From: Tuwongella immobilis
GTDB lineage: Bacteria > Planctomycetota > Planctomycetia > Gemmatales > Gemmataceae
Direction of reading: 5' to 3'
Assembly (NCBI RefSeq): GCF_901538355.1
Contig: NZ_LR593887.1
Coordinates: 3,386,920-3,450,919 of the forward strand
Length of the DNA: 64,000 nt
This document shows, in pieces, positions 1 through 64,000 of the stretch (positions are counted from its first letter, which is position 1; the number at the start of each line of letters is the position of its first letter). Position numbers and translations under genes: made by a program. The notes below the pieces were generated by a model. That model was not told the DNA's origin. It did not search any database and saw only the letters and a program-made list of their open reading frames with translations.

Positions 1-336
1 GGCGGCGATGCCACGGTCACGATTCTGCATAGTCGTAGCCGCGACTTGGTCGAGCAATTGCGACAGGCCGATATTCTGATCGCGGGCATCGGCGTGGCAC
101 ACTTTGTGCAGCCAGAAATGGTCAAGCCAGGTGCGGTGATCATTGATGTGGGCATTAACTCGCTCGAAGGTAAGATTGTCGGCGATGTTGCGCCGGGAGT
201 TGCCGAGATTGCCTCGGCGATGACCCCAGTTCCCGGCGGTGTTGGCCCGATGACGATCACCATGCTTCTGCAAAACACGCTGGAGGCCGCCCGCATCCAC
301 TCGGGATTGTCTCCACGCGAAACCTCGGTTCGGTGA
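1..336 (+). CDS. folD: Bifunctional methylenetetrahydrofolate dehydrogenase/cyclohydrolase, C-terminal part
   Basis: This is the C-terminal part of FolD, which interconverts methylene-, methenyl- and formyl-tetrahydrofolate in cytosolic one-carbon metabolism. The frame is open from base 1, so the start lies outside the window. Visible family signatures are the nucleotide-fold stretch [10 protein letters not shown] followed by [12 protein letters not shown], and the near-terminal signature [19 protein letters not shown]. The encoded end, about 111 residues, matches the last third of a normal FolD of about 290 residues. The AI-2E-family permease gene starts 22 nt downstream on the same strand, so the two may be co-transcribed. 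Confidence 0.95.
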
Positions 337-358
337 CGGCTCTACGGAGATCGACGGC

Positions 359-1582
359 GTGATCAACCTCAACCTATCCAAAGCCACGCGCATTGGTTTG
401 AATTTGGTGGCGGTGCTCGGAGCCATCGCTTTGCTCTACCTTGGGCGGTCGATCCTGGTTCCGTTGGTCTTCGCCGGACTCCTCGCCTCGATTCTGTGGC
501 CTGCTGCAACTTGGCTGAACCAGCGGTTCCGACTCCCCTGGTTCATCTCCTGCTTTTCGGTGATTTTTCTGCTCATTCTCGTCAGCGTGATTTTGTTCCT
601 CAGCTTCAGCGTCGCCATTCCGCAGATGGTGCAAGATGTCTCCATGCTCAATGATCCAATCCAGCAGCAGATCACATATACCCGCATTCGATCGTTCATT
701 CAGAACATTTTCCCATTTCCGATTAGCCCCGATATCCTCCCGGTGGATGCGACGCAGTCGAAGTTCTTCTTATCGGTCGCGGATGCGCTCAATCAAAAGA
801 ATGTCACACAGGCGTTGCTTGCCGTCACCTCGTATAGCATGACTTGGATTTGGCAAGGCGTGCTCGTGTTGTTCATTTTGCTGTTTTTGCTGCTGGAAGG
901 CAGCATGCTGGCGAAGCGCGTGCGCGGCATCTTCGGCACCAGTCTCGAGACGCAAAGCCAAGTCTCGCTTGCCTTTCAGGAAATCATCGGCTCGGTTCGG
1001 GCATACCTGCTGTGGCGGACGTTCATCAACATCATCCTCGGCGGACTGCTCGGACTGTGCTACCACCTGCTCGGACTGAAACACGCCTGGACTTGGGCCA
1101 TTCTGACGATGGTGCTCTCCTATGTTCCGTATATCGGAACCATTGTTGCCGGGATTCCGCCGATCATCGATGCGTTTTTTTCCGCCAGCCCCGTCACCGC
1201 GCTGGTGATTCTGCTGGGGTACACCGTCGTCGTCACCATCGAAGGCTACATTATTGTGCCGATGGTGATGGGTCGCAGTATGGATCTCAATGCAACCACG
1301 GTGATGCTCGCCTGTTTATTTTGGGATCTCATCTGGGGAACACCGGGATTGTTCCTGGCCATGCCGCTGATGTCGAGTCTGAAGGCGGTCTGCATGCAGG
1401 TGCCCGAATGGCGACCGTGGGGCAAATTGATGGGATCGCACGATTCGGAAGATGACGGATTGCAGCGTCGGATCGCTGAACTCGCCCGGCGATTGGAGAA
1501 AGAGCCACCCGACGCGACTCAGATCATGGATCAAAGTGAGGCCGGCGACGCTCGATCCAACTCGAATCATTTGCCGGGGTGA
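359..1582 (+). CDS. AI-2E family transporter (PerM/TqsA-like permease)
   Basis: This 407-residue integral membrane protein belongs to the AI-2E/PerM family, whose members export or exchange small molecules or ions; the substrate cannot be read from sequence. Hydrophobic segments lie near residues 12-30, 35-50, 60-90 and 160-180, with a cluster at about 215-330. The C-terminal block contains the family-like stretches TWAILTMVLSYVPYIGT and GYIIVPMVMGRSMDLN. The tail after about residue 345 is charged and probably cytosolic. Translation starts at GTG, with GGAGA 8 nt upstream. A strong hairpin terminator follows at 1640-1674. Confidence 0.88.
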   Translation: MINLNLSKATRIGLNLVAVLGAIALLYLGRSILVPLVFAGLLASILWPAATWLNQRFRLPWFISCFSVIFLLILVSVILFLSFSVAIPQMVQDVSMLNDPIQQQITYTRIRSFIQNIFPFPISPDILPVDATQSKFFLSVADALNQKNVTQALLAVTSYSMTWIWQGVLVLFILLFLLLEGSMLAKRVRGIFGTSLETQSQVSLAFQEIIGSVRAYLLWRTFINIILGGLLGLCYHLLGLKHAWTWAILTMVLSYVPYIGTIVAGIPPIIDAFFSASPVTALVILLGYTVVVTIEGYIIVPMVMGRSMDLNATTVMLACLFWDLIWGTPGLFLAMPLMSSLKAVCMQVPEWRPWGKLMGSHDSEDDGLQRRIAELARRLEKEPPDATQIMDQSEAGDARSNSNHLPG

Positions 1583-1639
1583 TGGCGATTCGCATTCGTC
1601 GAACTTCAAATGATCGGGATTGGATTCTGGAAACGCGAA

Positions 1640-1674
1640 GGCCCGTGGCCGGGGATTGCTCCCGATCACGGGCC
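1640..1674. terminator. Hairpin terminator after the AI-2E permease gene
   Basis: An 8-bp perfect stem, GGCCCGTG (1640-1647) with CACGGGCC (1667-1674), encloses a second CGGG/CCCG stem. It is followed by a moderately T-rich tract (AATTTCGTTT). It lies 58 nt after the permease stop codon and just outside the inverted-repeat element beginning at 1700. Before that element inserted, it could also have served the convergent TPR gene. Confidence 0.7.
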
Positions 1675-1694
1675 AATTTCGTTTCTGGTTCCGC

Positions 1695-1757
1695 GAGTTG
1701 CGGCTTTGCTCAGAATCCTCGATCTGCCCAAAAACGCCAGCACCTGCCCAAAAAATC
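1695..1757. repeat. Left end of the inverted-repeat element: target duplication, terminal and subterminal repeats
   Basis: GAGTT (1695-1699) is directly repeated at 3131-3135. GCGGCTTTGC (1700-1709) is the perfect inverted match of 3121-3130. CTGCCCAAAAAATC (1744-1757) is the perfect inverted match of 3062-3075, and a related CTGCCCAAAAA copy lies 20 bp outward at 1724-1734. The direct repeat can also be read as 12 bp (CCGCGAGTTGCG, 1691-1702 and 3127-3138), because the flank and the inverted repeat share bases. The exact boundary is therefore ambiguous by a few bases. Confidence 0.75.
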
Positions 1758-3130
1758 CTACTTCTTAATCGTTCATCCTTCGAGACAATTGGGCACGGGC
1801 GACGACAAGGAACTGAGATCGTCCCCCAGCGAGCTGACCAGCGTCTTCCCATAGGGAAGTCGCAAGTTGCTCCACTTTCTCTTGGAACAATCGTGCTCGC
1901 CGATCTTCTTCCTTCTCGGCGGCACCCAGCCCTGCGTGATGGTCACGCAGCGAGTTCAGGACATCGGGCGAGACGTTGTGGTGATCGCAGTAGTGCTTGA
2001 ACCACCAAGAGATGACTTTCCCGACATTCCCGATCTCCAGACTGAGCTTCCACATTTCGGTGAGGAACATCCACGTAAGGACTGCAAGTTTGCCGTGGAG
2101 TTGGGCGAGGCACTCCTCGAACTGCCGCTGCCGGTCAGCGTTCGGCTGGTGGGCGTACTGTGTGTAGAGGAACACGTCGATCAGCCGCTTCGTGGTGAAC
2201 GTGCAGGTGCCGAAACGCAGGAACGGCAAGGTGTGGGGAACCGAGTCCAGATGCCGCTGGTACTCTTTGGCCGTCCCCTCGACCCACTTGCTGTAGGGAT
2301 GGTCCCCGAGAGCCTTCACAAAAATTGGAACGACCTTTGCTAAGCTGGCCGGGTCGTGCGCTCCGGTCATGTAGAGTCGGCGGAAGATCATGACGAATGA
2401 GCGGATTTCCTCGTCGGAGACGGCGGTTTCGAGGGTGGGATCACCAGCCATGGACAGCAGGGGACTACCGGACGACTTCAGTGACCCGGGGCCGTCCTTC
2501 ATGAAAGCGGAGTTCTGCATCTCCCGCAGGTCTCGAACGAAGTAGCCCAACAGCCGAACCTCTTCTGGTGTCATCGAGATCTCGGCGAGCGGGATCGGCT
2601 TCGGCTCGGCGAGTATGAAGTCGATGTCGTGCTGCTTTGCGCCTCTCGGGATGACTCGGGCCGTAGGGCTTCCGGTCAAGATCTGGGCCATCTCGTTGTC
2701 GTTGATCTCCTTGCCTGAATCGTCCTCGAAATACTCGGACGGCCCGACGCCGCTGAACCGGTCCCAATCATTGAGGTCGCCGGGGCCTTCGAGCGTGCCC
2801 TCGGTGAAGAGGTGTTTGTACTTCAGGATCTCCCGTTCCGTCTTGGACGAATAGTTCTCGGCGACAAGTTCGACAGCGGCCCGAGTGGTCGGGTCGAGGG
2901 ACTTCGTGTTGAGGTACAGGTAGCGGTCCTTGAACTGCTTGTCGGCTCGGTCCAAGTATCGGATCTTCCAAAATAACATCATGGGTGTCTCCTTCCAGCG
3001 AGTGTTCTAAAGTAGTCTGACACCCACGATTTTTGACGGTTCGCTCGCACTTCCCGATCGAGATTTTTTGGGCAGAAGTGCCACTTGCGCAGAAACTTGC
3101 CCAAGAACTGGGGTTTTCAGGCAAAGCCGC
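1700..3130. mobile_element. Putative 1.43-kb mobile element with terminal inverted repeats and one cargo gene
   Basis: Perfect 10-bp terminal inverted repeats (GCGGCTTTGC) are bounded by a 5-bp direct repeat (GAGTT), with 14-bp perfect subterminal inverted repeats further in. The only gene inside is the 405-residue protein at 1765-2982. The right boundary falls 8 nt from the stop codon of the TPR gene, which is left intact. I recognise no transposase, so the element is either non-autonomous or mobilised by the unknown protein. Removing it would recreate GGTTCCGCGAGTTGCGTCAG across the junction. The repeats are seen directly; mobility is inferred. Confidence 0.65.
1765..2982 (-). CDS. Unknown protein carried by the inverted-repeat element
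   Basis: I do not recognise this 405-residue protein. It looks soluble, with no signal peptide or membrane segment. It has a charged N-terminal third rich in K, D and Y, and a central stretch (residues about 195-335) that looks helical and contains many aromatic and His residues. Translation starts at a double ATG with GGAAGGAG 6 nt upstream. The gene fills nearly the whole space between the subterminal inverted repeats. Its codon usage leans more to GAG, GTC, ATC and AAC than the flanking genes, which favour GAA and mixed third bases; this was judged by eye and suggests separate ancestry. It could be cargo or an unfamiliar recombinase, but I could not identify a catalytic triad. Confidence 0.8.
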   Translation of the reverse strand: MMLFWKIRYLDRADKQFKDRYLYLNTKSLDPTTRAAVELVAENYSSKTEREILKYKHLFTEGTLEGPGDLNDWDRFSGVGPSEYFEDDSGKEINDNEMAQILTGSPTARVIPRGAKQHDIDFILAEPKPIPLAEISMTPEEVRLLGYFVRDLREMQNSAFMKDGPGSLKSSGSPLLSMAGDPTLETAVSDEEIRSFVMIFRRLYMTGAHDPASLAKVVPIFVKALGDHPYSKWVEGTAKEYQRHLDSVPHTLPFLRFGTCTFTTKRLIDVFLYTQYAHQPNADRQRQFEECLAQLHGKLAVLTWMFLTEMWKLSLEIGNVGKVISWWFKHYCDHHNVSPDVLNSLRDHHAGLGAAEKEEDRRARLFQEKVEQLATSLWEDAGQLAGGRSQFLVVARAQLSRRMND

Positions 3131-3135
3131 GAGTT
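3062..3135. repeat. Right end of the inverted-repeat element
   Basis: GATTTTTTGGGCAG (3062-3075) is the inverted copy of the left subterminal repeat. GCAAAGCCGC (3121-3130) is the inverted copy of the left terminal repeat. GAGTT (3131-3135) duplicates the base string next to the left end. A related CTTGCCCAAG lies at 3096-3105 between the two repeat levels. The layout of multiple short sites at each end resembles transposase-binding arrays, but no family is assigned. Confidence 0.75.
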
Positions 3136-3138
3136 GCG

Positions 3139-5571
3139 TCAGCGATTTTGCATCTCGGATTCCAGCCGATAAATCGCCGCTCGGGCTTCGGGCACCAACG
3201 GATGCTTGTCATACGCAGTCACTTGTTCGTAACAGCGTTTGGCATTCTTGAGATCGCCATGGGCTTCATAGGCCCGTCCCAGATGGTACAGGGTGTCGGC
3301 TCCGCTCTTGGGCGAACGTCGGAAATCATTGAACGCGGCAATCGCCAACTCGGGCAGATTCAGCTCGTCCAGATAGATTCGCCCCAAATTTTGACAGGCC
3401 CAGAACCAAGCCTCTTCTTCTTCACCCCCGCCCGGAGCCGACTCGCGGACATCTTCCAGAAGTTGCAGTGCGGTATCCCGATTCCCCTTGCGAAGGGCCG
3501 TCCGTGCAACCAGCACCATCACCGTATTCTGTTTCGGTTTCATGATTTGCGCCAATTCGGCAAGATGCGTCGCCCAATCGAGCACATCCAGATCCGCTTG
3601 GCGATGATCGAGCAGTTGTTTGGCCTTGCGAATGCAATAATCCACGTCAAAGTATTTATCGACTTCCTTTTTGACCGATTCCAGTTGCTGCGGGGTTAAC
3701 GAATAGTAGTAGCGATCTTTCCGTTCCAGAAGATCCGCATCTTTCTTGGAATACAGCAGCCCCGTTTCGACCATTTTGATCGCGTTCATGACATCGCCCT
3801 GTTTTTCGTACAACTCCGCGAGTGAGCGGTAGGTGTCGATCCCGCTCTTTTCGCAGAACGAATACAGGTGGTAATTCTTGATCGCATCGGCAAGATCGCC
3901 CCGCAGCACTGCCTCATCAGCTAGTCGTTTCACCGTCTGGAAGTAGACTTGCTTTTGATCGGCACCCAGGTTACCGATGCCCAACTTTTGACCGATTTCG
4001 ACGATCGATTGCAAGGCTTGCGATGCGGCGGACTTGTCACCCCGCAACTCGAATGCGTTCGCCAATTGCAGAAACAATAACGGCGCTTGGAACGGTAATC
4101 CCCGAGCGGCGATGCGAAGAAACGCCGCCCCGCGCAGCCACTTCGTCGGATCTTGCAGCAGCGACATGCCGAGTTGTTCGATGTATTGGTGATTGAAATC
4201 TTCGGGCGGACGTTCCTTGGCCACCGCGAGATACGCTTCCTCGGGAAGATCGGCGTACAATCGCTCTTTCAACTCGGTGAGCGATTCATCGGCAGGGCCG
4301 TTGGCGAGTCGGCGTTCGACGGCGGCGATCGCTTCCATGCGTCGGCCCGGGAGTTCGAGTTGCGGTTCGCCCACCCGTTGCCGTAAGCCGGGATGCCATT
4401 GCAATGCCAGTTGCCACGCGCTCAACAAAATGCGATTGCGCGAGCGATCTTTGACATCCCATTCCGTTGGATCCAACACCACGGCCAGCATTTCCGCAGC
4501 GGAGTCGAGTTCCTTGGCATGCGTGGCCGCCAGTGCGCGGTAATAGAGAATTTCCGCACGCATGCTGGGACGTTGCGTTTCGACCAGCAGAATCAACCGC
4601 CGGGCTTCGTCGAGTTGATCCTTCGTTGGGGCCATCGCACCCATCAACAATGTGGATGCCCGCTCCATACACATCGGCAGATCCAGCGATTGCAACAACT
4701 CGGGATCGCGTCCGACTTGATCGAGGTCCAGTGTGCGATGCAGATGCCACAGCCCCTCGCGTGCCGAGGAATTTTTCGAATCGAGTTGGAGTGCGCGGCG
4801 GAAGGATCGCATGGCCGCGGGAATTTTCCCGATCTTGACGTAACTATACCCCCGGAGCGTATGCTTGAAGACGCGTAATCCCGGCAGTACCCGTGTCGCA
4901 TAGACGAAATACAGAATAATCGGCGTGAGTAATGCCAACTTCCCGATCGAATCGGGGACGCCAATCAGGTAGATGGCCAATCCCAATGTCGCGCTGAGCA
5001 GGCCAATTTCGACTTCCGATTCTTCTGTTGTGCCCGAAAAACTGAGCAAATAGAAGAATGGCAACCCCAACAAGATGGTCATTCCCAGCATTCGGGTATC
5101 GCCGACCAACAGTTCGGATTGGTGAATCCAATAGCCCACGCCGGCAATCGCGCCGCTGGCGATGATGAGAATGAGCAGTGCGCGCTGTAGTCCGTCCCGA
5201 ATCTGACGAACTTGCCCCAAAATGATGCCCAGCGCCGCACCGCCCGCCATGCAGGTGACCAGCAATTGCGAATCGGAATCCGGTGGTCGAATCGAGAATG
5301 CACCGCCGAGCGCTCCGAAGAGAATGCCCGCGTAGATGAGCATGGGATATTCCAGCATGAGAAACAGAACCGCAGCCGGCCCCATTTTCAGCATGCCAGT
5401 CGAGCGACGCAGTTGGTCCATCCCGGCCAGGACAATGGCCGCCCCGAGTCCGCCGCCCAGCCAGATCCCCACTTGACTCAGGGTTGCCCATTCGGGTCGC
5501 TGCAAGGCAATCCAGAGGAGCACTCCCAGGAAGATTCCTTTGAGCATATATTCGGTGCGTAGGTAGCTCAT
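3139..5571 (-). CDS. Large membrane protein with C-terminal tetratricopeptide repeats
   Basis: This 810-residue protein has an N-terminal membrane region: about seven hydrophobic segments between residues 10 and 225. From about residue 240 a long helical region follows, containing TPR-like units, for example AAMRSFRRALQLDSKNSSAREGL and, near the C-terminus, TLYHLGRAYEAHGDLKNAKR. TPR domains mediate protein-protein contacts, so a scaffold or assembly role at the membrane is likely, but its partner is unknown. The stop codon lies 3 nt before the duplicated GAGTT of the mobile element, so the coding sequence is complete. The divergent FGE-domain gene shares its upstream region. Confidence 0.8.
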   Translation of the reverse strand: MSYLRTEYMLKGIFLGVLLWIALQRPEWATLSQVGIWLGGGLGAAIVLAGMDQLRRSTGMLKMGPAAVLFLMLEYPMLIYAGILFGALGGAFSIRPPDSDSQLLVTCMAGGAALGIILGQVRQIRDGLQRALLILIIASGAIAGVGYWIHQSELLVGDTRMLGMTILLGLPFFYLLSFSGTTEESEVEIGLLSATLGLAIYLIGVPDSIGKLALLTPIILYFVYATRVLPGLRVFKHTLRGYSYVKIGKIPAAMRSFRRALQLDSKNSSAREGLWHLHRTLDLDQVGRDPELLQSLDLPMCMERASTLLMGAMAPTKDQLDEARRLILLVETQRPSMRAEILYYRALAATHAKELDSAAEMLAVVLDPTEWDVKDRSRNRILLSAWQLALQWHPGLRQRVGEPQLELPGRRMEAIAAVERRLANGPADESLTELKERLYADLPEEAYLAVAKERPPEDFNHQYIEQLGMSLLQDPTKWLRGAAFLRIAARGLPFQAPLLFLQLANAFELRGDKSAASQALQSIVEIGQKLGIGNLGADQKQVYFQTVKRLADEAVLRGDLADAIKNYHLYSFCEKSGIDTYRSLAELYEKQGDVMNAIKMVETGLLYSKKDADLLERKDRYYYSLTPQQLESVKKEVDKYFDVDYCIRKAKQLLDHRQADLDVLDWATHLAELAQIMKPKQNTVMVLVARTALRKGNRDTALQLLEDVRESAPGGGEEEEAWFWACQNLGRIYLDELNLPELAIAAFNDFRRSPKSGADTLYHLGRAYEAHGDLKNAKRCYEQVTAYDKHPLVPEARAAIYRLESEMQNR

Positions 5572-5701
5572 AGCGGGTCATCCGATCAGGAATTCATGCA
5601 ATTGCCATTCGACTCTGATATACTGGAATCGACAAGTTCAGGTAAGTGACTTGCGGCTCCGGGATCCTCCCGGCGGGGCGGACTCCTTGAGGATTGCTGG
5701 C

Positions 5702-7138
5702 ATGCTCGAACCGTTGCTGAAATCCATTCAGGCTTCGCCCAGCTCGTTGGACAATCGGCTGGTGCTGGCCGATTGGTTGGAGGAGCATGACGATCCGCGT
5801 GCCACTTGGTTTCGGGCATCCTGCGAATTATCGATCTGGCGCGAAAATCCATTGGAATCGGCTCCGATTCGTCAATTGGAAGCCCAATCTTGGCGGCAGC
5901 TTCGCGCGGGCTGGTTGCAATCGCTCACCCATTCTACCCGATTTCTTCGAGGGAGAAGCGGACTTCTCGAAGTCTGGGCAAATCAGCAGGCACTTCGCGG
6001 AATTTTCAGTCAGCCCGATCTCGCACCGTGGATCGCCTCGTTGCGGATTTTCGGGGCTTTTGAGCTGATTCTCGAGGAACTCACCCCCCCGCTCACCCAT
6101 TCATTGCACACGTTGGATCTGCGCAATTTGGCCATCGGCCCCGTCGAATTCGAGGAACTCTGTCAACGAATCGATTCCCTCGGCGAGGATTGGCAGATTC
6201 GCGGACTGGACCTCCGCGGAAGTCTGCTCGATTCCGCCGCGTGGAGTGTGATCCAATCGCATCGATTCGCCGAAAGCATGCAATGGATTCGCTTCGATGA
6301 CGGAGTCTGCCCCATCTACCGTGCCGATTCCTCCAAATCGGCACCGACGAATCGCTCCCGTACACTTCCGGAATGGATGCAAGGCTATCTGCCAAGTCCC
6401 AACTCCTATTCCGGCAAGGAGTTAGTCAACAGTCTGGGAATGCGATTTGTCCGCGTTCCCGCAGGCCGATTTGTCATGGGATCGCCCATCGTGGAGCGAA
6501 ATCACGAGCAAGACGAACATCTGCACCCGGTGCATCTGACCCGGTCGTTTTACATTGGCGAAACTGCCGTCACGCAGCACGTCTATCAGACCGTCATGCG
6601 CGATAATCCATCGCGATTCTTGGAGACGCTGAATAGTGGCTGTCGGCCGGTGGATTGCGTCAGTTGGTTCGATGCCGAACGATTCTGCGAGGAACTTTCG
6701 GCACTTCCCGACGAGAAATCCGCCGGTCGCCGCTATCGATTGCCCACCGAGGCGGAATGGGAATACGCTTGCCGAGCAGGTACCACCACACCATTCGCGT
6801 TTGGGGAGCAATTATCCCCCGCATTGGCCAACTATGGGTCAATGATTGGATCGACAACGCCCGTGGGCATCTATCCGGGCAATGATTTCGGCGTGTATGA
6901 TATGCACGGCGGCATTCGAGAATGGTGTGCCGATCGTTATGCTGCCAATTATTACCTGGAATCGCCGCTGGAGAATCCGCCCGGTCCCGAATCCGGACGC
7001 GATCGCGTGCTGCGCGGCGGCAGTTGGGAGGTTGCCGAAGATCATTGCCGATCCGCGTATCGACTCTATTACATGGTCGATTCGCATCTATCCGGCATTG
7101 GCTTTCGGGTCGTCTGCGAGACCGTCAACCCCTCTTGA
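5702..7138 (+). CDS. TIGR02996-domain protein fused to a formylglycine-generating-enzyme (SUMF1-type) domain
   Basis: The N-terminus matches the planctomycete TIGR02996 repeat-companion domain (LDNRLVLADWLEEHDDPRATW). The middle, residues about 100-230, resembles leucine-rich-repeat-like beta/helix segments. The C-terminal half (about 238-473) is an FGE-sulfatase domain, with NSLGMRFVRVPAG, TEAEWEYACRAGT, the RGGSW signature and a terminal GFR. In planctomycetes such domains are often used as sugar-, ligand- or protein-binding folds rather than as true sulfatase-activating enzymes. I did not find the paired active-site cysteines of genuine FGE. I chose the ATG at 5702 because TIGR02996 proteins begin MLE-x-LL and GAGG lies upstream; an upstream TTG would add 17 residues. 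Confidence 0.85.
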   Translation: MLEPLLKSIQASPSSLDNRLVLADWLEEHDDPRATWFRASCELSIWRENPLESAPIRQLEAQSWRQLRAGWLQSLTHSTRFLRGRSGLLEVWANQQALRGIFSQPDLAPWIASLRIFGAFELILEELTPPLTHSLHTLDLRNLAIGPVEFEELCQRIDSLGEDWQIRGLDLRGSLLDSAAWSVIQSHRFAESMQWIRFDDGVCPIYRADSSKSAPTNRSRTLPEWMQGYLPSPNSYSGKELVNSLGMRFVRVPAGRFVMGSPIVERNHEQDEHLHPVHLTRSFYIGETAVTQHVYQTVMRDNPSRFLETLNSGCRPVDCVSWFDAERFCEELSALPDEKSAGRRYRLPTEAEWEYACRAGTTTPFAFGEQLSPALANYGSMIGSTTPVGIYPGNDFGVYDMHGGIREWCADRYAANYYLESPLENPPGPESGRDRVLRGGSWEVAEDHCRSAYRLYYMVDSHLSGIGFRVVCETVNPS

Positions 7139-7204
7139 CCGCGAAACGACTTTCCGTCTACCATCCTGCGCGAAGAAAACCGAATCGCTTCTGCGAGGTG
7201 ACGC

Positions 7205-8845
7205 ATGGATGCCCCCGAATCAACCCGCACACCGACCCCATCTCGCTGGCATATTCCCACATTGCTGGTCATTGCACTGCTGGTTCACGGCTGGATCATC
7301 GCCAATACCGAAGTTGCGGCCCGCGATAGCATTGGGTTCATTCGCTATGCCATGCAGTTCGATCAGCCGCCGCCCGACCCGGCTGATCCCAATCGTCAGT
7401 TGACTCGACTGGAGATTATCCGGCGTGCCGAGCATCCGCCCGGCTATCCGCTGATGGTGTGGCTGATGTCGATTCCCGTGCGGGCGATTGCTGGTGGGCC
7501 GACGCCGGAGAATATGGTGCTGGCCACCCAATTAGTCTCCGCATTGGCGGGCATTCTGCTGATTCTGCCGATGTATCGGCTAGTTCAACGGATGTTCGAT
7601 TCCACGGCTGCATTCCGTGCGGTGGCCATTTTTCAGTGCCTCCCGGTGCCTGCCGAAATCACCAGCGATGGACTCTCCGATGGTCTTTATCTGCTCGCGG
7701 TGGTGAGCGCACTTGCATTCGCCGCGGGATCATTTCGGGAACAATCTTCGGCTCCACTTCTGGGGGCGGGCATCTGCACCGGCTTGGCGTATCTGGTCCG
7801 CCCGGAAGGCGTTCTGCTGATGGCAGCCATTGGCGGAATGCTCATCGCGGCGGTCTTTTTGCGACAAATCACCTGGAAACTGTGGATTCGCCGCATGGTG
7901 CTCTTGGGCATCGGGGCCGCCTCGATCGCCCTGCCCTACATCGCACTCATCGGAAAACTCACCAACAAAGCCACTGGCTCGGTGCTGGTCCGCACCCTGC
8001 AAGGCGAAGATGCCCGACCAACTTGGCACATGGATACACCCACATCGTTCCGCGATACGATCACCAAACAACCAATTGCCGCCTGGTGGACGCAAGGCTT
8101 CGACAATTCCGAAGGGCGAATCCTGTGGGCTGTGCAAGTGCTGATCGGCGAAACGTCGAAATCCGCGCATTACGTTCCATTCGCGCTCGGAGTCATTGGC
8201 ATCGTCGTGCTGTTGCCTCGCTGGCGACGCGATCCGGTGATGCTGATGCCGCTGATTCTCGGTGGATTGAACGCTGCCCTCCTGATTTTCATGGGCAGTC
8301 GCATCGGCTACATCTCCGAGCGGCATACGCTGTGGCTGGCAACTCTGATGGTGATCTTTGCGGCGGGCTATCTGCCGACGTTTGCGCAATGGCTGACGCG
8401 CTGGCCGACCTCGCCGCGCTCGTTCACCGCCATGGGATACGCCCAAACACTCACGATTCTGATTCTGATCAGTGGAATTCCGGGCTGGATTAAGCCGCTG
8501 CACGCCAATCGCAAGGCGCACCATATCGCCGGTCACTGGTTGGCTGCGAATACTGATCCGCACTCGGAGCGCATTTTCGATCCGTTCTGTTGGGCAGATT
8601 ATTACGCCGGTCGTGTGTTTCAAGAAGGGTGGATTCGCCTGGATGATTCCACGCCGCTTTATGTGATCGTCGAGCCGAAGAATCTCACGCCGCATTCCCG
8701 ACTGCCGGCACTGGATCAGGCGAAAGATATGATCCGCTCGGGGAAGCCCGTATTCCATTGGCCGGAAAATGTCCCGTTGGAACAATCGCGGGTCGCCATT
8801 TATCGCGTCGTTCCCGTGCAACGTCCGGGCACCGCATCCCGGTAA
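7205..8845 (+). CDS. Polytopic glycosyltransferase, GT39/ArnT-like
   Basis: This 546-residue membrane protein has an N-terminal hydrophobic anchor and about ten further membrane segments. It resembles the dolichyl/polyprenyl-phosphate-sugar mannosyltransferase superfamily (PMT_2, ArnT). An acidic residue in the first external loop (AARDSIGF) and the following RRAEHPPGYPLMVWL motif match the catalytic-loop layout of that family, which moves sugars from a lipid carrier to proteins or envelope glycans on the outer face of the membrane. The acceptor is unknown. GAGGTG precedes the ATG. A 14-bp hairpin terminator follows, facing the convergent GT4 gene. Confidence 0.82.
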   Translation: MDAPESTRTPTPSRWHIPTLLVIALLVHGWIIANTEVAARDSIGFIRYAMQFDQPPPDPADPNRQLTRLEIIRRAEHPPGYPLMVWLMSIPVRAIAGGPTPENMVLATQLVSALAGILLILPMYRLVQRMFDSTAAFRAVAIFQCLPVPAEITSDGLSDGLYLLAVVSALAFAAGSFREQSSAPLLGAGICTGLAYLVRPEGVLLMAAIGGMLIAAVFLRQITWKLWIRRMVLLGIGAASIALPYIALIGKLTNKATGSVLVRTLQGEDARPTWHMDTPTSFRDTITKQPIAAWWTQGFDNSEGRILWAVQVLIGETSKSAHYVPFALGVIGIVVLLPRWRRDPVMLMPLILGGLNAALLIFMGSRIGYISERHTLWLATLMVIFAAGYLPTFAQWLTRWPTSPRSFTAMGYAQTLTILILISGIPGWIKPLHANRKAHHIAGHWLAANTDPHSERIFDPFCWADYYAGRVFQEGWIRLDDSTPLYVIVEPKNLTPHSRLPALDQAKDMIRSGKPVFHWPENVPLEQSRVAIYRVVPVQRPGTASR

Positions 8846-8871
8846 TCTCGTCCGCAACATGCATCAACATC

Positions 8872-8904
8872 AACACCCCCGAGAAGGAGATTCTCGGGGG
8901 TGTT
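8872..8904. terminator. Bidirectional terminator between convergent glycosyltransferase genes
   Basis: A 14-bp perfect stem (AACACCCCCGAGAA at 8872-8885 with TTCTCGGGGGTGTT at 8891-8904) closes a GGAGA loop. It is followed by CGATTTTC on the plus strand and preceded by an A-rich stretch that reads as T-containing on the minus strand. It is placed to stop transcripts from both 7205-8845 and 8937-10028. Confidence 0.85.
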
Positions 8905-8936
8905 CGATTTTCAGGATTCGCGAATCGCACGGGCGA

Positions 8937-10028
8937 TCACGCCGCAACGGCGGAGCCAGTCTCGGCCAACGCACGATCCAACAGCAGTCGGAATCGGGCG
9001 GCAATCGCTTCGGTCGAGAATTCCGAATGATAGCGATTCACCCCCGCAAGTAGTTGCCGTTCGAGCAGATCCGAATCGGTTCGCAGTCGATTCAAATGGG
9101 CCGCCAAACCTGCCGCATCGTCTGCATAGAGCGCGGCCGGCCCGGCTGTGCCCGGAATCGCCGTGTTCGAGACCGCAACGATCGGCACCCGCATGCCCAT
9201 TCCTTCAATCAACGGTACGCAGAATCCTTCGTGGCTGCTGGTGCAAAGCAGTGCCTGCGACACCAGAAAGTAGGCCTTGAGTTGTTCCAGGGTCACTTTC
9301 CCGGCCAGCACCACCGAACCGCCGATCTTCAACGCGCGAATCCGCTTCAGCACTTTGTCGTTGTACAATCGGTGTGCCGCCTCGCCGACGATGACCAACC
9401 GACTATTCGGGTTGTACTGTCGGTGGTATTCCGCGAAAGTTTCGACGGCTAGCAGGATATTCTTGTTCGGAACAATTCGCCCCAAGACGAGGATATTCGT
9501 CAGCCAATCATCATTCATGCCGATGCCCATCGACTCCGCGCGGGCATCCAGCAACGATTGCACCTGGTGGAATGGGGCCAGCACTTCGACCGGAAAATTC
9601 GGATCGTGCGCATGAATGCTTTCGCAATTGTACGCGGAATCCGACCAAATCCGGACATCCGGCCGCATCAGCCGCGGAACTTGATTCAGCCCCTCTTGGC
9701 AATAGCGAATCAGATCCCGACTGACCCCCTCGAAGAATTGCGGCGGCGTGATGTTGTGATACTTCACAATTTTGCGACAATTCAACTTTTCGATCATTCG
9801 CACGGCTTCTTCAAAGCAGATGGAATGATGGTAAATCAGCAAATCATCCGGCGAATCAAGCAGTTCAGGCACCTGACGATACGACACCACCGGGAATTGC
9901 TTGGTCAGCGAGCGCACCGCAAGAATCACCCGATGCCCCATTTGCCGCAGCGTGGCGGCCATTCCCTGGACATCGTTGCCCACGGCATCGCCTTCGGTCA
10001 ACGTCGGCGTGAGAATGACGACTTTCAT
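8937..10028 (-). CDS. GT4 family glycosyltransferase
   Basis: This 363-residue cytosolic retaining glycosyltransferase of the GT-B fold uses a nucleotide-sugar donor, probably for cell-surface glycan synthesis. The N-terminal Rossmann half begins MKVVILTPTLTEGDAVGND, and the C-terminal half has the donor-binding pattern NILVLGRIVPNKN ... SHEGFCVPLIEGMGMRVPIVA with the conserved E-x7-E-like spacing. Its start overlaps the stop of the upstream large glycosyltransferase by 4 nt (ATGA type), which indicates translational coupling in a two-gene operon. Confidence 0.92.
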   Translation of the reverse strand: MKVVILTPTLTEGDAVGNDVQGMAATLRQMGHRVILAVRSLTKQFPVVSYRQVPELLDSPDDLLIYHHSICFEEAVRMIEKLNCRKIVKYHNITPPQFFEGVSRDLIRYCQEGLNQVPRLMRPDVRIWSDSAYNCESIHAHDPNFPVEVLAPFHQVQSLLDARAESMGIGMNDDWLTNILVLGRIVPNKNILLAVETFAEYHRQYNPNSRLVIVGEAAHRLYNDKVLKRIRALKIGGSVVLAGKVTLEQLKAYFLVSQALLCTSSHEGFCVPLIEGMGMRVPIVAVSNTAIPGTAGPAALYADDAAGLAAHLNRLRTDSDLLERQLLAGVNRYHSEFSTEAIAARFRLLLDRALAETGSAVAA

Positions 10029-13000
10029 GCGCTGGCCCCTCCTTGGGTGGTCGTCGTTTCGCGGGTCAGTAGATCCATTAATTTCAGCCCGGCTTCCTTC
10101 CAGGTGTACCGTCGCGCTCGTGCGGCGGCGGCTTGTCCCCGTCGGCGAGCTTCGGTCTGATCCGCATACACTTGTCGCATCGCGGCAATCATCGAATCAT
10201 CGTCTGCACGCGACCAACTGCCCAAATACAAGTCCGATTGTGTGGGGATCACCGCATGATCGACTGGGAACCCGACCGTCTCATCGAAGTAATCCGCGAC
10301 GGCGCTATACTTTGTCGAAATCAAACAGCGACCGCACGCCATCGCTTCCATCAAATGCAGGCCGAACCCTTCCGCCGCCGATGCGTTGACATACGCCGAC
10401 AGCGATCGATACCACTCGACCATTTCGGACGGTCCCAAAAAGCGCTGCATCACTTCGATTCGCGGATCGTCCCATTGCGGAACTTCGCATCGCGGCGTCA
10501 CTTTCACCCGCAAGCGAACATCGGTTTCCGTGGGAAATGCCTTCTGGAAACACTCCACCACCTGCGCGGTGTTCTTCCGCACGCCGCCCGCCCACATCGC
10601 CCCAGCGGTGCCGAATGTGCAAACGTCCGGCCACCGGCTATTCGGGTGATACGTCAACGGATCGTACCCCAACGGTAACACCGCCATGGGCACCGTGACG
10701 CCGCTGGCACGGAAACTCTCGATCGCCCATTGACTGGGCACCAAAATCAGGCGGGCTTGCTGAAGCCATTCCACATCGCGCGGATTCAGCCGATCGGATT
10801 CCCACATGGTGAAGAGGATCGACCCCGGAGCGGGTCGGTGGGCATCGATCAAGTGCGGCGGGGCGATCAACAGCGTGGTGTCGCCGGGCATCGGGCCACG
10901 AATCAACCCGGTCAGCATCGGGCCAATCAGATCATGCCGCACCTTCGAGGCGTGATGGATGCCGATATTCACACCCGCACTATGCAACCCTCGCATCATC
11001 TCAAATACGAGATAATCGTAGCCGGAAATTCCGACCACATCGCCCTGCATCAGAATCGGCGTTTCGCGCAGTCCAGAATGTCGCGGCTCGGACGAATCAA
11101 CGGGCGTCCACCCCTGGGCCAACACGGTCAACGTCTCGGCAACGAAACCGACGCGTTTGGCCCGGCCGTTGAGTTGGGCGGTCATCGGCACGCCGGGTTG
11201 GAAGGCGTGCTTGGACAGATTCGGGAATCCGCCCATTTCGCGCAGGAATTTCGTTTCAAACGTGGTGAGTTGTCGCGCAGCACCGCCGACGAGAAACAGT
11301 TCGCCGCTATCCGGGGCACCGGCCTGGCGATCGGTGACGGCCCGGTTGACGATTGCTTCCAAATCCGGCGTTTCTGCCAACTGTTGAGCCACTCGCAATA
11401 CCGCGGTTTCGAGCAATTCAAAGCCCGGATTCAGCACGATGACATGCGAGGTGGTCGCTTCATCGACGGCCCGGTTGCACGCCGCGGCCAATCCACCGTT
11501 CGCTGGCCCTTCCAATTCCTGAATCCGCGAATCACGATTGGAATACATCTGAATCAGATGCCGCAACCGCTTGGGAGTCAGCGGCGTGACGGCCATCGTC
11601 GCATGCCAATGCGGGTAAATCTGCCGCACCAGCGATTCCAACGTCGCCAGCAGCACCGATTCCGGCATCGTTTCGACTGGCACAATCACGGTCAACGGCG
11701 GAGTCGCCTTCATCTGATCCATTTCGGCCAGAATCGCGCCTCGATTCAGATACGCAAGTCGCCGCTTGACCGTCTGTCGCGGCTGCGCTTCCCCGTTGCC
11801 ATCCGCTTCCGGATCGAGCATCAGCCACGAATCGGATAAACCCTTGTACATTTTCTGGACAATTTTCGAAAATTGCCCCGTCGCCAGCAATTTCAACCCC
11901 CGCCAAGCGACGCGCCCGGTGCAGCGATAGGCACGCAGCAGGCGAATTTTCCGTACGATGGCGTCCGTGGTTGCCTTGCTCCAACTCAGAACGTCCATCG
12001 TGAACGCTTCGACGGCGAAGGAACCGAATGCCCCCATCGGCCGCAGATGCACGGCGATGGTGTTTGTAGGCAGCGGGAAATAGAGTTCCTCGGCCAGGGT
12101 ATCGTCCCAGTTCACCTTTTGCAGAAAATGCATGCCCCCATCGGCGGTCTGGGCGAAAAACTCCGCATCCAGCGATTTCCCGCCGCTGCGATCCAGTCGC
12201 CGCATCCGCAACTGAATCCGCACCCATCCCAACTTGCGACCCACGGCGACGGCAAGGGTGCCTTCCAGCCCCGTCGTTCGCCACAGCCCCGCGACGCCTT
12301 CTTCGGAGGGCTGAATTTCTTGCAGCGGAATCAGATCCTCTCGGGTGAAACTGCGCACTGGCGGCTTGGCGACCGACAACGCATGCACCCGCTGAGCGAG
12401 TTGCAGTTGGCGTTCGAGCAATTCGCGGGCATCTCGATCGCTGTCGGCTTGTTTGCGATCCCGGCGGTCGCGCTCCGCCAACACGGCACCGCTCAAACTC
12501 GCAAATTTGACGGATAAATCGGGCGTTTCGCCGAACTCGCAGGCGATTCCGGATGCCGTGAGCGGTGAATCCCCCAATGCCGGATTCGTCTGCGAACAGG
12601 CGATTAGCCAGCGATACGGCAACTGCGATTCCACCCCGCGTTCGGATAATGATAATTCGTGCGACTGCAAATGATCGTGGGCCAACTGCGAGCGCAGCCA
12701 GCCTTCCACAGTCAATTCCATGGTCCAACGATCGTGGACTTCCAATTCTTTCAGGATCGCTTGAAGTTCTTCCCGGTGGCATCGTGGGGCATCGTCGGCC
12801 GCGACATTCGGATGATCGGCCTGGAACCGTTGCCGATACAGTTCCCGAATCCACGCTTCGGCCTTCGTCGCGACTGGCGAGGAATCCGTGACTGTGAACA
12901 GCACGCCACATCGGGCCGATCGGCAGGCTTGCTCGATCCAGCCGGGACGATCCACCGCGTCGATCGACTCGATGCCGTCGAGTAACACCACGGCATCGAT

Positions 13001-13216
13001 GGGTTCCCAAGCGAAGGCATCGCTCAGCGGCTTGGCGATGACTCGGAATCGATCAGAGTCGAGCGACACCGATGCGGCATGGGCACCGATCAGCAAAATT
13101 TGTGCGGGTCGAAAGGCGTCGCTCACCAACTCATCGAGTTGTTCGAGCCAAAGGGTGGTTGTGGATGGAATCGGAGAGGTTGTCGAGTCATTCGTTGGGC
13201 GCATCAACACCGACAT
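10025..13216 (-). CDS. Multidomain glycosyltransferase (methyltransferase-like N-terminus, GT2-like middle, GT4 C-terminus)
   Basis: This protein of about 1063 residues has three visible modules. Residues 1-200 resemble a class-I methyltransferase-like fold (AQILLIGAHAASVSL, IDAVVLLDGIESI). Residues about 510-690 resemble a GT2 (GT-A) fold, with LTVIVPVETMPESVLLATLE and a VLNPGFE segment. The final ~330 residues are GT4-like (ASAAEGFGLHLMEAMACGRCLIST). Such fusions build long surface polysaccharides or glycosylate surface proteins. I place the start at the ATG at 13216 because GGAGG (13225-13229) is 8 nt upstream and overlaps the alternative ATG at 13231. The gene is translationally coupled to the following GT4 gene. 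Confidence 0.82.
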   Translation of the reverse strand: MSVLMRPTNDSTTSPIPSTTTLWLEQLDELVSDAFRPAQILLIGAHAASVSLDSDRFRVIAKPLSDAFAWEPIDAVVLLDGIESIDAVDRPGWIEQACRSARCGVLFTVTDSSPVATKAEAWIRELYRQRFQADHPNVAADDAPRCHREELQAILKELEVHDRWTMELTVEGWLRSQLAHDHLQSHELSLSERGVESQLPYRWLIACSQTNPALGDSPLTASGIACEFGETPDLSVKFASLSGAVLAERDRRDRKQADSDRDARELLERQLQLAQRVHALSVAKPPVRSFTREDLIPLQEIQPSEEGVAGLWRTTGLEGTLAVAVGRKLGWVRIQLRMRRLDRSGGKSLDAEFFAQTADGGMHFLQKVNWDDTLAEELYFPLPTNTIAVHLRPMGAFGSFAVEAFTMDVLSWSKATTDAIVRKIRLLRAYRCTGRVAWRGLKLLATGQFSKIVQKMYKGLSDSWLMLDPEADGNGEAQPRQTVKRRLAYLNRGAILAEMDQMKATPPLTVIVPVETMPESVLLATLESLVRQIYPHWHATMAVTPLTPKRLRHLIQMYSNRDSRIQELEGPANGGLAAACNRAVDEATTSHVIVLNPGFELLETAVLRVAQQLAETPDLEAIVNRAVTDRQAGAPDSGELFLVGGAARQLTTFETKFLREMGGFPNLSKHAFQPGVPMTAQLNGRAKRVGFVAETLTVLAQGWTPVDSSEPRHSGLRETPILMQGDVVGISGYDYLVFEMMRGLHSAGVNIGIHHASKVRHDLIGPMLTGLIRGPMPGDTTLLIAPPHLIDAHRPAPGSILFTMWESDRLNPRDVEWLQQARLILVPSQWAIESFRASGVTVPMAVLPLGYDPLTYHPNSRWPDVCTFGTAGAMWAGGVRKNTAQVVECFQKAFPTETDVRLRVKVTPRCEVPQWDDPRIEVMQRFLGPSEMVEWYRSLSAYVNASAAEGFGLHLMEAMACGRCLISTKYSAVADYFDETVGFPVDHAVIPTQSDLYLGSWSRADDDSMIAAMRQVYADQTEARRRGQAAAARARRYTWKEAGLKLMDLLTRETTTTQGGASA

Positions 13217-13408
13217 GAATGGTGCCTCCATGCGGGGGTTGCCTCGATGCGTCCTGCATCAAGTCGTGAATCGTGGTGAAGTCGAGAATTTTCCCCCGCC
13301 GGAGTTTAGCGAAGTCGGAATTGCCCTGTCAATCGGCAAAAGCTGGGCAAAGCGATTTTCTTTCACTAGCCTGACTCGAACGTGCCATCGTTCTCCAGGG
13401 AGAGTCGG

Positions 13409-14749
13409 ATGTCTGCTCGCCAAGATGCGATCGCGATTTGGAATGCCGGTGTCGATGCGGTTCGTCCCGAAGTCCTGTTGCGCGATAGTCTTGCGGACGA
13501 ATCGCTCGGGCTGACCGCTGCCCTGGCGAATGCACCACGCATTCATGTGGTTGGTGCCGGGAAAGCGGGTGCGTCCATGGCTCGGGCGTTGGAATCGGCA
13601 CTGGCTCCCATCGCTGGCGACCCGTTATCTCGCTGTCACGGCCTGGTGAACGTCCCGGAATCGCAGGTGATCCCGTTGCAGCGCATCCGCCTGCATGCGG
13701 CTCGACCAGCGGCGAGCAATCATCCCACCGCGGCGGGGGTGATCGGCAGTCAACTCATGCTGGATCAACTCGCATCCGCCGGCCCGGACGATGTGGCCAT
13801 CTGCCTGATTTCCGGCGGCGGGTCGGCGTTACTCCCGGCCCCGGCGGACGGCATTTCGCTGGAAGAAAAACAGACGGTGACAAAATTGTTGCATCGCTGC
13901 GGGGCAACGATCGTGGAGATGAATACCGTCCGCAAGCATCTCTCCAAAATTAAAGGCGGACAACTCGCGACCGCGTTTCGGGGCCGCTTGATGGTGTCGC
14001 TGATCCTCTCCGATGTCGTGGGTGATCCGCTGGATGTCATCGCCTCGGGGCCAACGGTGGTCGATCCCAGTACATATGTGGATTCGATCGCAATCTTGCA
14101 GCGCTATCGCATTTGGGACGACTGCCCGCCCAACGTGCACCGACATTTGCAACGTGGGATGCGCGGCGAAATTCCGGAAACGCTCAAATCGCCGCTGCCG
14201 AATGTCCGCACCAAGGTGATTGGTCGCAATCGCATTGCCTTGAACGCGGCCAAAGTTGAGGCCGAACGACGAGGCTATCGCGTCCTCGATCTCGGATCAT
14301 TTCTGGAAGGCGAAACCCGCGAGGTGGCCCGAGTGCATGCCGGAATTCTGCGAAGCATCCGTGCGGATGGGCAACCAATCGCGCCGCCAGCCGTAATTCT
14401 CAGCGGTGGCGAAACGACGGTGACGCTGGGTGCCTCCCCCGGCAAAGGCGGGCGGAACCAGGCGTTTGTCGTGGCGGCGGCTTGTGAATTGAAAGCGACG
14501 GAACTGGGAACCTCAGCGATTCTTTCCGGCGGAACGGATGGCGAAGATGGGCCAACGGATGCGGCTGGCGGTGTGATCGACTCCGAATTCTGGAATCGCT
14601 GTCAGCAACATGGCCTGAATCCACACGATGCGTTGCGGGCCGATGATGCCTACCCACTACTTGCTCAGACGGATTGTCTGTTGAAGACGGGAATGACCGA
14701 AACCAATGTCATGGATGTTCGCGTGATCGTGATTCCCGAAACTGCCTGA
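13409..14749 (+). CDS. Glycerate 2-kinase, MOFRL/GckA family
   Basis: This 446-residue protein is of the MOFRL-type glycerate kinase family (GckA/TtuD), which phosphorylates D-glycerate to 2-phosphoglycerate and links glyoxylate, serine or hydroxypyruvate metabolism to glycolysis. It shows the N-terminal VGAGKAGASMARALE motif, the SGGGSALLPAP segment, the conserved helix NTVRKHLSKIKGGQLA, and the MOFRL-domain hallmark SGGETTVTL followed by GKGGRNQAF. I chose the ATG at 13409 because GGGAG lies just upstream and the family begins near SARQDA; a GTG nine codons earlier is less likely. Confidence 0.92.
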   Translation: MSARQDAIAIWNAGVDAVRPEVLLRDSLADESLGLTAALANAPRIHVVGAGKAGASMARALESALAPIAGDPLSRCHGLVNVPESQVIPLQRIRLHAARPAASNHPTAAGVIGSQLMLDQLASAGPDDVAICLISGGGSALLPAPADGISLEEKQTVTKLLHRCGATIVEMNTVRKHLSKIKGGQLATAFRGRLMVSLILSDVVGDPLDVIASGPTVVDPSTYVDSIAILQRYRIWDDCPPNVHRHLQRGMRGEIPETLKSPLPNVRTKVIGRNRIALNAAKVEAERRGYRVLDLGSFLEGETREVARVHAGILRSIRADGQPIAPPAVILSGGETTVTLGASPGKGGRNQAFVVAAACELKATELGTSAILSGGTDGEDGPTDAAGGVIDSEFWNRCQQHGLNPHDALRADDAYPLLAQTDCLLKTGMTETNVMDVRVIVIPETA

Positions 14750-14890
14750 CGTTTTTTCCGACCGGGTGAGGCGAGTCGGTAACTTCTTCCGATTCGGAAT
14801 TGCTGCGAATCCGAAGCACCGAAGTCGGAAAAATCGGAAGTGCTGATGGAATCATGGTTTCGGGAAATGTTGCAGAAAAAATTTTGCGAT

Positions 14891-14906
14891 TGGCATGCCT
14901 CGTGCA
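14891..14906 (+). promoter_or_regulatory. Near-consensus sigma-54 (-24/-12) type element
   Basis: TGGCAT-N5-GTGCA matches the -24/-12 consensus TGGCAC-N5-TTGCA at 9 of 11 positions, with GG and GC at the required spacing. A 9/11 match is expected by chance several times in a window this size, so on its own this is weak. It is listed because it sits in a gene-free stretch about 310 nt before a strong intrinsic terminator. Confidence 0.25.
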
Positions 14907-15107
14907 TCTGGATTCTCTCATGAACCGCAACCTCTGGAACAGGTGGCGAGTTCGGGGCCGGTTGAGAAGAGGCCGGCGAGGCGGAATGCCTCTGCGAGAT
15001 TGCACGACCCCCGGATTGCTCTCCGGAGAACCGGGGCGAATGCGATCGACTCCGATGACAGCGATTTTGAACAATGCTTCGACATTGATCCTTGGATGAT
15101 CGAATGA
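14895..15107 (+). CDS. Possible small protein in the gene-poor stretch (uncertain)
   Basis: This 70-codon open frame has no recognisable family. It starts at ATG 14895, with an internal GTG at 14943 as an alternative. The product would have an Arg/Pro-rich centre and a strikingly acidic C-terminus ending DSDFEQCFDIDPWMIE. No good ribosome-binding site precedes the ATG, and the ATG lies inside the sigma-54-like element, so if that promoter is real the GTG start is more likely. An overlapping frame (14920-15099) is equally open. The stretch 14750-15358 otherwise contains only this candidate, the promoter-like site and the terminator at 15215. Confidence 0.25.
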   Translation: MPRASGFSHEPQPLEQVASSGPVEKRPARRNASARLHDPRIALRRTGANAIDSDDSDFEQCFDIDPWMIE

Positions 15108-15214
15108 TTCCCTTTCGAATCGTTCGTTTCCCCCCACAACGGCTCCCCCGCCGATGTGAGATAGATTCAACCTTGCTGAACCATCAAATTCGGCGAGATG
15201 CCCCTCTCTTTCCC

Positions 15215-15245
15215 ACCCGCTCCATCCCCCTGGAGCGGGTTTTTT
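15215..15245 (+). terminator. Strong intrinsic terminator ending an unassigned transcript
   Basis: A 10-bp perfect stem, ACCCGCTCCA (15215-15224) with TGGAGCGGGT (15231-15240), has a 6-nt loop and is followed by T6. It lies 465 nt beyond the glycerate kinase stop and upstream of the 48-codon secreted-peptide gene. It therefore either ends a long 3' tail of the kinase mRNA or ends a separate small transcript from about 14917. Confidence 0.9.
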
Positions 15246-15358
15246 CGTTTCAAATCCCTGGGCTTGTTTTCGTTTTGCAGGTCGTGTATTCCCCGCCCTC
15301 GACAGTTGGCAGCACTTGCCAAGCGTGATTCGGGAAACGGCGGAAGGAGTGGGGCGTC

Positions 15359-15505
15359 ATGGAATTTCGTTGGCTCGCCTTGCTCTCGTTGTGGACCTTG
15401 CTTTCCGGTCCGATTTTGGCGCATCCCATGCGGTGGAGTCCGGCGCAAACGCAATCTGCCGAGCAGTTGGAGGCTCCCCCACCTCCGTTGAAACTGCCGG
15501 ATTGA
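15359..15505 (+). CDS. 48-residue secreted or membrane-anchored peptide
   Basis: This small gene (48 codons plus TGA) has a very good ribosome-binding site, GGAAGGAG, ending 9 nt before the ATG. The product begins MEFRWLALLSLWTLLSGPIL, a typical signal sequence with a short charged n-region, a Leu-rich core and a likely cleavage after ILA. The mature part is only about 25 residues and ends in a Pro-rich APPPPLKLPD. I recognise no family. It stands between a strong upstream terminator and the PEP-CTERM protein gene, 78 nt ahead of the latter and on the same strand, so the two could form one transcript. Confidence 0.6.
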   Translation: MEFRWLALLSLWTLLSGPILAHPMRWSPAQTQSAEQLEAPPPPLKLPD

Positions 15506-15583
15506 GGGATTCTTCCGTGCGGCGAAATCGGTGATGTTTCAAGCGATCAGCGTCACACTTACCTTCACAGAAGGACGCGACAC

Positions 15584-16492
15584 ATGAAGGCTTTCCGGGA
15601 TGGGCGAGCGATTCTCGCATTCGCGTTGCTGGGTATTGGTTTGGGGGGAAATCTCGTCCACGCCGAACCGATTCGATCGGGCTACGCATCGACGACACTG
15701 CCCACCATTGATGACACCTCGAGTCCGGCCGTGGATCTGGGATTTTCGGTCAAAATCTATGGGCAAGAATTCTCGCAAGTGTATGTCAACGAGAATGGCA
15801 ACCTCACCTTTGGTGCCCCGCTTGCGCAGTTTACCCCCACTCCATTGAGTTCCGCGACCACGCCGATTCTTGCGCCGTTTTTCGCCGATGTCGATGTATC
15901 CCTGGCTGGGCAAATCACTTACGGTACCGGCACGGTCGAAGGACGCCCCGCGTTCTTTGCCACCTGGACCGATGTTGGCTACTACGCGACCATCGATGGA
16001 GCCGATAAACGCAACGATTTCCAAGTGGTGATTATCGACCGCAGCGATTTATCAGTCGGCGAGTTCGACTTGGAATTCAATTATGGCGTGATCGAATGGG
16101 AAAGCGGCGATTTTTCCGGTGGCGCGGACGGCCTCGGTGGCACGACCGCTCGCGTGGGATTCGGCTCCGGATCGTCGGATAGCGGCCAATGGATGGAACT
16201 CGATGGTTCGGGCCTTGCCGGGGCATTGCTCTCGGGCGGTGCGAACGACCTGAATCAATCAACGATTCGATATTCGTTTGAAAACGGACTACCCGTGTTG
16301 GTTCGCAATCCCGACCCCGACACTGGCGGCGGGAATAACGGCGGCGGGAATCATGGCGGTGATCCCGTCAGCCCGGAAGTTCCGGAACCCGCGAGTTGGG
16401 CGCTCGCCGCCATGGGAGTGATCGCCCTGTTTCGCTGGAAGCGGCTCAGTTTGCTGAACCCAACTCCTCGACCGGCATCAACAACGGACTGA
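15584..16492 (+). CDS. PEP-CTERM protein with nidogen-like domain
   Basis: This 302-residue exported protein has a signal peptide (core AILAFALLGIGLGG, cleavage near VHA). A NIDO-like beta domain spans residues about 40-225, with VYVNENGNLTFG, PILAPFFADVDV and the following FFATWTDVGYY. A Gly/Asn-rich linker follows. The C-terminus is a typical sorting signal: VPEPASWALAAMGVIAL then RWKR. PEP-CTERM proteins are processed by exosortase and become part of the surface or extracellular matrix; no exosortase is in this window. The last 47 nt overlap the 3' end of the convergent GT4 gene. Confidence 0.9.
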   Translation: MKAFRDGRAILAFALLGIGLGGNLVHAEPIRSGYASTTLPTIDDTSSPAVDLGFSVKIYGQEFSQVYVNENGNLTFGAPLAQFTPTPLSSATTPILAPFFADVDVSLAGQITYGTGTVEGRPAFFATWTDVGYYATIDGADKRNDFQVVIIDRSDLSVGEFDLEFNYGVIEWESGDFSGGADGLGGTTARVGFGSGSSDSGQWMELDGSGLAGALLSGGANDLNQSTIRYSFENGLPVLVRNPDPDTGGGNNGGGNHGGDPVSPEVPEPASWALAAMGVIALFRWKRLSLLNPTPRPASTTD

Positions 16493-17498
16493 GCGGCACC
16501 AGATTTTCCAGAAATTGATCGGTGCAGCGTTCCCATGTGAATCGGCGACCGAGTTCCACGCAGGCATCTCGGTTTCCAACTTCGAGCGCCCGATTGACCG
16601 CTTTCTCGAGGTTATCGTCCATGGCACCGACATTCGGTTCCGTGAGAATATCAATCGGCCCAATGACGGGATACGCCGCGACCGGCAGCCCCGACGCGAG
16701 TGCTTCGATAATCACGAGGCCGAAGGTATCGGTTCGACTGGGAAAGACGAACAAATCCGCACTGGCATACACCTCGGCCAATGCTTCGCCCGAGCGATAG
16801 CCCAGGAACACCGAATCGGAATAGGTACTTTCCAGCCGAGCGCGAATCGGGCCATCCCCGACGACGACTTTCGTTCCCGGCACGCGCAACGCCAGGAAAT
16901 CCTCGACGCTCTTTTCGTGCGAGACGCGCCCCACATACAGCAGAATGGGGCGGGGAAAATCCAAGACGGATTTTTCGCGTGGATAAAATTGCGACAAATC
17001 AACCCCGCGTGACCAGCGGGCGAACGGCCCTTTCAAACCGCGATCGACCAATTCGCGTTCGAGCGTATCGGTTGCCACCATCGTGCGTGCGGACGATGAA
17101 TGGAACCATCGCATATATTTGTACGTCCACGCGGTCGGTACCCCGACGATTCGACGGAGATATTCCGGGAATTTCGTGTGGTACGACGTGGTAAAATCCC
17201 AACCACGACGGATACACAAGCGTCGCACGGCCAATCCGAGCGGACCTTCCGTGGCAATGTGAACCGCCGTGGGTCGAAATGCGTCAATGCGAGCAGTGAG
17301 TTTTTTCCAACTGGGCATGCACAGCCAAATTTCGCGGTAGAACGGAAACGGCATGCCGCGAAATTGGTGCGGTTCCAGCACCTCGATGATGTGGCCCAGT
17401 TTTTCCAAAACGGCGATCGTCTTTTCGAGAGTGCGGACGACCCCGTTGACTTGTGGCCGCCAGGCATCCGTTGCGATCAAGATTCGTTGCGGCTGCAT
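16446..17498 (-). CDS. GT4 glycosyltransferase (GDP-mannose-dependent/SQD2-like)
   Basis: This 350-residue GT-B enzyme has the hallmark N-terminus ILIATDAWRPQVNGVVRTLE, found in mannosyl- and sulfoquinovosyl-transferases of the MgtA/SQD2 type. The donor-binding half has LLYVGRVSHEKSVEDFLAL and FVFPSRTDTFGLVIIEALASG, where the EALA glutamate is conserved. It probably adds a sugar to a diacylglycerol or other lipid acceptor at the membrane. The substrate is not provable from sequence. Its 3' end overlaps the convergent PEP-CTERM gene. Confidence 0.9.
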   Translation of the reverse strand: MQPQRILIATDAWRPQVNGVVRTLEKTIAVLEKLGHIIEVLEPHQFRGMPFPFYREIWLCMPSWKKLTARIDAFRPTAVHIATEGPLGLAVRRLCIRRGWDFTTSYHTKFPEYLRRIVGVPTAWTYKYMRWFHSSSARTMVATDTLERELVDRGLKGPFARWSRGVDLSQFYPREKSVLDFPRPILLYVGRVSHEKSVEDFLALRVPGTKVVVGDGPIRARLESTYSDSVFLGYRSGEALAEVYASADLFVFPSRTDTFGLVIIEALASGLPVAAYPVIGPIDILTEPNVGAMDDNLEKAVNRALEVGNRDACVELGRRFTWERCTDQFLENLVPLSPLLMPVEELGSAN

Positions 17499-17564
17499 GG
17501 CGACTCCGCGACCCCTTGACAGTTTTGCGTGAGCAGGACTCCACCCGAAAACGAGTGTTCGGCC

Positions 17565-17786
17565 ATGTCACAACCCGATGAGAAACGCTCGCTTCGTGAA
17601 CTGAAGCGGGCGTTGAAAAAAGCCGGAAATCGGCACCGTCGTCAGCAATCCAAACGCACCCTGCGGGATCATCCCGAAGAGGCCGCGTTTGATTCGGATT
17701 CGCTCGGGCGTCATCGTTCCGCGCCGCTGAACGGCATCGACAACGATGCGACCCGTCGGCGTGACTCCGATTCCGATTCGGAATGA
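17565..17786 (+). CDS. Small basic planctomycete-type protein of unknown function
   Basis: This 73-residue protein, from ATG 17565, has a Lys/Arg-rich amphipathic N-terminal part (LRELKRALKKAGNRHRRQQ), a middle motif LRDHPEEAAFD, and a Ser/Asp-rich acidic tail. From memory, proteins of this layout recur in planctomycetes with no assigned function; the basic helix suggests nucleic-acid or ribosome contact, but that is a guess. A GTG at 17529 would add 12 residues of low plausibility. The gene diverges from the GT4 gene and abuts the convergent PQQ-propeller gene by 3 nt. Confidence 0.65.
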   Translation: MSQPDEKRSLRELKRALKKAGNRHRRQQSKRTLRDHPEEAAFDSDSLGRHRSAPLNGIDNDATRRRDSDSDSE

Positions 17787-17789
17787 CCC

Positions 17790-19022
17790 TTACTTCGCTT
17801 GCAGGTTCACCCGAATCAGCCGATTTTTATCTCGTGCATACAGTTGACCGTTGGAAAACGCGGTTCCGGCTCGAACCGGCGATGCCAAGACCGGAACCCG
17901 AATCAGCTCCCGATATTTCATCGGATCGGCAGCCAGCACGATCAAATCACCATCTTCGTTGACCGCGATCAAGCGATCCCGTACCCGAATCAGACTCGCA
18001 CAGCCAAAATCTCGCTGCAGCCATTGCAACTTGCCGGTTTTCCAATTCACACAGCTCAGTTTGGCTCGACTTTCCTGCCGATCGTGTATCCCAAACAGAT
18101 AGCCGTCTTGTTCAACGGATGTGTTGTAGTGATTCGACAGAACTTCGTCGCCGCTCCAAACTTCCTGCAATTGAAAATCGGGGGCAATTTTCATCAGCAA
18201 GGCACCAACCCGATAACTGGCCGAAACGAACAGCTCATTGCCGATCGCTAAAGGAGTGGCCGCGTTGGCGGACTCCCGCAATCGCGCGCGGAATGGTCGC
18301 TCGAATCGAATTTTTCCCGATTCTGGGTCCAATCCAACGACTGCTTCGCGGGTCACGAAGACGAGCGTGTCCTGATCGTGGAATCGTGTCACAATCGGCG
18401 ACGAGTAACTCGCTTCGTGATCCGTCGCCCGCCAGAGTTCTTTCCCCGTGCGAACATCCCAGGCAACAATGCCCGCGTTCCGCCCACCGATATTGAGCAC
18501 CAAGCGATCCCCAACGACCAATGGCGAACAGGCATAGCCAAAATACCCGGACTCGCCGCGATATTCTTCGAGAATCGAACGCTTCCAAATTTCTTCGCCA
18601 GTTTTTTCCTGACGAACGACCAAGTCCCCATTGGCGCCAAAGGTGATAATTCGGCCATTGACGACCGCCGGAGTTGAGCGCGGACCTTCATCGAATCCGA
18701 ATTGATCGACGTATTTTGTGCGATACCGCTGTTCCCAAACTACTTTCCCAGTTTGAACTTCGAGCGATTCCAGAATTTCTTGATTTCCCAACCGATGGAA
18801 GATGAGCACACGGTCATTCGCCACGACCGGCGCGGCCCACCCGGAACCCACCGGACGGGTCCAAACCACCGGCGGCTTCCCATTTGGGAAGTCGGAAGCA
18901 ATTGCGGGTTCATTCGACACCCCATTGCGTTGGGGGCCAAGATGTTGCGGCCAATCCGCGGCGACCACCGAGGTCACTAAACCAATCGTTATCAACAGAC
19001 CAATCAGGATGTTCGTGCGCAT
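17790..19022 (-). CDS. Secreted PQQ-binding-like beta-propeller protein
   Basis: This 410-residue exported protein has a signal peptide (NILIGLLITIGLVTSVVAA) followed by ADWPQHLGPQRNGVS, the usual opening of planctomycete outer-wall PQQ/WD-like propellers. Repeated blades show the pattern G-x-WxxR/T-G-K-x-x-W, for example VQTGKVVWEQRYRT, KTGEEIWKRSI and VRTGKELWRATD. Most such proteins lack enzymatic PQQ residues and act as binding scaffolds. I chose the ATG at 19022 because AGGA lies 9 nt upstream and the signal peptide begins there; the longer frame to 19055 adds only unlikely residues. Confidence 0.88.
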   Translation of the reverse strand: MRTNILIGLLITIGLVTSVVAADWPQHLGPQRNGVSNEPAIASDFPNGKPPVVWTRPVGSGWAAPVVANDRVLIFHRLGNQEILESLEVQTGKVVWEQRYRTKYVDQFGFDEGPRSTPAVVNGRIITFGANGDLVVRQEKTGEEIWKRSILEEYRGESGYFGYACSPLVVGDRLVLNIGGRNAGIVAWDVRTGKELWRATDHEASYSSPIVTRFHDQDTLVFVTREAVVGLDPESGKIRFERPFRARLRESANAATPLAIGNELFVSASYRVGALLMKIAPDFQLQEVWSGDEVLSNHYNTSVEQDGYLFGIHDRQESRAKLSCVNWKTGKLQWLQRDFGCASLIRVRDRLIAVNEDGDLIVLAADPMKYRELIRVPVLASPVRAGTAFSNGQLYARDKNRLIRVNLQAK

Positions 19023-19049
19023 TCTGTGTCCTTGGGCGATACCATTGGC

Positions 19050-19077
19050 TTGCACCCGGCGATGAGGATTCTATAAT
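19050..19077 (+). promoter_or_regulatory. Sigma-70-type promoter for the GNAT gene
   Basis: TTGCAC (19050-19055), a 16-nt spacer and a perfect TATAAT (19072-19077) lie 68 nt upstream of the GTG start of the acetyltransferase gene. The region is shared with the divergent propeller gene. Confidence 0.5.
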
Positions 19078-19144
19078 CTGGTTATCTCCCAGACCGCGCA
19101 GCGGAAAGAGGATCTTTTTGCCATAGTCCAAGGCGACCCCGCGA

Positions 19145-20131
19145 GTGATTACCTATCGCCCATTCCGAAACTACGATCCACCCGCAATCGTCGAAGTCTG
19201 GAACGACGCGTTTGCAGGTCGTGGGGCGTCGCTGTTGCGAACTCCGGCCGTCGTGGAGCGATGGATTGCCTCGCGTCCATTCTTCGACCCATCCGCATTT
19301 GTCCTCGCATTTGATGGCGACCGACCAGTCGGATTCGTCCTCTCCGGTCCCGGCAGCAATGCGGATGCATCGGCGGAGGATCGCCAAATCGGTGTCACCT
19401 GTCTGTTGGCTGTGATCGTTGATTATCGCCGCAAGGGCATCGGCTCCGAATTGTTGCTGCGAAGTCAAAATTATCTCCGTCGAAACGGCGCAACCACCCT
19501 GCTCGCGGGTGCGATGAAGCCGCATAATCCCTACACCTTCGGCATTTACGGCGGCAGCGATTCGCCTGGATTCTTGACTAGCGATCAAGACGCGGCACCG
19601 TTCCTGGAATATCACGGCTACCAAGGTGCCGGCACGACATTGGTGTTCCAGCGGCGTATCGAAGGGCCGCTCAATATCGCCGATGCCCGGTTCGGGGTGC
19701 TGCGCCGCAAATACGATCTCCAGATTGTCCCCAAGTCGGTGCTCGGTTCCTGGTGGCAAGAAGTCCAATTCGGCACCATGGAACCCGTCGAGTTTCGACT
19801 GGATGACAAACTCACCGGCCAACCGATGGCCGCGATTACCGTCTGGGAGATGGAAGGGTATAGCTGGCGTTGGAATACACCAGCGGCGGGAATTCTCGAT
19901 CTCTATGTCGATCCCGAAGCGCGACGGGCTGGGCTGGGGAAATTTTTAGTCTCGCAGTTGTTAAAATATCTGCAAGAACAATTCTTCGGCATCGTCGAAG
20001 TTCAAATCACCGAACGCAACCAACCGGCGATTGCCCTCTTTCGATCCGTGGGATTCGAGCCAGTTGATGCCGGGCGGACCTACAAAGTCGATCCCCGTTA
20101 CCTCGACCCACTCGATGACGACGATGAGTAA
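19145..20131 (+). CDS. Tandem-domain GNAT N-acetyltransferase
   Basis: This 328-residue protein has two GNAT folds. The first (residues about 1-150) has the acetyl-CoA-binding loop LLAVIVDYRRKGIGSELL, and the second (about 190-315) has LDLYVDPEARRAGLGKFLVSQLL and a C-terminal NQPAIALFRSVGFE. Both retain the R/Q-x-x-G-x-G/A pyrophosphate-binding loop. Family members acetylate small amines, antibiotics or protein N-termini; the two-domain form resembles mycothiol-synthase-like enzymes in layout, but the substrate is unknown. Translation starts at GTG 19145, and a good TATAAT-type promoter lies upstream. Confidence 0.87.
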   Translation: MITYRPFRNYDPPAIVEVWNDAFAGRGASLLRTPAVVERWIASRPFFDPSAFVLAFDGDRPVGFVLSGPGSNADASAEDRQIGVTCLLAVIVDYRRKGIGSELLLRSQNYLRRNGATTLLAGAMKPHNPYTFGIYGGSDSPGFLTSDQDAAPFLEYHGYQGAGTTLVFQRRIEGPLNIADARFGVLRRKYDLQIVPKSVLGSWWQEVQFGTMEPVEFRLDDKLTGQPMAAITVWEMEGYSWRWNTPAAGILDLYVDPEARRAGLGKFLVSQLLKYLQEQFFGIVEVQITERNQPAIALFRSVGFEPVDAGRTYKVDPRYLDPLDDDDE

Positions 20132-20234
20132 TCGTCGAATCTTACCGATTCTTCCCAATCTCCGCTGGATCACCTGAGCGACTCTTCTAAAACAACCGAC
20201 AGCCGTTCATCGTCATTCCTCGTTGAGGTGCCAG

Positions 20235-21134
20235 ATGTCGCTGTCGAATCTGCGTTTCACCATCGAAATGCTTCCCCCGATTCCGGCGCGGCCACGCAAC
20301 GCTCACAAGGGTGATTTTGGCCGCGTGCTGATTGTGGCAGGTAGTCGTGGGATGAGCGGCGCAGCCATTCTCTCGGGAATTGCCTGCATTCGCAGCGGCG
20401 CAGGACTGGTCACCATCGCCACTCCCCGCGAAACCCAACCGATTGTGGCCACAGGGTTTCCGTGCTATATGACGCTCCCATTGCCCCAAGACGAATTTGG
20501 GTGCATGGCCGCAACCGCATGGGCAGTCCTTCAACCGCATCTCCAGAATTGCGATATTCTGGCGATTGGCCCAGGATTAGGGCGGACCGCATCCGTTCAG
20601 TCGATTCTCGAACGGATCGTTCGGGAATTTGCGGGGCGAGTCATCTGGGATGCCGATGCACTGTTCGGACTCGCCAAAATCTCACCCGAACCACTCCAAC
20701 AGCATTCCGGCGAATGGATTTTATCCCCCCATTCGGGAGAAGCCGGACGCCTGCTGCAATGCGATGCCGCCACCATTGAGGCCGATCGCGTCGCCGCCAT
20801 TGAGCAACTGGTCGAACGCTACCGCGCAACGATCATCCTGAAGGGACATCGGACTTTGGTTGCTGACTCCACACGTTTGTATGAAAACTTGACTGGCAAT
20901 CCTGGGATGGCGACGGGCGGCTGCGGTGATGTCCTCACCGGAATCCTTGCCGGATTGTGGCCCGTCCTCGGCGATCCTTGGTCGACCGCCAGTCACGCCG
21001 TCGCGGTCCATGGCCGGGCGGGCGATCTGGCCGCGGAATCGCTCGGCGAGATCAGCTTGTCGGCGAGCGATCTTTTAGACACACTGCCAACTGCGTTTCG
21101 GGAACGCTGCGCGATCCGAAATGACCAACCGTGA
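20235..21134 (+). CDS. nnrD: ADP/ATP-dependent NAD(P)H-hydrate dehydratase
   Basis: This 299-residue enzyme repairs hydrated NADH and NADPH (NADHX/NADPHX) in the cytosol. It matches the C-terminal domain of bifunctional YjeF/Nnr proteins, with KGDFGRVLIVAGSRGMSGAA at the N-terminus and the ribokinase-like nucleotide signature GNPGMATGGCGDVLTGILAG. The epimerase domain is absent, so that activity must be encoded elsewhere. GAGGTG ends 4 nt before the ATG at 20235, which decides this start. The next gene follows with a 20-nt gap and is probably co-transcribed. Confidence 0.92.
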   Translation: MSLSNLRFTIEMLPPIPARPRNAHKGDFGRVLIVAGSRGMSGAAILSGIACIRSGAGLVTIATPRETQPIVATGFPCYMTLPLPQDEFGCMAATAWAVLQPHLQNCDILAIGPGLGRTASVQSILERIVREFAGRVIWDADALFGLAKISPEPLQQHSGEWILSPHSGEAGRLLQCDAATIEADRVAAIEQLVERYRATIILKGHRTLVADSTRLYENLTGNPGMATGGCGDVLTGILAGLWPVLGDPWSTASHAVAVHGRAGDLAAESLGEISLSASDLLDTLPTAFRERCAIRNDQP

Positions 21135-21154
21135 TTCGGAAAAGGATTGGGCCG

Positions 21155-22189
21155 ATGCAAATTTTCTGTCCGCAGTGCGTATCTCCCCTGACGATCGAAC
21201 CAAGTCAAGCGGGGAAAGAAGTCACCTGTTCGTACTGTCAACATCGGTTCATCTCGCCGATGACGATGACGATTGCGCCGACGAGTCCTCCTCCGGCTCC
21301 GCCAACGATCGCGCCGCCGGTCGATCAACTCCCCCCGAATCCCCCAACTCCCCCCGTCTCGGTCGGATCACCAGTCGCGCCGGCACTCGCACCAACAGCC
21401 CCCACGCCATTGCCGGAATCGACTGCGAAAGCCGCTCCGACAACCGGCACCCCCGCCGGCTTGTTGCCGAATGGTTACGTCCGAATCCGCACCCTCCGCT
21501 TCCCGGCGGCGTGGGTCGAATGGTTCCCACTGGCCTGTTTGGTCGTGGTCTTCGCCTTAACCTTCGCAAAATGGTACGGCTCGTATCCCGCCGGATACAG
21601 CGCGTACAGCCAAAGCGCCTGGCAAATGGTGTTAGGCCGATTTAGTTTTGATCCGGATAGCGAAAAAGAATTAAAGCTCAATGCCGAAATTAAAGAAGTG
21701 ATTCGCATGAGCGGATTCATGATTCCATACCTGCTCTTGTTGCTCGCTTCGATCGCGGTGGCTATCGCGTTAATTGTCATCCCGCGAATCACCCAGACCA
21801 TCCCTGCACCGATTGCCGCCATCTGGCCCTATCGCACGATCCTATTCACAGTCACCTGTGGATTAAGTCTCCTGTTTCTCATCATTCAACTGTTAAACGG
21901 GTTGGGATTGGAGAATGCCTACGGCACACTCATCTCCAAACAACGCGATGCCATTCTCGCGGATTACATCAAGAATGATAATAAAGGTGTTGAGATTCTC
22001 AGCGCCAATGATGAACAGCGAATTGATATTCGGCTGAATCAAAAGTTAGTCACCACCACGATTGGCCATACCCGATGGCTTAATTTCGCGGTTGGCTTCC
22101 ACATGTTTGCGTTATTCGGCGTAGGACTCCAACTGTTCCAACGACGTCGCCAGAACCGCCCGTTGCCCGCTGTGGGCATCCTGACTTGA
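21155..22189 (+). CDS. Zinc-ribbon, proline-rich, multipass membrane protein
   Basis: This 344-residue protein has an N-terminal zinc ribbon, FCPQC and then CSYCQHRF, the MJ0042-like pattern common in planctomycetes. A long Pro/Ala/Thr-rich linker (about residues 35-110) leads to four hydrophobic segments at roughly 125-145, 187-212, 222-247 and 308-326. The ribbon is likely cytosolic and tethered to the membrane. Function is unknown. I chose the ATG at 21155 because AAGGA lies 8 nt upstream and the ribbon begins immediately; a GTG at 21131 overlaps the nnrD stop. A very strong terminator follows. Confidence 0.75.
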   Translation: MQIFCPQCVSPLTIEPSQAGKEVTCSYCQHRFISPMTMTIAPTSPPPAPPTIAPPVDQLPPNPPTPPVSVGSPVAPALAPTAPTPLPESTAKAAPTTGTPAGLLPNGYVRIRTLRFPAAWVEWFPLACLVVVFALTFAKWYGSYPAGYSAYSQSAWQMVLGRFSFDPDSEKELKLNAEIKEVIRMSGFMIPYLLLLLASIAVAIALIVIPRITQTIPAPIAAIWPYRTILFTVTCGLSLLFLIIQLLNGLGLENAYGTLISKQRDAILADYIKNDNKGVEILSANDEQRIDIRLNQKLVTTTIGHTRWLNFAVGFHMFALFGVGLQLFQRRRQNRPLPAVGILT

Positions 22190-22231
22190 TTGCGACTTGA
22201 GGAGCGTCGCGCGGTCTGCAAATCCATGCAC

Positions 22232-22267
22232 GAATCCTGGGGATTGAACGGTCAATCCCCAGGATTC
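22232..22267. terminator. 16-bp-stem bidirectional terminator
   Basis: GAATCCTGGGGATTGA (22232-22247) pairs perfectly with TCAATCCCCAGGATTC (22252-22267) across a 4-nt loop. A TTGTTTTC stretch follows. It lies between the convergent zinc-ribbon membrane protein and pckA genes. Confidence 0.88.
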
Positions 22268-22305
22268 GGATTGTTTTCACGGACCTTCTCGCCGAAATCG
22301 GTCAA

Positions 22306-23931
22306 TCAGCCACCGGAAGGAGCGGCCGCGAGCACTTCCGGCGGGGCTTGGTTGGCATATTGCAAGAAATTCTGCCGGAATAACGCCGCGAGCCGTGCCG
22401 CTTGTTTGTCATAATCCAACGGATTGGCCCAAGTCGATCGCGGATTCAGGACATTATCGGGCACATCGGGACAACTCGACGGCACCGATACGCCGAAATT
22501 CGGATCGGTATGGAAGGTCACATCCTGCAATTTATCATCCAACACCGCATGTAATAATGCCCGAGTATGTTGAAGGCTCATTCGTTGGCCAACCCCATAC
22601 GGTCCACCCGTCCAACCGGTATTGACCAGCCAGACATGCGCGTGATGATGCTCCAACCGTTTGGCCAACAATGTCGCATATTCGACCGGATGCCGGGGCA
22701 AAAACGGGGCGGCGAAACAGGTGCTGAACGTCGCGCTTGGCTCGGTCACTCCGGTTTCGGTGCCCGCAACTTTGGCTGTGTATCCCGATAAAAAGTGATA
22801 CATCGCCTGAGCGGGTGTGAGTCGGGATAACGGCGGCAACACACCGAACGCATCACAGGTTAGAAAGAATACATGCTTGGGGTGACTCCCCTGCCCGCTC
22901 AGTTCACAATTCGGAATGTAATCGATTGGATAGGCAACGCGAGTGTTTTCGGTGTATCGCTCGCTGGCATAATCTGGCGTCCGGAATTTCGGATCCAATT
23001 CCACATTTTCTAACACACTTCCAAAACGAATCGCGGCCCAAATCTGCGGCTCGCCAGCCTGGGAGAGTCGAATCGTCTTTGCGTAGCAACCGCCTTCGAG
23101 ATTGAAGACGCCGCGATCCGACCAGGCGTGCTCATCGTCGCCGATCAATCGCCGTTCGGGATCAGCGGAAAGCGTCGTTTTTCCGGTACCAGAAAGGCCG
23201 AAGTAGAGCGCGGTGTCACCGTTCACGCCGATGTTGGCGGAACAATGCATGGGAAACACCCCACGCGCGGGGAGCAAATAATTTAATACCGAAAAGATTG
23301 ATTTTTTAATTTCCCCGGCATAATGCGTGCCGGCAATCAAAATCATTTTCTTCGTGAAATCCATGGCCAAAATTACATCCGATCGCGTTCCATCGAATGC
23401 GGGGTCGGATTGCAACCCCGGCGCGGCCAAAATCGTCCATTCCGGTTGGAACGTCGCCAATTCCGATTCCGGCACCCGCAAGAACAAATGGCGTGCGAAT
23501 AGCGTTTGCCACGCTTTTTCGGCGACCAATCGCAGGCGGAGGCGGTGTTCCGGTTCGGCCCCGGCAGCGGCATCTAACACAAATAATGGTCGATTTTGGA
23601 AATATGCCAAAATCCGATCATGGAGTCGTTGGAAGGCTTGGGCGTCGATCGGCTGGTTGACTTTGCCCCAATGCACCGTCGCCGCCGTGAGCGCATCTCG
23701 AACAATGAAGCGATCTTGCGGCGATCGTCCGGTTCGTTCGCCGGTGTATGCGATCAATGCCCCTTGATCGGTTAACCCCGCCTCGCCCCGCCGAATGGCT
23801 TGTTCGATGAGTTGGGGAATGCTGAGATTCACAAACAATTCGCTTGCTTGTGAAAGGGGTCGGCCCAACGGGGCTTTGTGGGCCGAATCTCGAATTCCGT
23901 TGTCCGACCAAGGAGGCGTTGTCGGTTTCAT
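22306..23931 (-). CDS. pckA: Phosphoenolpyruvate carboxykinase (ATP)
   Basis: This 541-residue cytosolic enzyme converts oxaloacetate and ATP to phosphoenolpyruvate, CO2 and ADP, the first committed step of gluconeogenesis. The kinase-1a motif GLSGTGKTTLS sits at residues 245-255, and the metal-binding motif GDDEHAW follows. Further signatures are NLEGGCYAK, FLTCDAFGVLPP and TGWTGGPYG. Length matches the ATP-dependent family. The ATG at 23931 has GGAG about 8 nt upstream; the frame is open for 33 more codons but these do not resemble the family. glgX lies 88 nt upstream on the same strand, consistent with a shared gluconeogenesis/glycogen transcript. Confidence 0.96.
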   Translation of the reverse strand: MKPTTPPWSDNGIRDSAHKAPLGRPLSQASELFVNLSIPQLIEQAIRRGEAGLTDQGALIAYTGERTGRSPQDRFIVRDALTAATVHWGKVNQPIDAQAFQRLHDRILAYFQNRPLFVLDAAAGAEPEHRLRLRLVAEKAWQTLFARHLFLRVPESELATFQPEWTILAAPGLQSDPAFDGTRSDVILAMDFTKKMILIAGTHYAGEIKKSIFSVLNYLLPARGVFPMHCSANIGVNGDTALYFGLSGTGKTTLSADPERRLIGDDEHAWSDRGVFNLEGGCYAKTIRLSQAGEPQIWAAIRFGSVLENVELDPKFRTPDYASERYTENTRVAYPIDYIPNCELSGQGSHPKHVFFLTCDAFGVLPPLSRLTPAQAMYHFLSGYTAKVAGTETGVTEPSATFSTCFAAPFLPRHPVEYATLLAKRLEHHHAHVWLVNTGWTGGPYGVGQRMSLQHTRALLHAVLDDKLQDVTFHTDPNFGVSVPSSCPDVPDNVLNPRSTWANPLDYDKQAARLAALFRQNFLQYANQAPPEVLAAAPSGG

Positions 23932-24019
23932 GTCACAGCTCCGAATGGCAGAGGGGATCTCATGCGGGTAGTTTATGAACTGCCGTTGAGATGCGCGGAC
24001 CAAGTCGATTTTTTTTGGA

Positions 24020-26137
24020 TCACGACTCACTAATCAGGACGATTAATGAATTCGGTGCCACAATGTAGGTTGAATTGTCTACAATTCGGGGGGCTTCTGT
24101 TTCAGGTAAAATATCCAACGGCGAGGCTAACGCAGTATCAACCACACGTCGCCAAATGCGACCAGAAGGCGAGCGCGGAATGAGAAACGGCAACGATTCT
24201 GACGATGCGTTCATCGCAACGTAAAGATCGCAATCGATCACGCCGCCCAGCCCATCTTCCTGACCGGGAAGTCGACCATCCAACGCAAAGGCGATGGCTC
24301 GTGAATTGGCCGAAAAATCTGGTTTTCGTGGCTGTTGGCCGTGCCAAACGACATCAACCAGCCGTTCGGTTTGCCCGTCGATCCGCGTTCTCGCCACTTC
24401 GCCTTGGAAAAATCGGCGGCGACGCAGCACGGGATGCCGTTTCCGCAAATGAATCATTTCTCGCGAAAAACGAAGGAAATCGGCATTGCTGTTGGCCAGT
24501 GACCAATCGACCCAACTAATATCGTTATCCTGACACCAGGCGTTATTATTGCCCTGTTGGGTTCGCAGGAATTCATCCCCGGCGAGCATCATCGGCACGC
24601 CTTGGGAGAGCATTAATGTCGCAAAGAGATTCTTGGCTTGGCGTCGTCGCAATCCGTGAATGTGAGGATCGTCCGTCTCCCCTTCAACTCCACAATTCCA
24701 ACTGTAATTTTCGTTCATTCCATCACGATTCCCTTCACCGTTGGCCCAATTATGTTTGTGATTATAACTCACAAGATCGGCCAATGTGAATCCGTCATGA
24801 CAGGTAATAAAATTAATCGAATGACGCGGCTTTCGTCCGTTCCATTCATACAGATCGGCACTGCCGCACAGTCGAGTCGCCACCGCGCCGGTAAAGCCCA
24901 AGTCGCCCCGCCAGAAGCGTCGGACATCATCCCGATAGTGGCCGTTCCATTCCGACCAGCGCCGACCGTAGGGAAAACCACCGACTTGATAGGCACCGGC
25001 CGCATCCCAAGGCTCGGCAATGAGTTTCGTTCCCGCCAAAATGCCGTCCTCGGTGATCATTTCGATGATCGGCGGCTCGATCATCAGATTGCCACGCGAA
25101 TCTCGACCGAGAATCGATGCCAGATCGAATCGCAGCCCATCAACGTGCATATCCCCCACCCAATACCGCAAGCAGGTCAGGATTAAATCGCGGACCACCG
25201 GATGATTGCAATTGAGCGTGTTGCCACAACCGGAGTAATTGAGATAATGTCCATCGGAGGAGAGCAAATAATAGAGTTCGTTATCAAGCCCGCGGAAGGA
25301 GTAGGTTCGTCCGCGATCGTCCCCTTCTCCGGTATGGTTGAAGACCACATCTAAAATAATTTCAATTCCGGCGGAGTGACAGGCGCGGATAAAATCCCGA
25401 AATTCATTGAATTGACCATGCTCGGCGGCGTTCGATGCATACGCACCTTTGGGCGCGGCAAAACTAATGCTGTTATAGCCCCAGAAGTTGCGCAGCGGCT
25501 CACCGGTGTCGGGATTCACAAACGGGCAATCGCATTCATCGAATTCATGAATCGGCAATAATTCGATGGCGGTGACACCCAACCACTTCAAATAGGGTAT
25601 CTTTTCGATTAGCCCCCGGAATGTCCCAGGATGTTGGACCCCAGCGGTCGGATGGCAGGTAAAGCCGCGAACGTGTAATTCGTAAATGATGGAATCTTCG
25701 TAGGCAATCAGCGGCGGCGCATCTTCTTGCCAATCGTAGGGTCCATTCCGATGATAGACGCTGCGACGGGAGCTCCGATGCGGATCGGTCTCGCAGGTGG
25801 CGGCCCAGGTACTGCCATTGGAGAGCATCGTCGATGCCGGGTCGAGCAACACCACCGATGGATCAAACCGATGGGTCGGGCCTTTGGGTCCATCGACTCG
25901 CCAGCCATATCGGAACGACCGCGGCAACCCGCTGACGCGAATATGCCAGTGATCCCCCGTGCGATTGGTTCGACCATCGAGGGGAATTTCCAAGATGGGA
26001 TGGTCTTGCTCCAGAGGTTGAATCACCAGATGGATTTTGGTGCCGTGACGACACAGCAACGCAAAATTGACACCGCTGAATGCTTGAGTTGCCCCCAAAG
26101 GAGCCGGTCGACCACGGTAGGTTTGAATGGCAGTCAT
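24020..26137 (-). CDS. glgX: Glycogen debranching enzyme (isoamylase type)
   Basis: This 705-residue GH13 enzyme hydrolyses alpha-1,6 branches of limit glycogen. It has an N-terminal CBM48-like domain (YRGRPAPLGATQAFSGVNFAL), the GH13 barrel with GLRFDLASILGRD (nucleophile Asp), LIAEPWDAAGAYQVG (acid/base Glu) and ITCHDGFTLADLVSYNHKHN (transition-state Asp), and a beta C-terminal domain. I start it at the ATG at 26137, which gives the usual family length and begins at the CBM48. The same frame remains open for another 90 codons upstream without family resemblance. It precedes pckA on the same strand. Confidence 0.93.
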   Translation of the reverse strand: MTAIQTYRGRPAPLGATQAFSGVNFALLCRHGTKIHLVIQPLEQDHPILEIPLDGRTNRTGDHWHIRVSGLPRSFRYGWRVDGPKGPTHRFDPSVVLLDPASTMLSNGSTWAATCETDPHRSSRRSVYHRNGPYDWQEDAPPLIAYEDSIIYELHVRGFTCHPTAGVQHPGTFRGLIEKIPYLKWLGVTAIELLPIHEFDECDCPFVNPDTGEPLRNFWGYNSISFAAPKGAYASNAAEHGQFNEFRDFIRACHSAGIEIILDVVFNHTGEGDDRGRTYSFRGLDNELYYLLSSDGHYLNYSGCGNTLNCNHPVVRDLILTCLRYWVGDMHVDGLRFDLASILGRDSRGNLMIEPPIIEMITEDGILAGTKLIAEPWDAAGAYQVGGFPYGRRWSEWNGHYRDDVRRFWRGDLGFTGAVATRLCGSADLYEWNGRKPRHSINFITCHDGFTLADLVSYNHKHNWANGEGNRDGMNENYSWNCGVEGETDDPHIHGLRRRQAKNLFATLMLSQGVPMMLAGDEFLRTQQGNNNAWCQDNDISWVDWSLANSNADFLRFSREMIHLRKRHPVLRRRRFFQGEVARTRIDGQTERLVDVVWHGQQPRKPDFSANSRAIAFALDGRLPGQEDGLGGVIDCDLYVAMNASSESLPFLIPRSPSGRIWRRVVDTALASPLDILPETEAPRIVDNSTYIVAPNSLIVLISES

Positions 26138-26590
26138 GCGCACCACATCCGGAGAACCAAAGGCAAGGAATTCGGCCAAGGATACCCCCGAATGGGGGAA
26201 AACCCCACCCCGAAATTGCCGCATGCAGCGTGGCATCTGCGGAAAAATCGCTACGGTTGAGGAGTCCGCCCCCAGAACCGAGGGGATTTCGTGAATTCTT
26301 GTCCGAGATCGCTGGAAATTCTTTCCGTTTCTGCTAGGATGGTTGTAGGATGGAATTGGTCGTTTGGTTAGTGGAAAAACCTTCCCTCCCTTTTCACTGC
26401 GTTTCAACGCATCCTAAACATCAGAAATCAAAGATGGATCGGATTCATCGTCAAGAAGCTCTTGACAACAACCCCTGAATTCCGTTTGTTTGTGTAACCC
26501 GTAGAAGCCATTCGCCCAGATCACACTTTCTGGAACGACTCTCCCGACTTTCCTCGCAGAAATCGGATTGGGAGAGGACGAACGAACGAG
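26138..26590. other. Divergent intergenic region between glgX and rho
   Basis: These 453 bases hold the promoters of two divergent genes. A perfect -35 hexamer TTGACA lies at 26462-26467 facing rho, with only a poor -10 match (TTTGTT) 17 nt further on. About 120 nt of untranslated leader would precede rho, where autoregulatory attenuation is known in other bacteria. On the other strand, the glgX frame stays open to 26407. I saw no other gene. Confidence 0.4.
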
Positions 26591-28012
26591 ATGGCTTCTG
26601 ACACTTCTGAGGACCCGAATATGCCAGTCGCCAAGAGCGGCGAAGAGTCCAACAAGTCGATCCCACGCCGGCGAGTCATTCGCAAGCCTTCAGAAGGGAT
26701 CGCCTCTGCCTCTCCAACATCTCAACCGACTCTTCCTTCGGCAAGCAACACCATCCTGCGGCTCGATGATTTGTACCGCTTGGCCATGCCTAAGCTGTTT
26801 CAACTCGCCGAACGGGAAGGAATTGCCGAACATACCGGCATGAATCGCGCCCAATTGATCGTTGCGATTGTCCGCAAGCAGATCGAACGGGGCGAGATTG
26901 TGCGGGGATCGGGAACGCTCGAAGTGCTGCCCGATGGATATGGATTTCTCCGAAGCCAAGCCCACAACTACTTGGTTTCGCCCGAAGATATTTACGTTTC
27001 GCCCAGCCAAATTCGACGCATGGGCCTCAAAACTGGGCTCGTCGTTGAAGGCCCGATTCGCCTCCCCATCGAAGGCCAAGACAACTTCGCCCTGATGCAG
27101 GTGGAATTGGTCAACGGCGGCTCTCCGGAAGAATCGGCAAACGTCACCAACTTTGACGATCTGACCCCGCTTCACCCGTGCCAACGCGTGGTGCTGGAAG
27201 CGTACCCAGAAGATTTGGCCACGCGGGTGATGGACTTGGTCACGCCGATTGGCAAAGGCCAGCGCGGTCTGATCGTCTCGCCGCCTCGCGCGGGCAAGAC
27301 GGTGATGCTGCAGAAAATCGCACTCTCGATTCTGAAGAATCACCCCGAAGCGCATCTGATTGTGCTGCTGATCGATGAGCGGCCCGAAGAAGTGACGGAC
27401 ATGCAACGCATGGTCCAAGGCCCCAACTGCGAAGTCGTAGCCAGCACCTTCGATGAACCGCCTTCTGAGCATATTCACGTAAGCGATATTGCCCTCGAAA
27501 AAGCCAAGCGGCTTGTCGAACGCAAGCGTGATGTGATCGTGCTGTTGGATTCGATCACCCGGTTGGCCCGTGCGTATAACACGGAAGTTCCTTCGGGCGG
27601 GAAGTTACTTTCCGGTGGTTTGGATTCCAACGCGATGCAACGCCCCAAGCGATTTTTCGGGGCGGCCCGAAATGTCGAAGAAGGTGGTTCGCTCACGATT
27701 CTAGCCACCGCGCTGATCGATACCGGCTCGCGCATGGATGAGGTCATCTTTGAAGAATTCAAAGGGACCGGCAACATGGAAATCCATCTCGATCGCCGAC
27801 TCGTGGACAAGCGCGTTTGGCCGGCCATCGATGTCAATCGATCGGGCACCCGCAAAGATGAATTGCTGATGCACCCGGAAGAATTCGAGCGCGTTCGAGC
27901 CTTGCGTCGGGTGCTTTCGGATATGCACCCGGTCGAAGCGATGGAAATGCTCACCACTCGCTTGCGAAAGTTCAAAACCAATGCGGAATTTCTGATGAAT
28001 TTAGGTCGCTAA
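26591..28012 (+). CDS. rho: Transcription termination factor Rho
   Basis: This 473-residue RNA-dependent ATPase/helicase hexamer releases RNA from elongation complexes. Residues 1-55 form a Ser/Pro-rich variable extension. An N-terminal helical domain (about 57-100) follows, then the cold-shock-like RNA-binding domain with DGYGFLR at 115-121. The ATPase core has P-loop [10 protein letters not shown] (230-239) and Walker [13 protein letters not shown] (259-270). The downstream [20 protein letters not shown] and SGTRKDELL regions match the family. Rho stands alone with its own hairpin terminator. Confidence 0.97.
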
Positions 28013-28036
28013 GCGATTCCGTAGATCACCACAATT

Positions 28037-28080
28037 GACCCGAGCCTGTTCCGGAGTTGGTCCGGAAATTGGCTCGGGTC
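28037..28080 (+). terminator. Intrinsic terminator after rho
   Basis: A two-step hairpin has an outer stem GACCCGAGCC (28037-28046) with GGCTCGGGTC (28071-28080), and an inner stem TTCCGGA (28049-28055) with TCCGGAA (28061-28067). It begins 24 nt after the rho stop codon. Only GTTTC follows, so the U-tract is short. Confidence 0.7.
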
Positions 28081-28113
28081 GTTTCGCATCATTGATCCAA
28101 GGATGATTCCCCC

Positions 28114-29631
28114 ATGACGATGCGTCCAGCGAGTTATGATGGACTGATCGCCCAACTGCGCGAAGCCAGTTTGCTTGGCTCATGTGCCGGTGTGCTGGGC
28201 TGGGATGAACGCACGAATCTGCCCCCCAAGGGTTCCGAGCTTCGCGGCAATCAAATGGCGTTGCTGGCCCGATTAACCCATGAAATGGTCACTTCGCCCA
28301 AAATTGGCGAGGCATTGGCCGACCTGGAATCGTGGGTTGCGCAGTTGCCGCCCGATGCCGAAGAAGCCGCCAATCTGCGAGAAATCCGCCGCAGTTATGA
28401 ACGAGCGGTGAAACTCCCGAACGCATTCGTGGAAGAGATGGCACGGGTGACTACCCGTTCCCAGGGAATGTGGCAGCAAGCGCGGCAGGAAAAGAATTTC
28501 CAAACGTTTCAGCCGTGGTTGGAGCAAATCCTCAAGCTGAAGCGCGAAGAAGCTGCCATCGTGGGATACAGCGATCACCCCTACGATGCCCTGCTGGACG
28601 AATACGAGCCGGGCGCATCGACCGCACAAATCACGCAAGTATTTCGAGAATTATCCGCCGAGTTGGTGCCATTGATTGCTGCGATTCAGCAGTCGGGAAT
28701 CACCCTTTCCACGGATGTTCTGGAAGGCGATTATCCCACCGATCTGCAGCAGCAATTCGGGATGGCAGCGGCCAAGCAGATTGGCTTCGATTTCGATGCC
28801 GGGCGACTCGATGTGACGACGCACCCATTCTGCTCCGGCATCGGGCCGGGCGATTGTCGCATCACCACACGATACAATCCGCGATTTTTCAACGAGGCAT
28901 TTTTCGGAATCCTGCACGAAGCGGGTCACGGCATCTATGAACAAAATTTAGACGCCACCCATTTCGGCACGCCGCTCGGTCAAGCGACTTCGCTTGGGAT
29001 TCACGAATCGCAATCGCGGCTGTGGGAAAACCAAGTGGGACGCTCCCGACCATTTTGGGATCATTTCTTCCCCAAATTGCGCCAAATGTTCCCATCCACC
29101 GTCGCCGGTGTGTCGCCGGATGCGTTTTATGCGGCGATCAACCGCGTGCAACCGTCGTTCATTCGCGTCGAAGCAGACGAGGCGACGTACAATCTGCACA
29201 TCATCTTGCGGTTCGAGCTGGAACAAGCCATGCTCACTGGCGATCTCCAGGCCAGCGATTTGCCCGGTGCCTGGAATGAGCGATTCCGGACCATGTTCGG
29301 CCTGACTCCGCCCGATGACAAGCTCGGTTGTCTGCAAGATATCCATTGGAGCATGGGCGGCATCGGCTATTTCCCCACTTACACGCTGGGGAATTTGTAC
29401 GCAGCCCAGTTCATGGAGGCCGCTCGGGAACAACTCGGCGATCTGGATGGCGATTTTCGCGCTGGCGAATTCGGTCGCTTGAAACAATGGCTGACCGACT
29501 CGATTCACCGCCACGGTCAGCGCTATCGTGCCGAAACGCTCTGCCAGCGCATTTCGGGTCGCCCGCTCAGTCACCGACCGCTGATTGCCTACTTGCAGGC
29601 AAAGTTTACGCCGTTGTACGGGCTCCGCTAA
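28114..29631 (+). CDS. M32 family metallocarboxypeptidase (Taq type)
   Basis: This 505-residue zinc carboxypeptidase removes C-terminal residues from peptides in the cytosol. The HEXXH motif is HEAGH at residues 268-272, and the third ligand is the Glu of HESQSRLWEN (297-306), a family signature. The IRRSYERAVKLP segment (about 91-102) and the terminal IGYFPTYTLGNLYAAQF also match carboxypeptidase Taq. The start could be ATG 28114 or the in-frame ATG two codons later. The last 26 nt overlap the convergent psuG gene, so the two mRNAs are complementary at their 3' ends. Confidence 0.95.
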   Translation: MTMRPASYDGLIAQLREASLLGSCAGVLGWDERTNLPPKGSELRGNQMALLARLTHEMVTSPKIGEALADLESWVAQLPPDAEEAANLREIRRSYERAVKLPNAFVEEMARVTTRSQGMWQQARQEKNFQTFQPWLEQILKLKREEAAIVGYSDHPYDALLDEYEPGASTAQITQVFRELSAELVPLIAAIQQSGITLSTDVLEGDYPTDLQQQFGMAAAKQIGFDFDAGRLDVTTHPFCSGIGPGDCRITTRYNPRFFNEAFFGILHEAGHGIYEQNLDATHFGTPLGQATSLGIHESQSRLWENQVGRSRPFWDHFFPKLRQMFPSTVAGVSPDAFYAAINRVQPSFIRVEADEATYNLHIILRFELEQAMLTGDLQASDLPGAWNERFRTMFGLTPPDDKLGCLQDIHWSMGGIGYFPTYTLGNLYAAQFMEAAREQLGDLDGDFRAGEFGRLKQWLTDSIHRHGQRYRAETLCQRISGRPLSHRPLIAYLQAKFTPLYGLR

Positions 29632-30568
29632 TTCGCGCTAGTTCGATGGCAGTTTCTGCGGCCAATCGAGCGTTGCCCACAATCAGCGCTTGATTCGCCG
29701 CCAGCGATCGTCCTTGGGTATGCTCCGCGATTTGCTTCAACAGAAACGGCGTGACGGCGGCCCCTTGCACACCAGCGACCTCGGCGGCATCGCGGGCCGA
29801 TTGCCACGCATTGCGCCACTCCGGTTCGGTCAGCGCGAAGGCCGATTCCAGCGGCCGACACAGCAACATCCCTCCCCCGCCAAAGTGTCGATGCGCGGCA
29901 AACGCCAGTGCCACTTCGGCAGCGGAATCCATGCGGGCTGACACGGGCAATCCGCTACTGGGAAGGTAGAACGCGGGAAATGTCCGGGTGCGATAGCCGA
30001 TTACCGGCACACCTTCGGTTTCGAGCCATTCCAACGTACGCGGCAGATTTAGGATATTTTTCGCGCCGGCACACACCACCAGAATCGGGGTTCGTCCCAA
30101 ATCGATCAGATCCGCCGAGACATCGCTGGGTGCCTCTCCCGGCACGGCATGATGCACTCCGCCGATTCCACCGGTGGCGAAAATCGAGATGTTTGCCGCT
30201 TTCGCCAAGGCCATTGTCGCTGCAACTGTGGTGGCCGCCGTCTTGCGCAGTGCCATCATCGTGCCAATATCGCGCCGCGAGGCTTTGGCGACATCATTTC
30301 GTTGGGCGAGTGCTTCGATCATCGAGCGATCCATTCCGACAGTCGGCCGACCATGCCAAATGGCGATCGTCGCCGGCACCACGCCACATTCGCGAATGGC
30401 TTGCTCGGCGGCAATCGCGGTCTCGAAGTTGACTGGCCAGGGCAAGCCGTGGCTAATCAGCGTCGACTCGAGTGCGACGACCGGCCGCCCGGTTTGCACG
30501 GCCTGTTGCACCTCGGGGTGAATTCGCAGCCAATCGTTCGAAATTTCTGGTCGCACAACATTCGACAT
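29606..30568 (-). CDS. psuG: Pseudouridine-5'-phosphate glycosidase
   Basis: This enzyme of about 320 residues cleaves pseudouridine 5'-phosphate reversibly to uracil and ribose 5-phosphate, for salvage or degradation of RNA-derived pseudouridine. Characteristic stretches are VVALESTLISHGLPWP, GMDRSMIEALAQRNDVAKASRRDI, FATGGIGGVH and LPVSARMDSAAEVA. No psuK kinase lies next to it. An upstream TTG at 30586 would add six residues; I prefer the ATG at 30568. The 3' end overlaps the convergent M32 peptidase gene by 26 nt. Confidence 0.93.
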   Translation of the reverse strand: MSNVVRPEISNDWLRIHPEVQQAVQTGRPVVALESTLISHGLPWPVNFETAIAAEQAIRECGVVPATIAIWHGRPTVGMDRSMIEALAQRNDVAKASRRDIGTMMALRKTAATTVAATMALAKAANISIFATGGIGGVHHAVPGEAPSDVSADLIDLGRTPILVVCAGAKNILNLPRTLEWLETEGVPVIGYRTRTFPAFYLPSSGLPVSARMDSAAEVALAFAAHRHFGGGGMLLCRPLESAFALTEPEWRNAWQSARDAAEVAGVQGAAVTPFLLKQIAEHTQGRSLAANQALIVGNARLAAETAIELARISGARTTA

Positions 30569-30627
30569 ATGCGGACTCAATTCCAATAATGCACTGAAGC
30601 GGATTCGATTTCATTCAGGGGATGAGA

Positions 30628-32004
30628 ATGAGCCAGTCCAACTTCGATCGGATGCAATCCGTGCTGCAAGCGATTGCCCACGAGGCGCCTCATCCTTGGT
30701 ATCCTTCACAATACGCAGAACACCACCAAATTGATCGCAATTCGTTGGATCCAATTCTCAATCAGCTTCGATTGTTGGGATGGATCGAAATCGCCGGTTG
30801 GGAACGCGGCAAAGGTCAAGCCTATGCCTTGACGCAAGTCGGCCGCGCGACGCTCGAATCCGGCCGACCGTTAGCCGACGCCGTCCGAACCGAGACTCGC
30901 CCCGTGACTGCTCCGCTGACCACCCGCCGAGGATATGGCGGGGATCGTTGGACGCAAGGCGAAACGGTTCGCGATGCCATCCTGCGACCGCGTCCCACTC
31001 CAGTCACGCAAGTCCTCTTCGGGGCAATTCTGCTGGTGTATCTGCTCGGCATGTGGCTGGCCTTCGGCGCGGGGCAGAATCCATGGGAATATCTCTCCCG
31101 GCCCGACCCCATGGCGTTGATCCGCTCCGGCGCGTTGATCGGCGAAGAGGTTTCCGAAGGGAAGTATTGGCAACTCCTGACATGCTGTTTCGTTCATGGC
31201 AATATCTTGCATCTGTTCATGAACGGACTATCGCTCATTCTGATTGGCCCACGCTGCGAACAACTTTGGGGCAGCGGTCGATTCCTGGCGATCTATCTGG
31301 CCGCGGGCATCGGCGGCAGCGCATTGGCGGTGCTGGTGGAACCATCCGCCATGCTCGTCGGGGCATCCGGTGCCATCTGGGGATTGATGACCTCACTGAT
31401 CGTTTGGGTGACATTGAACCGGGCCCATTTGCCGCCGCCGTTGATTCGCACATGGCTGCAGCAATTGGTCACGATTCTGGTGCTGAATTTGATTCTGAGC
31501 TTCAGTCCTGGCATCAGCATGGAAGCGCACCTGGGCGGTGGAGCGATCGGGTTTCTGACCGCGTCGCTGCTGCATGTCTTGCGATTTCGCAGCAGCCGAT
31601 TGTCGCGCGGTCTGGCAATGCTGGGATTGCTGCTCATTCCCACCCTGATTTTCGTCGGCTTGCGGAGTCAGCCCCAAGACGAGTTGGGACGACAACTTCA
31701 GGATTCCATCGAGCGAATCCGCACCCTAGACCGCGAGTTCGATGCGATCGAACGACCCGATGCCGATGGCGAACTGCGTGCCCAGTGGATGAAACGAGTG
31801 GATGCGGAATTCGAAGCCAATGCCAGCTTTGCGCAGCAAGTGGTGTCGCAAATTCCCGAGAATCGACAGATCAAGAGACGCACCTTGCAGCTTTACGTTG
31901 GGCTTCGGCTGATCCAGTTGATGAGGCTCCAGTTGGAAGGAAAAGCCAACCCGCTGATTCAGTCGGAATTCCGGGACATTCGCAAGCAGTTTCGCTCGTT
32001 CTGA
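30628..32004 (+). CDS. Rhomboid intramembrane serine protease with N-terminal winged-helix domain
   Basis: This 458-residue fusion has an N-terminal winged helix-turn-helix-like domain (residues about 8-78: WYPSQYAEHHQI then LNQLRLLGWIEI and a KGQAYALTQVGRATLE wing). A linker follows, and then a six-helix rhomboid core (about 125-330). The catalytic pair is Ser247 in GASG and His301 in EAHLGGGAIG, and the HGNILHLFMN signature supplies His and Asn at about 190-199. The C-terminal tail is charged and probably helical. Rhomboids cleave membrane helices. AGGGG lies 6 nt before the ATG at 30628, which favours it over the ATG at 30622. Confidence 0.9.
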   Translation: MSQSNFDRMQSVLQAIAHEAPHPWYPSQYAEHHQIDRNSLDPILNQLRLLGWIEIAGWERGKGQAYALTQVGRATLESGRPLADAVRTETRPVTAPLTTRRGYGGDRWTQGETVRDAILRPRPTPVTQVLFGAILLVYLLGMWLAFGAGQNPWEYLSRPDPMALIRSGALIGEEVSEGKYWQLLTCCFVHGNILHLFMNGLSLILIGPRCEQLWGSGRFLAIYLAAGIGGSALAVLVEPSAMLVGASGAIWGLMTSLIVWVTLNRAHLPPPLIRTWLQQLVTILVLNLILSFSPGISMEAHLGGGAIGFLTASLLHVLRFRSSRLSRGLAMLGLLLIPTLIFVGLRSQPQDELGRQLQDSIERIRTLDREFDAIERPDADGELRAQWMKRVDAEFEANASFAQQVVSQIPENRQIKRRTLQLYVGLRLIQLMRLQLEGKANPLIQSEFRDIRKQFRSF

Positions 32005-32050
32005 ATTGGAGCAGTCGCCATGCGAATTCCCGGAGTTGCGAGGGAGCCTG

Positions 32051-33598
32051 TTATTCCGGCGCAGTCGCGGAGAGAATTTTCGCCTGCGGTTTGGCCAACA
32101 GCACCCGCATCACGGGTAGCAACGGCGTAACCGAACGCGTTTCGTACCAACTGTGATCCGAGATTTTCAGATGCCCCGGCCCAACGCCGCCATTCGCACG
32201 GGTCGCATCAATCGCCAGCCATTGCCCCTTCACATAGACTTCGGTCCACATATGGAAGGCAAGCACGGGGCGCTCAGCACTATCGACGTAAATCAATCCG
32301 ACGGCTGTGCGTGAGGGAATGCCTTCCGCCCGACACATCGCCGCCGCCAGCATCGCAAATTCGGTACAATCGCCGCTCAAAGTCCGCGCGACGTGATCTG
32401 CCGTGGCCATGGCTTCGCCAAAGTTCACAGCCCGCATATTTTGACGAACGAACTTTTCGATTTGCAGCGATTTCTGCCAATCGTCCGCCGCCCCAGCCAC
32501 GGCCATCTTCGCAAGCTGCTTCACGCGGTCATCGTTGCTGTTGATGAAATAGTTGCTTTCGAGAAACTCCTTGGCAGCCGGTTCGACCTTCTCGACAGCT
32601 TTGGGCTTGCGAACGGCCTGCACATGCAGCTCGAACGAATTCTTTTGCACATTCTCGATCGATTGCCGGGCATCCTTCGAGAACGCACTGGTCACATCAT
32701 CATCGCCAGAAAGCGTGATTCGGTAGACAATTCCGCCTTGGGCGTGCAGTTGGTTGACCCGCTCACCCAACGGAATCGACTGCGTGGCCAACAGATCGGT
32801 CTTGAGTGCTTTGGGTTCCACGCGCGCGGTGGCATTTTCTTTCGTGCTACGAACCATTCGCAGTCGGCCCAATCCGGGGAGTTCCACTTCCGACACCAAT
32901 GTCTGATAGGTCATCGGATCGATCCACGCCGTCATGCCGGGAAGCTGCACATTCGCAATCCGCTCCGCCTTCGATTGAATCCGGAGCAGTTCGCGCTTGG
33001 TGCCATTATCGAACGTCAGCACCTCTTTCTCTCCAACATTGACGCGAATTTTCACAATTGCGGCAATCGTCGGCTCGAAATACAGGTAATCGATTTCATC
33101 TCCGGGCTTGGCCTTCTTCTCGCGGAGCAAGCGTGTTTCTTTCAGCAGTCCCACCACGCCCTCCGGCCATGGAATGCGCTTCTCGTTTTTCACGCGATCT
33201 TCGACTTCCAGAATCAATTCCTTGCCTTCGACGGCTCCGGTCATCTGCAGCGATTGATTCTGCCCCAACGCCTGCGTCATGAACACCCCCAAGACGGTGC
33301 CATCGGCGGTCTCATAGGTGCCGGTATCCGCTTGGATGGTGGCGACGTTTCCGCCACGCAACACGGAGAGTTTCATCGATTTCGTCGCCCGCAGCGCCTT
33401 CACCCCATTCGCGGAGTCTTCGTGCACCGTGAAGTGGACGTAGCCCACACGATTGCCATCCAGGAGCGCAACTTCCCAATTCTCGAATAACAATTTGGAT
33501 TGAAGCGGCTCCTCGGCTCTGGCAGCAGTCGGAACGAGTATCCAAATTGTCCAGACAAGGACACTCAACAGGGATTGCCAACATTGCATCATGCGCAT
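32051..33598 (-). CDS. Secreted transglutaminase-like (cysteine protease fold) protein
   Basis: This 515-residue exported protein has a signal peptide (LLSVLVWTIWILVPTAARA), a long beta-rich region, and a C-terminal transglutaminase-like domain. The predicted triad is Cys411 in GDCTEFA, His449 in AFHMWTEV and Asp464 in AIDAT. Bacterial members act as peptidases or amidases on surface peptides more often than as cross-linkers; the substrate is unknown. GGAGG lies 7 nt before ATG 33598, which fixes the start. It is convergent with the rhomboid gene and diverges from the 33933 gene. Confidence 0.87.
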   Translation of the reverse strand: MRMMQCWQSLLSVLVWTIWILVPTAARAEEPLQSKLLFENWEVALLDGNRVGYVHFTVHEDSANGVKALRATKSMKLSVLRGGNVATIQADTGTYETADGTVLGVFMTQALGQNQSLQMTGAVEGKELILEVEDRVKNEKRIPWPEGVVGLLKETRLLREKKAKPGDEIDYLYFEPTIAAIVKIRVNVGEKEVLTFDNGTKRELLRIQSKAERIANVQLPGMTAWIDPMTYQTLVSEVELPGLGRLRMVRSTKENATARVEPKALKTDLLATQSIPLGERVNQLHAQGGIVYRITLSGDDDVTSAFSKDARQSIENVQKNSFELHVQAVRKPKAVEKVEPAAKEFLESNYFINSNDDRVKQLAKMAVAGAADDWQKSLQIEKFVRQNMRAVNFGEAMATADHVARTLSGDCTEFAMLAAAMCRAEGIPSRTAVGLIYVDSAERPVLAFHMWTEVYVKGQWLAIDATRANGGVGPGHLKISDHSWYETRSVTPLLPVMRVLLAKPQAKILSATAPE

Positions 33599-33932
33599 GA
33601 TCACACCTCCGGGAGAAACTCGTCCTTGCCTGGAATGGTTGTCGCTTCGGTCGGGGGGACACTCGGGCTTCAATCAATCGCCCGAATTCGCCATCCCCAT
33701 GATTCTACCAAAACCACCAACATGGATTTTCTGCGTATTCCCTGAAGGAATCAGGATTTATCCAGCAGGATGCACGGAAAATCCGCCCAGGGATGCACCC
33801 GATTCGAAGATTGACTGCCTAAAATGGGGTAGTGCCAACTTCGGCAGGCCGATCTTGAAAGAACACCACCGAGTCACGACCAATCGCCTGACTGAGCTTA
33901 CTGGATCCCGGATTCTAGCAGACGTGAGGTTG

Positions 33933-34571
33933 ATGGTGAACACCAGTCAATTAATTCCGCATCTTCAAGTCAAGCGTTATCGGAGCTTTGTGCTGACCGA
34001 CGCCATCCGGCCCGGGCTCACGGTTCCGATTGTGCCCCAAGAAGGATACCGAGTGGATCGATTCCGCGACCCGGAATCCGGCGATCGGCTCAAGTCACTC
34101 GTTGCGGCAGTTTCCGCCGAGCGATTGTTTGATGTCTTCTTGGATTGTCTGGAGCCGTTGGGCGACTCCATCACTGTGGTGATGGAATCCAGCCATGAAA
34201 CCCAGATGGACGATCATCTGGACTTACGACGCTCGGACATGGATTCGCCCGTATTGGCGAGCACGCTGCTCGATTTCGAAGATTTGCTGCTGCACGATGG
34301 CTGTACCGGGATTGCGGTGCTGGCCCCCGAGTTGCAGATGGAAGTGCAATTCGACGAACATAAGCAGATTGCCATCTATTCGCCGATCTTGAAACCGTTC
34401 CGCGCGATTCTGCGTCGGCACGGCATCGAACATGTGGAAGGATTCCAAGTGTTGTCCGATGCCGAGCATTTTCACCAAAGCCAACCGCATCATCAGGAAG
34501 AATTTCAGCAGTTGTGCCTGCGATTGGGTGTGGCGGACTTCGATCACGTCTTCTCGGACGAAAATTCGTAA
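33933..34571 (+). CDS. Conserved planctomycete-type protein of unknown function
   Basis: This 212-residue cytosolic protein has no recognised domain. It begins with VNTSQLIPHLQVKRYRSFVL and has the clear stretches PGLTVPIVPQEGYRVDRFRD and LLHDGCTGIAVLAPELQMEVQFDEHK. My recollection is that close relatives occur across planctomycetes; I cannot confirm this here. GAGG at 33926 precedes ATG 33933 closely, and the next codon, GTG 33936, is a possible alternative start. An open extension upstream to 33591 overlaps the transglutaminase start and is rejected. Confidence 0.65.
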   Translation: MVNTSQLIPHLQVKRYRSFVLTDAIRPGLTVPIVPQEGYRVDRFRDPESGDRLKSLVAAVSAERLFDVFLDCLEPLGDSITVVMESSHETQMDDHLDLRRSDMDSPVLASTLLDFEDLLLHDGCTGIAVLAPELQMEVQFDEHKQIAIYSPILKPFRAILRRHGIEHVEGFQVLSDAEHFHQSQPHHQEEFQQLCLRLGVADFDHVFSDENS

Positions 34572-34588
34572 CGAGTCCGCACCCGCGA

Positions 34589-34621
34589 GTTGCCAAAGCT
34601 CATGGATGAGCTTACGGCAAC
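34589..34621. terminator. Bidirectional hairpin between two convergent unknown genes
   Basis: GTTGCC (34589-34594) and AAGCTCAT (34596-34603) pair with ATGAGCTT (34606-34613) and GGCAAC (34616-34621). The hairpin overlaps the stop codon of the minus-strand gene (34612) and lies 18 nt past the stop of the plus-strand gene. There is no long T-tract. Confidence 0.55.
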
Positions 34622-35916
34622 GGAATATTTCGGAATTCGAGTTTCGCTTCAAACGGCTCCGGAATCCATTCGTTCAACGTCAGCTTCGCCGGTGCCCCGA
34701 TTGCTCCATCGGAAGGCGAGAACTGAAACACCGCTTTCAGCGACGCACCATTCCCATCCAGATAATTCGAAATCCCCTGCGACTGATACTTGCGGCCTTG
34801 TGCATCCGTTAGTTCCAATCGTTGCGGAACGCTCGATGTCCAAGAACCATCTTGATTGGCATTCTTCCCAATCTGACGAATCATCAGCGTGCATTGCACC
34901 GGATTGCCGGCCCCGGGATTCGGCGTCGAGACTTCGATCACTTCGACTTCGGCCGTGCGGCCCGTGAACTTCGCGTTCTTTTGTTTGGTGATATTCTCGA
35001 TCACAATTTCTGGAATCTGCTTGCCCAAGAGCATCATGGGCACCTTGGCCCGCAGCAGATGCATGTGCGTCGCCGGCAGATCGCCTCGCCGCAAATTCAG
35101 CGCACTGCTCTGCGAGAAATTGCGGTACATCTGCTGCGGGTAGTTGGAAAAGAACTGTCCATTCGGGGCTGTCAAGCGCATGTCTTGCCCGCGATTGTCC
35201 AACGCTTCCACCACAATCGGTTGGCCCATCGACAGAATCGGAGATTTCGGTTCGGCGTTGATTTGAAAGCTGAAAATCAGCGTCTCTTGGATATTCATCG
35301 ATCCACGATTGCGTCGTGGCATTCCCGAAAGGTTGGCGATTCGATTGAGGTTCAGATTAACCGCCTGAATGCGCAATGGCCCGACATATTGCACAAACGG
35401 CGTATCCGAATCATTGGGATACAACACAATCGTTCCATCGCCTTGATCCGAGAACATCAGCCCGGCTTGTTCGCAGATGCGGTCGATCGCTTCCCAATAC
35501 GTGACGTGATCCAAGTTGATCGTAATCAGCTTTCGGTTATCGCCGCCATTGCGGACTACGAACCCCGACTCTTGACTGATCGCCGCGACGACATCGGCAA
35601 TTTTCGCCTGTTGGAATCGCAGATTGAGCCGGGTCGGCGCGACCAACAGTTGACGCTCAATTCGAAGTGCGAGTGTCTCCACGCGTCGGCGAACTTCCGG
35701 ATCGGGATGTTGCCGCGCTCCGGTCAACTCTTTCAGCCCACGATTCCCCTGCTGCTCCAGAAACCGAGCGGCGGCTTCGCGTTTGCGAAAATCTTTGTCG
35801 CCGAGTTGTTCGATCCACGGAGTCAATGGGATCGGGAGCGATTCGACCGGTTCCGCTGCGAACAGTCCAGTCGAGGCATGCAACATACCTGCTAAACAAA
35901 GAATCGGTCCACGCAT
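34612..35916 (-). CDS. Exported protein with HEAT-like and secretin N-domain (STN)-like regions
   Basis: This 434-residue exported protein has a signal peptide (GPILCLAGMLHASTGLFAA). Residues about 30-75 form a short helical repeat of HEAT type (KDFRKREAAARFLEQQGNRGLKEL). A region at about 95-165 resembles the STN/secretin N-domain fold (LRFQQAKIADVVAAISQESG, NLDHVTYWEAIDRICEQAGL). The C-terminal half is beta-rich and unassigned. STN-like domains work in outer-membrane transport or secretion complexes, but no secretin barrel is present here. I chose ATG 35916 because the signal peptide begins there; the open frame extends upstream without family support. Confidence 0.6.
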   Translation of the reverse strand: MRGPILCLAGMLHASTGLFAAEPVESLPIPLTPWIEQLGDKDFRKREAAARFLEQQGNRGLKELTGARQHPDPEVRRRVETLALRIERQLLVAPTRLNLRFQQAKIADVVAAISQESGFVVRNGGDNRKLITINLDHVTYWEAIDRICEQAGLMFSDQGDGTIVLYPNDSDTPFVQYVGPLRIQAVNLNLNRIANLSGMPRRNRGSMNIQETLIFSFQINAEPKSPILSMGQPIVVEALDNRGQDMRLTAPNGQFFSNYPQQMYRNFSQSSALNLRRGDLPATHMHLLRAKVPMMLLGKQIPEIVIENITKQKNAKFTGRTAEVEVIEVSTPNPGAGNPVQCTLMIRQIGKNANQDGSWTSSVPQRLELTDAQGRKYQSQGISNYLDGNGASLKAVFQFSPSDGAIGAPAKLTLNEWIPEPFEAKLEFRNIPLP

Positions 35917-36059
35917 GGTGCTCTCTCGAGGGGTAGATTCATTCGATGTACCCAAGCGTATCCCAATCGATCGGATCGGATCAAGAGGGCAACCGGCCCA
36001 CCACCTGCTTTTTCGCATGGAATCCCGCTCACTCCCCCTGTTGCAATCCGCATAACATG

Positions 36060-36100
36060 CCGAAATTCGCAGGAAATTCTGGCGGACTTCCGAAATTCGC
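36060..36100. repeat. Short repeated motif in a divergent promoter region
   Basis: CCGAAATTCGC occurs at 36060-36070 and again at 36090-36100, with a third GAAATTC at 36073-36079 between them. The cluster lies within the 306-nt region (35917-36222) between the divergent STN-like gene and rarD. It could be an operator. I saw no other gene in that stretch. Confidence 0.4.
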
Positions 36101-36222
36101 TCAAGTCTCTCCCGTCGGAAACTTTTGCTCCCGCCCCGAACATCGGCGGCGAAATCGCTATCATGCCGGTAACGATCCTCGCCCAATATCCCACGGATCG
36201 CCCCTTGTAGGACGCCGCAATC

Positions 36223-37182
36223 GTGTCATCCTCGGATTCCTTTTCGCCGCGGTCGGGTTTCGTTTACGGTATCGCCGCCTATTCCCTTTGGGGATTGGTC
36301 CCGATTTACTTCAACGAGTTAAAATCGGTCCCACCATTTGAATTGTTGGCATATCGGGTCTTCTTTTCGGTCGTCTTGATGCTCGCAATTCTGACGGGCA
36401 TTCGACGATGGGGAGACCTGCGGAACTTGTTCCGCAACGCACTCACCACCCGCCGCATGTTGCTCAGCACCGTTCTGATTTCCATCAATTGGTTTACCTT
36501 TTTGTATGGCGTGCTCAGCAATCAGATTTTGCAAACATCGTTGGGCTATTTCATTGCTCCTTTGGTGAATATCGCTCTGGGAATTGTCATCTTCTCGGAG
36601 CGATTGCGCTGGATGCAATGGCTGGCGATTCTGCTCGCCGGAATGGGCGTCGGCTTCCGAATCCTCATCGCCGGGGAAGTTCCCTGGATTGCTCTCACGC
36701 TCGCGTTTTCATTCAGCCTCTATGGAATGGTCCGCAAGAAAGCTGCGGTCGATGGGATTTTGGGGCTGACGGTCGAAACGCTGCTGCTCATGCCGCTCGC
36801 CCTGCTCTTTCTGGGCTGGGTCGCTTGGCGTGGCCCAACCGCGATCACGCATTCCACCACCTGGGTGACGTGGATGATTATTCTCTCCGGCGCGATCACC
36901 GCCGCTCCGCTGATTCTCTACGCTCAAGCGGTGCGACGATTGCCCTATTCCACGATTGGATTTCTCCAATACCTTTCGCCGTCGGTCACGTTCGTGTTGG
37001 CGGTGTTCGTGTTTCACGAACCGTTCCCCGAAGAATTGCGAATCGGGTTTGGGCTGATCTGGGCCGGCTTGCTGGTGTACAGCATCGACGCGATCCGCTC
37101 CCGACCACGTGCATCGGGACGATCGACACGGAATCCGCTCCCGAATCTTCCGGGCGCATCGGTTCGGCCCGGAAGTTCGTGA
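36223..37182 (+). CDS. rarD: EamA-family transporter RarD
   Basis: This 319-residue inner-membrane permease of the drug/metabolite transporter superfamily has about ten membrane segments. It begins with the RarD signature GFVYGIAAYSLWGLVPIYF and continues with the YRVFFS and LSTVLISINWFTFLYGV segments, then a second EamA repeat with LQYLSPSVTFVLAVFVFHEPF. Its substrate is unknown in most bacteria. Translation begins at GTG 36223, with GTAGGAC about 12 nt upstream. The convergent M24 peptidase gene ends 11 nt away. Confidence 0.92.
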   Translation: MSSSDSFSPRSGFVYGIAAYSLWGLVPIYFNELKSVPPFELLAYRVFFSVVLMLAILTGIRRWGDLRNLFRNALTTRRMLLSTVLISINWFTFLYGVLSNQILQTSLGYFIAPLVNIALGIVIFSERLRWMQWLAILLAGMGVGFRILIAGEVPWIALTLAFSFSLYGMVRKKAAVDGILGLTVETLLLMPLALLFLGWVAWRGPTAITHSTTWVTWMIILSGAITAAPLILYAQAVRRLPYSTIGFLQYLSPSVTFVLAVFVFHEPFPEELRIGFGLIWAGLLVYSIDAIRSRPRASGRSTRNPLPNLPGASVRPGSS

Positions 37183-37193
37183 GGTGCAATTGC

Positions 37194-38378
37194 TTAGACT
37201 GGAATGCGAATAATTTCGGTTTGGAGTTCACCTCCGGTGACGTGAACTCCACCATTGGCATCGACGTACACATCAATCTCGCTGCGAACGCCGAACTCGG
37301 GGAGATAAATCCCCGGTTCGATCGAGAAACAGGTCCGCGGCATCACCCGACGAGTTTCCTTGGTTTCGAGATTGTCCATATTCGCGCCGTTGCCATGGGT
37401 TTCTCGCCCGATGGAATGGCCAGTGCGATGACAAAACTGCTCCCCGTACCCCGCCTTCTCGATGACCGCTCGCACGGCATCATCCACTTGCCAGCCTTGG
37501 AGCGTTTCACCGGACGAAAACGCCGCCTTCACGCGTGCAATTCCCGCATCGCGAGCATCCCGAACAATGTTGAAGACTTCGACATGCTTGGCAGATGGTT
37601 CAGCCCCAATGACAAACGTGCGAGTGAGATCGCTATACACCGCATCCGGGTGATTCATCTTGGCCCACAGATCGATCAGCACGAAATCCCCAACACCCAT
37701 GGTGACATCGGTTTCGGGCGTGGTGTGATAGTGTGGATCGCCACTGTGCGGCCCAACACCGACAATCGGCGTGCTATCCGTGACCGCGCCATGCTTGCGG
37801 AAATGGTCCATGATGACCTGCTGCACCGCCGACTCTCGCACGTTGCCATGGGCACGCACTTGTTCGGATATGAAATTGGCAGCAACCGTGTAGGCCGCGT
37901 TGGTAATTTCAGCCGCTTGCAAATGAAGCTGCCATTGCGACTCAGACCAACAGGCTTCAAACCGTTGGATCAAATCGCCGGAGGAGACAATTTCCGGCCC
38001 GAACGAACGCACCAGTTCCACGGTCCCGGCATCGACCCGCGACACATACGGATTCGCATTGCGGGCAATGGTCTCCATCGCAATGCGCTTGCATCCTTGA
38101 ACGAGCTTCTGGACACCGGCCTCGAGTTCCTGCCAACGCAGGTAGATCGACTTGTCGCCGGGAACAATATCCAACGCTCCGCTCTCAATGCGATGAACGA
38201 GCTTTTGCGGGGTTCCGTTGGCCGGAATCAAATAGAACCATCGTCGGGTCAGATGCGCATCGGGTGCGAACGGTAACACGCGACGGGCCAACACGTTAAG
38301 CCCGCGAAAATCGTAGAGCAACCACGCATCCAGGCCATCTTCACGAATAGCCGACTGAACCGCTGCCAGATCAAACAT
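37194..38378 (-). CDS. M24 family metallopeptidase (Xaa-Pro aminopeptidase-like)
   Basis: This 394-residue protein has an N-terminal creatinase-like domain and a C-terminal pita-bread metallopeptidase domain, and probably removes N-terminal residues before proline. Metal-ligand regions visible are VLIDLWAKMNHPDAVYSDLTRTF (two Asp-type ligands), HRTGHSIGRETHG (His ligand region), CFSIEPGIYLP (Glu) and RSEIDVYV (Glu). The second ligand pair follows the M24 order. ATG 38378 has GGGAG upstream and matches family N-termini. A 7-bp hairpin (38406-38425) lies in its upstream region. Confidence 0.88.
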   Translation of the reverse strand: MFDLAAVQSAIREDGLDAWLLYDFRGLNVLARRVLPFAPDAHLTRRWFYLIPANGTPQKLVHRIESGALDIVPGDKSIYLRWQELEAGVQKLVQGCKRIAMETIARNANPYVSRVDAGTVELVRSFGPEIVSSGDLIQRFEACWSESQWQLHLQAAEITNAAYTVAANFISEQVRAHGNVRESAVQQVIMDHFRKHGAVTDSTPIVGVGPHSGDPHYHTTPETDVTMGVGDFVLIDLWAKMNHPDAVYSDLTRTFVIGAEPSAKHVEVFNIVRDARDAGIARVKAAFSSGETLQGWQVDDAVRAVIEKAGYGEQFCHRTGHSIGRETHGNGANMDNLETKETRRVMPRTCFSIEPGIYLPEFGVRSEIDVYVDANGGVHVTGGELQTEIIRIPV

Positions 38379-38472
38379 GAATCTCGCTCCCGGGAAATGG
38401 GCAATCCCTGACCTGAAAGTCAGGGTACGCCGGAACGGTCGGAGTACAAGCAAGAAAAATGCAAAACTCCCC

Positions 38473-38501
38473 TTGTGAACTCCGAATCTCGCTCGTACTA
38501 T
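38473..38501 (+). promoter_or_regulatory. Promoter of tRNA-Gly
   Basis: TTGTGA (38473-38478), a 17-nt spacer and TACTAT (38496-38501) precede the tRNA by 19 nt. Position and spacing fit a sigma-70-type promoter giving a very short 5' leader. Confidence 0.5.
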
Positions 38502-38520
38502 GAGGGTGTTGATGGTGATC

Positions 38521-38592
<72 letters not shown>

Positions 38593-38610
38593 CTGAGGAT
38601 GGATTCCAAG

Positions 38611-38647
38611 GCCATGAAGATTCCAGTAGGAAACTTCATGGCTTTTT
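38611..38647 (+). terminator. Intrinsic terminator after tRNA-Gly
   Basis: GCCATGAAG (38611-38619) pairs with CTTCATGGC (38634-38642), with an inner TTCC/GGAA stem and a following T5. It ends the tRNA transcript and separates it from tig. Confidence 0.85.
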
Positions 38648-38824
38648 CCGTTTCCTTAGGCGAAACGATCCCTTGGCTTCCGCCCGACGCAAACCGCGCG
38701 GCAATGCAAATTCCGCAGGTGCGGAGAACTTGCCGATTGACTGGATCGCGCCGATAATTGCTCGATACCCCTAGCGAACCGAATCCTTGGAATCGCCGGC
38801 GTTTTTCTCGATGGAGCAGCTTTC

Positions 38825-40372
38825 ATGTCGTCCGAAAATGAACTGACCCCCAATTCCCCGGAAACCTCGACGCCGGAACCGACGAACCCGGAAACCGCTG
38901 TCGTCACGGCGGAAGAACCGGCGAAACTCAGCCAGCAAGTCGAAATCAACGATGCCGGCCCGTGCCGCAAGCACATCAAGGTCACCGTTGATCGCAAAGA
39001 CATCGACAAACTGCTGAACGAAAAGTTCACGGAGTTGGTCCGCAGCGAAACCTCGCAAGTGCGTGGCTTCCGCCCCGGCAAAGCCCCGCGCAAAATGATC
39101 GAAAAGCGATTTGCTCGGGAAGTGAACGATCAGGTTAAGACCGAAGTGTTGATGGCGAGCCTGGAGCAACTCGCGTCCGATTCGCAAATTTCGCCGCTGG
39201 CCCCGCCCGACATCAACCCAGCGAAGATCGAAATTCCCGCCGAAGGCCCGTTGGTATACGAATTCAATGTCGAAGTTCGTCCGGAATTTGACTTGCCGGA
39301 CTACAAGGGCTTAAAGCTGAAGAAGCCGGTGAAGCAATTCACCGATGCCGACATTGAAAAAGAAAAGCGCACCCTGCTGGAACCGGCCGCCCAGTTGGTC
39401 CCCAAGGAAGGCGAAAACGTCGCGGTTGAAACCGGCGATGTTGTCGAAGCTGATGGCACGATCAAATTCGGTGACCGGGTTCTGAACGAACTGACCGGCG
39501 TGCGATTCCGCATTGAGAAGAAGCTCGCCCTCAACGACGGCGTCGCCGATGACTTCGACACCGCCATGGGCGGAGCGAAGGTGGGTGATTCGCGCCCGGT
39601 GAAGATCAAGTTGTCGGAATCGGTTGCGGATGAATCGCTGCGTGGCCAAGAAGTCGACGCCACGTTCACGGTCAAGGAAATCAAAGTCCTCCGCATGCCG
39701 GAACTCAACGACGAGCTGCTGGCCGCCATGGGTGTGAACAACGAAGCGCAGCTGAATGAAATGCTGCAACTGTCGTTGGAACGCCGCCTGGAATACACGC
39801 AACGGCAATCGGCCCGATCGCAAGTGCTGCAAATCCTGGGCGAATCGACCACTTGGGATCTTCCGCAAGATTTGTTGCGCCGCCAAGCGCGCAAGACGAT
39901 GTCGCGGCGTATCATGGAAATGAAGAACGCCGGGATGAGCGATGCCGAGATTATCGGCCGGCAGCGTCTGTTGGAGCAAGACGTGCTCCGCAGCACCGCC
40001 TTGGCACTGAAGGAACACTTCGTTCTTCAGAAGATCGCCGAATTGGAAAAGCTCGAAGTCGAAGAATCGGATATCGACACTGAAATCGAGCAGATTGCCT
40101 ATCGCTCCAACGAAAGCGCCCGCAAGGTGCGTGCTCGCTTGGAGAAGGAAGACATGATTGAAACGCTGGCGATGGAACTGCTCGAACGCAAGGCGCTCGA
40201 TCTGATCCTCAGCAGCGCAGAATACACGGAAGTCCCGCTGGAAGCCGAACAAAAGGACGCCGAAGTGGCGACCGCGTCGGCCCAAGCGGTTCCTGGTGAG
40301 ATGACCGATCCGACCGCAGAACCCGCTGCACCGGAATCGACCGGCGATTCTTCGTCCGCTCCGACCGCGTGA
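38825..40372 (+). CDS. tig: Trigger factor
   Basis: This 515-residue ribosome-associated chaperone and prolyl isomerase helps nascent chains fold. An Asn/Pro/Glu-rich N-terminal extension (about 35 residues) precedes the ribosome-binding domain, whose signature loop is RGFRPGKAPRKMIEKRF. The FKBP-like domain (about 165-250) and the helical C-terminal domain follow. The tail beyond residue 475 is acidic and Ala/Pro-rich. GGAG is upstream of ATG 38825. It is followed immediately by clpP, as in many bacteria, coupling folding and degradation. Confidence 0.95.
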   Translation: MSSENELTPNSPETSTPEPTNPETAVVTAEEPAKLSQQVEINDAGPCRKHIKVTVDRKDIDKLLNEKFTELVRSETSQVRGFRPGKAPRKMIEKRFAREVNDQVKTEVLMASLEQLASDSQISPLAPPDINPAKIEIPAEGPLVYEFNVEVRPEFDLPDYKGLKLKKPVKQFTDADIEKEKRTLLEPAAQLVPKEGENVAVETGDVVEADGTIKFGDRVLNELTGVRFRIEKKLALNDGVADDFDTAMGGAKVGDSRPVKIKLSESVADESLRGQEVDATFTVKEIKVLRMPELNDELLAAMGVNNEAQLNEMLQLSLERRLEYTQRQSARSQVLQILGESTTWDLPQDLLRRQARKTMSRRIMEMKNAGMSDAEIIGRQRLLEQDVLRSTALALKEHFVLQKIAELEKLEVEESDIDTEIEQIAYRSNESARKVRARLEKEDMIETLAMELLERKALDLILSSAEYTEVPLEAEQKDAEVATASAQAVPGEMTDPTAEPAAPESTGDSSSAPTA

Positions 40373-40392
40373 TGCACCGAAAGGGAACCGTT

Positions 40393-41040
40393 ATGCCGAT
40401 CAATGGAGAGAGCTACGGGCAACCGTCGTATCAGGCATTCGTTCAGCGCTACCAGAACTACGCTCGGCAGCGTCAAATGACCCTGGGCGACTTATTGCTC
40501 GAGAATCGGATCGTGTTCCTGGGTAGTTCCCCGGAAACTGGCGGCAACCCCGCCATTACCGACTACCTGGCGAACATCACGATTCAAAAGCTGCTGTTTT
40601 TGCAACACGAAAACAGCAAGCAAGAGATCCACATGTACATTAATTGTCCCGGTGGATCGGTGACCGCAACGCTGGCCATCTACGATACCATGCAGTTTTT
40701 GGAATGTCCGATTTCGACCTACTGCATGGGTCTGGCCGCCAGCGGTGCTGCCATCATCTTGGCGGCTGGCACCAAGGGAAAACGCTACGCCCTGCCTCAC
40801 TCCAAGATCATGATTCACCAGCCGTATGGTCAAGTCGGCGGCCAAGTCTCGGATATCGAGATTCAAGCCAACGAAATCATGAAGGATCGCGCTCGCTTGA
40901 ACGAGATCCTCAAGAACCATACCGGCCAACCGCTGGAAGTGATCGAACGCGAGACCGAACGAGACCGCTATTTCTCCGCCTCCGACGCCAAAGAGTTTGG
41001 CTTGGTGGATGATACGCTGGTCAAAATGGCCAAGGTCTGA
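40393..41040 (+). CDS. clpP: ATP-dependent Clp protease proteolytic subunit (paralogue 1)
   Basis: This 215-residue serine peptidase assembles into the Clp chamber with a ClpX- or ClpA-type ATPase. The triad is Ser117 (GLAASGA), His142 (IMIHQP) and Asp191 (ETERDRYFSA). The residue after the serine is Gly rather than the usual Met, and the N-terminus has an extra stretch of about 30 residues (GQPSYQAFVQRYQNYARQRQ), unlike paralogue 2. AAGGGAA lies about 7 nt before ATG 40393. It starts 20 nt after the tig stop codon, so co-transcription is likely. Confidence 0.93.
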   Translation: MPINGESYGQPSYQAFVQRYQNYARQRQMTLGDLLLENRIVFLGSSPETGGNPAITDYLANITIQKLLFLQHENSKQEIHMYINCPGGSVTATLAIYDTMQFLECPISTYCMGLAASGAAIILAAGTKGKRYALPHSKIMIHQPYGQVGGQVSDIEIQANEIMKDRARLNEILKNHTGQPLEVIERETERDRYFSASDAKEFGLVDDTLVKMAKV

Positions 41041-41079
41041 TTCCCGTCCTCGCCTTCTGGCGTGACTGGAATTCGGGAA
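41041..41079 (+). terminator. Possible hairpin between the two clpP genes
   Basis: Nested short stems TTCCCG/CGGGAA, GTC/GAC and CGCC/GGCG begin at the clpP1 stop codon. There is no T-tract, so it may be an mRNA-stability or partial-termination structure. A second small hairpin, GACCC...GGGTC (41204-41232), lies in the leader of clpP2. Confidence 0.3.
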
Positions 41080-41252
41080 GGCAATCGGCGAACCGGATCA
41101 CTCCATCGTCGATTGCCGGAATGTAACTCGTCTACCGATCGTATCACTCCGCGAACGGGTTTCCCCCTTCCGGGTGGCAGACTGGCTCATCCATTTGATT
41201 CCGACCCGTCGATGAAAGTCATCAATGGGTCGGTCGCTCGGGAGATATATCC

Positions 41253-41855
41253 ATGCCGCATGTGCCGTTCGTCGTGGAACGCAGCGGACGCGATCCCCAG
41301 GTGTTCGACATCTACAGCCGCTTGCTCAAAGATCGCATTATCTTTCTGCAAGGTCCGGTTGACGATCATAGTGCGAACCTGATTGTGGCCCAGTTGCTCT
41401 ACTTGCAGTTTGAAGATTCGAAAGCGGATATCAACCTGTACATCAATAGTCCGGGTGGTTCCGTGACCGCCGGGATGGGCATCTACGATACGATGCAGTT
41501 CATCACCTGCGATGTTGCCACCTATTGCATTGGCCAATGTGCCAGCATGGGTGCGGTATTGCTGGCCGCCGGTGCCAAGGGCAAACGCAACTGCTTGCCC
41601 AACGCCCGAGTGATGATCCACCAGCCGCTGGCTGGCACCGAAGGAACGACGACCGAGATTTTGATCCATGCGAAGGAATTCCTGCGCACGAAGAAAAATC
41701 TCAACGAAATCCTGATGAAGCACACCGGCCAACCGATCGACCGAATCGAACGGGAAACCGACCGGGATAACTTCATGTCGGCCTACGAAGCGAAGGAATA
41801 CGGCCTGGTCGATAACGTCCTGGACCGGATGCCGATGCCGCCGACCGCTGGCTAA
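41253..41855 (+). CDS. clpP: ATP-dependent Clp protease proteolytic subunit (paralogue 2)
   Basis: This 200-residue ClpP has the canonical triad Ser98 (GQCASMGA), His123 (VMIHQP) and Asp172 ([10 protein letters not shown]) and the [10 protein letters not shown] oxyanion loop. It is closer to textbook ClpP than the preceding paralogue and lacks its N-terminal extension. The two may form mixed two-ring particles, as seen in some other bacteria with paired clpP genes; that is inference. No clpX is present in the window. GGAG precedes ATG 41253. The gene lies 212 nt after clpP1. Confidence 0.95.
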
Positions 41856-41947
41856 CGATCCACCGCGATTGCCCGATATGCTCTCGGCTCGCGGGTGCCA
41901 GCACCAAGGAACCCCTTGTCGGATTTGCATCTTGAGCGGGCAATGCG

Positions 41948-42931
41948 ATGTGTCGATTCGCGGTGACAACCACCACGCTTTGCGCACTCCTGTTCTCTCT
42001 TGGCTGCCGTTCCAACAGCCGCCAAGAAGAACTGGAGGCCGAATTGCGTACCCGCACTCGGGAAATTTACGAACTGCGTGCCGAGAATGATCGGCTCAAG
42101 TTCCTTGCCGATGCGCTCAATCCCTCGGCTGCAATGCCTTCTCATCCGGCAGTCATCATCCCTGGAATTCAACCTGCGCCGCTCTCGTCGATTCCTGCTG
42201 CGCCGTCGGCTCCGAAGCCGACAACGCCGGTGATGCCATCGCCCAATCCCGCTCCGATTAGCTCCGCAACTCCCGGAGTGCTCCCGTTCGTCGGGCCGGG
42301 GTCGGATCTCGTCGCGCAGCCGGCCAGTTTGCCGGTCGTGCGCCCCACCTCTCCGGCAATGGCTGTTCCGCTGAAGGAAATCACCATTGCTCGTGGCAGC
42401 GGCGGCATCGACGATGATCGGCAACCCGGCGATGAAGGACTGCTCGTGATCGTTTCTCCCAAGGATGAAGACGGCGAGGCGGTGAAAGTGATCGCCAGCT
42501 TGGTCATTCGCGTGGAAGAAATCACCAATCAGGGTGTGAAATTACCGATTGGAACGTGGGATGTGCCGGTTGGGACGCTTCGGAAAACTTGGCAAAATGG
42601 GCTGTTTAGCACAGGATTCCATGTCAAGCTCGGCTGGAAGACTCCGCCGCGAACCGAGAAAATTCGCGTGACCGTGCAAATGATTCTCCCGGATCGCCGC
42701 ATCTTCGAGGCAGATCGAGAGTTGCGCGTGGTCCCGATTGATGCAAGTGGCAAAACGGTGATTCAATCGCCGTCGATTCCGACCGCATCGGAATCGAGTG
42801 GCCCGCTGCTCCCCAGCTCGGCAACAACGCCAGCACGAATCAACGATTATCGAACGAATCGTCCCAATTTTCCGAATGTGCGACCGGAATCGGTGCAACT
42901 TTTTCCGCCCGATCTGGGGAATCGCCCCTGA
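41948..42931 (+). CDS. Probable lipoprotein with N-terminal coiled coil
   Basis: This 327-residue protein begins with a short signal sequence (TTTTLCALLFSLGC) whose Cys could be lipidated, although Ser rather than Leu or Val is at -3. A coiled-coil-like stretch of about 35 residues (RQEELEAELRTRTREIYELRAEN) follows, then a Pro/Ala/Ser-rich linker to about residue 140. A beta-rich domain (about 165-270) ends in a Pro/Ser tail. The helix recalls periplasmic tethers. Function is unknown. It is followed by moaC, about 106 nt downstream. Confidence 0.6.
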   Translation: MCRFAVTTTTLCALLFSLGCRSNSRQEELEAELRTRTREIYELRAENDRLKFLADALNPSAAMPSHPAVIIPGIQPAPLSSIPAAPSAPKPTTPVMPSPNPAPISSATPGVLPFVGPGSDLVAQPASLPVVRPTSPAMAVPLKEITIARGSGGIDDDRQPGDEGLLVIVSPKDEDGEAVKVIASLVIRVEEITNQGVKLPIGTWDVPVGTLRKTWQNGLFSTGFHVKLGWKTPPRTEKIRVTVQMILPDRRIFEADRELRVVPIDASGKTVIQSPSIPTASESSGPLLPSSATTPARINDYRTNRPNFPNVRPESVQLFPPDLGNRP

Positions 42932-43037
42932 ACGACACACACTCAGGGAATACGATAAATCGTTCTGCGATCCAAGTTGCTCAATCGGATCTGGAACGGT
43001 TTTGATCTTGGAATGGTTTGCGTGTCAGGAATCGTCC

Positions 43038-43544
43038 ATGAGCGAGTTGACCCATTTCGACGATTCAGGAGCCAGTCGCATGGTCGATACCTCGGCCAAG
43101 CGAGAAACCGAGCGAATCGCGGTTGCATCGGCTCTGTTGCGAATGCAGCCGACTACACTGCAACGAATTGTTGATCGCTCGATTTCCAAAGGGGATGTCT
43201 GCGAAGTGGCCCGCTTGGCTGGCATCATGGCCGCCAAAAAGACCAGCGATCTCATCCCGCTCTGCCACCCGCTCCCGATTACTTCGGTCACCATCGATTT
43301 TGCCGTCGTCAGCCCCACGCAATTGCGTCTGGAGGCGATGGTCAAAGTAGTTGGACGCACCGGGGTCGAGATGGAAGCCCTTACCGCCGTGAGTGTTGCG
43401 GCGTTAACGGTTTACGACATGGTCAAAGCATTGGAACATGGATTGACAATCGAGCAGATTCAGCTCGAACAAAAGCATGGTGGCAAAAGCGGATCATTCC
43501 ACCGGGAAACCACGCCGCCCCACCCAAGCGGTACTCCCTCCTAA
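43038..43544 (+). CDS. moaC: Cyclic pyranopterin monophosphate synthase
   Basis: This 168-residue enzyme of molybdenum-cofactor synthesis converts 3',8-cyclo-7,8-dihydro-GTP to cyclic pyranopterin monophosphate. It has the N-terminal MVDTSAKRETER, KKTSDLIPLCHPLPI and GVEMEALTAVSVAALTVYDMVKA signatures, with the catalytic Lys and Asp-type positions in the right order. AGGA lies about 8 nt upstream of ATG 43038. The C-terminal SFHRETTPPHPSG tail is a short extension. It precedes the polyprenyl synthase by 48 nt; no other moa genes are in the window. Confidence 0.95.
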   Translation: MSELTHFDDSGASRMVDTSAKRETERIAVASALLRMQPTTLQRIVDRSISKGDVCEVARLAGIMAAKKTSDLIPLCHPLPITSVTIDFAVVSPTQLRLEAMVKVVGRTGVEMEALTAVSVAALTVYDMVKALEHGLTIEQIQLEQKHGGKSGSFHRETTPPHPSGTPS

Positions 43545-43592
43545 GGGGTGATCCGTTGGCGAGCAATCGCCGACATTGCCGGGAGATTGACG

Positions 43593-44600
43593 ATGAATCC
43601 GACGTTGATGGTAGAGAATGCTGTGCCCGTGATGCTCACCAAAACCCTGTTTGACCCGATCCGCTCGGAACTGGATCAAGTCGAGCAAGTGCTGGCATCG
43701 ACGCTCTCGCCCTATCGACGCCGCATCTCGGATCTGATGAATCATCTCAAGCACTTCAAGGGCAAGCGGTTACGTCCGGTGTTGGTCATTCTGGCCGCGA
43801 AAGCGTGCGGTCGTGTCGTCTCCAGCCACTTCACGCTGGCGGCGGTGATCGAGATGATTCACACGGCCACACTGGTACATGATGATGTGTTGGACGAAGC
43901 GAGCATTCGCCGTCATGTGGATACGGTCAATGCCCGCTGGGGCAACAAGACCTCGATTCTCTTGGGCGATCTGCTGTTCACCCACGCATTCCATTTGAGC
44001 GCAACATCAGGTGATGCCCGGATTTGCGAACGAATTGGCGAAGCCACCAACCGCGTCTGCGCTGGGGAACTGTTCCAACTGACGGAACACGGCAATCTGC
44101 ATCTGACCGAGGATGCGTACTTCGAGATGATCGACGGGAAAACCGCCGCGCTCACCGAAGTCGCCTGCCGAATCGGAGCGATGCTCGCCGGTGCCAACGA
44201 TCATGTCTGCGAATCGCTGGCGATCTTCGGCCAAAAACTGGGTCTGGCGTTCCAAGTCGCGGATGATCTGCTCGATCTGATGGGCGATGAAACGAAGACC
44301 GGCAAGACCCTGGGCACCGATCTCGAACAACAGAAGATGACGCTGCCACTGATTCATTTGCTGGAAGTGGTGGACGGTGCAGAGGCAGATTCGCTGCGAG
44401 ACGCCATGAGGCACCCCACGGAAGCGAATATTCAACGCATCTTGACCGCGTTGCGTGTGCACGGTTCGCTGGAATATGCCCAGCGTCGTGCGGATGAGTT
44501 GATTGCGGAAGGTCGAGCCGCGTTGCAGTGTCTGCCAAGCTCGACAGCCAAAACAATGTTGGAACAATTGGGAACCTGGGCAGTTCGTCGGCAAAGTTAA
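43593..44600 (+). CDS. Polyprenyl (octa/hepta-prenyl) diphosphate synthase
   Basis: This 335-residue trans-polyprenyl synthase adds isopentenyl units to make the side chain of quinones. The two Asp-rich motifs are DDVLD (residues 97-101) and DDLLD (224-228), and GKRLRP, the substrate-binding loop, precedes the first. The chain length cannot be read with confidence. GGGAG lies 7 nt before ATG 43593; a GTG at 43548 would add 15 residues. A terminator follows. Confidence 0.92.
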   Translation: MNPTLMVENAVPVMLTKTLFDPIRSELDQVEQVLASTLSPYRRRISDLMNHLKHFKGKRLRPVLVILAAKACGRVVSSHFTLAAVIEMIHTATLVHDDVLDEASIRRHVDTVNARWGNKTSILLGDLLFTHAFHLSATSGDARICERIGEATNRVCAGELFQLTEHGNLHLTEDAYFEMIDGKTAALTEVACRIGAMLAGANDHVCESLAIFGQKLGLAFQVADDLLDLMGDETKTGKTLGTDLEQQKMTLPLIHLLEVVDGAEADSLRDAMRHPTEANIQRILTALRVHGSLEYAQRRADELIAEGRAALQCLPSSTAKTMLEQLGTWAVRRQS

Positions 44601-44634
44601 CGCAAATTCGCAGGCTCTCCCGTTGAGCAATCTG

Positions 44635-44678
44635 AACCGCAATGATTGGCCGAAATGAGCCAGTCATTGCGGTTTTTT
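44635..44678 (+). terminator. Intrinsic terminator upstream of the chaperonin operon
   Basis: AACCGCAATGA (44635-44645) pairs with TCATTGCGGTT (44664-44674), and an inner TGGC (44647-44650) pairs with GCCA (44659-44662). A run of T follows (44673-44678). It ends the polyprenyl synthase transcript and isolates the groEL promoter. Confidence 0.85.
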
Positions 44679-44695
44679 CGTTCCTGTCAAGTCGG

Positions 44696-44713
44696 CTGTC
44701 AGAAGCGGGACAG
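44696..44713. promoter_or_regulatory. Inverted repeat, candidate activator site for the groEL promoter
   Basis: CTGTC-N8-GACAG (44696-44713), followed by CTGCCAG repeated twice about 10 bp apart (44718-44734), lies 103-120 nt upstream of the -24/-12 element. That is a typical distance for a sigma-54 enhancer-binding activator. The role is inferred. Confidence 0.3.
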
Positions 44714-44816
44714 AGTCTGCCAGTTCCTGCCAGAGTGACAGCATCTCTGGGGAGAAGAGGAGAATCGAATTTCGCAAGTGCTTGCAATCCAATCACTTAG
44801 GAACTCTTTTTCGGGC

Positions 44817-44832
44817 TGGCACGCGGATTGCA
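44817..44832 (+). promoter_or_regulatory. Perfect sigma-54 (-24/-12) promoter consensus upstream of groEL1
   Basis: TGGCAC-N5-TTGCA matches the sigma-54 consensus at all 11 fixed positions, with the -24 GG and -12 GC at the correct spacing. The predicted start lies near 44843, giving a leader of about 80 nt. No CIRCE-type TTAGCACTC/GAGTGCTAA repeat was found in the region. Confidence 0.6.
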
Positions 44833-44925
44833 TCATTGATTGGGCAGACTTGCAGAATCCGCCTGATCCAACCGATAGGGTTCGATCGGCCGGGTTGATG
44901 GGACACCTGGAAGGAGATTGACGGA

Positions 44926-46626
<1,701 letters not shown>

Positions 46627-46658
46627 GATCACCCGGAAGAACCTCAGGAGAATAGATC

Positions 46659-46967
46659 ATGGCGAAAAGCGAAGGGTTGAAGATTCGTCCGTTGGATGAT
46701 CGCATTGTGGTCGAAGGCGTCGAAGCCGAAGCACAAACCGCAGGCGGCATCTATCTGCCGGACAATGCCAAGCAAAAGCCGCAACAAGGCATCGTCAAGG
46801 CCGTCGGACCGGGCAAGCTTAATGACAAGGGCGAACGGACCCCGGTGAGCGTCAAGGTCGGCGACAAAGTGCTGTATACCCGCTACGGCGGCAACGAAGT
46901 CGAAGTCGACGGCGTTGAGTACAAGATTCTCCGCGAAGCGGACATCCTGGCTAAGTTTGCTAACTAA
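46659..46967 (+). CDS. groS: Co-chaperonin GroES
   Basis: This 102-residue heptameric lid of GroEL matches the family over its whole length ([56 protein letters not shown]). It has a good Shine-Dalgarno (AGGAGA) and sits between the two groEL genes, 32 nt after groEL1 and 15 nt before groEL2. In most bacteria groES precedes groEL; this order is unusual. Confidence 0.97.
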
Positions 46968-46982
46968 GAAAGGACCGCATTC

Positions 46983-48611
46983 ATGGCGAAACAAATGCTG
47001 TACACCGATGACGCTCGCAAGAAGCTCCTGGCCGGAGCGGAAAAGCTGGCGAAGGCGGTGGGTGTGACGCTCGGACCAACCGGTCGGAACGTCATGATCA
47101 ACAAGTCCTACGGCGGCCCGACGGTGACCAAGGACGGCGTGACCGTCTCGAAGGAAATCGATCTGCCCGATCCGTTTGAAAATATGGGTGCCAAGCTCGT
47201 CAACGCCGTCGCCACCAAGACCAGCGACGTGGCCGGTGACGGCACCACCACCGCGACGATTCTCGGCCTGTCGATCTACGCCGAAGGGCTGCGCAATATC
47301 ACCGCCGGGGCCAACCCGATGGCGATCAAGCGCGGGATCGAAAAGTCGGTCGAAGCCGTTGTCGAATTCCTCGACAGCAAGCTGACCCGCCGATTGTCGC
47401 AAAAGGAAGAGATGGAATACGTCGCTTCCATTAGCGCTAACAACGACCCGGTCATCGGCAAGCTGATGGCGGATGCGTTCGAGAAGGTCGGCAAAGACGG
47501 CGTGATCACCGTCGAAGAAGGCAAGACCGCCGAAACCGTTCTTGAATTCGTCGAAGGGATGCAATTCGATAAGGGCTACGTTTCGCCGTATTTCGCGGCA
47601 GGTAACCCGGATCTGCAATGCATCCTGGAAGATGCGTTCGTTCTGCTGTACGAAAAGAAGCTCAGCAACGTCCGCGAAATGCTGCCGATTCTCGAAAAGG
47701 TCGCGCAAACGGGCAAGCCGCTGCTGATCATTGCCGAAGATGTGGAAAGCGAAGCGCTGGCGATGCTGGTCGTCAACAAGCTCCGCAACGCCCTGCAAGT
47801 GTGCGCGGTGAAGGCTCCGGGATTCGGTGATCGCCGCAAGGCGATGATGGCGGATATCGCCACGCTGACCGGCGGCACCTTCGTCAGCGAAGACCTGGGC
47901 ACCAAGCTGGAAAGCGTGGAACTCGCTCACCTGGGCCGCGTCAAGACGGTCCGAGTGGAAAAGGAAAGCACCACGCTGATCGGCGGCCAAGGCCAAAAGA
48001 AGGCTTTGGAAGAACGGATCAAGCAAATTCGCACTCAGATGGAACAAACGGAGAGCGAATACGACAAGGAAAAGTTCAGCGAACGGTTGGCCAAGCTGAC
48101 CGGCGGTGTGGCGATCATCAAGGTCGGCGGCACCACCGAAGCCGAAATGAAGCAAACCAAAGGCCGCGTGGAAGATGCGTTGCATGCCACCCGCGCTGCG
48201 GTTGCGGAAGGCATCGTTCCGGGCGGCGGCACGGCCCTGCTCCGTTCGGTTCCGACCGTGCTAAAGTTGGCTGAGAAGCTCGATGGCGATGAGCGTCAAG
48301 GCGCGGAAATCGTCGCTCGCGCTCTTCTGAAGCCGATCCGCACGATTGCCGAAAACTGCGGCGTCGATGGCGCAGTTGTGGTGGACGAAGTTCAAACGCG
48401 TGGTGAATCGAACTCCGCGATCGGCTATAATGCCAACACCGGCGAATATGTTGACATGTTCACCGCAGGCATCGTCGATCCGACCAAAGTCACCAAGAGC
48501 GCGTTGACCAACGCCGCCAGCATCGCCAGCCTGATGCTGACCACCGAAGTGATGATTACCAAGATCGACGAAGATGAACCGAAGAAGAAAATCGCCGGCG
48601 CGGTGATCTAA
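46983..48611 (+). CDS. groL: Chaperonin GroEL (paralogue 2) without Gly-Met tail
   Basis: This 542-residue paralogue shares the ATP-binding core ([12 protein letters not shown]), the KGYVSPYF segment, [21 protein letters not shown] and [13 protein letters not shown]. It differs in apical regions and ends [15 protein letters not shown] with no GGM or His-rich tail. Tail loss usually affects substrate confinement in the cavity, so the paralogues probably have partly different clients. AAAGGA lies upstream of ATG 46983. dnaJ follows 124 nt further on. Confidence 0.97.
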
Positions 48612-48735
48612 TCCGGTTTGGGCATAGTCTTCGATCCCTGCGGGGAGCGTTGGCCCGTTGATTCCAACCGCGAGCAATCGCCAAGGTATCAGGGACTGCC
48701 GCTCCCCGTCCGGCTATTCTCTCTTGAGAGCATCC

Positions 48736-49875
48736 ATGGCCACCAAACGCGACTTCTACACCGTACTCGGCATCACGCGCGAAGCGACCACCGTTGAAAT
48801 CGAAAAGGCGTTCAAACGTCTCGCGCGGGAACATCATCCCGATCGCAACATTGGCGATCCCGAGGCCGAAGTGCGCTTCAAAGAAGTTAGCGAAGCCTAC
48901 GAAGTGCTGCGCGATACCGACAAGCGCGCACGCTACGACCGCTACGGTCACGCTGGCCTGGAAGGTGGCGACAGCTACGGCCCTGCCGGGGCCAACCTCA
49001 ACGATCTATTCGGCGATATTCTCGGCAGTTTCTTCGGTGGCGGCGGTCGGCAACGCAGTGGTCCCCGACCCGGCCGCGATCTGCAAGAACTTGTCGATCT
49101 CACCTTGGAAGAAGCCTACACGGGCGTGAAACGCAGCGTCACCGTGAAGCGTGCCGAATTCTGCAAGACCTGCGATGGAACTGGGGCGAAGCCGGGCAGC
49201 AAGCGCGTCAATTGCCAGCGATGTGGCGGCAAAGGTGCGGTGCTGATCCAACAGGGATTCTTCCAAGTCCAACAAACTTGCCGCGCTTGCGATGGTCGCG
49301 GCACGATTGTCTCCGATCCCTGCACGGGTTGTCGGGGCAATGGGAAAGTCGTGGCGGATCGCACCTTGGATGTGGATATTCCGCCGGGCGTGGAGACCGG
49401 CAACCGAATCCGGCTCCGCGGCGAAGGTGAAGTCGGCGATCCAGGAGCGGGTCGCGGCGATCTGGAATTGGTGCTTCGCGTCGCGGATCATCCCGATTTC
49501 ATTCGCGATGGTCAAAATCTGGTCACCGAAGTGCCAATCACCTTCAGCCAAGCTGCACTGGGAGCGGAGATTGAGATTCCGACGCTCACCAGCAAGATGA
49601 CGCTGACCATTCCCAAGGGCATTCAATCGCACCAGGTGCTTCGCATTACGGGCCTGGGAATGCCGAACGTCCGCGGCGGACGAAAAGGTGATTTGTTAGT
49701 GCAAGTGAAAATTGAAACGCCGCAAACACTGACCAAACGCCAAGAAGAATTGCTCCGCGAATTGGCCGAGATTGAGCACGCGAACGTCTCCCCGGCCCGC
49801 GAGAGTTTTCTGCAACGGTTGAAGAATTTCTTCATTCCGAATGAATCGACGCCTGAAAAACCGAGTGACTCCTGA
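48736..49875 (+). CDS. dnaJ: Chaperone DnaJ
   Basis: This 379-residue Hsp40 stimulates DnaK. The J-domain carries HPD at residues 34-36. A Gly-rich region (GDSYGPAGANLNDLFGDILGSFFGGGG) follows, then four zinc-binding C-x2-C-x-G-x-G repeats (CKTCDGTG, CQRCGGKG, CRACDGRG, CTGCRGNG), then the two beta-barrel domains with QAALGAEIEIPTL. Translation starts at ATG 48736, with TGAGAG upstream. The preceding 124-nt intergenic region is rich in possible stem-loops. grpE follows 14 nt later; dnaK is not in the window. Confidence 0.97.
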   Translation: MATKRDFYTVLGITREATTVEIEKAFKRLAREHHPDRNIGDPEAEVRFKEVSEAYEVLRDTDKRARYDRYGHAGLEGGDSYGPAGANLNDLFGDILGSFFGGGGRQRSGPRPGRDLQELVDLTLEEAYTGVKRSVTVKRAEFCKTCDGTGAKPGSKRVNCQRCGGKGAVLIQQGFFQVQQTCRACDGRGTIVSDPCTGCRGNGKVVADRTLDVDIPPGVETGNRIRLRGEGEVGDPGAGRGDLELVLRVADHPDFIRDGQNLVTEVPITFSQAALGAEIEIPTLTSKMTLTIPKGIQSHQVLRITGLGMPNVRGGRKGDLLVQVKIETPQTLTKRQEELLRELAEIEHANVSPARESFLQRLKNFFIPNESTPEKPSDS

Positions 49876-49889
49876 ACGAGGATCCCATC

Positions 49890-50462
49890 GTGAATACCCC
49901 TAACGAGCCGACTGATCCCAATCAGATCCCCGTCGATGCGCCGGTGGATGAAACCACGATTCCGGTGGAACCCTCAATGGCCGATCTGATGCAAGCCAAG
50001 CTGACACAAACCGAGCAACAGCGTGACGAATATCTGCGCATGCTGAAAGAAAAGCAGGCCGAATTCGAAAACTATCAAAAGCGCGCGGCTCGGGATCGCG
50101 ATCTGGAACGGCAATACGCTCAGATGCCATTGGCGCGGAATCTGCTGCCGGTCTTCGATAATCTGGAGCGTGCGGTTCAGGCCGCCAAACAAGCAGGCGA
50201 TACCGGTCCATTGATTCAAGGGGTGCAAGCGACGCTCCTGCAATGGCTCGATTTGTTCAAGCGCTTCGGAATTCATCGGATGGAACCCGTGGGTCAGCCG
50301 TTCAATCCCAACCACCATGAAGCGATCATGCAGCAACCATCTGCCGAACATCCGGCAGGAACGGTATTGATGGTGGTTCAATCGGGATTCACGATTCATG
50401 ACCGCGTGCTGCGGCCCGCGCATGTGATTATCTCTGTTGCGGCCCCGACTCCGACCGAGTGA
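49890..50462 (+). CDS. grpE: Nucleotide exchange factor GrpE
   Basis: This 190-residue DnaK nucleotide-exchange factor has a Pro/Thr-rich N-terminal stretch, a long helix (MADLMQAKLTQTEQQRDEYLRM) and the beta domain with RMEPVGQPFNPNHHEAI and VLRPAHVIIS. Translation starts at GTG 49890, with CGAGGA upstream. It follows dnaJ by 14 nt and precedes fmdB by 26 nt, so dnaJ-grpE-fmdB appears to be one operon. Confidence 0.94.
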   Translation: MNTPNEPTDPNQIPVDAPVDETTIPVEPSMADLMQAKLTQTEQQRDEYLRMLKEKQAEFENYQKRAARDRDLERQYAQMPLARNLLPVFDNLERAVQAAKQAGDTGPLIQGVQATLLQWLDLFKRFGIHRMEPVGQPFNPNHHEAIMQQPSAEHPAGTVLMVVQSGFTIHDRVLRPAHVIISVAAPTPTE

Positions 50463-50488
50463 TTGAGATTCCGAAGGAGAATTCGCTC

Positions 50489-50791
50489 ATGCCGACGTAT
50501 GACTATGTCTGCGATGCATGCGGGCATCGCTTCGAGGAAGTGCAATCGTTTTCTGCCGAGAAGCTGACGACCTGTCCCAAATGTGGCCAGGAAAAGTTGC
50601 GTCGCTTATTCGGCACCGGTGCGGCCGTGCTGTTCAAAGGCTCGGGATTCTACGAGACCGATTACCGTAGCGAATCGTACAAAGCCGCTGCCAAGAAGGA
50701 TGAAACGGCCAGCAGCCCGCCACCGCCGGCCGCTCCGCCCGCATCTCCGCCACCCCCGCCCCCAGCATCATCGCCGGGTTCGGGATCGTAA
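50489..50791 (+). CDS. FmdB-family zinc-ribbon protein
   Basis: This 100-residue protein has the FmdB zinc-ribbon opening MPTYDYVCDACGHRFE and a second CPKCG pair, the four metal ligands of this regulatory family. A low-complexity Pro/Ala/Ser tail (about residues 77-100) is encoded by CCG/CCC runs. FmdB proteins are often annotated as regulators, but their targets are unknown. GAAGGAG precedes ATG 50489 and fixes the start. It lies in the grpE operon. Confidence 0.85.
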   Translation: MPTYDYVCDACGHRFEEVQSFSAEKLTTCPKCGQEKLRRLFGTGAAVLFKGSGFYETDYRSESYKAAAKKDETASSPPPPAAPPASPPPPPPASSPGSGS

Positions 50792-50854
50792 CCGCTGATG
50801 CGTCAAGATGTTGCGATTTTCTTCCGTTGAGAATCGCATCCAAAGGGGAACGGG

Positions 50855-51052
50855 ATGCCATCCACCGAATGTCCGATTTGCCAGGCTGCCATGCCCGGAA
50901 ATTCGCTTGACTGGCCAGATTATCCGTTTTGCTCGAAACGATGTCGCACCATCGATTTGGGTCGCTGGTTGGATGAGGCGTATCGAGTTCCGCGCTCGAA
51001 CGATCACGACGAAGCGGATTCCGCGCCGCATCCAGAAGATTATGACGAATAA
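50855..51052 (+). CDS. yacG: DNA gyrase inhibitor YacG
   Basis: This 65-residue zinc protein binds and inhibits DNA gyrase in E. coli. Four Cys ligands are at positions 6 and 9 (CPIC) and 26 and 30 (CSKRC), followed by the conserved RTIDLGRWLDEAYRVP stretch. An acidic tail (SAPHPEDYDE) ends it. AAAGGGGAA precedes the ATG. A clear terminator follows at 51082, ending the grpE-fmdB-yacG unit. Confidence 0.93.
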   Translation: MPSTECPICQAAMPGNSLDWPDYPFCSKRCRTIDLGRWLDEAYRVPRSNDHDEADSAPHPEDYDE

Positions 51053-51081
51053 GCATCTCTGGAATCGGCGAGCGTGCGTTG

Positions 51082-51114
51082 ACCAGGCAAAGGATCTCCT
51101 TTGTCTGGTTTTTT
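51082..51114 (+). terminator. Intrinsic terminator after yacG
   Basis: ACCAGGCAAAGGA (51082-51094) pairs with TCCTTTGTCTGGT (51097-51109), 13 bp with one G-U pair, and is followed by six T. It ends the dnaJ-grpE-fmdB-yacG transcript. Confidence 0.85.
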
Positions 51115-51259
51115 GCTGACTGAAGATTGCAGAAATTTGCAAAAAATCGTCCGAACGACTTGAAATTTGCAAGTCTTCCGAGAAGCATACAAGTAGTTGT
51201 CACTCCTGAACGCCCACAAGCCTTCGGAATCCCAATGACTTAGCATCCCTGGTGCGCCT

Positions 51260-51784
51260 ATGTTATTTCTCATCGATGGCTACAATCTCATGCACGCCAT
51301 GGGATACGTGTCTCCCAAAATGAACGGGACACGCTTCCAACATGCCCGCGAATCCTTTTTGGGCTACCTCGATGAGATGCAACCGAAGCAAGTCGAATTC
51401 CTGGTGATCTTCGACGGCACCAAGCAATCACGCCGCAGCCAAGAATTGCGACATGGTCGGATTCGCGTGCAATTTTCCCACGGGGAATTCGCCGATGATA
51501 CCATCGAATCGCATCTGCAACGCTATCATCGTTCGATGAATTGGACATTGGTGTCCAATGACACCCGTCTGCATGAATCCGCACGCCGTCGGGATTGTCG
51601 CTTTTGGGGCCACGAGGCGTTTCTGGATTGGTTGATTGCCGCGCAGGCGATTGCCGGAAGTCAGACGATCATCCAGACGATCTCGACGCCGGTGAACACC
51701 CTGAAGCCGGAGACGGTGCCCGAACACGAACTGGAGCATTGGCTGAAAGCCTTTGAAATGCCCGTCTCGCCGCGACGGAATTAG
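51260..51784 (+). CDS. NYN-domain ribonuclease-like protein (YacP type)
   Basis: This 174-residue protein has a PIN/NYN-type fold, with LIDGYNLMHAMG at the N-terminus and conserved acidic positions in LVIFDGTK, EFADDTIESHL and LVSNDTRLHE. YacP-like proteins (Rae1) are ribosome-associated endoribonucleases in some bacteria. The C-terminal 40 residues (VNTLKPETVPEHELEHWL) are unassigned. About 145 nt after the yacG terminator separate it from the preceding genes, so it probably has its own promoter. Confidence 0.82.
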   Translation: MLFLIDGYNLMHAMGYVSPKMNGTRFQHARESFLGYLDEMQPKQVEFLVIFDGTKQSRRSQELRHGRIRVQFSHGEFADDTIESHLQRYHRSMNWTLVSNDTRLHESARRRDCRFWGHEAFLDWLIAAQAIAGSQTIIQTISTPVNTLKPETVPEHELEHWLKAFEMPVSPRRN

Positions 51785-51812
51785 TCGAGTCGCCATCCCT
51801 CGCATGGTCGCA

Positions 51813-52538
51813 TCAGTGATCCAAAATTACCCGGTAGGTGGACCGTTTGCCCAAAATGATGGTTGCCTCGATGCTTGCTCCTAACCGCATTGGAAACGGT
51901 GAGCGATCGACTCGAGCGATGGCTCGAACGAACGGCTCTCCTGCAACCGGCCGACGCACAATTGGCTCAATCGCGCGAAGTGTCCCTGCCGCAAATCCAT
52001 AGATGCGAGAGGGATACATCACGGCTCGAAACCGAACGCCCTGCCCCAATTCCAATTCCCCAGCATACTTTTCCGGCACTTCCATTTCGACTTCGACATC
52101 CAGCGGGTCGAGTGTTCCGGCATTCACGGGGATCATCGCGGCGATGGTCTGCATCGGTTCCAGTTGCGACCCCGAATCCGGCAGAGATTCCACCAGCATC
52201 CACAATCGTTCGGTTGGAAGCATCGGTAAGGGAATTGGCCGACCGGAAATCTGACCGATGATCTCGCCGCCGGCGCGAGTGGTGCCGGGCAGCCAGACCT
52301 CTGCGCTGGGCAGCCAATTCCCAGGCTGATCGGCCGTGACCGTGGTTGAAGAGCGACTGCGAATCACCCCAGAGGCGGGCACACTCGCTTCGATCTCGAC
52401 GACAAACAGAATCACGACTAATGCGATCGAGACAATCACCATGCCGATGGAAAAAATCGTCAGGTGGCGACCGGCGGGAGGAACGCTTGGCGAAGGGGGT
52501 GTTTCAGCGGCGATGGGATCAGGCGGCGGCGGTGTCAC
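51813..52538 (-). CDS. Single-pass membrane protein, HlyD/membrane-fusion-like
   Basis: This 241-residue protein has an N-terminal Pro-rich cytosolic stretch and one hydrophobic segment (residues about 27-48: LTIFSIGMVIVSIALVVILFV). A beta-rich outside region resembles membrane-fusion protein barrels (ASVPASGVIRS near the start and GASIEATIILGKRSTYRVILD at the end). It lacks the long coiled-coil hairpin of a complete HlyD. Such proteins link inner-membrane transporters to the outside. I prefer the GTG at 52538; a TTG at 52595 is also possible. It lies 80 nt downstream of the SPFH gene on the same strand. Confidence 0.6.
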   Translation of the reverse strand: MTPPPPDPIAAETPPSPSVPPAGRHLTIFSIGMVIVSIALVVILFVVEIEASVPASGVIRSRSSTTVTADQPGNWLPSAEVWLPGTTRAGGEIIGQISGRPIPLPMLPTERLWMLVESLPDSGSQLEPMQTIAAMIPVNAGTLDPLDVEVEMEVPEKYAGELELGQGVRFRAVMYPSRIYGFAAGTLRAIEPIVRRPVAGEPFVRAIARVDRSPFPMRLGASIEATIILGKRSTYRVILDH

Positions 52539-52618
52539 GGGGACATTCCAACAGTTGAGGGAAAATCCAGGCAGTGCGATGGATTTTACCCCCAACCGCG
52601 AGACGATCCTAGCCAGAA

Positions 52619-53551
52619 TTACGAGTTCTTCGGATGGACCGGCTTGTCTTCGGTCGCTTTCGTCACTTGTTCGGCGGTAATCATCGCGTTCCGCATTTGG
52701 TCGGCCAGATCCGACAGCGCGCCGGGCGAGTGCGGGATCAGAATCGTGTTGGTCGCCGAGGTGGCTCCAATTTCTTTGAGCGTGTCAAAGTATTGGGTCA
52801 TCAGCACCAGATTCATCACATCATGCGCCGTCGCGCCGGGCACGCTGCGTTGAAATTCATCGACCGAATCCCGCAGCCCATCGACGATGGCCCGACGTTG
52901 ATCGGCAATCCCCTTCCCTTGCAATGCCTTGGATTGGGCCTCGGCTTCGGCTGCCTTCACCTTCAGAATCCGCTCGGCTTCGCCCTTCTCCGTCGCCGCG
53001 ACCCGCATCCGTTGGGCAGCGTTAATTTCGTTCATCGCTTCCTTGACCTTCTGATCCGGCTCCACGTCCGTCACCAGGGCTTTCACGATCGCGTAGCCAA
53101 ACTCGTTCATCTGATGCGCCAATTCGTCGCGGACGGCGTTGGCGATTTCGTCCTTCTTTTCGAACAAATCGTCGAGTTTGATCTTCGGCACGCGGGCACG
53201 CACGACATCGAACACGAACGAGCGAATTTGCACTTCCGCATCGGCGAGTTGATAGAACGCTTCGTAGACTTTGCTTTCCACGACTTTGAATTGCACCGCC
53301 ACATGCACATGCACGAAGACGTTATCTTCGGTCTTGGTTTCTGCTTTGATGTTGAGCTGTTGAATGCGCAGGGTGATCGTTCCGGCCGCGTTCTCGATGA
53401 TCGGCCACTTGAAATTCAAACCCGGATGCGCAAATCGCTTGAACTGCCCGAAGCGCTGAATCGGTTTCACCGTTTGCTGTTGAACAATCACAAACGGGCC
53501 AAGAATCAGAAACAGAAACGTGAATATCCCGAAACCGATGAGGTATTCCAT
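52619..53551 (-). CDS. SPFH/band-7 (stomatin/HflK-like) membrane protein
   Basis: This 310-residue protein has an N-terminal membrane hairpin/anchor (LIGFGIFTFLFLILGPFVIVQQQ) followed by the SPFH domain (about 40-190) with VKPIQRFGQFKRFAHPGLNFKWP, DVVRARVPKIKLDDLFEKKDEI and AEAEAQSKALQGKGIADQRRAI. It belongs to the QmcA/stomatin branch, which forms large membrane cages or microdomains and affects membrane-protease activity. A glycine-poor C-terminal region predicts long helices. The translation start is ATG 53551, with GGAG nearby. Confidence 0.9.
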   Translation of the reverse strand: MEYLIGFGIFTFLFLILGPFVIVQQQTVKPIQRFGQFKRFAHPGLNFKWPIIENAAGTITLRIQQLNIKAETKTEDNVFVHVHVAVQFKVVESKVYEAFYQLADAEVQIRSFVFDVVRARVPKIKLDDLFEKKDEIANAVRDELAHQMNEFGYAIVKALVTDVEPDQKVKEAMNEINAAQRMRVAATEKGEAERILKVKAAEAEAQSKALQGKGIADQRRAIVDGLRDSVDEFQRSVPGATAHDVMNLVLMTQYFDTLKEIGATSATNTILIPHSPGALSDLADQMRNAMITAEQVTKATEDKPVHPKNS

Positions 53552-53759
53552 CGTGATTTCTCCTGGAAGGTGAACGGTTTACACTCGATATGCTATTCGG
53601 CGCATTGTGTGACAAATTCGATCGAAAATCGAAGACTTTCTCACGGGATTTCCCAGAATCCATCGGTCGCCGTTGATTGGATGCGAATTCTCATCGACTG
53701 GTGGGTCGGATGCGGCTACGCTGCTTGAGCCAACGTGCGGATCGGTGTATCTTGAAGAT

Positions 53760-56078
53760 ATGAATTCCAATCCATCGGATCCGAATGCTCAACAACCACC
53801 CGCCGAACTCTTTCCCATGGATGCGGAAGAGATTCCGGCCCCCGAAGCGCATTGGTTCGCCGAGATTGTCTTCGATCGGCCGGTCGATCAACCTTACACC
53901 TATTCGGTTCCCGTGGAGCTGGAGCCGCAAATCGCGGTCGGCAAACGGGTTGAGGTGCCGTTCGGTCGGGGCGATCGCACGACCATCGGCTTTTGTGTGC
54001 AACTCTCGCAGGTCAAGCCGGTCCACCCCACCAAGCCGATTTTGAAAGTGCTGGATGATGAGATTCTGCTTACGGCGGAACTGTTGCGACTCACCCGCTG
54101 GATGGCCGACTATTACCTGTGCAGTTGGGGCCAAGTGCTGCAAGCGGTTCTGCCCGCTGGAGTTCGGGAACAAGCGGGGATGCGCACCGAGTACAAACTC
54201 GAGGCGATTCCGGCCGTGGAACTCCCTGATCACATCGCCAGTCTCACCCCCAAACAGACGGCCATCGTCAAATTCCTGCGTCGCCAAACCGAGCCGATCC
54301 ATTACCGCGAGGTGATGCGTCAGACCAAATCGACCATCGGCCCGATCAATACCCTGCTGAGCAAGGGGTTGGTTCGCAAGGTGATGCAGAAAGTCGACCG
54401 CGAACTCGATTCCCCGGGCAGCACGACCCGCGTGCCTCCGCCGGTTCTCAGTGGCGATCAAGCGGCTGTCTGGGCAGAGTTGGAAGCCGCGCTTCGCAAT
54501 CCCGGCTATCAGGCATTCTTACTGCACGGCGTCACCGGGTCGGGCAAGACCGAAGTCTACCTCCGCGCCATCGAGGAAGTCATTCGCCAGGGCAAAGAGG
54601 CGATTGTTCTGGTGCCGGAAATTTCGCTCACGCCGCAGACCATCGAACGATTTCGGGGGCGATGCGATTCGATTGCCGTCTTGCACAGCAGTCAGACTGA
54701 TGCCGAACGTGGAATTCACTGGCGGCGGGTGGCGGCGGGTCAGGTGCAAGTCGTGGTGGGGGCACGCTCGGCGATTTTCGCGCCGACGCGAAAACTCGGG
54801 CTGATCCTCATCGACGAAGAGCATGAGACCAGCTTCAAACAAGAATCGACGCCGCGCTACCATGCCCGCGATGTGGCGGTGATGCGGGCACGCTTAGAGA
54901 ATATTCCGATCGTCATGGGGTCGGCAACGCCCGCGCTCGAGAGTTGGCAGAATGCCCAACGGGGAAATTACCGCACACTTAGCCTGCCGAATCGGGTGAT
55001 GAATCTGCCGATGCCGCCGGTGGTGCTGGTCGATTTGCGGCACGAAAATCGGAATAATCGAAACGCTGGGGCGATTAGCGAAACGCTGGAACGCGAGATG
55101 CGAAATGCCCTCCAAGCCGGTGGGCAAGTGATGCTCTTGCTCAATCGGCGTGGGTTCTCCACCTATGTGACCTGTCCCACCTGCGGATATGTGGCCAACT
55201 GTGAGAATTGCGATCTGGCGCTGACGTTTCACAAGCATCGCTCCACGATGGTCTGCCACCATTGCGGGTATGAAGCGAATCCGATTTCGCTCTGCCCCAA
55301 ATGCTCAAAGCTGACAATTCGCTATCAGGGGCACGGGACCGAGAAGCTGCACGAGGAGATTCAACAGAAATTCCCGGATCGCATCGTGCAACGAATGGAT
55401 AGCGATACGATGACCAAGCCGGGATCGCACGAACGGGTGCTCGATGCGTTCCGAAATGGGTTGATTCACATTCTGCTTGGCACACAAATGATCGCCAAGG
55501 GGTTGGACTTCCCCAACGTGACGTTGGTGGGGGTGATCAACGCGGATGTCGGACTGCATCTTCCCGACTTTCGTTCCGCCGAACGGACATTCCAACTCTT
55601 GGCCCAAGTCGCCGGTCGCGCGGGTCGCGGTCCGAAGGGTGGCAAGGTGCTGGTGCAGACCTACACGCCGGAACATCCGGGCATTTCGCTCGCCGCGCAG
55701 CACGATTATTTGCGATTTGCTCAAGAAGAACTGGCCCAACGGCAGATTCATCAATATCCGCCGTTTCAACGGATCGCGCGGATCATCATCCGAAGCGAAC
55801 GCCAGGAGGCTGCGGAGACATTTGCCGCACGATTATCCGGTGCATTCCGAGAAGCGGAGCGCATTTCGGTGATGCAAGGCGAGGCGATTCCGGTTCGAGT
55901 TCTCGGACCTGCCGAAGCGCCGGTCTTCCGACTGAATGGGTTTTACCGGTATCATTTTCAGATTCAATCGCCCAGCCCTGGTCGATTGCATCAAGTGATC
56001 CGCGAGGTGATGACGGTGATGAAAGCGCCGGGCAATGTCGAATTTGTGCTGGATATCGACCCATATTCCATGCTCTGA
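53760..56078 (+). CDS. priA: Primosomal replication restart helicase PriA
   Basis: This 772-residue superfamily-2 helicase reloads replication forks. An N-terminal 3'-DNA-end-binding domain (YTYSVPVELEPQIAVGKRVEVPFG) is followed by the winged helix. Walker A is GVTGSGKTE (257-265) and Walker B is DEEH (352-355). Eight Cys ligands at about residues 472, 475, 481, 484, 499, 502, 512 and 515 form the paired zinc sites typical of PriA. The motif V-VI region NVTLVGVINADVGLHLPDFRSAERTFQLL also matches. ATG 53760 is preceded by GAAG. Confidence 0.96.
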   Translation: MNSNPSDPNAQQPPAELFPMDAEEIPAPEAHWFAEIVFDRPVDQPYTYSVPVELEPQIAVGKRVEVPFGRGDRTTIGFCVQLSQVKPVHPTKPILKVLDDEILLTAELLRLTRWMADYYLCSWGQVLQAVLPAGVREQAGMRTEYKLEAIPAVELPDHIASLTPKQTAIVKFLRRQTEPIHYREVMRQTKSTIGPINTLLSKGLVRKVMQKVDRELDSPGSTTRVPPPVLSGDQAAVWAELEAALRNPGYQAFLLHGVTGSGKTEVYLRAIEEVIRQGKEAIVLVPEISLTPQTIERFRGRCDSIAVLHSSQTDAERGIHWRRVAAGQVQVVVGARSAIFAPTRKLGLILIDEEHETSFKQESTPRYHARDVAVMRARLENIPIVMGSATPALESWQNAQRGNYRTLSLPNRVMNLPMPPVVLVDLRHENRNNRNAGAISETLEREMRNALQAGGQVMLLLNRRGFSTYVTCPTCGYVANCENCDLALTFHKHRSTMVCHHCGYEANPISLCPKCSKLTIRYQGHGTEKLHEEIQQKFPDRIVQRMDSDTMTKPGSHERVLDAFRNGLIHILLGTQMIAKGLDFPNVTLVGVINADVGLHLPDFRSAERTFQLLAQVAGRAGRGPKGGKVLVQTYTPEHPGISLAAQHDYLRFAQEELAQRQIHQYPPFQRIARIIIRSERQEAAETFAARLSGAFREAERISVMQGEAIPVRVLGPAEAPVFRLNGFYRYHFQIQSPSPGRLHQVIREVMTVMKAPGNVEFVLDIDPYSML

Positions 56079-56284
56079 ACAATTCGATGGCAGCCTGACC
56101 TAGACAGATTCGCCCCAAGTGTCTATCCATAAACAGTGAATGCGCCACGAGAATCGGCAATGAGCTGGCCAGGTGGTTTGGCCGTCCGTGGATTTCGCCC
56201 AATCCCGGATTCTGGGTGAATCTTCACTCGGACGATCTGCTGAATTGCCGAGGAAGTGTAACCGAAAGGAAGGACAAGGGTTCA

Positions 56285-56593
56285 ATGCCGCACGTCGTTA
56301 CCAAGCCTTGCTACGACTGCAAGTACACCGATTGCTGTGTGGTTTGCCCGGTGGAATGCTTCTACCAAGACGAGAGCATGCTTTACATCGATCCGACGGA
56401 TTGTATCGATTGTGAAGCCTGTGTTCCGGAATGCCCGGTAGAAGCGATTTACGGCTCGGATAACGTCCCGGGTGACTGGCAGGAATTCGTCCAGCTCAAC
56501 GCGGATCGCACCGCTGCTCTGAAGAAGGGCAACGACGCTCATATTACCGAGAAGCAAGACCCCAAGGAAGGCCCGAGCTGCTCCAAGAGCTAA
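56285..56593 (+). CDS. fdxA: 7Fe (3Fe-4S/4Fe-4S) ferredoxin
   Basis: This 102-residue ferredoxin is of the FdxA/Azotobacter FdI type. Cys at 9, 12, 17, 21 and 25 (CYDCKYTDCCVVCPVECF) and 40, 43, 46 and 50 (CIDCEACVPECP) bind the [3Fe-4S] and [4Fe-4S] clusters. The core CKYTDCxxVCPVxCFY and the downstream DMQEFIQLNA-like DWQEFVQLNADR match the family closely. Cys18 is an additional unassigned residue. AAGGAAGGA lies upstream of ATG 56285. The 206-nt gap after priA holds only weak hairpins. Confidence 0.93.
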   Translation: MPHVVTKPCYDCKYTDCCVVCPVECFYQDESMLYIDPTDCIDCEACVPECPVEAIYGSDNVPGDWQEFVQLNADRTAALKKGNDAHITEKQDPKEGPSCSKS

Positions 56594-56707
56594 TCGGCCC
56601 GATTGGTGAACTTCATTGCCGGGGATCGGTCATCCTATTCGATGGTCGATTCCCGGTGATTTTTTCCGTGCGGTCCATCCCCGACTTACCCCAATAGGCA
56701 TCCCCGC

Positions 56708-57700
56708 ATGAAATCGGACGTTGGTATTCTCTTGCTACAGCTTGGCACGCCGGATGCCCCCTACGCTGGCCCCGTGCGTCGCTATTTGTCGGAGTTTCTC
56801 ACCGACCCTCGCGTCATCGAAGTCCCCCGAGTCATCTGGTGGCCGTTGCTCAACGGCATCATTCTCACCACCCGCCCCTGGTCTTCGGCCAAGAAGTATC
56901 GCCGAGTCTGGGATAAAGGCGTGCCCGGTTCGCCACTGCGATATTACTCCCAACGGCAGCAAGACTTGGTTGCCGAGCGATTCCCACAGGCACATGTGCG
57001 CTATGCCATGACCTATGGCAATCCGCAGATCAAAACCGTCGTCAAAGAAATGCTCGAAGCAGGCGTCGAACGAATCATCGTCCTGCCCATGTTCCCGCAA
57101 TACTCGGCGACAACGACCGCAGCCTGCACCGACATGCTATTCCGAATCATGCTGAAGGTTCGCCATCAGCCATCCATCCGGATTGTGCCCCCCTATTATC
57201 TCCATCCTGCCTATTTGGATGCACTCAAGGGGATCATTCAAGAAAATCGGGAAAAACTTCCCTGGTCCGCCGATTACTGCGTGCTGAGCTATCACGGCAT
57301 TCCCAAGAAATACGCCCAGAAGGGCGATCCCTACGCGACCCAAGTCTCCCGCACCACACGGGCACTGACCGAGCGATTGGGATGGAAGCGTGGCACGTTC
57401 ATTCAGACGTATCAATCCCGATTCGGTCCCGCCGCATGGCTCAAACCGTACACCGATGACACGCTGGAACGATTAGCACACGAAGGCAAGAAAAAAGTGT
57501 TCGTCGCCATGCCCGGCTTCACCGCCGATTGCTTGGAAACCATCGACGAAATTGGCTACGAAGCCTTGGAAGAGTTTCACGAAGCCGGCGGCGAGGATTT
57601 GGTCGCCTGCCCCTGCTTGAACGATGACCCGCGCTGGATCGACGCCTTAGAACAGATCATCCACGAAGAAGGTGCAGGCTGGATTCCCAAGGCACGCTGA
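56708..57700 (+). CDS. hemH: Ferrochelatase
   Basis: This 330-residue enzyme inserts Fe2+ into a porphyrin in the last steps of heme synthesis. The catalytic His196 is in SYHGIP, and the opposing Glu277 lies in PGFTADCLETIDEI, the family signature. YSATTTAA and QSRFGPAAWL also match. The N-terminal GILLLQLGTPDAP is typical. The gene starts 115 nt after fdxA, and the convergent VWA gene ends 15 nt downstream. Confidence 0.96.
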   Translation: MKSDVGILLLQLGTPDAPYAGPVRRYLSEFLTDPRVIEVPRVIWWPLLNGIILTTRPWSSAKKYRRVWDKGVPGSPLRYYSQRQQDLVAERFPQAHVRYAMTYGNPQIKTVVKEMLEAGVERIIVLPMFPQYSATTTAACTDMLFRIMLKVRHQPSIRIVPPYYLHPAYLDALKGIIQENREKLPWSADYCVLSYHGIPKKYAQKGDPYATQVSRTTRALTERLGWKRGTFIQTYQSRFGPAAWLKPYTDDTLERLAHEGKKKVFVAMPGFTADCLETIDEIGYEALEEFHEAGGEDLVACPCLNDDPRWIDALEQIIHEEGAGWIPKAR

Positions 57701-57714
57701 TGGGCATGGCCTGA

Positions 57715-58677
57715 TTAGCGGCTCAACAGGACGCGAAAGCTGCCTCGGTTCAATCGGGAGAGTTGAGCCATTGGCGAATTCCAATGGGCAGAATCACGGT
57801 CAGGAGCCAGCAATAACGTGTGAACCACCGAGCGACGATGATTCAACTGCTGGATGCGTTGAATCTGCTCGGCGGGCATCCCTTCGGCATCGCTCATCAG
57901 CACCAGCGCATCGGATTCCAGGCTCAGCCCTTTGCGAATCCCAACGAAATGCGAACTCCCGCCTTCCGGCTGCCAAGCTCGCAACAATCGCTCGGCATGC
58001 TCAATCGCTTGCGGCGACATCGGAATCAGTTCGGTACGCCCAAGAATCGGCAAAATCGTCGCATCACTGGCATAGACAACGACTTGGAACCGCGAATCGG
58101 GTGCCGATGCTCGCAGCGTGTGCAGAACGCAATCAACAGCCCGCTCGTAGCGACCAGCGACTCCCATGCTCGCCGACGCATCGATCACATAAACAATCGA
58201 TTGTCCCACTTGCGCCGGCTGGTGCAACAAGGTCGGTGCGAATCGACTCGCCCCCGTCCCATTTGGGGAGCCGGAAGCCCCTGTACCCGCGCCATTCGCT
58301 CCCGCACCGTTGCCTTCCGCAGCTCCGGTCGCATGGTTCTTGGTCCCCGAAGCATTCCCCGAGACACCATTTCCAGCAGGGGCATTTGCCGGTAACTCGT
58401 TCCGTAGCAACGACTTACTCGGTTCGGGTTTCTCGACACGCGGCAAATTCGGCGGAATGATCACCCGCGTCGGAATGCTCACTTCGTGGACTTCTTCCGG
58501 GGCATACCACTCGATCCGAACCTCGCTTTGCATCAGCTCATTCGGATCACGATCCGGGCGATCCCAAAGCGAACCGCGAATCGCCCCCATCAGGGCCACC
58601 GCGAGCAGCAGATGTACCCCCACCGAGACAACCCAAACGGTCACCGGAACACGCGAACGATGGCGGTTGTAGACCAT
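57715..58677 (-). CDS. Membrane-anchored VWA-domain protein
   Basis: This 320-residue protein has one N-terminal membrane helix (VPVTVWVVSVGVHLLLAVAL) and a Gly/Asn/Ala-rich linker (about residues 95-145). A von Willebrand A domain (about 155-315) follows, with the MIDAS sequence DASASM and a following SMGVAGRYERAVDCVLHTL helix. TonB/ExbB-like N-terminal topology and VWA domains suggest a surface or periplasmic binding role; the ligand is unknown. The gene is convergent with hemH and lies 68 nt downstream of trpE on the same strand. Confidence 0.82.
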   Translation of the reverse strand: MVYNRHRSRVPVTVWVVSVGVHLLLAVALMGAIRGSLWDRPDRDPNELMQSEVRIEWYAPEEVHEVSIPTRVIIPPNLPRVEKPEPSKSLLRNELPANAPAGNGVSGNASGTKNHATGAAEGNGAGANGAGTGASGSPNGTGASRFAPTLLHQPAQVGQSIVYVIDASASMGVAGRYERAVDCVLHTLRASAPDSRFQVVVYASDATILPILGRTELIPMSPQAIEHAERLLRAWQPEGGSSHFVGIRKGLSLESDALVLMSDAEGMPAEQIQRIQQLNHRRSVVHTLLLAPDRDSAHWNSPMAQLSRLNRGSFRVLLSR

Positions 58678-58745
58678 GACTTTGCCTCATGAGAGTGTGA
58701 CGCTTCGGAGCATTTACCAGATTCGCCACCGCTGGCAAGAGCCGT

Positions 58746-60239
58746 TCATAACTGTGTCTCGGCAACTTCAATCGCTCGCAGCAAGCTCATCGCTTTGTTG
58801 AGCGTCTCTTCATACTCATTCGCGGGAATACTATCCGCCACAACTCCTGCACCCGCTTGCAGATACGCGGTTTGCCCCAGCAGCACCATCGTTCGCAGCG
58901 CAATACAGGTATCCATATTTCCGGAAAAATCGATATACCCCACCGCCCCGCCATACGGCCCACGTCGGTGCGGTTCCAATTCGTCGATTACTTCCATCGC
59001 CCGGACTTTCGGAGCGCCCGACAAGGTTCCCGCCGGCAAGCACATCCGCAGAGCATCCAACGCCGTGCATTCGGGTTTGATCATCCCGCTGACGCTGCTG
59101 GAGAGGTGCATCACATGGGAATAGCGTTCAACGGTCAACAGGTCGTCCAATCTCACCGAGCCGAATTGACTCACCCGACCGATATCATTGCGGGCGAGAT
59201 CGACGAGCATGATATGCTCCGCCCGTTCTTTCGGATCATTGAACAATTCTTCGGCCAACTTCGTATCTTCTTCGTGGTCTTTGCCACGCCGGCGAGTGCC
59301 CGCCAACGGTCGCACGGTCACCTCACCATCGTCCAGTCGCACCATGATTTCGGGCGAGCTGCCGACCAACGAAAGCGGCCACGCCTTCACAAAGAACATA
59401 AACGGACTGGGATTCAGCACCCGCAAGGCCCGATAAATATCAAACGCGGTGGCAGTCGTCTCAGTCCGAAGTCGTTGCGAGAGAACGACTTGGAAAATAT
59501 CTCCAGCGTAGATGTATTCCTTGCACTTCAAGACCGCCGCTTCGAATTCTTCGCGGGTGAAGTTCGATTGAAATTCGCGGGTCGATCGCCCAGCCGGGGA
59601 GATATCGGACAGCGACAGCGTCACCGGTCCATGCTGCAGTTTGTCGACAATCGCATCAATCGCGCTGCAGGCACGATCGTAACTGCCTCGCATATCGTTG
59701 GCATCGACATGGGCATGCGCGACAACCGAAATCGTCTTGGAAATGTGATCGAAAATCACCATGCGATCATAGAACCCGAAGCAAAGATCGGGCAAATGGC
59801 GATCATCCGAAGGCGGATTGGGCAGCCGCTCCAAATAGCGGACACTATCGTAGCCAGCGTAACCGACCGCGCCGCCGCAGAATCGGGGCAACCCCGGAAC
59901 GTGTGGTGCCCGAAAGCGTTGCAGCAAGTCGGCAAGCACTTGCATCGGGTTTTCGGACTCGAACTGCTCCATGCTGCCCGGCGAGCCGAGTTTCTGCACG
60001 CGAACTTGGCGATCGTAGGCTTCGAAGTGCAGAAACGGAGCGCCGCCCAGAAAGCTGTATCGCCCGTGTCGTTCCCCGCCAACGACGCTCTCAAACAAGA
60101 ACGACCACTCAGGATCCTCGATCTTGCAGAATGCCGTCACAGGCGTCAATGTGTCGCCCGTAAGCGTCCGGTAGATCGGCACCAAGGTATAGCCTTGAGC
60201 CAATTGTTGGAATTCCTCGAAGCTCGGCCGATACTTCAT
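58746..60239 (-). CDS. trpE: Anthranilate synthase component I
   Basis: This 497-residue enzyme converts chorismate to anthranilate with the glutamine amidotransferase partner, starting tryptophan synthesis. It has the N-terminal region around VVGGERHGRYSFLGG and the chorismate-binding block: LAGTRRRGKDHEEDTKLAEEL, VDLARNDIGRV and PYGGAVGYIDFSGNMDTCIALRT. I saw no leader peptide or Trp-codon attenuator in the upstream 200 nt. ATG 60239 begins the family N-terminus; the longer frame to 60308 is less likely. The der gene lies upstream on the same strand. Confidence 0.94.
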   Translation of the reverse strand: MKYRPSFEEFQQLAQGYTLVPIYRTLTGDTLTPVTAFCKIEDPEWSFLFESVVGGERHGRYSFLGGAPFLHFEAYDRQVRVQKLGSPGSMEQFESENPMQVLADLLQRFRAPHVPGLPRFCGGAVGYAGYDSVRYLERLPNPPSDDRHLPDLCFGFYDRMVIFDHISKTISVVAHAHVDANDMRGSYDRACSAIDAIVDKLQHGPVTLSLSDISPAGRSTREFQSNFTREEFEAAVLKCKEYIYAGDIFQVVLSQRLRTETTATAFDIYRALRVLNPSPFMFFVKAWPLSLVGSSPEIMVRLDDGEVTVRPLAGTRRRGKDHEEDTKLAEELFNDPKERAEHIMLVDLARNDIGRVSQFGSVRLDDLLTVERYSHVMHLSSSVSGMIKPECTALDALRMCLPAGTLSGAPKVRAMEVIDELEPHRRGPYGGAVGYIDFSGNMDTCIALRTMVLLGQTAYLQAGAGVVADSIPANEYEETLNKAMSLLRAIEVAETQL

Positions 60240-60416
60240 AGCAAACTCGCAAGTGAACGCTGACAGATCCTGTCCTGTTGGTGTAGACGCGAACGCCAAT
60301 GACCGCAAGGAAATTCCGTGCCAAGCGGGCGAAGCGCACCGAATTTTCGGTCGGCGATCGCGTTTCTCGACAAACGCAGGAAGCCGATGATGCCACTCGC
60401 ATCACCGGCTTCGCAA

Positions 60417-60442
60417 GATCCCCACGTCAAGCGTTGGGGATC
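60417..60442 (-). terminator. Probable terminator after der
   Basis: GATCCCCA (60417-60424) pairs with TGGGGATC (60435-60442) around a 10-nt loop, directly overlapping the der stop codon at 60441-60443. Downstream on the minus strand the sequence is TTGCG with no long T-run, so strength is uncertain. Confidence 0.4.
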
Positions 60443-62051
60443 ACAGATCTTTCCAAAGTCCGCCATCGGGGGCGGGCCGTCGTCGATCCCGCGCTGGAGG
60501 CGAAGCCTTCGGCGATGACGGCGATGCTGGCGACGATTGCGGCTTGGCCGGGGCGACGGGAACCGGCTTCTTCGCTTTGGCCGACACGGGCTTGGCGGTG
60601 GTATCCTCAACATTCGTCGAGAGTTCCATCACCACTTCTGCATCAACCAGTGTTTCCCCGTCGAGCGTCGGCATGTCCAGATCATGCTCGGTCAAACTTG
60701 CCGCAGCAGGCGAGCCTTTGCTTCCCGAACCGACATTGCCGATCTTATTGCGAAGTTCCAGCTTGATGGGTACTTCTTTGAACGGCGTTTGATCGTGCAG
60801 CACTCGATGCAGATAGCGAATGTACGTATTATCGAACAAGTCGACGGCATTCGTAAAGGCAATCACCGTCGGGGGATTCGCTTCCGCTTGCGTGGCGTAG
60901 TACAATTTCGGGAACCGATTGTACTTCACCGGTGGCGGATTCACTTCCATCGCCGTGGTGAGCACGCGATTGAGTTCGCCCGTGGTGACTCGCTTGCTCG
61001 CCTGCTTGAACAACTGCTGAGCAAGGTTCAACAAACGGTAGATATTGCGCCCTTCCTTCGCCGTGATGAAGGCGATGGGGACGAAATCCAACATCGGGAA
61101 CGTCTTGCGAATGTAATTCGTGAACGTCTCCATGGGCATCTTGGTCTTCACCAAATCCCACTTGTTGACCACGAAAATCACGGGCTTGTGATGTTCCAGC
61201 ACATAGTCGGCCAACTGCTTATCCAGCTTGCTAATCCGCAAGCGAGGATCAAACAGATGGAGCACCACATCTGCGCGTCGAATCGATTGCTCGGCCCGCG
61301 CGGAGCTGTAGAATTCGATGTCGTTGGCGAGACTCTTTTTGCGGCGCACCCCAGCGGTATCGATGGCGATGAACGTTTTTCCATCGCGCTCGAAATGCAC
61401 ATCGACGCTATCGCGAGTCGTCCCAGCGACTTCCGAGACGATGACGCGCTCGGATTCGGCCAATGCGTTGATGAAGGTCGATTTCCCGACATTTCGCCGC
61501 CCAACAATCGCCACTTTCAGGGTGACTTGGGCAGGTGGGGCTTCGTCGTGTTTTTCCGGCAACCGTCGTAAGATCGCATCAAACAATTCACGTTTTCCTT
61601 TGCGTTGTTCCGCGCTGACGCGAACCACGTCGCCATAGCCCAGCCGATAGAATTCGCTGGCGTGCGTATCCAGTTCGGGATAATCGCACTTGTTGGCAAC
61701 GCAAATCACGGGCTTATCCACTGCCCGGAGTCGCCGCGCGACTTCCTCATCGAGCGGGACCACACCGTCCCGAGAATCGACGAGAAAAATGATGACATCC
61801 GCCTGCTCAATCGCGAGGCGAATCTGCCGCTCCACTTCCTCGGTGAGTTGATCGACGTCTTCGATCCCCATCCCACCGGTATCCATAATGTCAATGTGGC
61901 GGTTGCCGATCTCGATGGTCGACGAGATGCGGTCGCGGGTGACGCCTGCGGTCGGATCGACGATGCTCACGCGTCGTCCGATCAGCCAATTGAACATCGA
62001 CGACTTGCCTACGTTAGGCCGTCCAACGATCGCTACGATCGGTCTTGCCAT
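60441..62051 (-). CDS. der: Ribosome assembly GTPase Der (EngA)
   Basis: This 536-residue tandem GTPase is required for 50S ribosome assembly. The first G domain has GRPNVGKS (10-17) and NKCD (120-123). The second has GRRNVGKS (184-191) and NKWD (296-299). A KH-like C-terminal domain follows. An extra tail of about 90 residues, rich in Ala, Pro, Lys and Ser, ends RRRPAPDGGLWKDL, longer than in E. coli. GGGGAGA precedes ATG 62051. The SDR gene lies 37 nt upstream in the same direction, so they are probably co-transcribed. Confidence 0.96.
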   Translation of the reverse strand: MARPIVAIVGRPNVGKSSMFNWLIGRRVSIVDPTAGVTRDRISSTIEIGNRHIDIMDTGGMGIEDVDQLTEEVERQIRLAIEQADVIIFLVDSRDGVVPLDEEVARRLRAVDKPVICVANKCDYPELDTHASEFYRLGYGDVVRVSAEQRKGKRELFDAILRRLPEKHDEAPPAQVTLKVAIVGRRNVGKSTFINALAESERVIVSEVAGTTRDSVDVHFERDGKTFIAIDTAGVRRKKSLANDIEFYSSARAEQSIRRADVVLHLFDPRLRISKLDKQLADYVLEHHKPVIFVVNKWDLVKTKMPMETFTNYIRKTFPMLDFVPIAFITAKEGRNIYRLLNLAQQLFKQASKRVTTGELNRVLTTAMEVNPPPVKYNRFPKLYYATQAEANPPTVIAFTNAVDLFDNTYIRYLHRVLHDQTPFKEVPIKLELRNKIGNVGSGSKGSPAAASLTEHDLDMPTLDGETLVDAEVVMELSTNVEDTTAKPVSAKAKKPVPVAPAKPQSSPASPSSPKASPPARDRRRPAPDGGLWKDL

Positions 62052-62088
62052 GGAAGTCGTCTCCCCGCCCCTCGCTGCTCGAGTTCGC

Positions 62089-62871
62089 TCACCACAATGT
62101 GTAACCCCCGTCCAGTACGAGAGTCGCACCCGTCATGTAATTGGATGCATCCGAGGCCAAATAGAGTGCCAACGGACCGATTTCTTTCGGTTCACCCGCG
62201 CGTCCCATGGGGATACCGCTGGTGAAGGTTTCTTGCAATTCGGGCTTCTCGCGAAACCATTTGCGGTTCGGGTCGGTCAAAAACAATCCCGGAGCAATTG
62301 CGTTGACTCGAATGTGGTAGCGTGCCCAATCGACGGCAAGCGAGCGAGTCAGCGACATCACCGCCGCTTTTGCTGTTTCGTAATGACGACCGAATATTCC
62401 CTTGCTAACAATGATTCCCGCAATGGAGGCCACATTGATGATCGAGCCACCTTGCCCCCGCTGAATCATCATTCGCCCAACGTGCTGACACATTTGATAG
62501 ACGCTGGTGAGGTTCAATTGGATCAGGGAATTCCAGTCGGCCAGACTCATTTCTTCGGTAGGAATATTCAGGCGGCGTCCGCCCACATTATTCACCAGGA
62601 TGTCAAGGGGGCCAAAATCGCGTGCCAGCAATTCCCCAACTCGTTGTGCTTCATCCACTTGCCCCAAATCGCCGACAATCGTGTCCACCCGTCGACCCAA
62701 TGCCGACAGTTCCGATTGCGCAGTTTGCAACGATTCGGCTTCGCGGCCAATCAGCACCAGATCCGCACCCGCCTCGGCGAGTGCCTGTGCCATCGCTCGG
62801 CCCAATCCTCGGCTTCCCCCCGTGATACACGCACGGCGGCCATCCAACCGGAATGATGCGAAGACGTCCAT
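62089..62871 (-). CDS. Short-chain dehydrogenase/reductase
   Basis: This 260-residue NAD(P)-dependent oxidoreductase has the TGGSRGLG cofactor-binding loop (17-24), NNVG (94-97), Ser149 and the catalytic Tyr164-x3-Lys168 (YETAK). The C-terminal DGGYTLW is typical of gluconate- or 3-oxoacyl-type SDRs. The N-terminal FRLDGRRACITGGSRG resembles gluconate 5-dehydrogenase-like enzymes, but the substrate is not determinable. It precedes der on the same strand. Confidence 0.9.
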   Translation of the reverse strand: MDVFASFRLDGRRACITGGSRGLGRAMAQALAEAGADLVLIGREAESLQTAQSELSALGRRVDTIVGDLGQVDEAQRVGELLARDFGPLDILVNNVGGRRLNIPTEEMSLADWNSLIQLNLTSVYQMCQHVGRMMIQRGQGGSIINVASIAGIIVSKGIFGRHYETAKAAVMSLTRSLAVDWARYHIRVNAIAPGLFLTDPNRKWFREKPELQETFTSGIPMGRAGEPKEIGPLALYLASDASNYMTGATLVLDGGYTLW

Positions 62872-63047
62872 GGGGATTTCCAGTCAATTGAGGAGAATCA
62901 TTCAATCCAATTGCTGACTGGACACCGCTATCGTAGCATGCAATGGTGTTCCGGCCAGTCGATTTCTTCGGAATACGAGGGTTCCATGGGGTTCGCCCAC
63001 ATGGAAGATCAGTTTTGCCGAGTTTTCCAACCAGCACAGGCAACCGT

Positions 63048-63398
63048 ATGGCACGCTGCGATGAAGGATACCGCTGTCAAGTGTGTGGCGGGGATGTCGA
63101 ATCGATTTTGGATTCGGATCTGTACTTGGCGTACATTTTGGGTGAGATTCCGTTGCATCATTTGCATACGCTATCAGAATGTCACATCCGATGCAACCCG
63201 GCTCGTGCGCAATACATCGTCGATGAATCGTTTCCATCTGTGGAATGCACATCGCTGTTCGATAAGCGGTCTCTCGATCGGGACTACGTTTCGCAGCGTG
63301 AAAACGAAGTCACCCGAGCCTGGCGACGGCTGCAAGCCATCCCCCGACTCGGGCTCTCGGTTCCGGAATATCCCCTATCGGTGACTCCGGATCACTAA
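63048..63398 (+). CDS. Small conserved protein with Cys-rich N-terminus (putative zinc site)
   Basis: This 116-residue protein begins MARCDEGYRCQVCGGDVESI, with three Cys near the N-terminus (positions 4, 10 and 13) and further Cys at about 51 and 69. A conserved-looking middle, SDLYLAYILGEIPLHHLHTLSECHIRCNPARAQYIVDESF, follows. From memory, similar proteins recur in planctomycetes; I cannot confirm this. The Cys pattern may bind zinc or a cluster. ATG 63048 is the natural start; longer in-frame starts overlap promoter-like sequence. Confidence 0.6.
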   Translation: MARCDEGYRCQVCGGDVESILDSDLYLAYILGEIPLHHLHTLSECHIRCNPARAQYIVDESFPSVECTSLFDKRSLDRDYVSQRENEVTRAWRRLQAIPRLGLSVPEYPLSVTPDH

Positions 63399-63413
63399 GA
63401 CGATTCAATCAAC

Positions 63414-64000
63414 TTACTTCGTTTTGCCAATGGCATACAGTTTGTTGCGAGACCGCAAGAGAATCGTCCCTTCCGCAATCGCCGGAGTCGCCAGAATCGC
63501 GTCCTTCAGGTCGTTCGTGGCCAGCACTTCGGCTTTCTCGCCCGGCTCCACCACGTAGGTCACGCCATCTTCGTTGACGGCATAGATTTTGCCATCCGCG
63601 GCGACCGGTGTGGCATGGAACTTCCCTTTCAATCGCTCTTGCCAGAGAATCTTGCCATCGGCCAGGCTGGCACAAATCAACACGCCGGTCGAGTTGATGC
63701 TGTACACAAAGTTCCCATAGACCAACGGCGACGACATGTTGCTGCGCAGTTGCGGCGCCTTCCAGAGCGTCTTCGGTTCTTGACCGGCCTTTGCATCGAC
63801 CGCGACCACGCCATTGGCGGGGACGATCAGCACACCGGCGGCCACCAGCGGACTCGGAATGCTACCGACGCCCTCGCCCTTGAACTTCCAGCGTTCTTTG
63901 CCCGACGAGATGTCGTAGCCCACCACGCCATCTCCGGACGCGAACACCACTTCCGTCACGCCTTCGCTGGTGCGCAGCACCGGAGTGACCCAGTTTGTTT
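63414..64000 (-). CDS. PQQ-binding-like beta-propeller protein, C-terminal part
   Basis: This is the C-terminal part (about 195 residues) of a propeller protein whose start lies beyond the window. Blades show the pattern DISSGKERWKFKGEG, KAGQEPKTLWKAPQ and LADGKILWQERLKG. The protein resembles the gene at 17790-19022 in fold but not in detail. It likely acts outside the cytoplasm. It ends 15 nt from the convergent Cys-rich gene. Confidence 0.85.
   Translation of the reverse strand, partial: TNWVTPVLRTSEGVTEVVFASGDGVVGYDISSGKERWKFKGEGVGSIPSPLVAAGVLIVPANGVVAVDAKAGQEPKTLWKAPQLRSNMSSPLVYGNFVYSINSTGVLICASLADGKILWQERLKGKFHATPVAADGKIYAVNEDGVTYVVEPGEKAEVLATNDLKDAILATPAIAEGTILLRSRNKLYAIGKTK

Follow-up and report, generated by a model that had tools for sequence, protein, structure and literature searches.

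What switches on a chaperonin operon that is preceded by a sigma-54-like promoter? Bacterial heat-shock control is commonly described in terms of a heat-shock sigma factor together with repressors such as HrcA. The window analysed here, the whole 64,000-nucleotide stretch of DNA, contains the genes groEL1-groES-groEL2-dnaJ-grpE in this order on the + strand: groEL1 (Cpn60, 566 aa, PF00118, 44926-46626), groES (Cpn10, PF00166, 46659-46967), groEL2 (Cpn60, PF00118, 46983-48611), dnaJ (PF00226/PF00684/PF01556, 48736-49875) and grpE (PF01025, 49890-50462). All of them lie 3' of TGGCACGCGGATTGCA (TGGCACG-N4-TTGCA, 44817-44832, + strand), a -24/-12 element with a predicted transcription start at about 44843. 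The gene upstream, polyprenyl synthetase-like, ends in an intrinsic terminator on the + strand (44634-44675, 17-bp stem, T-run). The original prediction had described the region as isolated by a strong terminator; the hairpin is real (-28.4 kcal/mol, z -6.9) and isolates the groE transcription unit from its upstream neighbour.

TGGCACGCGGATTGCA is the sole perfect match to TGGCACG-N4-TTGCW in the 64-kb window, where 0.02 are expected from dinucleotide shuffles, and 93 nt separate its end from the groEL1 ATG (44926). The perfect consensus, its distance from groEL1 and a chance rate of a few hundredths per window had all been predicted and were found as described. The element has the GG-N10-GC of the -24/-12 positions within TGGCAYR-N4-TTGCW, and the genome encodes rpoN (PF04552, E 1.9e-60), 13 strong enhancer-binding proteins of the AAA+ sigma-54 activator type and, as described below, an upstream activator site (UAS). 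Across the genome (6.69 Mb), perfect -24/-12 matches number five, against one with the reversed pattern; a perfect match alone is thus weak evidence at genome scale. The case for a predicted sigma-54 promoter at groEL1 is made by conservation in relatives and not by the perfection of the match.

To assess this conservation we took 80 GroEL1 relatives from a public genome collection and examined the upstream DNA of the loci for which it was long enough, 80 when the window itself is counted. The closest relatives belong to Gemmataceae and other Planctomycetia, which marks the window as planctomycete DNA. NGGCAYR-N4-TTGCW occurred at most 200 nt upstream of groEL in 63 of the 80 loci (0.02 expected, mononucleotide shuffles), a count to be read with the kinship of the loci in mind, since they are not independent events and the near-zero flanks serve as the control. 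When 71 non-redundant promoters were lined up by their -24 boxes, the information content was about 2 bits at GG, A and TTGC and about 0 at neighbouring positions, the former values being partly by construction because the core pattern used as anchor already sets some of the letters. The 63/80 count and the UAS counts given below are free of this effect. Thus, the flanks have diverged and the -24/-12 element has not. With rpoN present and the element kept at the same place in relatives, the sigma-54 reading of the site that had been proposed is supported. In the same genome, other near-perfect -24/-12 sites, without a UAS, stand before genes that by eye resemble guaA (L023) and genes for a CobA-like methyltransferase (L022), prepilin-type proteins (L114, L130) and a response regulator (L126). 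The nearest GroEL1 relative (L027, 83% identity) carries the planctomycete promoter and stems from a record titled as a Bacteroidales MAG (JAIXLE010000074.1), which is probably a misnamed or contaminated bin.

An unbiased count of dyads upstream of the -24 box yielded TGCC-N5-GGCA and its relatives, summarised as CTGYCA-N3-TGRCAG. In the window this enhancer is CTGCCAGAGTGACAG (44727-44741, + strand), at a distance of 90 nt from the TGG in the -24 box. It was found with at least 11 of 12 matching positions in 68 of 78 groEL promoters, versus 0.2 in shuffles; with a threshold of at least 10 of 12, it was present in 76 of these 78 planctomycete promoters, and its distances were phased. In 67 of the 71 non-redundant promoters the distance from UAS to TGG fell into four classes: 88-93 nt (55 promoters), 79-82 nt (4), 101-105 nt (4) and 111-113 nt (4). 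Such steps of about one helical turn would keep the UAS on one helix face, as for a looping activator that faces the polymerase. The original prediction had taken the inverted repeat at 44696-44713 for the enhancer. This repeat, CTGTC-N8-GACAG, does exist, but it is not conserved, and we rejected it as the enhancer in favour of the conserved dyad at 44727-44741. Its arms are weaker versions of the CTGCCAGAGTGACAG half-site and belong to a series of auxiliary half-sites (CTGTCA, CTGTCA, GGGACAG and CTGCCA at 44684, 44696, 44707 and 44717, spanning 44684-44722, + strand) that follow one another in steps of 10-12 bp and are not conserved as a dyad. Overall, the switch before groEL1 is very probably a true sigma-54 promoter that has an enhancer of its own.

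Perfect copies of the UAS occur at three places in the 6.69 Mb: at groEL1, at the gene of the activator candidate described below and in one other intergenic region. At locus L131 (G000 C1:573922), an AT-rich intergenic region contains the perfect symmetric UAS CTGCCAATATGGCAG but no -24/-12 site. A third, isolated groEL (C1:1923292) has no UAS, and its best sigma-54-like site (11/12) lies 440 nt upstream.

We then asked where the combination occurs elsewhere, using a blind whole-genome search for a UAS and a -24/-12 element at the right distance, with the reversed pattern as control. Composite matches were obtained in 48 of 148 genomes of the class and, with a slightly looser pattern, in 34 of 236 genomes of the phylum; the reversed control gave 0 in both searches. 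Among 58 inspected matches, 57 were clearly located before groEL, groES, dnaK, hsp20 or Clp N-terminal (clpB-type) genes, figures that cover the fetched matches and in which a sample of the downstream genes was confirmed by Pfam and the others were recognised from their N-terminal sequence. The remaining match lay at a short contig end where the downstream gene was not clear. In the genome of the window, the start of dnaK is preceded at 115 nt by a -24/-12 site, and a UAS-like dyad lies 124 nt further up from the -24 box. The predicted sigma-54 control is not specific to groEL, as the same predicted promoter is found at dnaK, hsp20, groES and clpB-type genes. Since the same switch precedes heat-shock genes across Planctomycetota, it probably defines a phylum-wide sigma-54 heat-shock regulon.

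Expression data exist for Rhodopirellula baltica, in which RB8966-RB8974 (Cpn60, Cpn10, GroEL, DnaJ, GrpE), dnaK, clpB and hsp20 are heat-induced by a regulator that was unknown, and for which the authors proposed a significantly different response cascade (PMC2754498). Compared by gene list, the predicted sigma-54/UAS regulon fits this heat-induced set and, if true, would explain why the heat-shock regulator of R. baltica was not apparent. The rpoN mRNA of R. baltica did not change on heat shock (PMC2754498), which speaks against sigma-54 control. Activator-controlled promoters need no rise in rpoN, though.

HrcA and CIRCE were searched for as well. No hrcA gene was found in 27 genomes by a search that was positive in 7 of 14 control genomes. 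Neither the window nor the groEL upstream regions contain a CIRCE element, the best groEL upstream region still having 6 mismatches in 18 positions. With neither the gene nor the inverted repeat found in these searches, HrcA/CIRCE control of groE was rejected. Sigma-54 control of a chaperonin operon had been called unusual in the original prediction; this is true of bacteria generally, but in Planctomycetota such control seems to be the rule. A sigma-70 promoter upstream of groEL1 was likewise rejected, as a consensus scan of 44600-44960 found no sigma-70-like promoter, with the proviso that planctomycete promoters may deviate from the consensus.

Sigma-54 promoters are silent without their activator. 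In Planctopirus limnophila three GroELs are essential (PMC10632474), so basal expression is needed, and a strictly activator-dependent promoter would be insufficient unless its activator keeps some activity at all times. Both points speak for two promoters, one of the sigma-70 type for essential basal chaperonin and the sigma-54 promoter for stress induction, an arrangement compatible with our main explanation. It has to contend with the empty scan, which carries the same proviso, and with the terminator at 44634-44675, which blocks read-through from upstream; we consider it conceivable, though we lean against it.

Sigma-54 control calls for an activator, and one candidate stands out. It is an NtrC-type response regulator (L007, G000 C1:1496524-1498080) with the receiver (PF00072), sigma-54 AAA+ (PF00158) and Fis-type helix-turn-helix (HTH, PF02954) domains of this class. 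An orthologue turned up in each of the 43 genomes of the class covered by the search. We built a tree of enhancer-binding proteins, 184 in total, drawn from 19 genomes, namely this one and 18 more, ten of them from deep branches; the 18 added genomes all carry the composite promoter, and every genome tested has the candidate. Its clade (support 0.985) contains exactly one member in each of the 19 genomes, while the next widest single-copy clades span 10 genomes. Within the clade, the recognition helix GIGERTLYRKI hardly varies (one member is truncated). The GAFTGA loop reads GAYTGG in this genome and GAFTGA or GSFTGA in most orthologues, with the threonine retained. Gemmatales orthologues have an extra C-terminal helix-turn-helix-like segment.

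A perfect UAS is located slightly more than 100 bp upstream of the candidate's coding start. Within 400 bp upstream, 4 of 9 genes of the candidate's clade had a UAS, whereas about 95 genes for other activators had none. The candidate's own gene was preceded by it in just 4 of the 30 orthologues looked at first and in none of ten deep-lineage ones, which counts against the candidate. We therefore rejected general UAS-based autoregulation of the activator on the 4/30 count and kept the contrast with the other activator genes as support. In the activator upstream region (L132, 1501-1530), the UAS lies near a TATAAT, and a weak -35 (CTGTCA, 17-nt spacer) falls inside it; autorepression of the activator gene through this overlap is possible. 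A partner kinase was also considered: a histidine-kinase-like gene, recognised by motif, is located directly upstream of the activator at only 7 of 30 loci, and there is none in this genome. Some of the orthologues in G282, G268, G296 and G344 seem to lose the receiver phospho-acceptor region, with AAA+ and HTH domains kept where assembled. With this region lost in some deep lineages, phosphorylation cannot be the universal signal.

Several independent lines thus lead to one protein, and the candidate at C1:1496524-1498080 most likely binds the groE UAS. Promoter and UAS might also be real and the UAS be bound by one or more other enhancer-binding proteins, for example the orthologues of L005 or L010. 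Each of the nine Planctomycetia genomes likewise has a single copy of both, and most orthologues of the L007 gene have not kept its upstream UAS. The L005 and L010 clades are missing, however, from most of the ten deep-lineage genomes that have the UAS and sigma-54 heat-shock promoters, and among about 95 activator genes outside the L007 clade not one had a UAS upstream. Binding by another protein is therefore unlikely, and we retain L007 as the candidate activator.

Between UAS and -24 box we found a third conserved element, the imperfect inverted repeat CGCAAGTG...CACTTAGG (44773-44800, + strand, consensus CGYAAGT-N12-ACTTRCG). It is centred about 30 nt before the TGG, and A-40 and T-19 each occur in 58 of 71 groEL promoters. 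With a matrix built from the groEL promoters, 15 of 22 other promoters of the regulon, none of them of groEL, gave a match at p<0.05, and the element is common to groEL, dnaK, hsp20 and clpB-type promoters (44773-44800 in the window; L154-L307). By its core, CAA-N4-TTR, and its location it resembles a DNA-bending site, though it might instead be the operator of a repressor. If the latter, heat might be sensed by a heat-labile repressor at 44773-44800, and the enhancer-binding protein would be constitutively active. The near-symmetric repeat and its occurrence at all four kinds of promoters agree with an operator, but the core between UAS and -24 equally fits an IHF/HU-type bending site and HrcA is absent, so that we regard heat sensing through such a repressor as improbable. 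Elsewhere in the genome, a single-domain response regulator gene (L110, G000 C1:29138, - strand) has a -24/-12 element, the UAS-like dyad CTGCCAACTCGGCAG and a third-element-like repeat upstream, and is possibly an extra member of the regulon. Finally, that the match at 44817-44832 is a chance or constraint artefact without promoter function could appeal to the mild genome-wide excess of perfect matches over the reversed pattern, but is already refuted by the comparative data, that is, by an element conserved amid diverged flanks, a UAS co-conserved at phased distances, and composite matches restricted to heat-shock genes with an empty reversed control.

From the promoter elements with their conservation and spacing, their restriction to heat-shock genes, the absence of HrcA and the single-copy activator candidate, we infer how the operon would be switched on. 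RNA polymerase with sigma-54 would transcribe groEL1-groES-groEL2-dnaJ-grpE from 44817-44832. Under protein-folding stress, the NtrC-type regulator most likely binds CTGCCAGAGTGACAG; it would then loop the DNA, perhaps aided by a bending protein at 44773-44800, and spend ATP to open the sigma-54 closed complex. We assign a probability of roughly 0.78 to this reading, in which sigma-54 transcribes the groE operon from this site, one conserved NtrC-type activator acts at the UAS and the regulon is phylum-wide. On genomic evidence it is also fairly likely that heat shock in Planctomycetota as a whole (groE, dnaK, dnaJ-grpE, clpB, hsp20) relies on sigma-54 and one ancient NtrC-type activator with a CTGCCA-N3-TGGCAG enhancer, replacing sigma-32 and HrcA, of which HrcA was covered by the gene search.

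Parts of this picture have precedents. Studholme and Dixon reportedly dealt with sigma-54 activators of Pirellula in 2004, and an earlier link to chaperones there is possible; in the literature that was searched, neither the enhancer nor the architecture nor the candidate activator came up. A survey that predicts sigma-54 promoters at chaperone genes of Planctomycetia and Bacteroidota reports that, in Planctomycetia, such promoters are statistically enriched at the GroEL, GroES, GrpE, DnaJ, DnaK and IbpA orthologous groups (PLoS One 2025, PMC12316311). The same survey, likewise a work of prediction, calls the specificity of enhancer-binding proteins unavailable for all organisms, and its main text makes no mention of UAS, CIRCE or HrcA (PMC12316311). 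What is new here beyond the sigma-54 promoter itself is its assignment to heat shock throughout the phylum, together with an enhancer that is now defined and a candidate for the activator.

In Bradyrhizobium japonicum, NifA acts with RpoN on groESL3. This operon is among the known RpoN-dependent genes (PMC4842269) and, like groE here, is a chaperonin operon behind a -24/-12 promoter. In contrast to the general heat-shock set found here, it is one specialised nitrogen-fixation paralogue, and its UAS and activator differ. With AtoC/ZraR-like NtrC-type proteins the candidate shares the receiver, the AAA+ domain with a GAFTGA-like loop and the Fis-type HTH, but it differs in its predicted protein-folding regulon and in a receiver that is degenerate in some lineages. 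Myxococcus xanthus HsfA is an NtrC-like regulator of the heat-shock gene lonD. Both HsfA and the candidate are NtrC-like and assigned to heat shock, yet HsfA belongs to a different phylum and has a different target. HrcA/CIRCE and sigma-32 control serve the same target genes as the switch described here, where CIRCE and HrcA were not found. Planctomycetota seem to have based the control of heat shock on sigma-54 with a single conserved activator and not on the usual regulators. If true, this would be an independent solution in which ATP-driven promoter opening is the control step for chaperones, Clp-type ATPases and small heat-shock proteins.
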